Shown piece after piece: positions 1 through 44,382 of a DNA stretch of 44,382 nucleotides. The notes under the pieces are model-generated. The model did not search any database and was not told the DNA's origin. It saw only the letters and a list, made by a program, of their open reading frames with translations. This stretch comes from Desulfovibrio sp. (lineage in GTDB: Bacteria; Desulfobacterota; Desulfovibrionia; Desulfovibrionales; Desulfovibrionaceae). A program made the position numbers and the translations under genes. Within the stretch, counting starts at the first letter, position 1; the number at the start of each line of letters is the position of its first letter. The DNA is taken from assembly GCA_031273845.1 (NCBI GenBank), contig JAISRC010000001.1, positions 1 through 44,382 of the forward strand, read 5' to 3'.

Positions 1-12
1 AATGTATATCTG

Positions 13-106
13 CTCTGCAAGGATTTGCCGGCAAATCCTTGCCGCGGGATTGGAGCAGGCGGGCTGTGCCCGCCGTAAGCGACAATCTCAAGCGTAAAAT
101 GCTCTA
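13..106 (+). repeat. Structured intergenic element B, copy 1
   Basis: A perfect 11-bp hairpin (GCAAGGATTTG at 17-27, loop CCGG, CAAATCCTTGC at 32-42) is followed by a GATTG...CAATC stem enclosing GGCGGGC...GCCCGCC, and ends with GCGTAAAATGCTCTA. A second copy lies at 41611-41705, with the same layout but different bases in the first stem. It belongs to the same set as the A elements, because its end (AAAATGCTCTA) is the A-family head motif. No protein is encoded. Confidence 0.75.
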
Positions 107-244
107 GGAGCCTGTCGGACTTTGCCTTAAAATATTTATAACATACTGAAATTATTATATACGGCTGTCATTGATCGGATTTGCTATATATAAAAATATC
201 AGTATGTTACAGAAAATACATGCTTAAAGTCCGACAAACTCCTA
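105..244. mobile_element. MITE-like palindromic insertion flanked by TA
   Basis: The outer ends are GGAGCCTGTCGGACTTT (107-123) and AAAGTCCGACAAACTCC (226-242), inverted repeats that match at 15 of 17 positions. The imperfect palindrome continues inward (AACATACTGAAAT against ATATCAGTATGTT), so almost the whole 136-bp AT-rich piece can fold on itself. It is bounded by TA on both sides (105-106 and 243-244), the target duplication expected of IS630/Tc1-mariner elements. It contains no ORF. It separates element B copy 1 from the tail of element A copy 1, so it appears to have jumped into an older repeat. A decayed IS630-type transposase lies at about 15978-16640; a mobilising link is only inference. 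Confidence 0.7.
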
Positions 245-337
245 GCGCGAAACGCCGCCGCCCGCCCCGCAGGCGTAGGCGAAACTTGCTTTCGCCGTTA
301 AACGCCGGAGGAGGCGTCTCAAAATCAAATTGCCTTA
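245..337 (+). repeat. Structured intergenic element A, copy 1 (head missing)
   Basis: This copy carries the conserved A-family body: CGCCGCCGCCCGCCCCGCAG, then GGCGTAGGCGAAAC with a GGCGAAA/TTTCGCC stem, then GCGTCTCAAAATCAAATTGC and the end TTGCCTTA. The head hairpin seen in full copies is cut off by the TA-flanked insertion. The tail ends two bases before the transketolase ribosome binding site. Confidence 0.85.
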
Positions 338-354
338 TAAGGAGAGAGCACAGC

Positions 355-2368
355 ATGCCTACACGTAAAGAGCTGGCCGATGCCGTCCGCGTCCTGTCCA
401 TGGACGCAGTCGAAAAAGCGCGTTCCGGCCACCCCGGAGCGCCTATGGGCATGGCCGACATGGCGGAAGTCTTGTGGAACGATTATCTCAAGCACAACCC
501 CGCAAACCCGGCTTGGCCCGACAGGGATCGCTTCGTGCTTTCCAACGGCCACGCATCCATGCTCCTGTACTCCCTGCTCCATCTTTCCGGCTATGACCTG
601 AGCATGGAGGACATAAAAAATTTTCGCCGGCTGCATTCCAAAACTCCGGGGCATCCCGAATGCGGCCTGACTCCCGGCGTGGAAATAAGCACCGGACCGC
701 TGGGGCAGGGTTTTGCCTCCGCAGTGGGCATGGCTCTGGCCGAGCGGCTTCTGGCCGGGGAATTCAACCGTCCGGGCATGGAGATCGTGGATCATTACAC
801 CTATGTGTTCATGGGCGACGGCTGCCTGATGGAGGGACTTTCCCACGAGGCCGCCTCCCTGGCCGGGACTCTGGGCCTCGGCAAACTTGTCGCTTTGTGG
901 GACGATAACGGCATTTCCATTGACGGTGAAGTCAAGGAATGGTGCGCGGACAATACCCCCGGCGCGTTTTCGCGCTTACGGCTGGCAGGTGATTGAAAAT
1001 GTTGACGGGCACGCTGGAGAAGCCGTCAAAAAGGCTGTCAGAAAGGCCAGACGCGATAAAAGCAAACCCTGCCTCATCTGCTGCCGCACCAGAATAGCCT
1101 TCGGTTCTCCGGGCAAGGAAGGGTCGTCCGGAAGCCACGGCGCTCCCTTGGGCGAGGAAGAAGCAGGCGCCGTCAGAAAACGCCTGGGCTGGAGTTGCCC
1201 TCCCTTTGAAATCCCGGCTGCCGTCCGGAGCGGGTGGGATGCCCGCAAAAGCGGCAAGGCCGAGGAAAAACGCTGGTCGGACCTCTTTGCCTGCTATGAG
1301 CAGGCCTATCCTGAAGAAGCGGAAGAATTCAAACGACGCATCGCCGGCCGGCTCCCGGAAGACTGGACAAAGGTTCCGGACGACTATGCGCGGGACGAGC
1401 AAAAACACGGCGCGCCCAAGGCGACGCGTGTCGCTTCCAATGAACTGCTGGACGCAATCGCTCCCCGGATGCCGGAACTGCTCGGCGGTTCAGCCGACCT
1501 GAGCGCATCGGTCGGAACAAAATGGAAAGGCGCCGAAGCGGTTACGGGCACGAATTTCAGAGGGCGTTATATCTTCTACGGAGTTCGCGAATTCAGCATG
1601 GGGTGCATCATGAACGGTCTGGCCCTGCACGGAGGCTTCATACCCTATGCCGGAACCTTCCTGGTGTTCTCCGATTACGCCAAAAGTGCCATGCGCCTTT
1701 CCGCGCTGATGAAACTGCGTCTGGTCTGGGTGCTTTCCCACGATTCCGTCATGGTCGGCGAAGACGGCCCCACCCATCAGCCGGTCGAGCAGCTTGCCAT
1801 GCTGCGCTCCATGCCCGGCATGGATGTCTGGCGTCCCTGCGATGCCGTGGAATGCGCCTATGCCTGGAAAGCGGCCTTGAGCCGCAAGGACGGCCCCACA
1901 AGCCTCGCCCTTTCCCGGCAGAATCTGCCCGTTGCGCCGCGCGGCGAAGCGGCCGATATCGGGCGCGGAGCCTATATACTGAAAGAAAGCAAGGGCGGAG
2001 CCGCGGAAATAATCCTCATAGCGACGGGGTCCGAAGTTTCCCTGGCTCTGGCCGCAGCCGAGGTTCTGGAAAAAAAAGACAGGCGGGTGCGGGTCGTTTC
2101 CATGCCGTGCTCGGAAGTGTTCGACAGGCAGGACAGGGATTACAAAGAGAAAGTGCTGCCGCACGACCTGCGTTGCCGCGTGGCCCTGGAAGCGGCCTCA
2201 ACGGATTTCTGGCGCAGATATGTGGGACTAGACGGAAGCGTCGTGGGCATGATGAGCTTCGGCGAATCCGCGCCGGGCCCGGCCGTGTACGATTATTTCG
2301 GCTTCAATGTCGCCGGGGTTCTTGAAGCGGTAAAAACGGCCTGCCGTAATTGTGGCATAACGGAATAG
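355..2368 (+). CDS. tkt: Transketolase, interrupted by a single-base frameshift
   Basis: Thiamine-diphosphate enzyme that moves two-carbon ketol units in the non-oxidative pentose phosphate pathway. The N-terminal part, from ATG 355 (ribosome binding site AAGGAGAG at 339-346), has [11 protein letters not shown], the GHP/GPLGQG segments and the ThDP motif [14 protein letters not shown]...DDN. This frame runs to a stop at 996. The rest of the enzyme (from about [13 protein letters not shown] through the pyrimidine-binding domain with [11 protein letters not shown] and the C-terminal domain with SRQNLP and GESAP) is in the next frame. Skipping one base in the CCCCCGG run at 956-962 restores a continuous protein of about 671 residues, the normal family length. 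This is either a sequencing error, a recent inactivating mutation or, less likely, a recoding site. The TAG stop (2366-2368) overlaps a hairpin. Confidence 0.9.
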
Positions 2369-2393
2369 AGCATTTTCAACTTTGAAATGCTCT
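2367..2393 (+). terminator. Hairpin at the end of tkt (orphan A-family head)
   Basis: AGAGCATTT and AAATGCTCT form a perfect 9-bp stem immediately after, and overlapping, the tkt stop codon. The reverse complement of the whole hairpin equals the head of element A copy 11 at 38736. It has no strong T-run, so termination is plausible but not certain. The rest of the gap to 2500 is AT-rich and holds only the 17-base motif at 2401-2417. Confidence 0.55.
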
Positions 2394-2400
2394 AATATTA

Positions 2401-2417
2401 AGGAATAGGAAATGGTA
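2401..2417 (+). repeat. 17-base repeat, copy 1
   Basis: AGGAATAGGAAATGGTA occurs here and again, identical, at 5835-5851. Both copies lie between convergent genes, shortly after a plus-strand gene. No function is apparent. Confidence 0.6.
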
Positions 2418-2500
2418 TAATTCCCGCAACATTTTGAAATAATACAATTTTTAAATCAAAGCTTCAAAAATTATCTTGATATTTCAGCTTGTTACCCATT

Positions 2501-4123
2501 TCATGCGATTGTCTTGGGGCGGCAAACTCGGGCGAAACGGCGCGCTTCCCCGGCCCTTGCGGCCGCATCCGCCGCGGCGTCGAGTTCCGCAAGCCCTTCC
2601 TCCACCCGGAATACGGCCAAAGAAGTCCGCCCCGCATCTAAAAGCAGCCGCCAGTTTTCCGGCGCCTGCCGGCAACGCCGCTCCAGAATCTGTCGGCGAA
2701 AATCCATGTAGGCCGGAATGTCGGCGCACAAGCCGTCCAACTGTCGCAATGTTTCCGGATCATCACGCTGCAGATGGTCGGCAAGCAACAGACATTCAAC
2801 GGCGCATTCCGGCAGTATCCCGGCTTCCGGTCGATAACGGAAGCCGACCCGGGCAACGCGCCCAGTGCGCCGCAACAAAGCGGCCCAAGCGCGGCAGTAT
2901 TCCGAGGGTGACTCCGGAGGCCGGACGCGGCGCTCCGGAATATTTTCCGGCAGCCGCACAAGATGTCGCGCCAAAAAAGAACGCGCCCCGGCAAAGTCTC
3001 CCCGGAGCAGGGAGTATATCCCGGCCGCGCAATTACAGTCCAAAGATTCGGCGTACACAGCGCTTTCGGCGAGTTCCCGGCACAGTGCTCCGGCAGCGTC
3101 CGTCCGTCCCGATTCGACTTGAAGGCACAAAAGCGCTGCCGCGATTTCCGGATGCGGCGCAAGTTCCAGGCCTTGTCGCAGCATGGCGGACAGGGGGCGC
3201 GCCCTGCGCCCGGCGCGCGCAAGCTGTACCGCGGAAAGCCAGAGCAAGCGCCGGGCCTCGTCCCCTTCGGCTCGCTTGCGGGTGAGTCCTGCTGCAAAAT
3301 GCAGTATCTCCGCCGCGCGGTGTACCGGCAGATGTTCGCGTTGCACTCGTTCCCAAGCCGCCTGCGCCGTCTTTTCGGCCTGATCCGGGCGGCGCAGGAA
3401 AAAGCCGATCTCCTCTACAAGTTCCCGGCCATCGCGGCATACGCGCAGTTCCTTCCCGGCCGTGAACAGGGCGTCCTGATCCGGGCCTATATCCTGGGCA
3501 AAAATCAGGGCTCCGCAGGAAGCGGCCTCCAGCAACCGGAAGTTCACCTCGCGGGCAATGGATTCGTTCGGAACCATGCGCGCGTCCGAATAAAAGTTCA
3601 ACATTTCCCCCAAAGACAGGTTTTGCCGCGTTTCCAGGCCGTAAAGCCGGCGTAGCAGTTCAGTCATGCGCAGGCGCACTGATCGCTCCGGGGTAAGGCG
3701 GGCGCAGAAAGCCAAGTTGACGGAACGCTCGGCAAAAGGCCGCCGGGGACGGGCATAGCCCGGCAGGGCGCAACGCAGGAGGGCCGGAGGTTTCCGGTCG
3801 GGCGGCAGGGCCTCGAAGAGCGTGAGGTGTGGGCTGAGCACGGCATCGAAGAGCCGGGCGTAACAGTGCTGCCAGAAAAGATTGAGATGCGCATCCACGG
3901 CCAGAAACAATGTGGGGCAAGGAATCTGATCCAGACTGCGGACCAGCAGGCGCTCCGCAAGACGCTCCTGCTGTATGACAAGGTCCGGCGTAAAACCCGC
4001 CTCTTGTATCAATTGCTCAGCATCGGCATCCGCGCCTGCGGGACTGAGTTCAACCGTCCTGTGTCCCAGAGCGCGGAAAGCCGGCCCCAGCGGGAAAGGC
4101 ATGTCTATGCACAGTATATTCAT
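2501..4123 (-). CDS. CgeB-like glycosyltransferase with helical repeat C-terminus
   Basis: A 540-residue protein. The N-terminal half looks like the DUF3880/CgeB type of glycosyltransferase: it starts MNILCIDMPFPLG, and at about residues 155-280 has a Glyco_trans_1_2-like segment with NFYSDARMVPNESIAREVNF, RLLEAASCGALIFAQDIG and a trailing R-rich helix, which fits the nucleotide-sugar-binding half of a GT-B fold. The C-terminal half (about 290-540) is rich in Ala, Leu and Arg with TPR-like helical pairs (for example ALLCLQVESGRTDAAGALCR), suggesting protein contacts. The acceptor is unknown; relatives in sulfate reducers often sit near flagellar or surface-glycan genes. No convincing ribosome binding site precedes ATG 4123. 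It converges on tkt. Confidence 0.7.
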   Translation of the reverse strand: MNILCIDMPFPLGPAFRALGHRTVELSPAGADADAEQLIQEAGFTPDLVIQQERLAERLLVRSLDQIPCPTLFLAVDAHLNLFWQHCYARLFDAVLSPHLTLFEALPPDRKPPALLRCALPGYARPRRPFAERSVNLAFCARLTPERSVRLRMTELLRRLYGLETRQNLSLGEMLNFYSDARMVPNESIAREVNFRLLEAASCGALIFAQDIGPDQDALFTAGKELRVCRDGRELVEEIGFFLRRPDQAEKTAQAAWERVQREHLPVHRAAEILHFAAGLTRKRAEGDEARRLLWLSAVQLARAGRRARPLSAMLRQGLELAPHPEIAAALLCLQVESGRTDAAGALCRELAESAVYAESLDCNCAAGIYSLLRGDFAGARSFLARHLVRLPENIPERRVRPPESPSEYCRAWAALLRRTGRVARVGFRYRPEAGILPECAVECLLLADHLQRDDPETLRQLDGLCADIPAYMDFRRQILERRCRQAPENWRLLLDAGRTSLAVFRVEEGLAELDAAADAAARAGEARRFARVCRPKTIA

Positions 4124-4205
4124 AGGTAATGCTGTTCGGCTGAGGGATATAAAAATATGTTCAAGATCCCCAAGATCCGTGCAACAAAAAAGTTACAAAA
4201 ACAAT

Positions 4206-4232
4206 TGCAGCTCAAGGAGTGCAGCTCAAGGA
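4206..4232 (+). repeat. Tandem duplication carrying two Shine-Dalgarno-like sites
   Basis: GCAGCTCAAGGAG is followed at once by a second copy, GCAGCTCAAGGAG, each with an AAGGAG core. The second core is positioned for ATG 4243. Confidence 0.7.
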
Positions 4233-4242
4233 GATTTCGAAC

Positions 4243-4311
4243 ATGGCTCACTGTAACACGCTCTTCTCACAAATTCTATCCCTTCTTTCCGGACATCAGG
4301 CAATCGAATGA
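4243..4311 (+). pseudogene. Possible N-terminal remnant of an IS4-type transposase
   Basis: A 22-codon reading frame with a strong AAGGAG ribosome binding site starts MAHCNTLFSQILSLLSG and stops at a TGA. The pattern resembles the start of DUF4372/IS4-family transposases (M-h-NT-F-QLL-L--). The following sequence does not continue the family in any frame that I can follow. It may be an IS end left behind by deletion, or a chance small ORF. Confidence 0.35.
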
Positions 4312-4356
4312 AAATTTATTGATATGGTTAAACATTATAAGGAGATTTCTGCTTGA

Positions 4357-4375
4357 CTCCCGGCAAAGCCGGGAG
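4357..4375 (+). promoter_or_regulatory. Perfect hairpin in the queD leader
   Basis: CTCCCGGC, loop AAA, GCCGGGAG form an 8-bp perfect stem 130 bases before queD. It follows an orphan AAGGAG site (4340-4345). A run of three CTGCAACCC units follows at about 4385-4410. I could not fit a known riboswitch. Confidence 0.4.
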
Positions 4376-4506
4376 CACATTTCCTGCAACCCCTGCAACC
4401 CCTGCAACCCCTGCCTGCCGGGAGTGTTGCCCGATTCCCGTCCGCCGGGATGGAGCCGGCACCCGGCGCCGGTTGCGGATTGGAAGAAAAAACCATCGGA
4501 TACCCT

Positions 4507-4941
4507 ATGTTGCATGTCACATCGACAAAGATTTTTGAATTTGCCTATGCGCACAGGTTGCCGTCATACCGGGGCAAATGCGGCAACATTCACGGTCATA
4601 CGGCGAAAGTCGAAATTACCGTCGCCGCTGCAGCCGGTCCCCGCTATCCCGGCATAACGGCGGATTTTCACGATATCAAGGCAAAAATCGGACCCATTGT
4701 TGAAGAGCTTGACCATCGCTACCTTAATGATGTTCTCGTCCATGCCGGCCGAGATTGGGTGGCCGCGAATCTTGAGCAGGTCGAAGACGAGGACGGCACT
4801 CCCGTTTTTGCGCCGACCGCGGAAAATATGGTGCGCTGGTTCAAAGTGCGCATAGAGCAGGAATGGCCCGAGGCGGAAGTCGTGAAGATACGCTTTTGGG
4901 AATCGCCGTCTTCCTATTGCGAATGGAGCAAATCAGGCTGA
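4507..4941 (+). CDS. queD: 6-carboxy-5,6,7,8-tetrahydropterin synthase (QueD)
   Basis: Zinc enzyme that converts 7,8-dihydroneopterin triphosphate to 6-carboxytetrahydropterin, the second step toward preQ0 and queuosine. From ATG 4507 it has 144 residues, the usual length. The zinc ligands are visible as His16 (AHRL), His29 and His31 (NIHGH); the catalytic Cys is Cys25 (KCGNIHGH), and there is a family-typical LDHRYLND and a late Glu in RFWESPSSYCEW. An in-frame ATG at 4450 would add 19 unconserved residues; neither start has a good ribosome binding site. I prefer 4507 because the family fold begins there. queE follows after four bases, so the two are co-transcribed. Confidence 0.88.
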   Translation: MLHVTSTKIFEFAYAHRLPSYRGKCGNIHGHTAKVEITVAAAAGPRYPGITADFHDIKAKIGPIVEELDHRYLNDVLVHAGRDWVAANLEQVEDEDGTPVFAPTAENMVRWFKVRIEQEWPEAEVVKIRFWESPSSYCEWSKSG

Positions 4942-4945
4942 GGAC

Positions 4946-5689
4946 ATGGCCGGGCAGGAAACGTGCAAGGTTGCCGCGCCGAGTTCTGCGGGCGGGGACG
5001 GAGAAAGGCTCCCTCTGGTATGCATATTCTCCAGTATTGACGGCGAGGTCAACGGCATCGGGCAGGGAGTGCTTTCAACCTTCATCCGTCTGGCGGGATG
5101 CAATCTGCGTTGCTGGGGCGGGCGTTGCGATACCCCCCAGGGGCTTTCCGTAACGGAAAACACGCCGCCGATGTCCGTGGGCGATATCGTCACGCGGGTC
5201 ACGGCCCTTGATGCCGGCAAGACGACCATTACGGGCGGCGAACCGCTGCTTTATCTGGGCAAGGGTCTGGAAACGTTGATAAGCGCGTTGGGGAACAGGG
5301 GCATCCGTATTTCCGTTGAGACAAACGGGTCCGTGCTGCCTCCGGCCGAACTCGGACGCTTTGTGGATTCATGGGTTGTCGATCACAAATGCCCGTCAAC
5401 GGGCGAAACGGGCAGGATGGTGCCTGTGGACCGTATGGCGGCCGCCCGTCGGGCGGCGGACTATATCAAGTTTGTTGTCGCCGATGCGGAAGATTATGAA
5501 TTTGCCCGGAGTATCGCGCGCGAGTGCGCGCGCATGGCTTGGCCGCCGCGCTTAGCCTTTTCGCCCAAGGCGGATGACATGGAGTTGTCATGGCTTGCGG
5601 ACAGGATCATCCGCGACAGACTGCATAACGTGCAGTTCAATCTGCAGATCCATAAGGTTATCTGGCCCGGTTACAACGGCGAAGTGTAG
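4946..5689 (+). CDS. queE: 7-carboxy-7-deazaguanine synthase (QueE), radical SAM
   Basis: Radical SAM enzyme that rearranges 6-carboxytetrahydropterin to 7-carboxy-7-deazaguanine, the step after QueD. 247 residues. The core begins at about residue 23 with LPLVCIFSSIDGE and FIRLAGCNLRC; SAM-binding ITGGEPLLY and ETNGS motifs follow, and the C-terminus has FNLQIHKVIW. The cluster loop reads C52-NLR-C56-WGGR-C61, that is CX3CX4C instead of the usual CX3CX2C. The first 20 residues are poorly conserved, so translation might begin later. queC and queF are not in the window. Confidence 0.88.
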   Translation: MAGQETCKVAAPSSAGGDGERLPLVCIFSSIDGEVNGIGQGVLSTFIRLAGCNLRCWGGRCDTPQGLSVTENTPPMSVGDIVTRVTALDAGKTTITGGEPLLYLGKGLETLISALGNRGIRISVETNGSVLPPAELGRFVDSWVVDHKCPSTGETGRMVPVDRMAAARRAADYIKFVVADAEDYEFARSIARECARMAWPPRLAFSPKADDMELSWLADRIIRDRLHNVQFNLQIHKVIWPGYNGEV

Positions 5690-5834
5690 ATACGGGAACC
5701 GGATAATCAGGGTTCAAAAAAATCGTGGCCGGAGCCGTTCAGGGCCGTATTTTGCCGTTTCCTCCGGCTGTCATCGTAATCCGCACACATAGCCTATTGT
5801 CATACAAGATATAAATAAGTCGTTATGTTACATC

Positions 5835-5851
5835 AGGAATAGGAAATGGTA
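5835..5851 (+). repeat. 17-base repeat, copy 2
   Basis: Identical to 2401-2417 (AGGAATAGGAAATGGTA). It lies in the 290-base gap between queE and hndD, ahead of a strong terminator hairpin. Confidence 0.6.
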
Positions 5852-5894
5852 CGACGTATTGTTTTGCGGGGCACAATCGAAAAGCTTCCGGACT

Positions 5895-5930
5895 GCGGCG
5901 GATTATGGAAGTCCATAATCCGCCGCGTTT
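5895..5930 (+). terminator. Intrinsic terminator after queDE
   Basis: GCGGCGGATTATGG and CCATAATCCGCCGC form a 14-bp perfect stem with an AAGT loop, followed by GTTTCTT. It sits between the convergent queE and hndD genes and ends the plus-strand transcript. Confidence 0.8.
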
Positions 5931-5938
5931 CTTGTCAG

Positions 5939-5984
5939 GTAATTCCGATTCCAAAGTAAAAATTGTATTTGTAATCGGAATTAC
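5939..5984 (-). terminator. Hairpin overlapping the hndD stop codon
   Basis: GTAATTCCGATT (5939-5950) and AATCGGAATTAC (5973-5984) are perfect 12-bp inverted repeats with an AT-rich 22-base loop. The right arm contains the hndD TAA stop. It could end the hnd transcript, although no clean T-run follows. Confidence 0.5.
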
Positions 5985-7717
5985 ATCCGCGGGCGCGGCA
6001 CATAGTGCGTATGCAACAGGTCATGGGCGAGCTTGCCGTGCGGTTCACCCAGGAATTCGGCATACAGTTTCTTGATGAAGGGGTTTTCGTGCGACTTGCG
6101 CAAAATCTTGCCCTTGTCCTCGGCATACAGCGCCTTCATGCGCTTTTTCAGAATATCCGCGCGACCGCGGTGGTACGGCTGCCCGCCGCCGTCAATACAG
6201 CCGCCGGGACAGGCCATGACTTCTATGACATGGTACTGTTTTTTTCCGGCGCGGATGCTTTCCAACAGTTTCCGGGCATTGCCCAGGCCGCCGGCCACGG
6301 CCACCCGGACCGGCATGCCGTCCACGTCGATTTCCGCTTCCTTGATGCCCTTCAGGCCGCGCAGGGCGGTAAAATCCACAGCATGCAGGGTTTTGCCGGT
6401 AATCCACTCGTAGGCGGTACGCAGGGCGGCCTCAAGGACACCGCCGCTGGCGCCGAAAATCACCCCGGCTCCGGTGGATTCGCCCATGGGGTCGTCAAAA
6501 CCCTCGTCAGGCAGAGAAGCGAAATTGATGCCCGCCTCGCGTATCATCTTCGCAAGTTCGCGGGTGGTGATGACGATATCCACGTCCCGCCCGCCGTCAC
6601 GTCCCATATCCGCGCGTCCCGCCTCATACTTTTTGGCAATGCAGGGCATGACGGAAACCACGACCATGCGCGCCGGGTCAACCTTCAGTTCCTGCGCCAG
6701 CCACGTTTTTGCAATGGCCCCGAACATCTGTTGCGGGGACTTGCAGGTTGAGGGCACATCCAGCATGTCGCTGAACTGGTGCTCGAAAAATTTCACCCAT
6801 CCGGGACAGCAACTGGTCAGTATGGGCAGTTTGCCGCCGTGCTTGAAGCGGTGTATGAACTCGGCCGCTTCCTCCATGATCGTCAGGTCGGCCGCGAAAT
6901 CGGTGTCGAACACCTTGTCAAAGCCGAAGAGGCGCAGAGCGGCCGCCATTTTTCCGGTCACGGAAACCCCCGGAGGCAAGCCGAAGGCTTCGCCCAGAGC
7001 CGCGCGCACGGCCGGCGCCGTCTGCACGACGACATACTTGTCCGGGTCCTTGAGCGCGGCCCAGACCTTGGCGGCATTGTTCACTTCGGAAAGGGCCGCC
7101 GTGGGACACACTGCCACGCACTGCCCGCAGGACACGCAGGTGGACTCGCTGATCGGCATGTTGAAGGCCGGGCCGACACAGGTGGCAAAGCCCCTGTTCA
7201 GGGCGGAAAGGGCGTTCACGGTCTGCACGGTGGAGCACATGGTTTCGCAGCGCCGGCAGAGCACGCACTTGTTCATGTCGCGCACATAGGCCGGGCTTGA
7301 CACGTCGATGGTATGCCGCGAGGTCTGCCCGGAAAACTCGATGCCCTGTATGGACAGTTCCGCAGCCAGAGACTGAAGCTCGCAGGCGGTGTTCTTGGGA
7401 CAGGTAAGACAGGTCTTGGGATGGTTGGAAAGGATAAGCTCCAGAACCGTCCGGCGGGCGTTGACCACGCGCGGCGTATGCGTTTTGACGTCCATACCCT
7501 GCATGACAGGGGTAGCGCAGGCGGGGGCAAGGTTTCTGCGTCCTTCCACTTCCACCATACAGACCCGGCATGAAGCTCCCTGGTTGTGCAGGGAAAATTC
7601 CGGTATATTCAGACGGCAGAGGGTGGGGATATGCACCCCGATCTTTGTCGCGGCCTCAAGAATGGTCGCTCCCTCGGGAACTTCCACAGGTTTTCCGTTT
7701 ATTTTCAGACTGACCAT
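5981..7717 (-). CDS. hndD: [FeFe]-hydrogenase catalytic subunit (HndD)
   Basis: Catalytic subunit of a cytoplasmic multimeric [FeFe]-hydrogenase that couples H2 to NAD(P) and/or ferredoxin. 578 residues from ATG 7717 (ribosome binding site GAGGAGA just upstream). Ordered cofactor sites: N-terminal [2Fe-2S] (Cys34, 50, 53, 67), His-Cys [4Fe-4S] (His99, Cys103, 106, 112), two ferredoxin clusters (Cys151/154/157/161 and 194/197/200/204), then the H-cluster motifs TSCCPGW (301-307), MPCIAKKYE (357-365) and EVMACPGGCIDGGGQP (499-514). The small-subunit domain is fused at the C-terminus. All catalytic cysteines are present. An in-frame extension upstream is repeat sequence and not part of the gene. 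It is separated from hndC by element A copy 2. Confidence 0.96.
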   Translation of the reverse strand: MVSLKINGKPVEVPEGATILEAATKIGVHIPTLCRLNIPEFSLHNQGASCRVCMVEVEGRRNLAPACATPVMQGMDVKTHTPRVVNARRTVLELILSNHPKTCLTCPKNTACELQSLAAELSIQGIEFSGQTSRHTIDVSSPAYVRDMNKCVLCRRCETMCSTVQTVNALSALNRGFATCVGPAFNMPISESTCVSCGQCVAVCPTAALSEVNNAAKVWAALKDPDKYVVVQTAPAVRAALGEAFGLPPGVSVTGKMAAALRLFGFDKVFDTDFAADLTIMEEAAEFIHRFKHGGKLPILTSCCPGWVKFFEHQFSDMLDVPSTCKSPQQMFGAIAKTWLAQELKVDPARMVVVSVMPCIAKKYEAGRADMGRDGGRDVDIVITTRELAKMIREAGINFASLPDEGFDDPMGESTGAGVIFGASGGVLEAALRTAYEWITGKTLHAVDFTALRGLKGIKEAEIDVDGMPVRVAVAGGLGNARKLLESIRAGKKQYHVIEVMACPGGCIDGGGQPYHRGRADILKKRMKALYAEDKGKILRKSHENPFIKKLYAEFLGEPHGKLAHDLLHTHYVPRPRM

Positions 7718-7740
7718 AGTATCTCCTCTGCTTTCGGCTA

Positions 7741-7876
7741 GAGCAATTTGATTTTGAAACGCTCCCTCCGGCGCTTGACGGCGAAAGCACGTTTCGCCTG
7801 CGCCTACGGGGCGGGCGGCGGCGCTTCGCGCTAACGCCGCCTGAGCATTTTGCAATTTCATTTGCAAAATGCTCTA
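7741..7876 (-). repeat. Structured intergenic element A, copy 2, inside the hnd operon
   Basis: Full-length copy on the minus strand. The head hairpin is AGAGCATTTTGCAAATG paired with CATTTGCAAAATGCTCT-type sequence, then the GGCGGCG...CGCCGCC stem, the GGCGAAA...TTTCGCC stem and the tail AAAATCAAATTGC. It fills the whole gap between hndC and hndD in the direction of transcription, and its first bases (TAGAGC) provide the hndC stop codon. Confidence 0.9.
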
Positions 7877-9751
7877 GCGGCGAACGATCGCCTTGGTCGG
7901 GCATTTACTCATGCAGGTGCCGCATTTGATGCAGCGGGCATTGTCAATGACGTGCAGTTCTTTCTTTTCGCCGGAAATGCAGGAAACCGGACAGCCTCTT
8001 TTGCAGAGTCCGCAACCGATACATTTTTCGGTAATATAAAAATCAAGCAGATTTGTACAGACACCGGCCGGACAGCGCTTGTCGACGATATGGGCCACAT
8101 ATTCATCCCGGAAATGCTTCAAGGTGCTGAGCACCGGGTTCGGCGCGGTCTGCCCCAGACCGCAGAGGGCCGTATCCTTGATGACCGAGGCCAGGTTCTC
8201 CAGTTTTTCCAGGTCTTCCATGGTCCCGCGGCCTTCGGTGATCGCCGTCAGTATTTCGTGAATGCGCTTGTTGCCTATACGGCAGGGGGTACATTTGCCG
8301 CAGGATTCCTCCATGGTGAAGTCCAGGTAAAACTTGGCTATATCCACCATGCAGTTGTCTTCATCCATGACGATCATGCCGCCGGAACCCATCATGGAAC
8401 CCATGGCGATCAGGTTGTCATAGTCTATCTTGACATCCAGGTCGCCTGCGGGGATACAGCCGCCGGAGGGTCCGCCCGTCTGTACAGCTTTGAATTTTTT
8501 GCCGTTTTTGATGCCTTCGCCTATTTCGAAGATGATCTCCCCGAGCGTTATGCCCATCGGCACTTCCACGAGGCCGACGTTGTTGATTTTTCCGGCAAGA
8601 GCGAAGACTTTGGTGCCTTTGGATTTTTCCGAGCCGAAGGAGGAGAACCAGGCCCCGCCCCTGCGCAGTATCTGGGGCACGTTGGCCAGGGTTTCCACAT
8701 TATTGATGATGGTGGGTTTGCCCCAGAGGCCGGACTGGGCCGGGAAGGGCGGCTTGGATGTAGGCTCGCCGCGTCCCCCCTCTATGGAGCGCAGGAGCGC
8801 CGTTTCTTCGCCGCAGACAAAGGCCCCCGCGCCGAACTTCAGTTCCAGGTCGAAGGAGAAGCCGCTTCCCAGAATTTTGCGCCCGAGCAGTCCGGCGGCG
8901 TGCGCCTGATCCACAGCGAGCTGCAGGCGCCGGATGGCCAGGGGGTATTCCGCGCGGATGTAGACGAAGCCCCGGCTCGCGCCTATGGCGTAAGCCGCTA
9001 TGGCCATGCCCTCAATGACGGAGTGCGGGTCGCCCTCAAGTATGGAACGATCCATGAACGCGCCGGGGTCGCCCTCGTCCGCATTGCAGACCACATACTT
9101 GACCGGGCCGGGCTGAGCTGCCGCCACCTCCCATTTGACGCCCGTGGGGAAACCGCCGCCGCCGCGCCCGCGCAGTCCTGCAAGTTTGACTTCCTTCACC
9201 ACATCGGCAGGGGTGCGTTTTTCAAGGCAGGCGGTCAAGGCCTGATAGCCGTCCGCCGCTATACAGTCTTCAATTTCTTCCGGATTGATAAGGCCGCAGT
9301 TGCTCAGGGCCACGCGCATCTGCTTTTTGTAGAAGGGCATCTCGTGATGCGAGGCTATCGGCTTGTTGTCGCGCGGGTCGCGGCAGAGCAGGCGTTCCAC
9401 GGTGATGTTTTTTTTCAGGTGGCTTTCCACGATCTCCGTTGTGTCCTTCAGACCGACTTCCACATAAAAAACATCGTCGGGAAAGACCTTGACGATGGGA
9501 CCTTTCTCGCAAAAGCCGAAACAGCCTGTAATCCGTGCCTGCACAGCGGAGTCCAGCCCGGCGGCCTTGATTTCTTTTTGCAGTTTTTCCAGCAGGTCCA
9601 GACTGTGCGACGACTGGCAACCCGTGCCGCCGCAAACCAGTATTTCGCGCCTGCCTGCAGCCGCGTCCGCTCCGGGCATGCGCAGGACCAGACGAGGCTT
9701 CAGTTCGGCGCAGCGCTTTTCCAGGGTCTTGAAATCGGAGATTTTCCGCAT
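7874..9751 (-). CDS. hndC: Hydrogenase NADH/FMN subunit with fused HndB-type domain (HndC)
   Basis: NuoF-like flavin subunit that exchanges electrons with NAD(P)H. 625 residues. The N-terminal thioredoxin-like [2Fe-2S] domain has Cys40, 45, 77 and 81 (VCGGTGC, TGCFGFC). The NuoF core has the nucleotide/FMN motifs RGRGGGGFPTGVKW and NADEGDPGAFMDR, then ESCGKCTPCR for a [4Fe-4S] cluster. Two ferredoxin clusters close the protein (CIGCGLCKRGCP, CIKCGTCMSKCP). In the classical hndABCD operon the [2Fe-2S] domain is a separate gene, hndB; here it is fused, as in the HydB subunit of the bifurcating HydABC enzyme, and the length is about the same. hndA lies 9 bases upstream. The TAG stop is shared with element A copy 2. 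Confidence 0.94.
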   Translation of the reverse strand: MRKISDFKTLEKRCAELKPRLVLRMPGADAAAGRREILVCGGTGCQSSHSLDLLEKLQKEIKAAGLDSAVQARITGCFGFCEKGPIVKVFPDDVFYVEVGLKDTTEIVESHLKKNITVERLLCRDPRDNKPIASHHEMPFYKKQMRVALSNCGLINPEEIEDCIAADGYQALTACLEKRTPADVVKEVKLAGLRGRGGGGFPTGVKWEVAAAQPGPVKYVVCNADEGDPGAFMDRSILEGDPHSVIEGMAIAAYAIGASRGFVYIRAEYPLAIRRLQLAVDQAHAAGLLGRKILGSGFSFDLELKFGAGAFVCGEETALLRSIEGGRGEPTSKPPFPAQSGLWGKPTIINNVETLANVPQILRRGGAWFSSFGSEKSKGTKVFALAGKINNVGLVEVPMGITLGEIIFEIGEGIKNGKKFKAVQTGGPSGGCIPAGDLDVKIDYDNLIAMGSMMGSGGMIVMDEDNCMVDIAKFYLDFTMEESCGKCTPCRIGNKRIHEILTAITEGRGTMEDLEKLENLASVIKDTALCGLGQTAPNPVLSTLKHFRDEYVAHIVDKRCPAGVCTNLLDFYITEKCIGCGLCKRGCPVSCISGEKKELHVIDNARCIKCGTCMSKCPTKAIVRR

Positions 9752-9760
9752 GGCGACACC

Positions 9761-10246
9761 TCAGCCTTTGTTGTTTGCAAGAATTGTATCCACATCGGGC
9801 GCTTCCAGCTTGCCGAAGACCTGATCGTTGACCAGCACGACCGGCGCAAGACCGCAGGCCCCGACGCAACGCAGGGAATCCAGGCTGTATTCCAGATCGG
9901 TCGTGGTTTCCCCTCTTTTGATTTTCAGTTTTTCCTCAAAAGCGGCGATGATTTTTTCCGACCCGCGCACAAAGCAGGCCGTGCCCATACAGCACTTGAT
10001 CTGGTGCCTGCCTTTGGGCGTTGTGGTGAAGTACGAGTAAAAGCTGACAACCCCGAAAATTTTCGCGGCGGGCACGTCCAGTCTGTCCGCAATAAACAGC
10101 ATGGCTTTCTCGGACAGAAAGCCGAAAAGCCTCTGAGCCTCATACAGCACCTTGATCAGGGACGATTTTTTGTCCCGGAACTGCGCGATGTATGCGTCAA
10201 GCTCCTTGAATTCCTCACTTTCACACCGGCATTGTTCGGCAACCAT
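9761..10246 (-). CDS. hndA: Hydrogenase [2Fe-2S] subunit, NuoE-like (HndA)
   Basis: Thioredoxin-fold [2Fe-2S] electron-transfer subunit, first gene of the hnd operon. 161 residues from ATG 10246, chosen because GGAGG stands 5 bases upstream and the family fold starts here; a longer in-frame start at 10342 lacks support. Cluster ligands are visible in CCMGTACFVRG and RCVGACGLAPVV (CX4C and CX3C pairs). The helical N-terminal part (LIKVLYEAQRLFGFLSE) matches NuoE. With the fused HndC and with HndD it makes a three-subunit HydABC-like enzyme. Confidence 0.93.
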   Translation of the reverse strand: MVAEQCRCESEEFKELDAYIAQFRDKKSSLIKVLYEAQRLFGFLSEKAMLFIADRLDVPAAKIFGVVSFYSYFTTTPKGRHQIKCCMGTACFVRGSEKIIAAFEEKLKIKRGETTTDLEYSLDSLRCVGACGLAPVVLVNDQVFGKLEAPDVDTILANNKG

Positions 10247-10436
10247 ACCAACCTCCGGATAAGGGTACTCGTTATATGTGCAATGTATACGCCACGCCGC
10301 GGGATTCCACAATCCGCTCCGCGGCTGCGTCAGACGGAGCAACGGCGCGGTATGTCAGGCTTAGCACGGCTGTCCGGCAGCATCAAGACGGAAAAATAAA
10401 TTACAGCGAAAAACAATTTTTTTCCGGCCCTTCCCA

Positions 10437-10490
10437 AGGTAATTTGATTTTGAGACGCCACCTTGCGGCGCTTAACGGCGAAAACAACTT
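10437..10490 (-). repeat. Element A fragment, copy 3 (tail only)
   Basis: The tail motif AATTTGATTTTGAGACGCC and the start of the body (GGCGCTTAACGGCGAAAAC) are present, then the similarity stops. It lies in the 320-base gap between the divergent-side start of hndA and the end of ridA. The rest of that gap should hold the hnd promoter, which I could not place with confidence. Confidence 0.7.
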
Positions 10491-10536
10491 TCTGAAAAAG
10501 CAGGATTTGCCTGTTTTTCAAAAACTTCGGCGTCCC

Positions 10537-10558
10537 GCATTCAAACGAGTTTGAATGC
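10537..10558 (-). terminator. Hairpin after ridA
   Basis: GCATTCAAAC and GTTTGAATGC form a perfect 10-bp stem with a two-base gap, 8 bases beyond the ridA stop. There is no long T-run, so strength is uncertain. Confidence 0.5.
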
Positions 10559-10566
10559 AATTGGTA

Positions 10567-10947
10567 TCACTCCAGAGCGATGACTTCTATTTCCACCTTC
10601 GCGCCCAGAGGCAGGTCTTTGACAGCAACGCAACTGCGCGCCGGGAACGGCTTTTGGAAAAAGGAGGCGTAGACCTCGTTCACAACCGGAAAATCCTTGA
10701 TATCCGCAAGAAACACGGTGCTTTTCAGAACCTTGTCCAAGTCCGACCCGGCTGCCCTGAGAACGGCGCGCACGTTGTTCAGGGATTGTTTCGCCTGCGT
10801 CGCTACGTCGTCGGGCATGCTTTTGCCGGCAGGGTCGAGGGGTATCTGGCCGGAAACAAAGATCAGCCCGTCGCCGCGCAGGGCTTGGGAATAGGGTCCG
10901 ACCGCGCCGGGGGCCTTGTCGCTTTCCACAACCGCAATTTTGCCCAT
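10567..10947 (-). CDS. ridA: RidA family reactive imine/enamine deaminase
   Basis: Hydrolyses reactive 2-aminoacrylate-type enamines and imines released by PLP enzymes. 126 residues from ATG 10947, preceded by AAGGAGA at good spacing; a longer in-frame start has no ribosome binding site. Family marks: GPYSQA near the N-terminus, FVSGQIPLDP, the active-site Arg in FPARSCVAV and Glu in KVEIEVIALE. It is a single gene, divergent from the next gene across a 207-base gap that includes a 10-T run at 11063-11072. Confidence 0.92.
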   Translation of the reverse strand: MGKIAVVESDKAPGAVGPYSQALRGDGLIFVSGQIPLDPAGKSMPDDVATQAKQSLNNVRAVLRAAGSDLDKVLKSTVFLADIKDFPVVNEVYASFFQKPFPARSCVAVKDLPLGAKVEIEVIALE

Positions 10948-11154
10948 TGTTTTCTCCTTTTTTTCCGTTTCGATACCCGCTCCCGGCGAAGCTTTCAAGC
11001 TTTGAATCCTCATCAAGGCGCTTCATACCGTTCACCGCACCCGCGGAAATTTTTATCGACAATTTTTTTTTTGCAAAACATCGCATTCAGCCCTAAACTC
11101 GTGCCGTTTTCGTCCGATAGAGGCATACGGGATACTTTTGCCGAGGAGCAGACC

Positions 11155-12039
11155 ATGCTTGGAATATTTTTTTCAGGACCGGTAATACGCATAGCCGGCA
11201 TTGAGCTTCCCGGACAAGGAGGGAGCGATTCCCGCCGCGGGTCAGGCAAAGAAAGGTCGGAAGGCGGCGTACGCACTCCCGTTGACCGCTTCACCCGCTC
11301 CGGCGATGCCTCGCCTCCCCTCCCCGACTTGGAAAAAGCGTATGCAGCGGCCGGACGCGCGGCGCGACGCGGTGTTTCGCCGGGCGATCCGGCGCAGGAA
11401 AAGGCCCCGGACAAGGCCGACGAAACTGCCGCGCCCGGACGGGACGGCGGGACGGCCGAGGCGGAGCCGGTTGATGAAAACTCCGCGGACAAGACGCCCG
11501 GTGCCGCCGGAGGCGTGGAACTTACCCCGGAAGAAGCGGAGCAAGTCCGGGAACTCAAGGCCAGGGACCGCGAGGTGCGCGCCCATGAGCAGGCCCATGC
11601 GGCGGCCGGAGGCGGCTTTGCCGGAGCGCCGAGCTATGAAATGCAGACCGGCCCTGACGGCAGACGCTATGCCGTGGGCGGAGAGGTGCCCATAGACGTT
11701 TCTCCGGCGGCAACGCCGGAGGCGACCATAGCCAAGGCGCGCAAGATCAGGGCGGCGGCCACGGCGCCGGCGCAACCTTCCGGCGCGGACCGGGGCATTG
11801 CGGCCGAAGCGGCGGCCATGGAGGCTGAGGCCCTACGGGAGAAAGCAGAGGAAAACAAAAAAGCGACTGAAAGCGCCGGGTTCGGCGTGCAGGTTGAAAA
11901 CGGCGGCATGACTGCCTTCAAGGCCGCGCCGACATACACCCGCACCGCGGAATACGCGGCTCAGGCGTATGCACGGGTCGCCGAACATGCGACGCAGGTT
12001 TTTCCGGAAACAGGCCGGCGCTTCTCTCTGGCCGTATAA
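11155..12039 (+). CDS. SprA-related putative metalloprotease-like protein
   Basis: 294 residues from ATG 11155 (GAGGAG 9 bases upstream). The first 130 residues are low-complexity and rich in Gly, Ala, Asp and Pro. The second half holds the SprA-related family block: ELKARDREVRAHEQAHAAA, a Gly/Ala stretch, YEMQTGPDGRRYAVGGEV, then TPEATIAKARKIRAAATAP and PSGADRGIAAEA. HEQAH could be a zinc-binding HExxH motif, which is why the family is described as putative metalloprotease; activity has not been shown from sequence. There is no clear signal peptide. Followed directly by a cluster of hairpins. Confidence 0.78.
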   Translation: MLGIFFSGPVIRIAGIELPGQGGSDSRRGSGKERSEGGVRTPVDRFTRSGDASPPLPDLEKAYAAAGRAARRGVSPGDPAQEKAPDKADETAAPGRDGGTAEAEPVDENSADKTPGAAGGVELTPEEAEQVRELKARDREVRAHEQAHAAAGGGFAGAPSYEMQTGPDGRRYAVGGEVPIDVSPAATPEATIAKARKIRAAATAPAQPSGADRGIAAEAAAMEAEALREKAEENKKATESAGFGVQVENGGMTAFKAAPTYTRTAEYAAQAYARVAEHATQVFPETGRRFSLAV

Positions 12040-12154
12040 TTCCAATTCTAAATTAAAAATGCGTTAATTTTTAATTTAGAATTGGAATACGCGACAGGGT
12101 GTCGCGTCGAAATGCAAAGCATTTCGAGAGGTAAGGCGAAACCACGCTTTCGCC
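12040..12154 (+). terminator. Cluster of four successive hairpins after the SprA-related gene
   Basis: First: a perfect 21-bp stem (TTCCAATTCTAAATTAAAAAT at 12040-12060 against 12067-12087) beginning right after the stop codon. Second: ACGCGACA/TGTCGCGT (12089-12107). Third: CGAAATGC/GCATTTCG (12108-12126). Fourth: GGCGAAA/TTTCGCC (12135-12154). The last two resemble stems of the A element. The AT-rich first stem may act as a terminator. Confidence 0.6.
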
Positions 12155-12211
12155 GCAACCGACAGATAAAAATTGCGTCCGGCAAAATTTTCGTATCCGA
12201 CAGGGCAAGAT

Positions 12212-12661
12212 ATGGACGATACGCAGTTGATGCTTATGGAACTGTCCACCAAGGGTTACAACTGTGCGCAGATCGTCATCATCGGCGGCCTGCGCCTTAT
12301 GGGCAGAGAAAACCCCGATCTGGTGCGGGCCATGGGTGGGCTGGTGCACGGCGTCGGCGACAGCGGAGAAATATGCGGTGCCATCTCCGGGGCCGCCTGT
12401 CTGGTTTCCCTGCATGCCGGCAAGGGGCTGGACAACGAATACCCGCATCCCGACGGCCTGCTGATCATGGATGAACTGATCGGCTGGTTCCGCGACGAAA
12501 TGTGCGACGGCGGCGAGATAACCTGCAGCGCTATCATGGATGCCCCGGAGCGGGCCATGAACCGCCTCTGCGGCAGGCTTCTGGGCGCGAGCCTGCGCAA
12601 GGCGACGGATTTGCTTTCGCAGTACGGCATAGACCCTGCCGGCGGGATGCCCCTGCCGTAG
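12212..12661 (+). CDS. C_GCAxxG_C_C family redox protein
   Basis: Small (149 residues) protein of a family named for its conserved cysteines and thought to be redox-active; the partner is unknown. Visible pattern: GYNCAQIVI near residue 20, GEICGAISGAACLVSL in the middle, and later EMCDGGEITCSAI. It is mostly helical with no signal peptide, so cytoplasmic. ATG 12212 is chosen because similarity starts at MELSTKGYNCAQ; the ribosome binding site (AGGGCAAG) is weak. A 10-bp hairpin at 12722 follows. Confidence 0.8.
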   Translation: MDDTQLMLMELSTKGYNCAQIVIIGGLRLMGRENPDLVRAMGGLVHGVGDSGEICGAISGAACLVSLHAGKGLDNEYPHPDGLLIMDELIGWFRDEMCDGGEITCSAIMDAPERAMNRLCGRLLGASLRKATDLLSQYGIDPAGGMPLP

Positions 12662-12721
12662 CGTACGCCGCGTCCCGAATGATTGAACCAGCAGGTGCCG
12701 CAATGCCGGGGCAAAACCGCA

Positions 12722-12743
12722 TATCTGCCGCAAGCGGCAGATA
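12722..12743 (+). terminator. Hairpin between the redox protein gene and the Rrf2 gene
   Basis: TATCTGCCGC and GCGGCAGATA make a perfect 10-bp stem with an AA gap. It lies between two convergent genes and could serve either strand. Confidence 0.55.
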
Positions 12744-12782
12744 AAATAAAGCAGGACCGCCGTTTTTTATCCGGAATACGAA

Positions 12783-12838
12783 ATCAATCTGATTTTGAGA
12801 CATTCCCTTCGGCGTGCAGCGGCGAAAGCATTTCCGCC
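12783..12838 (-). repeat. Element A fragment, copy 4, encoding the Rrf2 C-terminus
   Basis: The tail motif TCTGATTTTGAGACATTCCC and TTCGGCG...GGCGAAAGC body are recognisable but diverged. It overlaps the last 18 or so codons and the stop of the Rrf2 gene. Confidence 0.65.
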
Positions 12839-13284
12839 TCCGGTGCGGACGCGTCCCGCATTCCGGCGGGGCATGAGCGCTTGTCGCGCAACAACATGTT
12901 CAAGGTAACGGAATCCAATGCCGTTTCCAAATCGCGCCCGATCTGCTCCCATGCACACAGGGAAGGACATTGTTCCACTTGCGGGCAATCGTTGACCCGT
13001 TCCCCGTAGCAGACCGTGAAGTTGATCCCGTCTTCCATCACGCGGACGACATCCCCGAGGCTTATTGCCTTGGGACCCCGTGCAAGGCTGTAGCCCCCGG
13101 CCGCCCCGCGCGCGCTGTTTATCAGCCCGTTTTTCTTGAGCGGCTTCAATATCTGCTCCGCAAACTGCGTCGATACCCCCAGATGGCGGGATAAAACCGA
13201 GGCGGACATACGGCTTTCGACTCCGCAGAGCGCCAGTTCCAGCAGAATTTTCACGGCATAACGCGACCTGGCGCTCAGTTCCAT
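12784..13284 (-). CDS. Rrf2/IscR-type transcriptional regulator
   Basis: 166-residue winged-helix regulator, probably carrying an Fe-S cluster. Starts MELSARSRYAVKILLELAL; the recognition region has STQFAEQILKPLKKNGLINS and the family motif RGAAGGYSLAR. Cluster-type cysteines stand at 92, 100, 106 and 110 (spacing close to the IscR set 92/98/104), so it may sense Fe-S status, redox or NO. The last part (about 149-166, EMLSPLHAEGNVSKSD) is encoded by repeat A and is unlikely to be part of the fold. No isc/suf genes are next to it; targets are unknown. Confidence 0.87.
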   Translation of the reverse strand: MELSARSRYAVKILLELALCGVESRMSASVLSRHLGVSTQFAEQILKPLKKNGLINSARGAAGGYSLARGPKAISLGDVVRVMEDGINFTVCYGERVNDCPQVEQCPSLCAWEQIGRDLETALDSVTLNMLLRDKRSCPAGMRDASAPEAEMLSPLHAEGNVSKSD

Positions 13285-13338
13285 GTCTTTTTACTCCTCC
13301 CGCGCGGGGAATTTACCGGTATGCCCCGGCCGATCTCA

Positions 13339-13375
13339 AAGCAATTTGATTTTGAGACGCATCCTCCGGCGCTTA
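13339..13375 (-). repeat. Element A fragment, copy 5, cut by element C
   Basis: The tail motif GCAATTTGATTTTGAGACGC and CCTCCGGCGCTTA are present. The sequence then switches at TTAGGGAA to the terminal inverted repeat of element C, showing that C inserted into, or next to, an older A copy. Confidence 0.75.
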
Positions 13376-13568
13376 GGGAAACGCTGATTTATCGATTTAT
13401 TTAATCGGGGCTCCGCCCCGAACCCCACCGGGGGAAGTGACTTCCCCCGGACCCCCCTCAAATATAACCTGCTGAAATATTTATTGGGGGTGCAGGGGCA
13501 TCATGCCCCTGCCAAGGGAGTTTGAGGGGGCGGAACCCCCTCAAAGAAATAAATCAGTGCTTCCTTAA
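13373..13568. mobile_element. Element C, copy 1: small palindrome-rich element with terminal inverted repeats
   Basis: Ends TTAGGGAAACGCTGATTTAT (13373-13392) and ATAAATCAGTGCTTCCTTAA (13549-13568) are inverted repeats matching at 17 of 20 positions. Inside are GC-rich hairpins such as GGGGGAAGT/ACTTCCCCC, GGGGCAT/ATGCCCC and GAGGGGG/CCCCCTC. At 196 bp with no coding capacity, it is MITE-like. A truncated second copy begins at 15776. Confidence 0.75.
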
Positions 13569-13595
13569 AGACCAATTTCATTTTGAAATTGGTCT
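13569..13595 (-). terminator. Hairpin overlapping the hslU stop codon
   Basis: AGACCAATTTC and GAAATTGGTCT form a perfect 11-bp stem with an ATTTT loop. On the minus strand it starts with TAGACC, and the TAG is the hslU stop codon. This mirrors the TAGAGC layout of the A/B heads. Confidence 0.6.
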
Positions 13596-14940
13596 AAAGA
13601 ATAAAGCGGGTCAGGTCCGCATTGTCCCGCACGTCTTCCAAGCGCGCGCGCACCAACCCCCTGTCCATGACCACGGTTTCTCCGCTGCGTTCCGGGGCGT
13701 CAAAGGAAAGGTCGGCAAGAATTTTTTCCATGATCGTATACAGACGGCGCGCCCCGATATTTTCCGTGCGGCGGTTGGTTTCTTCGGCAAAAGCCGCGAC
13801 TTCTTCCAGGGAATCCTCAGAAAACTCCAGACATACGCCTTCCGTATCCATCAGGGCGGAGTACTGCAAGGTGAGCGCGTTGTGCGGCTCCTTGAGGATG
13901 CGGAGGAATTCGTCCTTGCCCAGAGCGGACAGTTCCACCCGCAACGGGAAACGCCCCTGCAACTCCGGGATGAGGTCCGACGGTTTGGCGATGTGAAAGG
14001 CCCCGGCGGCTATGAACAGTATGTGGTCGGTACGCACCATGCCGTACTTGGTGCTGACCACGCTGCCCTCGACGATGGGCAGGAGGTCGCGTTGCACGCC
14101 CTCGCGCGAGATGTCCGGCCCGCCCCGGCCGCCCTGACTCGCCGGCACGGCGATCTTGTCGATCTCGTCTATAAAAATGATGCCTGTCTGCTCCACGCGC
14201 TCACGGGCCAGTTCCGTCACGGCTTCGTGGTCTATCAGGCGTTCCGACTCTTCCTGGATAAGGATGTCGAAAGCTTCCTGTGCCTTGAATTTACGCATCT
14301 TTTTGCGTCCGGGAAACATGCGGGCAAAGGCGTCCTTAAGCTGCGACCCGACCTGCTCCATGCCCGGCATACCCAGCATTTCCACCTGCGGGCCGGAGGA
14401 AACTTCCATTTCCATCTCCACTTCGGCGTTGTCCAGCCGCCCGGCCCTCCACATGGCGCGGAGTTGTTCTCTGTTCGGTGCCGGCGCGGAAGCCGAAGCG
14501 TCATGCAAGGCGCGCCCTCCCGGAGACATCGCCAAAAGATCCAGCAGGCGGTCCTCGGCAACGGCTTCGGCCCTGACCCGCACCCGTTCGCGCTCCTCAT
14601 CGCGCACCAGGGATACGCCTATTTCCATAAGGTCGCGTACCATGGCCTCCACATCGCGGCCCACATAGCCGACTTCCGTATACTTGGTCGCCTCGACCTT
14701 GATGAAGGGCGAACCGCAGAGCTTGGCCAGACGCCGGGCGATCTCCGTTTTGCCCACGCCGGTCGGACCCATCATGATGATGTTTTTCGGCGAAACTTCG
14801 TCTCGCAGGGCCGGGTCCAGTCTGCGCCTGCGCCAGCGGTTGCGTATGGCTATGGCTACCATGCGCTTGGCATCGGTTTGCCCGACGATATACTTGTCGA
14901 GTTCCCGGACTATTTCACGCGGGGTAAGGGTAGTCGGCAT
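13594..14940 (-). CDS. hslU: ATP-dependent protease ATPase subunit HslU
   Basis: AAA+ unfoldase that feeds proteins to the HslV peptidase. 448 residues, normal length. Starts [21 protein letters not shown]; Walker [10 protein letters not shown], pore loop GYVGRD, a charged I-domain (about 110-240), Walker [12 protein letters not shown], the sensor region [25 protein letters not shown] and the arginine/sensor-2 helix NIGARRLYT. It ends in the family-typical hydrophobic tail (RFIL), which docks into HslV. hslV is not beside it in this window; the upstream gene is unrelated. Confidence 0.95.
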
Positions 14941-15069
14941 GGTATTTTTCCGGCTGCAAAGGGGTGAAGAAAAGCCGCCCGCGCAAGGGGCGGTTTAACA
15001 ATATACAACAAGGCGGGAGGAGCCGGCAAGGATGCCGCGGCCTGTTTTTTCGCGGTCCTTTTGCGAAGA

Positions 15070-15756
15070 TCAGTCTGTCGTCTCGAAATATTCAACCGCC
15101 TGCGAGCGCGTAATCCGGCCTGCATCGACCAGGGCTGAAAGCTGAAAAGCGCTCAGGAAAGGCGAGTTCTTCTCAAACTTCTCCTGAACCTCGTCCAGCA
15201 AGGTATCCTCCATGCTGCCGTCCAGAACGATCCTTCCGTGGGTACCCGCGGAGGTTTGGAGTTCATGTCCAAGGCTGTCCAGAACATCAAGGATGGATTC
15301 GCCGCCCGGCCAGACATCGGCCAGAGTGCGGCCGTCCCTGAAAATCCATTCCCCGGCCGGAAGCACGTCTATATCAGGAACGAGGTTTTTCAAAAAAGAG
15401 GACAGGTCGGAGTATGCCGTGCCTGCGTCATCATCAAGTTTGCCTATGCGGGTCGTACCGTCCGATGCAACACTATGGCCGGCTGAAACGCAAAGCAGCA
15501 ATTGAATAAATCTCTTGTTCCCGACAAGATCGGCAACAGCGGCCCCGCTCAGGTACGGAGAGATCGGCCACAAAACTGCATCCGGGAGAATGTTTACTTT
15601 CGGCGCATGTTCTCCGGTATCCGCGCTGAAAAAAATATCAACGCCGTCGTTCTTGTTCAACCGCAGAAAAGGCGTCTGCAGTTTTCCCTTTACTTTGTTA
15701 TACAGCGGCGAGGGTACGTCTTTCAACGCGATGAGTTTCGATACGTCTAACTGCAT
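15070..15756 (-). CDS. Unknown protein upstream of hslU
   Basis: 228 residues from ATG 15756 (weak ribosome binding site). I do not recognise a family. It is acidic and soluble-looking, with no signal peptide or membrane segment. It begins MQLDVSKLIALKDVPSPLYN and has a central Asp/Ser-rich region (KLDDDAGTAYSDLSSFLKNL) and a possible compact domain around RDGRTLADVWPGGESILDVL. It is co-directional with hslU and lies about 130 bases upstream, so co-expression is possible. A truncated element C lies just ahead of its start and may carry or disrupt its promoter. Confidence 0.6.
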   Translation of the reverse strand: MQLDVSKLIALKDVPSPLYNKVKGKLQTPFLRLNKNDGVDIFFSADTGEHAPKVNILPDAVLWPISPYLSGAAVADLVGNKRFIQLLLCVSAGHSVASDGTTRIGKLDDDAGTAYSDLSSFLKNLVPDIDVLPAGEWIFRDGRTLADVWPGGESILDVLDSLGHELQTSAGTHGRIVLDGSMEDTLLDEVQEKFEKNSPFLSAFQLSALVDAGRITRSQAVEYFETTD

Positions 15757-15775
15757 GGTTTCGCTCACTAATGGT

Positions 15776-15828
15776 TTAGGGAAGCACTGATTTAATCGGG
15801 GCGCTGCCCCGAACCCCGCCGAGGGATT
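15776..15828. repeat. Element C, copy 2 (truncated)
   Basis: TTAGGGAAGCACTGATTTAA, then TCGGGGCGCTGCCCCGAACCCC, matches the first 50 bases of the 13373 copy; the rest is missing. Position is directly upstream of the unknown gene at 15070-15756. Confidence 0.75.
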
Positions 15829-15846
15829 GGAATAACTCTTGGCATT

Positions 15847-15975
15847 AGAGCATTTTGCAAATGAAATTGCATAATGCTCCGGCGGCGGGTATCCGCCGCC
15901 CGCCCCGCAGGCGTAGGCGAAACTTGTTTTCGCCGTTAAGCGCCGAAGGGAGCGTCTCAAAATCAAATTGCCTTA
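15847..15975 (+). repeat. Structured intergenic element A, copy 6
   Basis: Full copy: head AGAGCATTTTGCAAATG with its partner, GGCGGCGGGTATCCGCCGCC stem, CCCGCCCCGCAGGCGTAGGC, the GGCGAAA/TTTCGCC stem and tail ending TTGCCTTA. The tail leads straight into the transposase remnant. Confidence 0.88.
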
Positions 15976-15977
15976 AC

Positions 15978-16640
15978 ATGATCTGTATTAAACTTCGCCG
16001 TGAAAAGAGAATACTCCGTGTACCCGGACCGCAATACGCCATGGCAGACATACATGCACAGGAGGATTTAAAAAACTTTTTGAAATGACGGACAAACAAC
16101 ATGATAAGGTTGTCTTCTTTTTTGCCGAAGGCTGCGTTGGTCTTGAGCCTGTAATTGGAAGATACTGGTATAAAAATAGGGATATACCCAACTGTCACAG
16201 TACAACCAAGATATGAGAATTTTTATGTATACGGCGCCGTCTGTCCGACAACAGGAGAAGATGTCAGTCTTTTTCTACACTTGGGTGAACTCGGCCATGA
16301 TGAATATATACCTTGGGCATTTAGGCAGTGAACTTGAAAACCGCTCCTGTATCTTGGTTTTGGATCAGGCTGGACGGCATACTGCAGTAGACTTGGAGGT
16401 TACTGAAAACATTGAGCTTGTATATCTTCCGCCATATTCACCAAGATTCAACCCTGTGGAACGGTTATGGCAGTGACTCAAGCGCCATAGTTTACGCAAT
16501 CATTTTTTTCAGATCTCGACAGCGCAATGGACTCCGTTCATGAGTATTTACAAAAGGCAGGCCGGCAGTTTCTTTCGGGGGTGATGTTTTATAAAACCAA
16601 GCATTGCAAAGCTTCTTTAAGCTTTACGGGACTTGGCGGA
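15978..16640 (+). pseudogene. Decayed IS630-family transposase (C-terminal DDE part)
   Basis: Pieces of one transposase appear in successive frames: PGPQYAMADIHAQEDLKNF, then VVFFFAEGCVGLEPVIGRYW, then ENFYVYGAVCPTTGEDVSLF, then the DDE_3 block ILVLDQAGRHTA...IELVYLPPYSPRFNPVERLW. After this comes a stop where Trp is expected, and finally LDSAMDSVHEYLQKAGRQF. At least three frameshifts and two stops interrupt it, and the N-terminal helix-turn-helix is missing. The DxG...PPYSP...NPVE pattern is characteristic of IS630. The remnant ends at the 3' end of the tRNA gene. Confidence 0.85.
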
Positions 16641-16648
16641 TTGTCAAG

Positions 16649-16725
<77 letters not shown>

Positions 16726-16891
16726 TCATAGGAGATGAGAATCAACTCTTAAGCACACACTCTACCCTGCATCTGCGGACAGGTCAAGCCCCGTCGCGGC
16801 GTTTTTTTCCGTTTATTCGAATTTTCTCCGGACAATCCGATAAAAACCGGCTTGCATCACGCCCTGCATCGTTATATTCTCTTTCCGGATC

Positions 16892-17047
16892 AGAGCGTTT
16901 CAAAATTTACAATGCTCCTGCGACGTAAGTGCGAAGCGCCCCCGCCCGCCCTCACCGGCAAGGCGAAACCGCGTTTCGCCGTTACGGCTTTTTACGCTTG
17001 AGATAGTTGCTTACGGCGGAGAGGCGTCTCGAAATTATATTGCCTTA
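16892..17047 (+). repeat. Structured intergenic element A, copy 7 (diverged)
   Basis: Head AGAGCGTTTCAAAATTTACA with ATGCTC, diverged GC body, GGCGAAACCGCGTTTCGCC stem, an extra 30-base insertion, then GGCGTCTCGAAATTATATTG and CCTTA. It ends 20 bases before the ribosome binding site of the next gene. Confidence 0.75.
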
Positions 17048-17079
17048 CATAACGCCGCCGCCGAAACAGGAGACGCCCG

Positions 17080-18414
17080 GTGTACACCGGCATGATGCTG
17101 GCCCTTGCCCTCCTTCTGGTCTGCCTGAACGGTTTTTTCGTGGCAGCGGAATTTTCCTTCGTCAAAATCCGAAAAACCCGACTGGACATCCTGGTTGCAT
17201 CGGGCGACAAACGCGCCGGCCTCGCTCTTTTCGGCGTAACCCATTTGGATGCCTATCTTTCCATCTGCCAGCTCGGTATCACCCTGGCAAGCCTCGGACT
17301 GGGTTGGCTGGGCGAACCCGCCATAGTCGTTCTGCTGCACCCCCTGTTCACACTGCTGAACATCACCAATCCGGCACTGACAGAAACACTGGCCGTCGCC
17401 GCCGGCTTTATGATCATCACCTTCCTGCATGTCGTGTTCGGCGAACTGACGCCCAAATCCATTTCCATACAAAAAGCCGAACAAACCGTCCTGCTGGTCG
17501 CGCTCCCCATGCGCGTTTTTTACGTCCTCTGCCTGCCCCTGCTCGTGATCATGAACGGCATATCCAACAAAATCCTGCGCTGTCTGGGCGTAAATCCGGT
17601 CTCAGAAACGGACAACCCGCATTCGGCCGAGGAACTCCGCATGCTGATCACGAACTCCAGCAAAGTCGGGCAACTGGACAAAGAAGAAGGAAAAATGCTG
17701 GACAACATCTTCAGCTTCTACCAAAAAACCGCCAAAGACATCATGGTGCACCGCACGGACGCCGTGGCCATGCGCATAAACAACAGCAAGGAAACCGCGC
17801 TGGCGACGGCGGAAAAAAGCGGTTTCACGCGCTTCCCCGTCTACGATGACAACCGAGATGACATCATAGGCTTTATACATGTAAAAGACCTGATGCACCA
17901 TGAACAACTCCCCGACCTGCGCCCAATCCTGCGCCCGCCCGTCTACGCCCACGAAACCCTCCGCCTGGACAAACTCCTGCACAGAATGCAGAGCAGACGC
18001 CAGCAGTTCTGCGTGGTCGTCGATGAATACGGTTCATGGCAGGGTATCCTGTCGATGGAAGACATCGTTGAATCCATAGTCGGCGACATTCAGGACGAAT
18101 TCGACCATGAAGAACCGGACTTCATCTTCCAGGTCGACGGCACATGCAGCATATCGGGCGATGTATCGCTCGACGATGTCTGTAAACACCTGAATATAGA
18201 GCCTGAAGACAACGAAACAGATAAAAATAAAATTATCGCCGCATATTTTATGGAAATTCTCGAACGCATCCCGAAAATCGGAGACTCCATAGATTTCATG
18301 GGCAGACGCTTCACAGTCACAGCCATGGACAAGAACAGGCTGCGTCGCATCCTGGTGCAAACACCCGACACGGGCAACACCGCGCCGGCCGCAGACGCAA
18401 CGTCCCATGCCTGA
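17080..18414 (+). CDS. CorC/HlyC (CNNM) family membrane protein with CBS domains
   Basis: 444 residues. N-terminal CNNM/DUF21 membrane domain (about 1-190) with four hydrophobic segments, starting MYTGMMLALALLLVCLNG and containing GELTPKSISIQ; a CBS pair in the middle (about 205-330, with DIMVHRTDAVAM and YDDNRDDIIGFIHVKDL; VVVDEYGSWQGILSMEDIVE); C-terminal CorC_HlyC domain. Likely a divalent cation (Mg2+) transporter or regulator at the inner membrane, although bacterial members have varied names. Starts at GTG 17080 with AGGAGA 6 bases upstream. The stop overlaps the mutM start by 8 bases, so the two are translationally linked. Confidence 0.9.
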   Translation: MYTGMMLALALLLVCLNGFFVAAEFSFVKIRKTRLDILVASGDKRAGLALFGVTHLDAYLSICQLGITLASLGLGWLGEPAIVVLLHPLFTLLNITNPALTETLAVAAGFMIITFLHVVFGELTPKSISIQKAEQTVLLVALPMRVFYVLCLPLLVIMNGISNKILRCLGVNPVSETDNPHSAEELRMLITNSSKVGQLDKEEGKMLDNIFSFYQKTAKDIMVHRTDAVAMRINNSKETALATAEKSGFTRFPVYDDNRDDIIGFIHVKDLMHHEQLPDLRPILRPPVYAHETLRLDKLLHRMQSRRQQFCVVVDEYGSWQGILSMEDIVESIVGDIQDEFDHEEPDFIFQVDGTCSISGDVSLDDVCKHLNIEPEDNETDKNKIIAAYFMEILERIPKIGDSIDFMGRRFTVTAMDKNRLRRILVQTPDTGNTAPAADATSHA

Positions 18415-19255
18415 ACTGCCCGAAGTCGAAACAATAGTCCGCACCCTGGAACCCCAAATACTGGGCAGACGCATCACGTCCTGGGAAGCGCCGTACCCCG
18501 GCGTGCCGGAGTCCGGAGCGGAACTGCTGCCGCTCCTGCCGCGCATGCGGATAACGCGCGTATTCAGACGGGCCAAACTGCTGCTCATGTCCCTGTCGGC
18601 GGACGAAGCGCAAAACGGCGCGGGCGACCTGATCCTCGCCTTCCATTTCAAGATGACCGGAAGCTTTTTCGTACACCCCGAGGGCACGCAGCCCATGAAA
18701 CACACTCGCCTGATCCTGGATCTGGATGACGGAGGCCGGCTCTTTTTCGACGACATACGCAAGTTCGGCTACTGCCGCGTCATGCGGCCCGAAAACCTGC
18801 GCGACTGGCCTTTTTATGCCTCCCTCGGCCCCGAACCGCTGGAACTGTCCTCCGCTGAACTGGCCGGGCACTTGGCCGCCCGTTTCGAGAAACGCGGCGT
18901 GAGCATCAAAGCCGCTCTTCTGGATCAGAAAAATATCGCGGGAATCGGCAACATCTATGCCGACGAATCATTGTTCAAAGCGGGGCTGGCGCCGCACCGC
19001 CCTGCCGGCTCGGTGAATGAGGAAAAACTCCTTGCCCTGGCCAAGGCGCTTCAGGAAACCCTGCTGCGCTCCATACAGGAATGCGGCAGTTCCGTACGCG
19101 ACTACCGCGATGCCTTCGGCAAGGCCGGCGCTTTCCAGAATTCTTTCCGCGTATACGGGCGCAAAGGCGAAAAATGCCTGGTCTGCAAACGGCCTCTGCG
19201 CGCGGCCCGCATCGCCGGACGCGGCACAGTGTATTGCCCCCGTTGCCAGCAATAG
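18407..19255 (+). CDS. mutM: Formamidopyrimidine-DNA glycosylase (MutM/Fpg)
   Basis: Bifunctional base-excision enzyme that removes 8-oxoguanine and cuts the abasic site. 282 residues. The catalytic N-terminus PELPEVETIVRTL (Pro and Glu after Met removal), the conserved Lys in FRRAKLLL, FDDIRKFGYCRV, the helix-two-turn-helix with DQKNIAGIGNIYADE, and the C-terminal zinc finger (CLVCKR...YCPRC) are all present. It overlaps the CorC-type gene and is followed by element A copy 8. Its TAG stop is followed by an AATGTTGAAAGCATTT head-like sequence. Confidence 0.95.
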   Translation: MPELPEVETIVRTLEPQILGRRITSWEAPYPGVPESGAELLPLLPRMRITRVFRRAKLLLMSLSADEAQNGAGDLILAFHFKMTGSFFVHPEGTQPMKHTRLILDLDDGGRLFFDDIRKFGYCRVMRPENLRDWPFYASLGPEPLELSSAELAGHLAARFEKRGVSIKAALLDQKNIAGIGNIYADESLFKAGLAPHRPAGSVNEEKLLALAKALQETLLRSIQECGSSVRDYRDAFGKAGAFQNSFRVYGRKGEKCLVCKRPLRAARIAGRGTVYCPRCQQ

Positions 19256-19262
19256 AATGTTG

Positions 19263-19391
19263 AAAGCATTTCAAAGTTGAAAATACTCAGGCGGCGTAAG
19301 CGCGAAGTGCCGCCGCCCGCCCCGCGGACGCAGGCGAAACCGCGTTTCGCCGTTAAGCGCGGGAGGAGGTGTCTCAAAATCAAATTGCCTT
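19263..19391 (+). repeat. Structured intergenic element A, copy 8
   Basis: Head AAAGCATTTCAAAGTTGAAA with ATACTC, stem GGCGGCGTAAGCGCGAAGTG, the GGCGAAACCGCGTTTCGCC stem and tail GTCTCAAAATCAAATTGCCT. It lies between the convergent mutM and lipoprotein genes. Confidence 0.88.
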
Positions 19392-19428
19392 GGCGGATAA
19401 ACTTGCGCAATGCCCCGGCGCGCGCCGC

Positions 19429-19917
19429 TCACTGATTGGGCACAACCCTGGTCGTCATCCCGTCCGAGAGCACTTTGACCCTCTGCCCCGGAGCGAAAGC
19501 GGCATCCTTGCCCTGTGCTACGGCAATGGTCTGCCCGTCATCCAGAGTAAGGGTTATTTCCACACCCGTCTGCCCGCCCAGCGCCTGGGCCCCGCCGTAA
19601 CCGGCGGCCGCGCCCAGGGCGGCTCCGGCCACGGTGGAGAGGATGTTGCCGCGCCCGGCGCCCAGCAGGCTGCCCAGTACCCCGCCCGCAACGCCTCCGC
19701 CCAAAGTCCCGATGGCGGTCCCGGTTTGGTCGTCGTTTTCGATATGCACGTCGCGCACTGAAACGACGGTTCCATATTTTACGCTTTGCGTCGAGCGCGT
19801 TCTTGAGGCCTCGTAATCGGCCTGCCCGACGCGTTGCGCGCAACCGGAGAACAAAAGAACCGCAAGCAGCAACAAGGCCGTGCGCCGTATCATTTTTTCA
19901 TAGATATTTTCATACAT
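19429..19917 (-). CDS. Glycine-zipper outer-membrane lipoprotein (SlyB/17-kDa antigen type)
   Basis: About 162 residues. A type II signal peptide, RRTALLLLAVLLFSGCAQ, places lipid on Cys after LFSG. Then comes a short linker and a Gly/Ala-rich glycine-zipper hairpin (GTLGGGVAGGVLGSLLGAG, then GAALGAAAGYGGAQALGG), as in SlyB and rickettsial 17-kDa antigen proteins, followed by a small beta-rich tail (EITLTLDDGQTIAV). It probably supports envelope integrity. Starts at 19893 or 19941 are also possible; I chose 19917 as the middle option with a weak GAGAGA site. Confidence 0.82.
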   Translation of the reverse strand: MYENIYEKMIRRTALLLLAVLLFSGCAQRVGQADYEASRTRSTQSVKYGTVVSVRDVHIENDDQTGTAIGTLGGGVAGGVLGSLLGAGRGNILSTVAGAALGAAAGYGGAQALGGQTGVEITLTLDDGQTIAVAQGKDAAFAPGQRVKVLSDGMTTRVVPNQ

Positions 19918-20040
19918 GACAAGTCTCTCTTCGCGGTTCATGCTGCAATCGGCTCCATCCGCCGATTGATTCCGCCCCGGCGGATAGAAGCCGGACGGAT
20001 TACCCCGCCCCGCCGGCAGGGCGAAAGTATTTTCGCCGTT

Positions 20041-20170
20041 AGAGCATTTCAACACTGAAAATACTCAGGCGGCACAAGCGCAAAACGCCGCCATCCACCT
20101 CGCAGGCATAGGCGAAACCGAGTTTCGCCGTTAAACGCCGGCGGAGGCGTCTCAAAATCAAATTGCCTTA
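20041..20170 (+). repeat. Structured intergenic element A, copy 9
   Basis: Head AGAGCATTTCAACACTGAAA, stem GGCGGCACAAGCGCAAAACG, GGCGAAACCGAGTTTCGCC stem and tail AAAATCAAATTGCCTTA. A partial tail-like piece with GGGCGAAAGTATTTTCGCC precedes it at 20005-20040, as if two copies were joined. Confidence 0.88.
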
Positions 20171-20327
20171 TAACACCGGACAGTTTAGCGGCAGTATAGC
20201 GCAGGATCGCACGGAAGACAAACCCTTTCAAACCGGCTTTCAGCCCCGCCCTTGCCGGCTGGCGCGCCGCCTGATACAAGCCGGGCAGACATGCAAAACA
20301 AGGAAACGCCCGGACAGCGACACAACG

Positions 20328-21236
20328 ATGGCTCCCGTTCAACGCCTTGCGGCCGTTCACGACCTTGCCGGTTTCGGGCATACTTCCCTGATGGTCGTCA
20401 TTCCTGTTTTCTCCGCTCTCGGCATACAGGTCTGCCCCCTGCCCACAGCCGTGTTGTCTACCGGGACGTCCGGCTTCGACAATTTCCGTTTCACGGACCT
20501 GACCGGGCATATGTCCGGTTTTCTCCAGCACTGGAAAGAACTCGGGCTGAAATTCGACGCCGTGTACAGCGGCTTTCTGGGGTCCGCCGAACAGGCCGGG
20601 ATCGTGGCCGAATGCATTGACGACTGCTTGAAGCCGGGCGGTCTGGCCCTTGTTGATCCGGTCCTGGGGGACAATGGACGACTGGAGCCGACCATGGGCA
20701 TGGACATGGTGGAAACCATGCGCGTCCTGGTGCGCAAGGCCGACTGCATCACGCCCAACCTTACCGAGGCGGCCTTGTTGCTCAATGAACGCTACCCGGA
20801 AAACGCAAGACGCGACGGCATGGATGAAGGACAACTGCGCGACTGGCTCCGCCGGCTTACGGACAACGGGCCGGATATCGCCGTCATCACCGGCGTGCCC
20901 TGCGCCGGGGCGAAACGGAGCGCTACAGTGGCCTACCGGCGGCAACACAGGCATTTCTGGCGCGTGGACTGCGCCCGGCTACCGGCGGACTACCCCGGAA
21001 CGGGTGACTGCTTCACCAGCGTGCTGCTCGGGAGCATGATGCAGGGGGACAGCCTGCCTCAGGCAATGGACCGGGCCGTGCAGTTCATGAGCATGGCCAT
21101 ACGCGCCGCATTCGGCCACGGCGTGCCTCTGCGGGAAGGCATTCAACTGGAACGGGTGCTGAACGCCCTGAACGCTCCGGTGACGGCTTCAGGATACACC
21201 CTGTGGGAGGAAAACGATGGCGACCGCCGGTGCTGA
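20328..21236 (+). CDS. Pyridoxamine/pyridoxal kinase (PdxK/PdxY type)
   Basis: Ribokinase-fold kinase of the vitamin B6 salvage pathway. About 302 residues from ATG 20328. Visible motifs: VHDLAGFGHTSLMVVIP at the N-terminus, GFDNFRFTDLTGHM, VYSGFLGSAEQ, DPVLGDNG, ITPNLTEAALLL and the anion-hole/catalytic-base motif GTGDCFTSVLLGSM. No good ribosome binding site precedes the chosen ATG; similarity to the family begins there. The 3' end overlaps murI by 20 bases. Confidence 0.85.
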   Translation: MAPVQRLAAVHDLAGFGHTSLMVVIPVFSALGIQVCPLPTAVLSTGTSGFDNFRFTDLTGHMSGFLQHWKELGLKFDAVYSGFLGSAEQAGIVAECIDDCLKPGGLALVDPVLGDNGRLEPTMGMDMVETMRVLVRKADCITPNLTEAALLLNERYPENARRDGMDEGQLRDWLRRLTDNGPDIAVITGVPCAGAKRSATVAYRRQHRHFWRVDCARLPADYPGTGDCFTSVLLGSMMQGDSLPQAMDRAVQFMSMAIRAAFGHGVPLREGIQLERVLNALNAPVTASGYTLWEENDGDRRC

Positions 21237-22122
21237 AACATCCGAACTGCCCATAGGCGTCTTCGATTCCGGGGTAGGCGGACTGACCGTGCTTTCCGCA
21301 TTGCGCAAACGTCTGCCCCGCGAGCGCTACATATACCTGGGCGATACCGCCCGCCTCCCTTACGGCACGAAAAGCAGGGAGACCATAGTGCGCTATGCCC
21401 TGCAAGCTGCGGAAAAACTCGTGGAACGCCGCATCAAGCTCCTGGTCACAGCCTGCAACACCGCCACGGCGGCCGCCCTGCCCGACCTGCGGCAAGCCTT
21501 CGCCCCCCTGACCGTCATAGGCGTGGTGGAACCGGGAGCGCGCGCGGCCTGCCGAGTCATAGCCGGCAAAAAAGAAGGCGGCAACATCCTGATTCTGGGC
21601 ACGGAATCAACCGTTGACGGGCAGGCCTACACCGAGGCCATACACGCCCTGCGCCCCGATGCGGTGGTCAGGGGCGTCGCCTGCACCCTCTTCGTTTCCA
21701 TGGCGGAGGAAGGCTGGATGACCGGCCCCGTAATCGAAATCACGGCGGCGCGCTACCTGGCGCCGGTCATAGGGCCGGAGGCGGGGCAAGGCAGATTTCT
21801 TCCGGATTGCATAGTGCTCGGCTGCACACATTTCCCGCCGCTGGCCGGAGCCGTGGCCTCGGTCGCCGGACCGGAACCCGTGATCATTGATTCGGCGGAA
21901 ACCACAGCCGAAGCAGTGGAAGAAGAACTGACGCGCCTGAATCTGTTGCGGCCGGCAGGCGGACCCGAAGACACGCCCGCCTCCGACCGCTTCCTCACCA
22001 CGGACGCCCCGGAACGTTTCGCGCGCGTCGGCGGCATCTTTCTCAACGAATGTCTTGATCCGGCAAACGTGGAACTTGTAAGCCTCTCTTTCAATCCGCA
22101 AACGGGTCCGTCCGCCGCTTGA
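21217..22122 (+). CDS. murI: Glutamate racemase
   Basis: Makes D-glutamate for peptidoglycan. 301 residues. PIGVFDSGVGGLTVL at the N-terminus, GDTARLPYGTKS, catalytic Cys in VTACNTATAA and the second catalytic Cys in VLGCTHFPPL. Start ATG 21217 lies inside the end of the kinase gene (GGGAGGAAAAC upstream gives a good ribosome binding site), so the two are translationally coupled. The C-terminus is about 25 residues longer than the shortest family members. Confidence 0.95.
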   Translation: MATAGAETSELPIGVFDSGVGGLTVLSALRKRLPRERYIYLGDTARLPYGTKSRETIVRYALQAAEKLVERRIKLLVTACNTATAAALPDLRQAFAPLTVIGVVEPGARAACRVIAGKKEGGNILILGTESTVDGQAYTEAIHALRPDAVVRGVACTLFVSMAEEGWMTGPVIEITAARYLAPVIGPEAGQGRFLPDCIVLGCTHFPPLAGAVASVAGPEPVIIDSAETTAEAVEEELTRLNLLRPAGGPEDTPASDRFLTTDAPERFARVGGIFLNECLDPANVELVSLSFNPQTGPSAA

Positions 22123-22151
22123 CCCCCGTCCCGGCGGCCGGCGCGGATCAA

Positions 22152-22215
22152 CTTTGAAAAAGTGTATCCGCTCTGCCGGGGGTTGCCGTAAATCCCGGCC
22201 GCGAGCCTGCCGTCG
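22152..22215 (+). repeat. Degenerate element B-like sequence
   Basis: GTGTATCCGCTCTGCCGGGG, then TTGCCGTAAATCCCGGCCGC, parallels the window-start element B (TGTATATCTGCTCTGC...) with an imperfect CCGGG/CCCGG stem; the rest has decayed. Confidence 0.45.
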
Positions 22216-22224
22216 GCAACTGTC

Positions 22225-22347
22225 TAAGGCAATTTGATTTTGAGACGCTCCTTTCGGCGCTTAACTGCGAAACGCAGTTTCGCCTGCGGGGCGGGCGGCG
22301 GATACCCATCGCCGGAGCATTGTGCAATTTCATTTGCAAAATGCTCT
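22225..22347 (-). repeat. Structured intergenic element A, copy 10
   Basis: Minus-strand copy: head AGAGCATTTTGCAAATGAAA, GGCGATGGGTATCCGCC-type body, GGCGAAACTGCGTTTCGC stem and tail AAAATCAAATTGCCTTA. Here its orientation is opposite to both flanking genes (murI and msbA). Confidence 0.88.
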
Positions 22348-22375
22348 AAGGCGCAAAATGCTGTAGGGAATTTTT

Positions 22376-24223
22376 ATGAATGAAGGCGCACGCGCCCGGG
22401 ACGGCAGTCTTCCCGAAAAACATCGCGGCTTCAAGCTGTATAAGCGTTGCCTCCGCTATTTTCTCCCGTACAGGGTCCACATCTTTTTCGCCGCCGTCTT
22501 CACGACCGCGGCCGGTCTCTGCGACGCCTGCACCGCCTGGCTCGTCAAACCGGCCCTCGACGAACTCTTCGTCAACAAAAATACCGACCTCCTGCTGATC
22601 ATCCCCCTTGCCTTTGTCGGCGTGACCTTTCTGAAAGCCGTGATGAAGCTGTTGCAGAACTACCTCATGCACTATGCCGGCCTCAGGGTGCTGGAAGTGC
22701 TGCGCGATGAGCTGTGCAACAAGATCATCATGTTGCCCGTCGGCTTTTTTGAAAGTTCCCGCACCGGAGTGATCATGTCGCACATCATGAACGACGTCGC
22801 CTCGATCCGCGCCAGCATGCCCGCCGGCGTGATGATCGTCCGCCAGATCATCACCCTGATCAGCCTCGCCTGCGTGGTGTTCTACAGGGATTACGAACTG
22901 GCCCTCTGGTCCGTCGTCGTACTGCCGCTTGTGTTTTGGCCCTTCGTGCATTTCGGCCGGCGCATACGCAAGCTCACCCGTAAAAGCATGGAGCAGACCG
23001 GCGAACTGACATCGCAACTGCAGGAAGTGCTGAGCGGCATCAAGGTGGTCAAGGCCTTCGGCGCCGAAGAACGGGAAAAAATGCGTTTTGACCGCGAAAA
23101 CAGACGGCTCATGGATTTTACCCTGAAAGGCTCGCTTACCGGCGAACTGGCCTCGTGCTGCATGGAAATCATCGCGGCCGCCGGCATCTCCCTGGTGATT
23201 CTTGTCGGAGGCATGCAGGTCATAGACGGCAGACAGAGTCCCGGGACCTTCTTTTCTTTCATCACCGCCCTGATCCTGATGTACGAGCCGGTCAAGAAAT
23301 TCAGTTCCGCAAACCTCGCCGTCCAGATGGCTGTTGCCGGAGCGGAGCGCGTTTTCGGCCTCCTGGATAATCCCGCCCTGTGTGTGGAAAAAGGCGGCGG
23401 GACGGCGTTCACCCACCCTTTCAGGGAACTGCGCTTTGAAAACGTGGTGTTTTCTTATCCGGACGGTACCAGAGCCTTGAACGGCATATCCTTCTCGGTC
23501 AAGGCCGGGGAAAAAATCGCCCTGGTCGGTCCCTCCGGGGCGGGCAAAAGCACCGTTGCGAACCTCATTCCCCGTTTTTACGACCCGCAGGAAGGCAGAG
23601 TGACCCTGAACGGCGCGGACCTGAGGGATTACGACCTGTATTCCCTGCGTTCGGGCATTTCCTCGGTTTCCCAGGATGCCTTCCTGTTCAACGTCTCCGT
23701 CCGGGAAAACATTATCTACGGCATGGAAGAAACGGATGACGAAAATATCGGGGCCGCCGCAAAAGCCGCTTATGCCGGCGAATTTATCGCGGCCATGCCG
23801 CAGGGTTTCGACACGCTGATCGGGGAACGGGGAGTAAAAATATCAGGCGGCCAGAAACAGCGCCTGACCATTGCCCGCGCCCTGATCAAGAATGCCCCCC
23901 TCCTGATTCTCGACGAAGCCACCAGCGCTCTGGACTCGGAGTCCGAACGCCTGGTCCGGAACGCCCTGGACAACCTCATGGCTGACAGGACAAGCATCGC
24001 CATAGCCCACAGACTCTCGACCGTCATGGATGCGGATCGGATTCTGGTGCTGGAGAAAGGGTCGATCATCGCGCAGGGGACACACGAAGAACTTCTGCAC
24101 ACAAGCCCGCTCTATGCCAAACTCTATGAGATGCAGTTCAACACCGAAACGGACGGCGGAGATCCGGTGCGGGAAGCGGATATTGAAAAAACGCGGGATA
24201 CGTGCAATCATGCCCCCGTCTAA
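22376..24223 (+). CDS. msbA: MsbA-type lipid/oligosaccharide flippase ABC transporter
   Basis: Half-size ABC exporter, 615 residues, with an N-terminal six-helix domain (about 15-330) and a C-terminal ATPase. ATPase motifs: Walker A GPSGAGKST, Q-loop SQDAFLFNVSVREN, signature ISGGQKQR, Walker B LLILDEATSALD and H-loop IAHRLST. Likely flips lipid A-core or another lipid-linked glycan across the inner membrane. As the first gene of the glycan region it may handle a locus-specific substrate. AGGGA precedes ATG 22376. Confidence 0.9.
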   Translation: MNEGARARDGSLPEKHRGFKLYKRCLRYFLPYRVHIFFAAVFTTAAGLCDACTAWLVKPALDELFVNKNTDLLLIIPLAFVGVTFLKAVMKLLQNYLMHYAGLRVLEVLRDELCNKIIMLPVGFFESSRTGVIMSHIMNDVASIRASMPAGVMIVRQIITLISLACVVFYRDYELALWSVVVLPLVFWPFVHFGRRIRKLTRKSMEQTGELTSQLQEVLSGIKVVKAFGAEEREKMRFDRENRRLMDFTLKGSLTGELASCCMEIIAAAGISLVILVGGMQVIDGRQSPGTFFSFITALILMYEPVKKFSSANLAVQMAVAGAERVFGLLDNPALCVEKGGGTAFTHPFRELRFENVVFSYPDGTRALNGISFSVKAGEKIALVGPSGAGKSTVANLIPRFYDPQEGRVTLNGADLRDYDLYSLRSGISSVSQDAFLFNVSVRENIIYGMEETDDENIGAAAKAAYAGEFIAAMPQGFDTLIGERGVKISGGQKQRLTIARALIKNAPLLILDEATSALDSESERLVRNALDNLMADRTSIAIAHRLSTVMDADRILVLEKGSIIAQGTHEELLHTSPLYAKLYEMQFNTETDGGDPVREADIEKTRDTCNHAPV

Positions 24224-24245
24224 GGAAATTCGATAAGGAAGCATA

Positions 24246-25646
24246 ATGCCGTTGCGCCCGCCGCGCCTGCGTTCGACCCTCAACGCCCTTCTTTTCTCGG
24301 ACCTGTGCGCGGTGTTCGCCGGCCCGGTGCTCGCATGCGGCCTGCGTGAATTGAGCGGCGGCGATCTGCCCCCGGATCTTTATCTGAACATCGCCCCCGC
24401 CCTGTTGCTTTTCATTCCTCTGTACGCGGCGCTGGGCCTCTATCCCGGCATAATGCGCGCCCCGAGCGAAGAACTGAAGCGCCTGAGCCTGGGAACGAGC
24501 ATCGGATTCCTCTTCCTCGGCTTCCTGCTTTTCCTGGGCAGACAGGGCGAATTTTTCTCCCGTTCCGCCATGCTCATGGCCTGGCTTGCAACGCTTGTCT
24601 CCGTGCCGCTGTTCCGCTGCCTGACCCGCAGGCTGTGCGCGCTTAAACCCTGGTGGGGCTACCCGGTACTGCTCTTCACGCCGGCCGAGGAAGACGGGGA
24701 AAGCGCGCGCGCCTTTTTCCGCACCCGCAGCAGCGGGCTTTTCGTCGCCTCAAGCGTTCCCCTGACCGGCGACGGCCGGCTGCGGACAGCGGGCGGCAAA
24801 AGCGAAGACCGGCTTCTCGACGACCTGGAACGCGCCTATCCCGATGCCATAGTCTGCATTCTGCTCGACCCCTTGTCCGGCAACGCCGTCCACGACCTCG
24901 TGCTGAAACTCGGCAGCCGCTTCCGGCGCATCGTCGTCAAGCCGGAGACCTTCTGGCTCAAGCAGTCTTCGCTGCATGCGGCGGACTTTCCCTGCGGGCC
25001 GGTACTGTCCATGCGCCAGAACCTGCTGGACCCGGCAAGGATGCGCATGAAACGTCTGATGGACCTTCTGCTCTGTCTGCCGGCCGGAGCCGTCCTGCTT
25101 GCGTTCCTTCCGGCGGCCGCGCTGCTTATCCGTCTGGACAGCAGGGGATCCGTGTTTTTCACGCAAAACAGGGTGGGGCGGGACGGCAAAAACTTCAAGG
25201 TGTTCAAATTCCGCACCATGGTTGCCGACGCCCCGCAGGTCCTGCAGGAAACGCTCGCCGGGGACGAAAAACTGCGCCGTGAATGGGAAACGGACCAGAA
25301 ACTCGCCGACGACCCGCGCCTGACCAGAGCCGGCCGCATCCTGCGCCGCACCAGCTTGGATGAACTGCCGCAAATCCTCAACGTCATCAAAGGGGAGATG
25401 AGTCTGGTCGGCCCGCGGCCCATAGTCGCGAATGAGATCCCCCGCTACGGAGAGGCCTACGCGCTCTATAAACGCGTGAGTCCGGGCATTACCGGCCTCT
25501 GGCAGATTTCCGGGCGCAACGACCTCTCCTATGCCGAACGCGTGGAACTTGACCAGCGCTATGTCTACAACTGGTCGGTATGGCTGGATATTTACATAAT
25601 CGTCCGCACCGTTCCGGCCCTGGTCAGCGGGAAAGGCGCCTACTGA
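24246..25646 (+). CDS. Undecaprenyl-phosphate sugar-phosphate transferase (WbaP type)
   Basis: Initiating transferase that puts the first sugar-1-phosphate on undecaprenyl phosphate. 466 residues. N-terminal hydrophobic segments (about 10-130), a soluble middle, one membrane helix ([20 protein letters not shown]) and the bacterial sugar transferase domain: [53 protein letters not shown] and [22 protein letters not shown] precedes the start 5 bases away. The stop overlaps the next start by one base. Confidence 0.92.
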
Positions 25647-26743
25647 TGGGTGTTCTGAAAAGCCTGCCCGTGGTCATGAACCACTATGTCAACGAAGTTG
25701 CCTGGAGAATGACCGTTTCCCCGGCCTGTTTCGAGGACCAGTGCCGGAATCTCGCGGAACGGGGCCTGCGCGGCATCGGTCTTGACGAGGCGGAAGCCTA
25801 TCTGCTGGACGGTGCCGGCCTGCCGGAAAACAGCCTGCTGCTGACCTTTGACGACGGCTATCTGGACAACTATTTTTATGCCCTGCCCAGCCTGTATAAA
25901 TACGGACACAATGCCGTCTGCTTCCCTGTGGCCGACAGGCTGGAGGCGCGGGAAGAGGCGCGCGCCCCCCTTGATGCTGTGCTGTCTGGCCGGGCCGCTG
26001 TGCCGGACGGTGTGGCCCGTCCCCTGCGGCGGACCCCACAGGGATTCACCGTCCGCAAGGATATTTTTCTGGGGCGGGCCGAAGCCAGGGCAATGGACGC
26101 GAGCGGCATTTTCCGCATTGCCTCGCACTGCCGCGGGCATTACGGCGTCTATACAGGACCGGGCTACCGAGATTTTTTCCGGCCCCGTACGCAGTTGCGC
26201 ACCTTTTACCGGAGAGAGGAAGAACCTGTATGGGGCATGCCGGATTTTCCCGTCAAACCCGGCCTGCGTTTCCGCGCCTTTATTCCGAACCCGGATATGG
26301 TGGAGGAGATAAAAAGACTCGTCCCGCAGGATTTTGACGCGGCAGCCGAATTTTTCGCCGGGCAATCCGGGCCGGCGGACCTGCGCGCCCTGCTTGCGGC
26401 GTACAAGAAGCGGATGGGACGCCGTGAAACGGATGCCGAGCGCAGGGAGCGCATGTGGCGCGAAATCGGCCTGGGCAAGGAAGAACTGGAAGCTATCCTC
26501 GGGCACAAGGTGCAGAGCCTGTGCTGGCCGTGGGGCCGGTATTGTGAAGAAGCCAGGCAACTGGCCGTGGACGCGGGGTTCAAAGTTTTTTTCATCGTGT
26601 TCGGCGGGGCCAATCCGCCGGGACGTCCCGGCGCTGTGCATCGTTTTGAAAACAGCAACAGGGGCGGGACCTGGCTTGCGACACAGGCGCGTCTGCATAT
26701 GTCGCCCCTTGCGGCCGGGCTTCTCGCCTTGGTAGGGAGATGA
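25646..26743 (+). CDS. Polysaccharide deacetylase family protein
   Basis: 365 residues. NodB-type motifs: metal-binding LLTFDDGYLDN (TFDD) near residue 70 and HCRGH (HxxxH) near 165, which fit a metal-dependent carbohydrate esterase family 4 deacetylase; SLCWPWGRY gives the later Trp/Pro motif. No signal peptide is visible, so it may act on a lipid-linked sugar in the cytoplasm. It overlaps the transferase upstream by 1 base and the next gene by 4. Confidence 0.82.
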   Translation: MGVLKSLPVVMNHYVNEVAWRMTVSPACFEDQCRNLAERGLRGIGLDEAEAYLLDGAGLPENSLLLTFDDGYLDNYFYALPSLYKYGHNAVCFPVADRLEAREEARAPLDAVLSGRAAVPDGVARPLRRTPQGFTVRKDIFLGRAEARAMDASGIFRIASHCRGHYGVYTGPGYRDFFRPRTQLRTFYRREEEPVWGMPDFPVKPGLRFRAFIPNPDMVEEIKRLVPQDFDAAAEFFAGQSGPADLRALLAAYKKRMGRRETDAERRERMWREIGLGKEELEAILGHKVQSLCWPWGRYCEEARQLAVDAGFKVFFIVFGGANPPGRPGAVHRFENSNRGGTWLATQARLHMSPLAAGLLALVGR

Positions 26744-28320
26744 GACGGACGCAAGCCGGGAACGCCGAAAACACAGCCGGCGCAAACCCCGGCCCGGTCC
26801 ACGGCGCGGTGGGACGGCCGCCGGCCGGGAACGCCGAAGGCACGGCCGCCGGCCAGTTGCCGGCACGAAGGCAAGCCGGGGCGGGATTCCCGGCGCGGCA
26901 GCTTCTCGGCATATCCCGCCTGCTTCTGCTGCTGTCTTTCATGTTGCTCCCCCTCAGCGCCTTCCCTGCCGCAGGACCTATCGGGGCGCTTTACCCGGAA
27001 AGGCCGTCCTATCTGCTGAGCCTGATCGGGATGGGTTGCTGTCTCGCCTCCCTGCAATGGCGTCATCTGCTCAGGGAGCACCGCCGGCTGTTGATTCTTA
27101 CGGGACTGTTCATACTTTACGGCATTGCCGTTTCCGTATACGGCGCCCTGTGCGCGGACACGGCGGACGGGCAGTATCCGATATTCTTTTCGGTGTTCAA
27201 TTTCATCAAGCGCAAGGCGGTACCCACCCTGTATGTCGTCTGGGCGGCCTTTCTGCTTGTCTCTATGCCGGCGGAAAAGGCCCGCGGATTTTACACGCTT
27301 TCTCTTCTTGCCCTGTTCATACCGAACGCGGCGCACATGCTGCCCGAACTTCTCGCCAATCTGGGCTGCGACGGCGTCAGGGATCTGCTGGCGGGCATCA
27401 ATCCGTATTTCCGGCAGGTCAACACGTCGCACGGCAACTGGCCGCCGCCCTATTTTACGGACAGGGTACGCGGATTATTCGCTGAACCCTCGCATCTGGC
27501 CTATGCCCTGACCCCTGTCGCGGCTTTTTTCTTTTATAAATTGCAAAAAAACATCCTGTACATACTCCCCTTATTATTTATATTTGTCTCTTACATATAC
27601 AAGATACCGACAATTACCGGCATATTGAGCACGGCGTTTCTTATGCCTGCCTTTTTCGTCTATATCATGCGCAATATAATAAAGCGGCATATCATGGTAT
27701 TCAGTACGGCGGCGATACTTATTATCTTTCTACCGTGCGTTTATATACAAAGATTTCATGAAAAAGCGGTATCCGATGCCGTACATAATCTGCGCGAAAC
27801 AGAAAAAATCGCCGCATACTGCAAAGCGGCGCAGGCATTACCGGAATCCTGTCCGCCGAAGTTGGACATACGCGGCGGAGCGGGTTCCCTGTTCACGCGG
27901 GCGGCCAATGTAAAAATTGAGCTTGACATAGCCGTGCAACATCCTTTGGGGATGGGATTTTATCTGAGCGGCTTTTACTACAAGCCGCTGCTGGTGTGGA
28001 AGGATGTGCCGCAGGAATTTTTTCAATGGATCGCGCTGGCCTTCCGCGACCCTGTGCCGGTTATCCCGCAGCTCTGTGAGTACGGCGCGCTGGCCTCGGA
28101 CCTGGGTATACCGGGGCTGTGCCTTTTTCTGTTGCTCTGCCTGCATGTCGCCCGCTGCGCCCGGCGAAAATTCCGGGAAAGCCGCGACGACTTCATGCTG
28201 TTCATGCTTTTTTCCCTTGGAGCCTCCATGCTTACTCTGTTCTCCGTTGCGCTCAAGTCAGGCTTTATGTTTTACTATTTTCTCGGCTTTATGTACGCTT
28301 TAAGCAACAATAAGACATAA
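26740..28320 (+). CDS. Wzy/WaaL-like O-antigen polymerase or ligase
   Basis: 526 residues, about ten hydrophobic segments (for example LLLLLSFMLLPLSAF, ILYILPLLFIFVSYIY). A long periplasmic-type loop near residues 340-430 fits the polymerase/ligase fold, with FAEPSHLAYAL as a family-like motif. The first 54 residues are an unusual hydrophilic extension (GNAENTAG... and GNAEGTAAG) encoded by an imperfect GC-rich direct repeat, and translation could begin later. The central part (27530-27840) is AT-rich. Exact reaction cannot be settled from sequence. Confidence 0.65.
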   Translation: MRRTQAGNAENTAGANPGPVHGAVGRPPAGNAEGTAAGQLPARRQAGAGFPARQLLGISRLLLLLSFMLLPLSAFPAAGPIGALYPERPSYLLSLIGMGCCLASLQWRHLLREHRRLLILTGLFILYGIAVSVYGALCADTADGQYPIFFSVFNFIKRKAVPTLYVVWAAFLLVSMPAEKARGFYTLSLLALFIPNAAHMLPELLANLGCDGVRDLLAGINPYFRQVNTSHGNWPPPYFTDRVRGLFAEPSHLAYALTPVAAFFFYKLQKNILYILPLLFIFVSYIYKIPTITGILSTAFLMPAFFVYIMRNIIKRHIMVFSTAAILIIFLPCVYIQRFHEKAVSDAVHNLRETEKIAAYCKAAQALPESCPPKLDIRGGAGSLFTRAANVKIELDIAVQHPLGMGFYLSGFYYKPLLVWKDVPQEFFQWIALAFRDPVPVIPQLCEYGALASDLGIPGLCLFLLLCLHVARCARRKFRESRDDFMLFMLFSLGASMLTLFSVALKSGFMFYYFLGFMYALSNNKT

Positions 28321-28435
28321 AGCGGTGAAGCCGTCAAAATGCTGCAAAATTACAAACTCAATGCATACTTGGAACGGGTTGCTTCCGCTCCCCTGAACAT
28401 ATACGGAAATTTATCCCGCCGGATATCGGCGGCGC

Positions 28436-29980
28436 TTACGGATTCCCCACCGGGGTGAGTCGGACCGCCCAATACAATCCTTGTTCGGATACGGCATCCA
28501 CATGGACCTTCGTGACCCGGCCGGCGGCATCCGCAAATCTCTCTCTGTTTTTATTCGGTTCATTTTCGTTTTCTTCCATGACCAGATAAACCGGCTCACC
28601 CGAGGCTGCGCGTGCAAAAGCCGCGTCCAAAAAAGCGGTACCGGCCCCGTCGGTTGCGGCAGCGGTATTTGCAGTTCTGCCGAGTTCAAAAAAGAGAACG
28701 GCAGGCGGGATGACATTGGTCATCACAAAGGCGTGCGCGTCCATATGTTGTTTGACGGCGCGATACACGCCGCTTTCAACGGGCGAATGGTCCGGCGTCA
28801 CTTTATAGACGACGCCGGTATGTATCAGGGCATACACGCAGACCAACCCGGTTCCCCACAGCAAGCGTTTCCTGTCCTGAAAAAGGCGGCATATTCTGCT
28901 GGCAGGCATACTCTGCGACCCTTCATTCAACAGGCGCCTGAAAAAACGCGCCATCCACGCGGCCCCGAAACCGGCACAAACCGCGCCCAACGGGAACCAT
29001 GCCACAACATACATCTTCCGTTTGCCCGTTATACAGCACAACAGTATAAGAAACAGCCACGCAAGCCATACCGCCAAGGCGGCAGTGCCGTCCTTTTTCC
29101 TCCAGGCAGCGAAAAGAGCGAGCAGAGACGCCGTGAAACAGAGAAAAGCCGCCGGGGCATAGATAAATGCCTCCCTTACCGGAGAGAAAAACCACCCCGA
29201 ATGCCCTTCAATGCCGTACACGACCCGCTTGAACACATTGTATTCAAAATAAAAATTCCAGAACTGCCCGCCCCGGACAACCAGATTCAGCACATACCAG
29301 CCCGTCCCCACAAGAAGAAAGGTTCCGATACTCCATAAAAAGGGTTTCAACGGCTTTGCGGCATGGTCGCAACAGCGCCAATAGCAATAGAAAAACGGCA
29401 GCAAGGCTCCGTAAAAAGGATGCTTCACCCATGCGCCGATACTGAGCAGCAAGGCTGTTGCCACCCCGCCGGCAGGGCTGAGCCGCCCTTTGCCGAAGCA
29501 TCCATACAGTATTGCGGCGACAAGGCTGAAGGACATTGCGGTTTCAAGCATCCCCAACCGCGCGAAATTGAGCCAATGGGGATTGAGCACCAGACATGCG
29601 AGAGCAAAACAGGCTGCCCAGGCGGATCGCGCCACTTTCTTCGTCAAAAAATACACGCAGACAAAACACCCGATGGCGAACAACACGCCGGGGAGGCGCA
29701 AGGCGAAAAGCCCGGGTCCGAAAAGGTGGAAGCTCCCGGCAGCAAGCCAGTAATACAGGGGAGGCTTGTTGAAATCCGGGCTCCCGTATGTGCTGGCCGT
29801 CATAGATATGCCGTCCTCGAACATATACTGCGTGCGCATGGCGGAAAGCGATTCGTCCCAGGGGTAGAGGCTTCCTTTGCCGAGGTTCTGCAGAAGCAGA
29901 AAAGCCCCCAGCGCGAAAAGAAAAAACGCCGCGACCCGTGGTGCGGACCTGCCGAAAAGAAAGGAAAACCCCGGTCCCAT
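28436..29980 (-). CDS. ArnT/GT39-type membrane glycosyltransferase
   Basis: 514 residues with about ten membrane helices. The first periplasmic loop has the catalytic-type acidic motif YPWDESLSAMRTQYMFEDG, followed by YGSPDFNKPPLYYWLAAGSF, both typical of ArnT/GT-C enzymes that use polyprenyl-phosphate sugars to modify lipid A or glycans. GGAGTGA before ATG 29980 gives a good ribosome binding site. It is the only minus-strand gene in the glycan region and has its own promoter space in the 270-base divergent gap (29981-30250), in which I see no further feature. Confidence 0.85.
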   Translation of the reverse strand: MGPGFSFLFGRSAPRVAAFFLFALGAFLLLQNLGKGSLYPWDESLSAMRTQYMFEDGISMTASTYGSPDFNKPPLYYWLAAGSFHLFGPGLFALRLPGVLFAIGCFVCVYFLTKKVARSAWAACFALACLVLNPHWLNFARLGMLETAMSFSLVAAILYGCFGKGRLSPAGGVATALLLSIGAWVKHPFYGALLPFFYCYWRCCDHAAKPLKPFLWSIGTFLLVGTGWYVLNLVVRGGQFWNFYFEYNVFKRVVYGIEGHSGWFFSPVREAFIYAPAAFLCFTASLLALFAAWRKKDGTAALAVWLAWLFLILLCCITGKRKMYVVAWFPLGAVCAGFGAAWMARFFRRLLNEGSQSMPASRICRLFQDRKRLLWGTGLVCVYALIHTGVVYKVTPDHSPVESGVYRAVKQHMDAHAFVMTNVIPPAVLFFELGRTANTAAATDGAGTAFLDAAFARAASGEPVYLVMEENENEPNKNRERFADAAGRVTKVHVDAVSEQGLYWAVRLTPVGNP

Positions 29981-30250
29981 AGTTCACTCCGAACAGCGTC
30001 GGCAGGCGAAAACCGGCTTGCCGTCGAAGGCGTGTGTCTTTACAGCGAAAGATAAGTTCCGTATTATGCGACCCATGGCACGGACGAACACAATCCCGCA
30101 GGAACAGCATCCTGATTCGCCGCAAGAAGACGTCATGTCAAGCCGTATCATCCACATTGAATGCGGCAAAACACCTTATCCTTTTGTTTGATGAAATTCA
30201 ACGTGTTATGTCCTGCCGACCCGATGCCGGCTGATGCAGCACATGCGAGC

Positions 30251-31792
30251 ATGAAACGCCGGCGGCCCTCATCTTCGCCCTGTTCGGACCTTTACGGCAA
30301 AACAGGCGTTTTTTTATTGTTCGCGTTCATCGCAATACTTGTCGGGAGCCTGTTTTACGCCTACCAGCCTGTTCCCTGGAACGGCGACGACTGGTGGTAC
30401 CTGGCCAAAGGCAACGAAATTTATCCTTCTCCGGAAAAATGGAACCCGGCGCGCATCCTGCCCGGCCTGATCATGCCTCTTTGCGGGTATACAGCCGCAT
30501 ACCTGATCTATCCGTTTACCCCTCTGGATTATGTGCAGTCTTTGATCTTTGTAAGCGGACTGGCCGGCGCCGTCTCCTTCATGGTTGCCGCCTGCGCCGC
30601 CTATGCGCTGTTCCGCTCCGTGACAGGCAGCAGAATTTTCTCCTGTTTTCTGCTGATAATGTTCCTTTGCCCCCTGTTTATCGGCGCGGACAATACCATG
30701 CCCGCAGGCGTTCCCGCTTCCGGTCCCTGCACTATCTTTTATTACTACATACCCAATATGCTTAATACCGCGATGTTTCTTTTTCTCTGTAAATTACATC
30801 TTAAATCATATCGAATAATCGACAATTCCACACCGATGTATCATAATATAAATAAACTTTTCAATAATAATAAATATTTCTTGTTCTGTTTTCTCAGCAT
30901 TATATATTTTATTTTATTTTCTATGACTACCGCAAGCATCATACCGACTGCTTATGCCGGAGGCTGTATATTTATAGATATATTTCTGTCATGCAAATTG
31001 TATAAAAATATAAAATTTGGAATAGAAAATTTTATAAAAAATTTATCTTTTGTACAACTCTTGTTTATATTTGTATTATTGTTATGGTCCATTGCAGCTA
31101 TATACGATTATAATGGGGATCGCTATAACAGTTTACATAATGAAGATAGTATTATCCCTGTTACAGAAGCGGTAAACTTATTTTTTGCGGGTCTACAACA
31201 TGCCTTCTCCATACACATTTTTATTCTTTTAGGCATAACATTTGTTATATATTTATCTATCATATTGTATAAACTTTTTATAAAAAAATATCTTGATAAA
31301 AATGATAGAATATTTTTATATTTTATTTCCTCATCTTTTTTATCATGTATTGTGATTATCGCGCTCAATATTCTTATACTTGCTTCGACAGGAAAGAATT
31401 TGGGCAATAACGCCATGTTCGGTCTGTTAATTTACATCAATTTAATGCTGTGCGCTTTTGCAATATACATCTGTATACGAATTCCTTCGATTTTCTTTCT
31501 CCTGCCGATTCTCTCCATACATATTTTAAGCCTTCTATGGATAACAGATCCTTGGGTTGAGCGGCCATATAAAGAAGCAGAATATCAAAAATCAATTATT
31601 AATCAATGGATTAAAGATATAGAGCGTGCAGATAAAAATAACCTTACACAGGCTATAATATATACTCCTACGCTTAAATGGCCGCATGATGAAATGAATA
31701 TGGGTAATTTTCTTTCTTATACTCTATATAAACACGGTATTATAAGCAGGAAAATAAAAATTCTTACAACAGATAATATCAACAAAATATAA
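30251..31792 (+). CDS. Membrane protein of glycosyltransferase type with two-part base composition
   Basis: About 513 residues and ten or more membrane helices. The first loop has VPWNGDDWWYLAKGNEIYPS, a GT-C-like acidic motif, so a lipid-linked sugar transferase is plausible, but no family is certain. The start is uncertain: ATG 30251 (MKRRRPSSS before the first helix) is my choice; ATGs at 30161, 30191 and 30224 are in frame and none has a clear ribosome binding site. Up to about 30770 the sequence is GC-rich like its neighbours; after that it is strongly AT-rich (Ile, Asn, Lys and Phe codons dominate), suggesting a mosaic or transferred gene. Confidence 0.7.
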   Translation: MKRRRPSSSPCSDLYGKTGVFLLFAFIAILVGSLFYAYQPVPWNGDDWWYLAKGNEIYPSPEKWNPARILPGLIMPLCGYTAAYLIYPFTPLDYVQSLIFVSGLAGAVSFMVAACAAYALFRSVTGSRIFSCFLLIMFLCPLFIGADNTMPAGVPASGPCTIFYYYIPNMLNTAMFLFLCKLHLKSYRIIDNSTPMYHNINKLFNNNKYFLFCFLSIIYFILFSMTTASIIPTAYAGGCIFIDIFLSCKLYKNIKFGIENFIKNLSFVQLLFIFVLLLWSIAAIYDYNGDRYNSLHNEDSIIPVTEAVNLFFAGLQHAFSIHIFILLGITFVIYLSIILYKLFIKKYLDKNDRIFLYFISSSFLSCIVIIALNILILASTGKNLGNNAMFGLLIYINLMLCAFAIYICIRIPSIFFLLPILSIHILSLLWITDPWVERPYKEAEYQKSIINQWIKDIERADKNNLTQAIIYTPTLKWPHDEMNMGNFLSYTLYKHGIISRKIKILTTDNINKI

Positions 31793-31819
31793 AGGCAATC
31801 CACATGTGGTCCGCACAAA

Positions 31820-33355
31820 TTGACTACCGTTGTCCGCCTTTATACTCTTTGCGCTCTGCCCGATACGGCGGTAGCTTTGACTGACCCGACCTCCGAAAAT
31901 CTCCACGGCGACATCAGAATCGCAGGCCGGCACATTCCGCCCATCGCATACGCGCTTCCTCTGTCGCTTCTGTGTCTCGGCGTTTATGCGCACGAACCCT
32001 GGCGGGACGAAATCCAGGCTTGGCTCATGGCCAGGGATATGGATATTCCGGCCCTGATCGCCAATGCCGGCCTTGAAGGCCACCCCATAGGCTGGCATCT
32101 GCTGCTCAAACTGTTTATCAGCCTCGGTTTGCCCTTTGAAGTTCTCTACCCTTTGGGGTTTTGCTTCACCCTGGTCGCGGCCGCCTTTCTTATCCGTGAT
32201 ACGTCTTTGGGCACAGGCGGGAAAATCCTGATCCTTTGTTCGCCGGCATTCATCCTGCTGGGCATAGAAGCCCGGCCATACAGTCTGATCGTGTTGCTGC
32301 TCATCCTCCATGCCCGGCTTCATCCCCGGCGGAACGCGTTCCCCTTTGCCTATGCCCTGATTCCCGGTGTCCTGTCCCAATTGATGGTGCTCTGTCTGCC
32401 CTATGCGTGCATCATGGCCGGCAGGCGGCTGTATGAAACCGTATGCGGAAAAGCCGGTTTCCGCGCCTGCCTCTCCTCGCTTCCGCCTTTTTTTCTTATC
32501 GGCTTCGCGCTTTTCCAACTGATTCCCCCGGCGGACAAGGCTTCGCTGATGCTCGAAGCGCGCTTTGCCGCTTTGCACTCCGATCTGGGCGCCGTATCCC
32601 TCCTTTCCCCTCTTGACCTTGCCGCCGCCTTTTTTGCGCTTCCGTTTGCCGCCGCGTGGTTTGCAATGCTTTACAAAACGGATCCGGCACTCGCCCTTTG
32701 CGCGGCGGGGTCCGCCCTGTTCGCGCTTTTTATAGATTTGTGCGTCTATCCCCTCTCCACCTGTCATTGGTACCTGCTGTCGGGCATCCTGGTCGCCGTG
32801 ACCCTGATCGTGCTGAACGGTATTAAAAACGGAGAATTTCCCGGCCGCGGCGGCAAAATCGCCGCACTGCCGGCTTACCCCCTGCTCCTGGCCTGTCTTT
32901 TTTCATACCCCACCGGCGCCGTCGAATTGTACAAGGAAATTTCCCTCCCCTCCTCCAACCTGCCCGCGGCCTCGCTCTTTGTCCGCAACCGACTGGCGGG
33001 TACGCCGACCGCCGCTTTCACCATGGCCCGCATCTGCCCCCTGCTCAAGGACATGCCGGGGAAACAGTTCTGGAGTCCCGTCAACATGCGATGGGGGACC
33101 TTCGCCGTTTTTGACGCCGAACGGCAGAAAAAGCTCAACATGTCCGCCGAGCAAGCCGCAAGCATCATACTGGAACACTGCCCGGAAAAAAGGCCGGCCG
33201 TCATTCTCTCCCTGCCTTGGGAAAAGGCGGGGGAATCAGGATATGCGGCGGTGCTTGAACTTTCCGCACCCACGGTGCATAATGAAGTGTTTTACATTTA
33301 TCTGCCGACCGAAGCGAACGATATTCGCGCCCCTCTGCCCCATACGGGAGAATAG
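31820..33355 (+). CDS. GT39-like integral membrane glycosyltransferase
   Basis: Up to 511 residues. After a first helix it has HEPWRDEIQAWLMARDMD, the acidic loop motif common in GT-C/GT39-like proteins, then many hydrophobic segments and a soluble C-terminal part. There is no good ATG: TTG 31820 or TTG 31877 are in-frame options, while the first in-frame ATG (about 32027) would remove the first helix and catalytic loop. It is followed after 3 bases by the permease gene, so it is probably in one operon with the export genes. Confidence 0.68.
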   Translation: MTTVVRLYTLCALPDTAVALTDPTSENLHGDIRIAGRHIPPIAYALPLSLLCLGVYAHEPWRDEIQAWLMARDMDIPALIANAGLEGHPIGWHLLLKLFISLGLPFEVLYPLGFCFTLVAAAFLIRDTSLGTGGKILILCSPAFILLGIEARPYSLIVLLLILHARLHPRRNAFPFAYALIPGVLSQLMVLCLPYACIMAGRRLYETVCGKAGFRACLSSLPPFFLIGFALFQLIPPADKASLMLEARFAALHSDLGAVSLLSPLDLAAAFFALPFAAAWFAMLYKTDPALALCAAGSALFALFIDLCVYPLSTCHWYLLSGILVAVTLIVLNGIKNGEFPGRGGKIAALPAYPLLLACLFSYPTGAVELYKEISLPSSNLPAASLFVRNRLAGTPTAAFTMARICPLLKDMPGKQFWSPVNMRWGTFAVFDAERQKKLNMSAEQAASIILEHCPEKRPAVILSLPWEKAGESGYAAVLELSAPTVHNEVFYIYLPTEANDIRAPLPHTGE

Positions 33356-33358
33356 CCG

Positions 33359-34546
33359 GTGCTGAGAAATTCCGATCTTCTGCGTATAGTCATCAGGCGG
33401 CAAGTGCGCCAGTTGAAATTGGGGGTTATTCTCTCCATCAGCGTAGGGATTGCCATGTTTCTAGGCGTCGATGTTGTCGGCAAAGATCTTGAAAACCGCA
33501 TAGTCAGTGATGTAGCCTTGATAGGCACTGTAACCATAATATCCGTAACCATGGAAGAACATTTATACGCAAATACGCCGCCGCATTTTTTTACAGATAA
33601 AACAACAGTAATGTTTCGTAAATTACCGGAAGTAATGTATGTAGGGAGATCAATGCGCTATTGGGACTTCTTTCCCATGCAGGTCGGTGAAAAATCTGTT
33701 TCCATATATGCCCGCGGCGTTGATCCTTTTTTCTGGAAAGTATACGACCTTGGAGTATCTGAAGGAAGGCTGCTCACTGAAGAAGATGAAAAGAAACGCG
33801 CGCGCGTCTGTATACTCGGCATAGACCTTGCCCGCAATCTCTTCGGCCGGGGGCCATATGTAGGCAGGACACTGACAATTTTTAACGATAATTATACCGT
33901 TGTCGGCATAGGCAGCGGATTGATGATGCGCACAAGAGCAAACCAATGTTTTATTCCACTTACTACAGCTTCAGACAGACTTATATCCGCAAATACCTAT
34001 CCGAACAGAATGCTTTTACGCTTGTACCGCATGGAAGATGTGGAGCCGCTGGTCGAAAGATTGCCTGATTTGATTCTCTCGCAGCAGAACACGCCTTATT
34101 TTGAAATAGAATACGCCAAAGACGAAATAACGAAAGTGCGCACGATCATAAACAGGGTGCATATACTGCTCCTGCTCGGCATTATCGCTTCTCTGGGTCT
34201 GGGAACTTTCGGCATCTGGCAGAGCGCGTTTGCCTCCGTGCGCGAGCGCACCCGCGAAATCGGCCTGCAACTCGCCATGGGCGCGGAACAGAACGACATC
34301 ATGCGGCAGTTCCTGGGTGAAGCCTTGTGCAATGCCCTGCTCGGCGGCGTTGCCGGGATAGTTTTCGGGGTAAGCGCCATCCTGGCGATCTGCATAGCCC
34401 TGGATATGCCTGTTTCCTGGCTTTCCATCATCCTGCATGTGCCGCTCTGCCTTGTGGTCGCGTCCGTAGTCGGCGCCGCGGGCGGCACCTGGCCGGCCAT
34501 ACAGGCCGGACGCATGGACGTGGCCTCGGCCTTGCGCTTTGAGTAA
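33359..34546 (+). CDS. MacB/FtsX-type ABC transporter permease
   Basis: 395 residues, GTG start (GGGAG 9 bases upstream). One N-terminal helix (LGVILSISVGIAMFLGVDVVG), a periplasmic MacB_PCD-like domain (about 45-270), then the FtsX domain with three helices (ILLLLGIIASLGLGTFGI; GIVFGVSAILAICIALDM; LCLVVASVVGAAGG) and the motif REIGLQLAMGAEQNDIMRQF. This type does not usually move substrate through the bilayer but drives periplasmic extrusion (mechanotransmission). The first two-thirds is AT-richer than the end. Partner ATPase is next. Confidence 0.88.
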   Translation: MLRNSDLLRIVIRRQVRQLKLGVILSISVGIAMFLGVDVVGKDLENRIVSDVALIGTVTIISVTMEEHLYANTPPHFFTDKTTVMFRKLPEVMYVGRSMRYWDFFPMQVGEKSVSIYARGVDPFFWKVYDLGVSEGRLLTEEDEKKRARVCILGIDLARNLFGRGPYVGRTLTIFNDNYTVVGIGSGLMMRTRANQCFIPLTTASDRLISANTYPNRMLLRLYRMEDVEPLVERLPDLILSQQNTPYFEIEYAKDEITKVRTIINRVHILLLLGIIASLGLGTFGIWQSAFASVRERTREIGLQLAMGAEQNDIMRQFLGEALCNALLGGVAGIVFGVSAILAICIALDMPVSWLSIILHVPLCLVVASVVGAAGGTWPAIQAGRMDVASALRFE

Positions 34547-34619
34547 GGCCGGGTTATGAGGGCGTTTCAAAACCGTATCGCTTAACGTTCCTTCGTTTGA
34601 AACCAAGCGCGGGCAATCC

Positions 34620-35342
34620 ATGGAAGAACTGCTGGCAGCCGCCGATATCGTCAAAAGCTACGGAACCTATCAGGCCCTGAAAGGCGTTTCCCTGACGCTC
34701 AACGCCGGACAAATGGCCGCCGTCATGGGGCCGTCCGGCTGCGGGAAATCCTCCCTGCTGCTCATCCTCGGTCTGCTCCAGAAACCGGACCACGGCACAT
34801 ACACCTGCAAGGGCCGGGACCTGCTCGGCCTCGACGCGGGAGAACAGGCGCTCTTCCGCCGGCAGTTCTTCGGCTTCATCCTGCAAAGCTGCGCCGTATT
34901 CGCCTATTCCACGGTGGAGGAGAATGTTGAATTTCCTCTCATTTATTCCGGGGTCCCGCGCAAAGAACGGCTGGCGCGGGTCAGGGAACTGCTGGACTCG
35001 GTGAATCTGTCCGGAAAAGCCCAGGCGCGGAGCAACCTGCTCTCCGGCGGCGAACAGCAGCGCGTCGCCATCGCCCGCGCCCTGATCAACAACCCCAAGG
35101 TTCTGCTTGCGGACGAGCCGACGGGACAACTCGACGCTGAAAACACCAGGAAACTCATGGCCCATTTCCGCAGCGTATGTGAAAACCTCGACGTGGGCAT
35201 CATTGTCGTCACCCATGACCCGCAGGTGGCCGACTATTGCGACACGGTATACAGCCTTCAGGACGGGCGGGCGATTGTCGCCTGTAAACATTTTTCCTCC
35301 AAACCGGCGTCCGGGCATGCAGCAAACAACCGCAGACCGTAA
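34620..35342 (+). CDS. ABC transporter ATPase (LolD/MacB type)
   Basis: 240 residues. Walker [11 protein letters not shown]-loop-type [19 protein letters not shown], signature [16 protein letters not shown], Walker [13 protein letters not shown] and H-loop VVTHD. It follows its permease by 73 bases and its 3' end overlaps the TolC-like gene by 26 bases. Confidence 0.92.
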
Positions 35343-36786
35343 GTTTTCCGCCGGCATCAGGCGCACCCTGCCGATCCTGGCGGCACTGTTCCTGCTCGCA
35401 AGCCTCGGCGGTTGCGCAAGGAAAATCGCCGGCAACGACAGACTCGGCCCCCCGTGGAATGCAAATGTCGTAGACAAGGAAAGCGCCTGGTCGGAGGAAA
35501 CGCTGCCGGTCGCCCCCCTGCCTCCTGAAGACAAGGCCCTGTCCTTTGACGACTGCATCCTTACTGCGGCACACCACGCGCCGGATATAGCGGAAAGCCT
35601 GGTCGGCCTGGAGCTGACGCAGATGTCCTCGGAATCGGCCTACTACAGAAGATTTCCGAACATCCAGACTTTTTTTCGCGTCATCGCGAACACCACGCGC
35701 CAACACAAAGAATACGAGGACACTTCTTTCCGCATGGGCTTCGGCGTTTACGGCTTCGAACCCGTCGCCAGTTCCTTTTCCCACCGGGCCTCCCTGCTTA
35801 TGGAAGATATCGCCCTGCTGACCCACAAAATAGCGCTGGAAAAAAAGGCGGGGCAGATAGGCGAAGCAATGCTGAGTCTGCAAAACAGGGAAAAATTGAG
35901 AGAACTGCAGAAAACGCGGCTTGAGCAGGCGAAACAGTTCTCGGTATACCAAAAAGCCAAGGAAGGCCCCGCGCCCAATCCCATGGAGCAGGCAAAGGCC
36001 GCGCACTTTGAACAGCGCATCGCGGCGGAACTGGAAAAAACCGAAGCCTCCATATCCTCACTGCTCCTCGCTCTCAAAGTCCTGACCGGTCTGGACCTGG
36101 ACAGGAAACTGCGCATCGACCCCGCAAGCCTGAACAAAATGCTGGACAACGACGGGGCATCCGCCGCCCTGGCGAAAAGTTCCTGGGAAGCCGTCTGGCA
36201 GCCCTCGCCGGAATCCAGGATCATCAAACTGGCCCTGAAACTGCGCGACTATGACGTTATGGTCAACTGGACCCGCTACCTGCCCACCATGAACATGGAC
36301 GTATACGCCGCCAACCCGACCAGCGATTACGCCACCTATTCCACCAAGGACGACATTTTTCTGAACATAACCTTCACCCTGCCCCTGCTGGACTGGGGGG
36401 AACGCGAGCGCGGCGTGCAGGGCAGCCGTCTGCGCAGGCTCCAGGAATCGCAGCGGGCCAAAGCGGCGCGCACAGGCTTCGCAGCGGGCTGGCAGTCGGC
36501 CTGGAACGATTTCAGAATGGCCGCGGCCTCATTTGAAGCCGCCCGGAACAAGGTCGCCGCTCTGGCGCTGGACGAGCAAAAGGCCGAACTGCAATACCAC
36601 GGCGGCCAGGTTGACTTCTCTGTTGTGGACAACATCAGAACCCGCCTGTATGAAGAAGAACTCGCCATGGCCGAAGCCGAAATGCAGCTCAGTCTCAGGG
36701 AATTTGCCAACTGGCTGTTGAGCGGCAATTTCCGGCGCCGCTATTTTGAAAACACCGAACGAGAAGAGGAAAAATCAGCGCTATGA
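35317..36786 (+). CDS. TolC-like outer-membrane factor lipoprotein
   Basis: 489 residues from ATG 35317, chosen because it gives a lipoprotein signal peptide (LPILAALFLLASLGGCAR, lipid Cys after LGG). Two outer-membrane-efflux repeats are visible: long amphipathic coiled-coil helices (KIALEKKAGQIGEAMLSLQ; EASISSLLLALKVLTGLDL) and FTLPLLDWGERERGVQGSR with the usual late helix (AEAEMQLSLREFANWLL). It should form the outer-membrane channel for the adjacent ABC set. Its stop overlaps the adaptor gene by 4 bases. Confidence 0.87.
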   Translation: MQQTTADRKFSAGIRRTLPILAALFLLASLGGCARKIAGNDRLGPPWNANVVDKESAWSEETLPVAPLPPEDKALSFDDCILTAAHHAPDIAESLVGLELTQMSSESAYYRRFPNIQTFFRVIANTTRQHKEYEDTSFRMGFGVYGFEPVASSFSHRASLLMEDIALLTHKIALEKKAGQIGEAMLSLQNREKLRELQKTRLEQAKQFSVYQKAKEGPAPNPMEQAKAAHFEQRIAAELEKTEASISSLLLALKVLTGLDLDRKLRIDPASLNKMLDNDGASAALAKSSWEAVWQPSPESRIIKLALKLRDYDVMVNWTRYLPTMNMDVYAANPTSDYATYSTKDDIFLNITFTLPLLDWGERERGVQGSRLRRLQESQRAKAARTGFAAGWQSAWNDFRMAAASFEAARNKVAALALDEQKAELQYHGGQVDFSVVDNIRTRLYEEELAMAEAEMQLSLREFANWLLSGNFRRRYFENTEREEEKSAL

Positions 36787-37739
36787 TCCGGCAGTTCGGA
36801 GCTTCCCGCGCGGCGGTGCCCGCGGCCTTCCTGATCCCGGCCCTGCCGGCTTTCCTGCTTGCCGCCGTTCTGCTTGCGGCAGCCCCGCGCCGGGCGCTGG
36901 CCTTTGACGAAGACGCCGGGCACAACGGTAAAATTTTCGCCACGATCATGTACAATGTCCCCCTAGAATACGCGGGAACCATCACGGAAGTGCCGATCCG
37001 CCCCGGCGACAAGGTAAAGGAAGGGCAGCCCCTGGTCCGTTTCAAACTCAGGGACGAATCCATTCTGGCCATCCTGCAGTACCTCTCCCTGGACAGAACC
37101 ATCATCAACACACAGATATCCATTGCCGACAACGAGATACGGATAACCGACCTCAACAAGGAATACGAAAGCGCCAAGCGCCTGTCCGCTGCCCAGATGG
37201 GGTCGGCCGACCTTCTGAGGACCCTGAAACACAATGTGGGACAGTTGCGCGACAAATCCGGGCTGCTGGCCGGCCTGATGAAAATAGACAAAAGCGAACT
37301 GAACAACAGACTGGCCATTGTCAGACGCAAAATCGGCGTTCCCGTGAAAGACGGCGTTGTGCCCGAGTTCGGAGAACTGCTCAGCCCGCTGGAAGGCGAG
37401 ATCCTGCTTGTGGACCCTTCGCTCCGCGCGGGAAGTATCGTCCCCGCGCTGCCCGCCGCCGTCACCATAGGGCGCACCAACCCCATGGAAGTGCGCACCC
37501 GCGTCTTTGAAGCGGAAATACCCGGCCTCCGCGTGGGCGGCAAAGCCTCTGTGCAGGTGGTGTCGCTGGACGGTGTCCATGACGGGATCATCAGCCATAT
37601 AGACCGCTATCCGGACGACATGAATGTGGACCGCCCCAGCTATTACAACGTGCGTATAGAAATTCCCAATGACGACGGCAAGCTGCGCCCCGGCTTCAAA
37701 ACTGTCGTCAAGTTCGTTTCGGACAACAAGACCCCATGA
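36783..37739 (+). CDS. HlyD/MFP-type periplasmic adaptor
   Basis: 318 residues. A signal-like N-terminus (LPAFLLAAVLLAAAPRRALA) and no other membrane helix. A split lipoyl-type domain (YAGTITEVPIRPGDKVKEGQ and LLSPLEGEILLVDPSLRAGS) brackets a coiled-coil hairpin of about 110 residues (SLDRTIINTQISIADNEIR...). It would link the permease to the outer-membrane factor. It overlaps its neighbours by 4 bases on each side. Confidence 0.85.
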   Translation: MIRQFGASRAAVPAAFLIPALPAFLLAAVLLAAAPRRALAFDEDAGHNGKIFATIMYNVPLEYAGTITEVPIRPGDKVKEGQPLVRFKLRDESILAILQYLSLDRTIINTQISIADNEIRITDLNKEYESAKRLSAAQMGSADLLRTLKHNVGQLRDKSGLLAGLMKIDKSELNNRLAIVRRKIGVPVKDGVVPEFGELLSPLEGEILLVDPSLRAGSIVPALPAAVTIGRTNPMEVRTRVFEAEIPGLRVGGKASVQVVSLDGVHDGIISHIDRYPDDMNVDRPSYYNVRIEIPNDDGKLRPGFKTVVKFVSDNKTP

Positions 37740-38737
37740 CGGCCTTCCGGGGCAAGATTCTCAAGGTTCTGGCGGTGACGGCCGTACCGGCGGTCTGTGT
37801 CTGGTATCTTTTTCACAACCTCGACACGCAGCGCTTCGCGGCGGCCTTTGATTCCCTGCCCGCGCACGGCCTTGTCGCCGCCTGTCTGCTCTTCAGCACG
37901 ACGGCCCTGCTCCAGGGAATGCGCCTGTACAGCATCCTGGAAAAACACTGCTCCCTGCCCTGGGCCGTGCGCGGCTGTTTCCTCTGTTCCGGGGTGAACA
38001 CGTTGCTGCCGGCGCGTCTGGGCGATGTGGTCAAATCCGTGTATCTGTCGATAAACTGCGGAATCACCATACCCGCGACCTTATGCGCCGTCTTCTGGGA
38101 ACGCCTGAGCGATCTTGTGACCGTGCTTTTCATGGCGGTCTGCGTCGGCATATATCTTGACGCCCCGGAACTGTACATGCCCGCCCTGTCCCTGCCCCTC
38201 GCGCTGATCGCGGGGCTGTTCCTGATCCGCCGCTTCCGGAACTTTTTTCACAAGTGCGTTTCCCTGTTGCCGAACGCCGCCCTGCGCACGCAACTGGACG
38301 CCATAATACTGCGTCTTGCCGGTGAGCAATACCGGCCCTCCGCCCTGCGGCTGACCGCCCTGTCCCTGCCCATATGGGCAGGTTTCTGCATCTTCAATGC
38401 GTTGTTTTTCGCATACTTCCACGACAGCATGCCGGACCTGTTCACCGGACTGCTGCTGACCGCGGCCGGAGCGGTCGGGGTAATGCTTCCCGGCACGCCG
38501 GGGGGGATAGGCACCTTTGAAGCCTCCATCGTCGCCGCCCTGGGGCTGGTGGATGTGGACAAGAGCGAGGCCCTCGCCTTTGCCCTCGTCCTGCATCTGG
38601 TGCAGGTCATCCCTGCCGTGCTGTATGCCGTTTACGCCGCATTGCGCGGGCAGTGGTCCCTGTCCGGGGCGCGATCCTCCCTGCTGGAAACGGAGGCGGC
38701 CGGGAAAAACGCGTCTTCTTCCTGTTCCGGGCTGTAG
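37736..38737 (+). CDS. UPF0104 / LPG-synthase-type transmembrane protein
   Basis: 333 residues with about eight membrane helices. Family marks are the conserved first-half motif LLPARLGDVVKSVYLS and PGTPGGIGTFEASIVAALGL in the second half. Members include the flippase part of MprF and proteins next to glycolipid genes, so a lipid-linked-glycan or lipid flip role is likely. It is the last gene of the tight ABC/OMF/MFP set (4-base overlap). The TAG stop (38735-38737) is part of element A copy 11. Confidence 0.8.
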   Translation: MTAFRGKILKVLAVTAVPAVCVWYLFHNLDTQRFAAAFDSLPAHGLVAACLLFSTTALLQGMRLYSILEKHCSLPWAVRGCFLCSGVNTLLPARLGDVVKSVYLSINCGITIPATLCAVFWERLSDLVTVLFMAVCVGIYLDAPELYMPALSLPLALIAGLFLIRRFRNFFHKCVSLLPNAALRTQLDAIILRLAGEQYRPSALRLTALSLPIWAGFCIFNALFFAYFHDSMPDLFTGLLLTAAGAVGVMLPGTPGGIGTFEASIVAALGLVDVDKSEALAFALVLHLVQVIPAVLYAVYAALRGQWSLSGARSSLLETEAAGKNASSSCSGL

Positions 38738-38865
38738 AGCATTTCAAAGTTGAAAATGCTCAGGCGGCGCACGCGCGAAGCGTCGCCGCCCGCCCCGCAG
38801 GCGTAGGCGAAACTTGTTTTCGCCGTTAAGCGCCGAAGGGAGCGTCTCAAAATCAAATTGTCTTA
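38736..38865 (+). repeat. Structured intergenic element A, copy 11
   Basis: Very clean full copy: head AGAGCATTTCAAAGTTGAAA with ATGCTC, stem GGCGGCGCACGCGCGAAGCG, CCCGCCCCGCAGGCGTAGGC, GGCGAAACTTGTTTTCGCC stem, tail AAAATCAAATTGTCTTA. It fills the gap between the UPF0104 gene and the GT4 gene in the direction of transcription, and its tail leads directly to the GT4 ribosome binding site (AAAGGA). Confidence 0.92.
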
Positions 38866-38878
38866 AAGGAAATGTTCG

Positions 38879-39985
38879 GTGAAGCGCGACAACAGTCCCG
38901 TGCCGCTGGTTTTTCTTCTGGAGGATCTTGACTTCGGCGGCACGCAGCGCCAGACTCTTGAACTGGCGTCACGCTTGGACAGGAGGCGCTTTGAGCCGCT
39001 GCTCGTCACCCTGCACGGCGGAAGCGGGGACCTGCTCCCCGAAGCCGCGTCGCGCGGGCTGAAACACCTGTCGCTGACGGACGGGCCGGTCTTCAGAGTT
39101 TCCCGCGCCCTGCCCGCCCTGTGGCAATTCCTGGCGCGGGAACGGCCGCCCCTGTTGCAGCTCCTGACCGTTCTGCCCAACATCTGGGGAAGGATCTTCG
39201 GCCGCCTTTTGCGCCTGCCCGCCGTCATCGCCTGCTGCCGGAGCCTGACGGCGGCCGGGGACCAGCACGAGCGCCTGTTGCACAGGCAGGCAGATGCCCA
39301 TATCTGCAATGCCGAGGCCGTCCGCGACATTCTGAAACAAAAAATCCGCATTCCGGGACACAGGGTCTTTTATATACCCAACGGCGTGGACACGGAGTAT
39401 TTCCGCCCGCCCGACGCCGAAGCAGAAAGACCGTCCGTGCTCTGCACCGCCAGACTGGCCCCGGTCAAAAACCATGCCCTGCTGCTTGAGGCCTTTGCCC
39501 GCGTTTTACGCGACAGGCCCGATGCCGAGCTGCATCTGGCCGGGGACGGCGTCCTCCGGGAAAAAATCCTTGAGATGTCCCGGCGGACGCCCCTGCGCGG
39601 CAAAGTCTTTCTGCACGGCAACTGCCGCAATGTGCGGGAACTGTTGCACAAAGCACAACTTTTCGTGCTGGCGTCGGACAATGAGGGCACGCCCAATGCC
39701 GTATTGGAAGCCATGTCCTGCGCCCTGCCGGTGCTGGCTACAAACGTGGGAGGCAATGCGGAGGCGGTTCTGCATGAAAGGACGGGCCTGCTGTTCCCTG
39801 CCGGAGACCCTGCCGCGGCAGCGGACGGAATGCTGAGGATGCTGAACGACGCCGGGGAACGCGCCCGTTTCGGCAGGGCGGGCAGGGAACGGGCGCTGGA
39901 AGCCTATTCCTGGCGGGCCATGGTTGAAAAACATGAAGAAGTGTACGAACGGACGCTCCATGGCCGGGCCGGAAAACGGCGCTGA
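38879..39985 (+). CDS. GT4 family glycosyltransferase
   Basis: 368 residues, GTG start with AAAGGA 8 bases upstream. GT-B fold: N-terminal DFGGTQRQTLELA, linker VFYIPNGVDTEYF, and the C-terminal donor domain with LAPVKNHALLLEAFARVL, LHLAGDGVLREKI and the nucleotide-sugar motif SDNEGTPNAVLEAMSCALPV (EX7E type). It adds a sugar to the growing lipid-linked glycan in the cytoplasm. Overlaps the flippase gene. Confidence 0.9.
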   Translation: MKRDNSPVPLVFLLEDLDFGGTQRQTLELASRLDRRRFEPLLVTLHGGSGDLLPEAASRGLKHLSLTDGPVFRVSRALPALWQFLARERPPLLQLLTVLPNIWGRIFGRLLRLPAVIACCRSLTAAGDQHERLLHRQADAHICNAEAVRDILKQKIRIPGHRVFYIPNGVDTEYFRPPDAEAERPSVLCTARLAPVKNHALLLEAFARVLRDRPDAELHLAGDGVLREKILEMSRRTPLRGKVFLHGNCRNVRELLHKAQLFVLASDNEGTPNAVLEAMSCALPVLATNVGGNAEAVLHERTGLLFPAGDPAAAADGMLRMLNDAGERARFGRAGRERALEAYSWRAMVEKHEEVYERTLHGRAGKRR

Positions 39986-41441
39986 CGCCCTGTCCGTAAA
40001 AGCGGCGGAACCCGGACAAGGCGAAAGCGCGCGCCGCGCCGGGACTTTCGCATTCCTGAAGCTGCTTTCGCGCCGTTTCGGTTTCATGTTTTGCGCGCAG
40101 TGGGGCAGCGGGCTGCTCAGCGGCGTGTTCATGATCCTCCTGGCCCGCTCCGGCCCGGAAACCTTCGGGCTTTTCACCCTGGCCGCGGCGCTCGGCATGC
40201 TTGTCGCCATGATCACCGGCGCGGGATTCGAGAACTATCTTGTGCCGCGCTTCAGCGAAAAACGCGCGGACAAGCGCGGCATCCTGCTGCATACGTTGGG
40301 CATACAGTTTCGCCTCATGCTCCTGTCCCTGGTCCTGCTTGCCCTGCTCTGCCTTATCCTCGGCTACGGCCCGGAAAAAACGTCGATTGTACTCATCATC
40401 GCCGCGGGCATGGGTCCTTCGGCCGCGGCGCAGTCTTTTTTTGCCCTGTGCCGTGTGCAGGGGCGGCAGGATACGGAGATGCGCATCCGCATCCCTGCGG
40501 CGCTGGCCGGAAGCCTTTTCGGGATAAGCGCCCTTCTGCTCGACGCCCCTTTGCAGTTCACGGCCTGTTTCAAGATTGCGGAGGCACTGGTCGTCTTTCT
40601 CTGCATAGCTCCCGTTCTGCGCGGGCGCTCGGCGATCTTTGCCCCGCGGCCGGCGGGACGGCACGCCGGCGGTCGGGACGCCCTGCTTTTTGCCGGGATA
40701 GCCGTTTGCGGCCTGCTCTACAACAAGCTCAACATCTACATGCTTGATTACGGCAGCGGGACCTATGCTCTGGGGCTGTATAACGCGCCCTGGGAGATAG
40801 TGGACGGGCTGAGTATTCTCATTTCGGGGGCGCTTATTGAAAAGGTCATGTTTCCGCTCATGGCCGGGCAATGGAACAAGGACCGCGCATCCTTCATGCG
40901 ATTGAACAATTTTTCCGTCAAATGCCTGCTTCTTCTGGGTATTTTTTCAGGCTATCCCCTGTTTACGGAGGGCGGCAGAATTCTGGATCTGCTTTACGGG
41001 CCGACGTACCTGGAAGCCGCCGGCCTGCTGCGTGCGCAACTCCCCTGCATCACGGCGTCTTTCCTGCACAATCTGGCCGCCTGCATGCTCCTCAGCATGG
41101 GCCTGCACAGGCAGGTTTTCTTCATTTACCTCGGCGGGCTTGCGGTCAACATCGTCCTGTGCGCTTTTCTGATCCCCGCCCAGGGGGCCTGGGGCGCGTC
41201 ATGGGCGATATCCGGCACCAAGCTGGTGATGGCGGTCTGCACCGTAGGTCTGGCAACGCGGCGCGGCCTGGAATGCCGGCCGGCGCACCTGTGCGTTGCG
41301 GCGACGGCCGTTCTCGCCGCCCTGGCCGTCAACCGTTTCTGCCGGCCCTTCCTGCCCGGGGAAGCGGCCGGACTGCTCGGTTTTATCCCCCTGCTTGTGC
41401 CTGCCGCGCTGTGGTTGCCGCCCATGTTCAAAAAAAACTGA
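39960..41441 (+). CDS. Wzx-type polysaccharide flippase
   Basis: About 493 residues with 12 or more membrane helices (for example WGSGLLSGVFMILLARSG; LSLVLLALLCLILGYG), in the MATE/PST-like superfamily. Likely flips the undecaprenyl-linked repeat unit. The start is uncertain (ATG 39933 or 39960, TTG 39924); it overlaps the GT4 gene in every case. The stop is 46 bases before element A copy 12. Confidence 0.85.
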   Translation: MAGPENGADALSVKAAEPGQGESARRAGTFAFLKLLSRRFGFMFCAQWGSGLLSGVFMILLARSGPETFGLFTLAAALGMLVAMITGAGFENYLVPRFSEKRADKRGILLHTLGIQFRLMLLSLVLLALLCLILGYGPEKTSIVLIIAAGMGPSAAAQSFFALCRVQGRQDTEMRIRIPAALAGSLFGISALLLDAPLQFTACFKIAEALVVFLCIAPVLRGRSAIFAPRPAGRHAGGRDALLFAGIAVCGLLYNKLNIYMLDYGSGTYALGLYNAPWEIVDGLSILISGALIEKVMFPLMAGQWNKDRASFMRLNNFSVKCLLLLGIFSGYPLFTEGGRILDLLYGPTYLEAAGLLRAQLPCITASFLHNLAACMLLSMGLHRQVFFIYLGGLAVNIVLCAFLIPAQGAWGASWAISGTKLVMAVCTVGLATRRGLECRPAHLCVAATAVLAALAVNRFCRPFLPGEAAGLLGFIPLLVPAALWLPPMFKKN

Positions 41442-41487
41442 CCGGAGTTTTCCGAAATGGTCACATTTATCATGAAGATCGATTCTT

Positions 41488-41581
41488 AGAGCATTTCAAA
41501 ATTGAAAATGCTCAGGCGGCGTGAGCGCGAAGCTCCACCGCCCGCCCCGCAGGCGTAGGCGAAGCTTGCTTTCGCCGTTAA
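41488..41581 (+). repeat. Structured intergenic element A, copy 12 (tail replaced)
   Basis: Head AGAGCATTTCAAAATTGAAA with ATGCTC, stem GGCGGCGTGAGCGCGAAGCT, CCCGCCCCGCAGGCGTAGGC and the GGCGAAGCTTGCTTTCGCC stem. It then runs into a short hairpin and element B copy 2 instead of the usual tail. Confidence 0.85.
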
Positions 41582-41610
41582 AGCATTTTGACTTTGAAAA
41601 TATATGAACC

Positions 41611-41705
41611 GGCCTGCGCGGGTTTGCGGGCAAACCCGCGCAGCGAGATTGGAGCCGGCGGGTTTTGCCCGCCGTAAGCGGCAATCTCAAGCGTAAAATG
41701 CTCTA
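41611..41705 (+). repeat. Structured intergenic element B, copy 2
   Basis: Perfect 13-bp stem CTGCGCGGGTTTG (41614-41626) with CAAACCCGCGCAG (41631-41643), then GATTGGAGCCGGCGGGTTTT, GCCCGCCGTAAGCGGCAATC and the end GCGTAAAATGCTCTA. Same layout as 13-106. Read on the minus strand its first bases, TAGAGC, give the autotransporter stop codon. Confidence 0.82.
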
Positions 41706-44382
41706 AAACTCAAGTTTCAGATGCAGGCTGCCGGTCACGCCTTCGCGTTGTCCGGTATAGCCCTGGACGCCGAGATCAATGCTCAGGGGAATAGATGCCG
41801 TGGGCCTGAAGGAAAGACCGAATTCACCGATCCCCGTTGATCCTTCCAGGGTCGGGGCATCAATGCGGAAGCTGTCCGTCGTCGCCCGCGCCTTGCCGTC
41901 GAACTCATGCTCATAGGCGGCTCCGACATAGGGGCTGAAATACTCGTTCACAGCATAGGCAAAACGACCGCCAGCCCGTATACGGTGAGAGTCGACGGCA
42001 TCAAAGTGTACCGGCTCGCCCGTAGACAGTTTGACGGAATCGCCCTCCTGCCGGGTCCAGAAGTATTTACCGTACAGGTCGAGAGAGGCTGCGTCCGTGA
42101 TGTTCCATACATAGCCCGCTCCAAAATGCAGTCCGTAATACAGGCTCTCGGAATCGTAATCCGCCTTGCGGCCGTTGGTGTCGCGCAGGTCTGAACTGGA
42201 AAATTCGCTTTCCACCCGGCCCATGCGCGCCGCGGCTTCGGCATAGAAATGGCCCGGCCCGGTGTCGATAAATGCGAAGTGGCCGAGAATGCCGCCGCCG
42301 ACATATCTGGTGTCGCTGCCGCCGTGCGCCGATGCGGCATTGGAAAAGGAATTGTAGGTGTCATAGTCACCCAGGCCGTACTCTAAAGAAGGCGCCGAGG
42401 GTCAGGCGTCCGGGGGTGAGGTCTTGGCCGAGGGACAGGCCGGCGAGGAGGGAAAAGCCGGAAACATCAACATGAGAGCCTGTATTGTAACGCATACGGC
42501 CTCCGCTCACTGTGCCGAAACCGGCCAGCCCGGAGCCTTCCCGCGCCGCTCCGACTTTCGCTGCGTCAACGGCGCCTGCTATCCCCTGATCAGCCAGAGT
42601 GTCCGCACCCATGATCATCAGTCCCATACCGCCCAGGAATCCTTCGGACAGGGCCTTGGTCTGTTCCATGAGGCTCATGGAGGCGACGGTGGCGAGCAGT
42701 TCATTGCCTTGTGTATAAATGTTGAAATCATAGCGCAGGGTCGCTCCCGACTGTCCCTGTACTCTTGTCGAGGCGGGTGAGGCGAGCTGGTTGCGGGCGC
42801 TGAGAAGCGTTACCGTATCTCCGGCTTTCAGGAGAGTACGCGAACCTTCAAAGCCCAGATAAACCTCGCTGCCGTCAATGTCGGCATCGCCGGCTACCTT
42901 GAGCATGATGCCGCCCGCCGTGAAGTATTCGGGCAGATAAAAATTCAGGTACTCGAAGTTTCCCAGGTCGCCGCCCACCGTGATGCCGCCGGCCTTGGGC
43001 CTGCGGATGTTCAGAGTGTTGCGTCCGGTATCAAGGTTGCCGCCGGCGTAATTGTTGTACGCGCCGAAAACGTCCCCCTCAACATTAGTCGCCCCCGCCA
43101 GAGTGACTGTGTTGTTGAAGGCGCTCAGCGACGGTGTGTAAGTAGAGAGGAAAGATGTGCCGGCGCCGTAAACGCTGCCTTGTATGTCGCTGTCGATGAT
43201 GTTGACCGTATTGTTATTGGCCGTTGCCGAGCTTGAAGCGTCTTCAGCGTCGGCATAGCCGCCGTAAACGTTCACGTTGGTAGTGCTGTTGCCGCTTACT
43301 GTGACCGTGTTGTTGTCGGCCGTCGCTGAGTTTGATTCACCATAAGCAAAGGCAAAGCCGCCGTAAACGCCATCTTCTTCGACTGCACTGCCGCTTACTG
43401 TGACCGTGTTGTTATCGGCCGTTGCCGAGGTTGATTCACCAAAAGTGTTGGCATAGCCGCCGTAAACGCCCCCGCTTTCAATAATGCTGTCGGTTACCGT
43501 GGCAGTGTTGCTGTCGGCCGAGGTCGAGCCTAGTTCACTCTCGGCATAGCCGCCGTAAACACCCCCCCCCATTCGTCATTAATAATGCTGTCGGTTATCG
43601 TGACCGCGTTGCCGGCGACCGAGGCCGAACTTTCTCTACTAAAGGCAAGGGCACCTATAACAAAACCTTCGACTTTGCTGCCGGTTACCGTGAGAGTGTT
43701 GTTATCGGCCGTTGCCGGGGCCGATCTTGATACATCATAAGATTCAGAATCGGCATAGCCGCCGTATACGTTAGATTCGACTCTGCTGTCGGTTACCGTG
43801 ACTGTATTGTTATCGGCCGTTGCCGCCGTTGCCGCGCTTGATTCACAAACAGCATAGGCATCGCCGCCGAATACGTATCCACTGACCGTGCTGCCGCTTA
43901 CTGTGACCGTGTTGTTGTCGGCCGTTGCCGGGCTTGATTCACCATCAGTATAGGCATTGCCGCCGTAAACGTTCCCTTCGATAGTGCTGTTGCCGCTTAC
44001 TGTGACCGTGTTGTTGTTGGCCGTTGCTGAGCTTGATTCACCAGCAGTATAGGCATAGCCGCCGTAAACGCGACCTTCTTCGACCGCACTGCCGCTTACT
44101 GTGACCGTGTTGCTGCCGGCCGTTGCCGGGCTTGATTCACCAGCAGTATGGGCATTGCCGCCGTAAACGTCGTATTCGATAATGCTGTTATCGCTTACTG
44201 TGACCGTGTTGTTGTCGACCGTTGCCGCGCTTGATTCACCAGCAGTATGGGCATAGCCGCCGGAAACATCGTTACCGATTTCGCTGCCGGATATGGTAAC
44301 TATGTTATTGCTGATTACGGTCGACGAGCCGCTGACGTCTATGAATTTCACTCCGCCATATACAGATCCGGTTATGCCGGGA
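41703..44382 (-). CDS. Autotransporter adhesin, 3' part, with two frameshifts (5' end outside the window)
   Basis: Surface protein of type V secretion. At least 13 units of about 31 residues (VYGGYAxTxGESSSATADNN-like, then TVTVSGS) form a probable beta-solenoid passenger, followed by a spacer and an autotransporter beta-barrel ending in the typical Phe (HLKLEF). The frame is broken twice. A 9-G run (minus strand; C run 43562-43570 on plus) shifts the frame between repeats, where 7 or 10 G would restore it. At about 42384-42387 an extra base splits LTLGAFF from EYGLGDYDTYNSF inside the barrel. All parts otherwise match one protein. The start lies beyond 44382. The TAG stop is shared with element B copy 2. 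Confidence 0.85.
43105..44382 (-). repeat. Tandem coding repeats of about 90-105 bp in the autotransporter
   Basis: The plus-strand phrase AGCCGCCGTAAACG and a following GTTGTTGTCGGCCGTTGCC phrase recur about every 90-105 bases with small changes. They encode VYGG(Y/N)A and ATADNNTVTV. At least 12 units are visible in the window. The near-identity between units should promote recombination and copy-number change. Confidence 0.85.

Follow-up and report, generated by a model that had tools for sequence, protein, structure and literature searches.

The reading frame of a Desulfovibrio autotransporter gene shifts exactly at nine consecutive G residues and shifts once more within the barrel region, at a site lacking any homopolymer. 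Our best explanation, to which we give slightly better than an even chance, is a slippage-prone tract of the phase-variation type in a redundant type Va autotransporter of a D. cuneatus relative, with the assembled copy doubly broken. The window, that is the whole stretch of DNA analysed (44,382 bases), is the entire contig C141 of genome G000, an assembly of 2.6 Mb in 191 contigs. The nearest named relatives, Desulfovibrio sp. Hs463_bin41 (G005) and Desulfovibrio cuneatus DSM 11391 (G007), belong to the same genus; records with sample codes like that of Hs463_bin41, Im510_bin21 and Pq454_bin54, are presumably of termite gut origin. The gene is encoded on the minus strand and is cut off by the contig end at 44382, so that its N-terminus, where a Sec signal peptide would be expected, is missing; a search of the other contigs did not find the missing 5′ part. 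At least three further autotransporter genes are present in G000. The features of the locus are as follows.

43533..44381, minus strand: upstream passenger piece in frame B, 283 codons, running off the contig end and including the tract
43203..44267, minus strand: passenger repeat array of ~99-bp V-Y-G-G units
43562..43570, minus strand: 9-G tract and site of the frame change, nine C on the plus strand
42370..43569, minus strand: remaining passenger with linker and start of the barrel in frame A, 400 codons
42383..42390, minus strand: second frame break, a single surplus base within the conserved motif G-A-F-F-E-Y-G (GAFFEYG)
41703..42382, minus strand: remaining autotransporter beta-domain with the stop codon, frame B (PF03797, TIGR01414)

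The barrel matches PF03797 (E 2.8e-15) and TIGR01414 (E 6.5e-10), both past their cut-offs, which bears out the initial annotation of the gene product as an autotransporter. Ahead of this C-terminal beta-domain lies a passenger built from repeat units of ~33 residues, and searches of the passenger against Pfam and NCBIfam gave no family match. An AlphaFold2 model, built with five homologues, predicts regular beta coils across the passenger with a pLDDT of ~90, consistent with a beta-solenoid; its best fold matches are weak ones to pertactin, antigen 43 and Hap (best E 0.01). Repeats and model thus describe a beta-helical passenger in front of a beta-domain, as in type Va autotransporters. Passenger and barrel form one intact ORF in the paralogues G000:C72 and C174, and are separated in the assembled sequence of the window by two frame breaks. 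Membership of this family suggests that the protein may serve as an adhesin.

Translation of the three minus-strand frames places the first frame change precisely at the 9-G tract, the sole G/C run of at least 8 within the window. Beyond the tract, frame B continues for ~11 out-of-frame codons to a stop at 43530-43532. Both the count of nine G at 43562-43570 and the exact coincidence of tract and frame switch were claimed in the initial annotation, and both hold. The tract had also been placed between two repeat units; it lies instead inside one unit, immediately ahead of the recurring V-Y-G-G motif, at a position where other repeat units carry two or three short residues. Because interior long G tracts occur at only ~0.02 per kb in G000, it is unlikely that one falls exactly at the frame change by coincidence.

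A single frame change had been described, and the second, at 42383-42390, was overlooked. It lies 1.2 kb downstream of the tract, is opposite in sign to the first and returns the frame to B, in which the rest of the barrel is read from 42374 to 41706. The motif in which it falls is read through without a break in all 23 distinct homologous genes inspected, comprising those of the same genome (G000:C72, C174 and C163), genes in G002, G004, G005, G007, G008, G009, G011, G013 and G014, and genes in MAGs of other lineages. The proposal that 7 or 10 G would restore the frame is therefore correct for the two passenger pieces and fails for the barrel: since the second break lies between them, no tract length alone connects passenger to barrel in the G000 copy, and no length of the tract yields a full-length product, so that the assembled sequence offers no ON length. 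The assembled copy is thus predicted to be inactive for two reasons, and a change of the tract alone would not switch it on. A tempting homopolymer may conceal further damage; any paper repair of the frame needs checking along the whole gene.

Despite the two breaks, no additional stops occur inside any of the three pieces. Compared with paralogue C72, the barrel piece has a pN/pS of 0.16, and compared with others ~0.3 (range 0.16-0.36), values that indicate purifying selection. Because the pieces are open and the barrel appears to be so constrained, the inactivation of the gene would be recent or reversible.

Frame changes at G tracts recur in relatives of the gene. In paralogue G000:C163 the frame changes at an 8-G tract and then again at a 7-G tract, and in a homologue from a different MAG (L114, JAISMF010000078.1) it changes exactly at a 9-G tract located elsewhere in the passenger. 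A dnaJ gene on the same contig as this homologue carries a 9-G tract in frame, as does the autotransporter gene G008:C220. The tract is not conserved in the family, since tracts of at least 7 are absent from 17 further homologous genes. A different lesion is found in the homologue G009:C67 (L080:4965-5771), where a plain in-frame TGA stands a few codons past the barrel motif; this nonsense codon points to decay in the family. Among autotransporter tracts of at least 8, three of four are shifted, compared with one clear case in ~82 other coding tracts, a post hoc comparison on a small sample (Fisher p 1.5e-4, or ~0.0025 by a hand count that excludes the window). Within that small sample, tract-linked frame changes recur in relatives of this gene and almost never in other genes, and the nine G of the window reach the length, about eight or more G in coding sequence, typical of phase-variable loci.

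We then considered G tracts across the genomes. G000 holds 57 G tracts of at least 9 and 131 of exactly 7, from which ~7 of the longer class would be expected (geometric decay from the 7-G count, with the ratio of ~0.2 seen in the analysed stretches). Twelve of the 57 are found no more than 100 nt from a contig end and probably represent poly-G sequencing artefact; the ~45 that remain still represent an excess of long G tracts. Poly-G rich junk of up to 29 G stands at the ends of contigs C82, C106, C109, C110, C115 and C129 (L048, L055, L057, L058, L059 and L064). In D. cuneatus, an isolate, 50 tracts of at least 9 against 474 of 7 fit simple decay. Codon-usage scoring on either side of each tract, in the analysed stretches of G000, G005, G007, G009 and the L113/L114 MAG, finds ~80 coding G/C tracts of at least 8 in frame. 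In-frame 9-G tracts occur, for example, in G000:C22 and C107. Outside autotransporters, frame changes were flagged in C68 and C106 of G000, in G005:C55 and in lnt of G005. The two in G000 were put down to genes on the other strand or to the start of a gene, and lnt is the sole clear case. This gene, which is usually essential, has a long homopolymer at the matching position in both species: C9 with the frame intact in G000:C191 (L074:3001), and G12 with a changed frame in G005:C153 (L189:1958). The shift of lnt at a 12-G tract means that the length or frame of a tract in an assembly can be deceptive.

Two broader accounts of the long tracts were rejected. Long G tracts do not serve as general marks of contingency genes in G000, as most coding ones are in frame and lie in ordinary genes. 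Loss of mismatch repair was likewise dismissed as their source: MutS domain I was not found in G000 and is present in 13 of 14 other genomes of the genus, while MutL is present, and the MutS absence is probably an assembly gap because the conserved mutS neighbours, encoding a HIT protein and LolA, are missing from G000 too. The intergenic sequence gcattttacgcttgag (window 41683-41698, downstream of the autotransporter) recurs beside a 13-G tract in G000:C132 (L065:3002-3040), and a 9-G tract in G000:C4 (L029:3001) has a similar left flank. gcattttacgcttgag looks like a dispersed intergenic repeat.

In the phase-variation reading, slipped-strand mispairing at replication would lengthen or shorten the 9-G tract, so that the passenger would be either continuous or terminated ~11 codons past the tract, and a truncated product without the barrel would not be displayed on the surface. 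We infer that the tract may vary among cells and that switching may be selected. The switch proposed in the initial annotation is upheld insofar as the gene encodes an autotransporter, the frame change coincides exactly with the tract, and breaks occur at 7-9-G tracts in two other family members while nearly all other genes with such tracts keep their frame; it does not stand insofar as tract length alone was to reconnect passenger with barrel, given the second, non-repeat break in the latter. Further repeats that support the reading are (AC)23, (AC)13 and (AC)19 in the leaders of the autotransporter genes G000:C72, G000:C174 and G005:C2. The same data are also compatible with progressive decay, the tract being a hotspot for mutation. 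The gene would then be a young pseudogene of a redundant autotransporter, broken by two independent indels, one of them at a hotspot tract, and no switching would be selected. The position of the second break outside any repeat, the two breaks of paralogue C163, the nonsense codon in G009:C67 and the three or more further autotransporter genes of G000 all favour such decay, as does the precedent of Campylobacter capC, whose inactivation is independent of tract length (PMC7168839). Yet all pieces remain open and the barrel is conserved, and breaks occur at G tracts in three family members and almost never in other genes. We regard decay of this kind as possible, though rather unlikely.

An improbable explanation is that the tract length and the surplus base are both artefacts of a metagenome assembly, arising from mixed strains or homopolymer errors. 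The fragmentation of G000, the poly-G junk at contig ends and the shifted lnt of the related MAG G005 are in keeping with such errors. However, ~25 other coding tracts of at least 8 in G000 are in frame, from which we conclude that tract lengths in this assembly are generally right, and the second break does not lie in a homopolymer, outside of which short-read indel errors are rare. Programmed or transcriptional slippage, in which RNA polymerase or the ribosome slips on a 9-G tract of fixed length and both breaks are recoded to give some full-length protein, would account for the opposite signs of the breaks and for the open, conserved pieces. It is very improbable, as the second break has no slippery site or homopolymer, homologues need no recoding there, and the tract is missing from most of them.

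The (AC)n leaders extend well beyond the autotransporters. Of 15 genomes of the genus, 12 contain long (AC)n tracts (L075:8563-8608, L071:81-106, L078:7325-7362, L212, L214-L223 and L233), with copy numbers of 8-58; D. cuneatus has none. Among 16 distinct cases, 11 have the repeat immediately behind a GG-N10-GC element of the kind seen in sigma54 promoters (chance ~0.12), and in most a G/C-rich hairpin comes next, then a strong hairpin (GGCCCTG...CAGGGCC) with a T run, resembling a terminator. Downstream lie autotransporters and also glycosyltransferases, permeases and signalling proteins, the latter three read from translations. The leader has no match in Rfam at gathering scores, and a search of the window for such an element found none. 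The only other dinucleotide tract of at least 6 copies in the 1.42 Mb examined is a (TC)16 repeat in G005:C75 (L204:194-225), which has a similar sigma54-like element in front. G000:C28 (L242:1-118) and G000:C174 (L071:1-118) share a promoter and (AC)13 leader at their start and then diverge, so that the leader is either present twice or joins alternative downstream sequences. We tentatively suggest that in the Desulfovibrio relatives of this genus simple repeats vary the autotransporter repertoire by two routes, through poly-G in the passenger and through (AC)n behind sigma54-like promoters and before a terminator-like hairpin, the latter tuning or switching transcription, including that of other operons. 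This by-product may matter more than the tract finding.

A literature search for repeat-driven phase variation in Desulfovibrio found no relevant paper, a result that does not prove its absence. Should tract length differ within the population, it would be, within the literature searched, a first indication of repeat-driven phase variation of a surface protein in Desulfovibrio, and would extend to this lineage a contingency strategy best known from mucosal pathogens.

The arrangement of the protein resembles that of the type Va autotransporters pertactin, antigen 43 and Hap, in which a beta-helical passenger precedes a PF03797-type barrel, although the fold match is weak (E 0.01) and, unlike theirs, the passenger here consists of V-Y-G-G repeats without a Pfam or NCBIfam match. 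As in a survey of homopolymeric tracts in prokaryotes, a homopolymer in a coding gene permits inactivation by frameshift (PMC2831843). The same survey finds an over-representation of poly-A/T tracts close to 5′ ends and in general none of poly-G/C tracts (PMC2831843), whereas the long poly-G described here lies well inside the passenger. Loci of this kind are already known, and the closest comparison is with CapC and CapD of Campylobacter, autotransporters whose genes carry poly-G tracts of ~9, exist as both intact and broken copies and show documented variation in tract length (PMC7168839). Campylobacter is an unrelated lineage in which the tract keeps its position throughout the genus (PMC7168839), whereas in the G000 family the position differs among members and the tract is mostly absent. 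The comparison cuts both ways: the poly-G tract of capD lies in coding sequence, so that its length sets the frame, while the inactivation of capC is ascribed to lineage-specific decay (PMC7168839).
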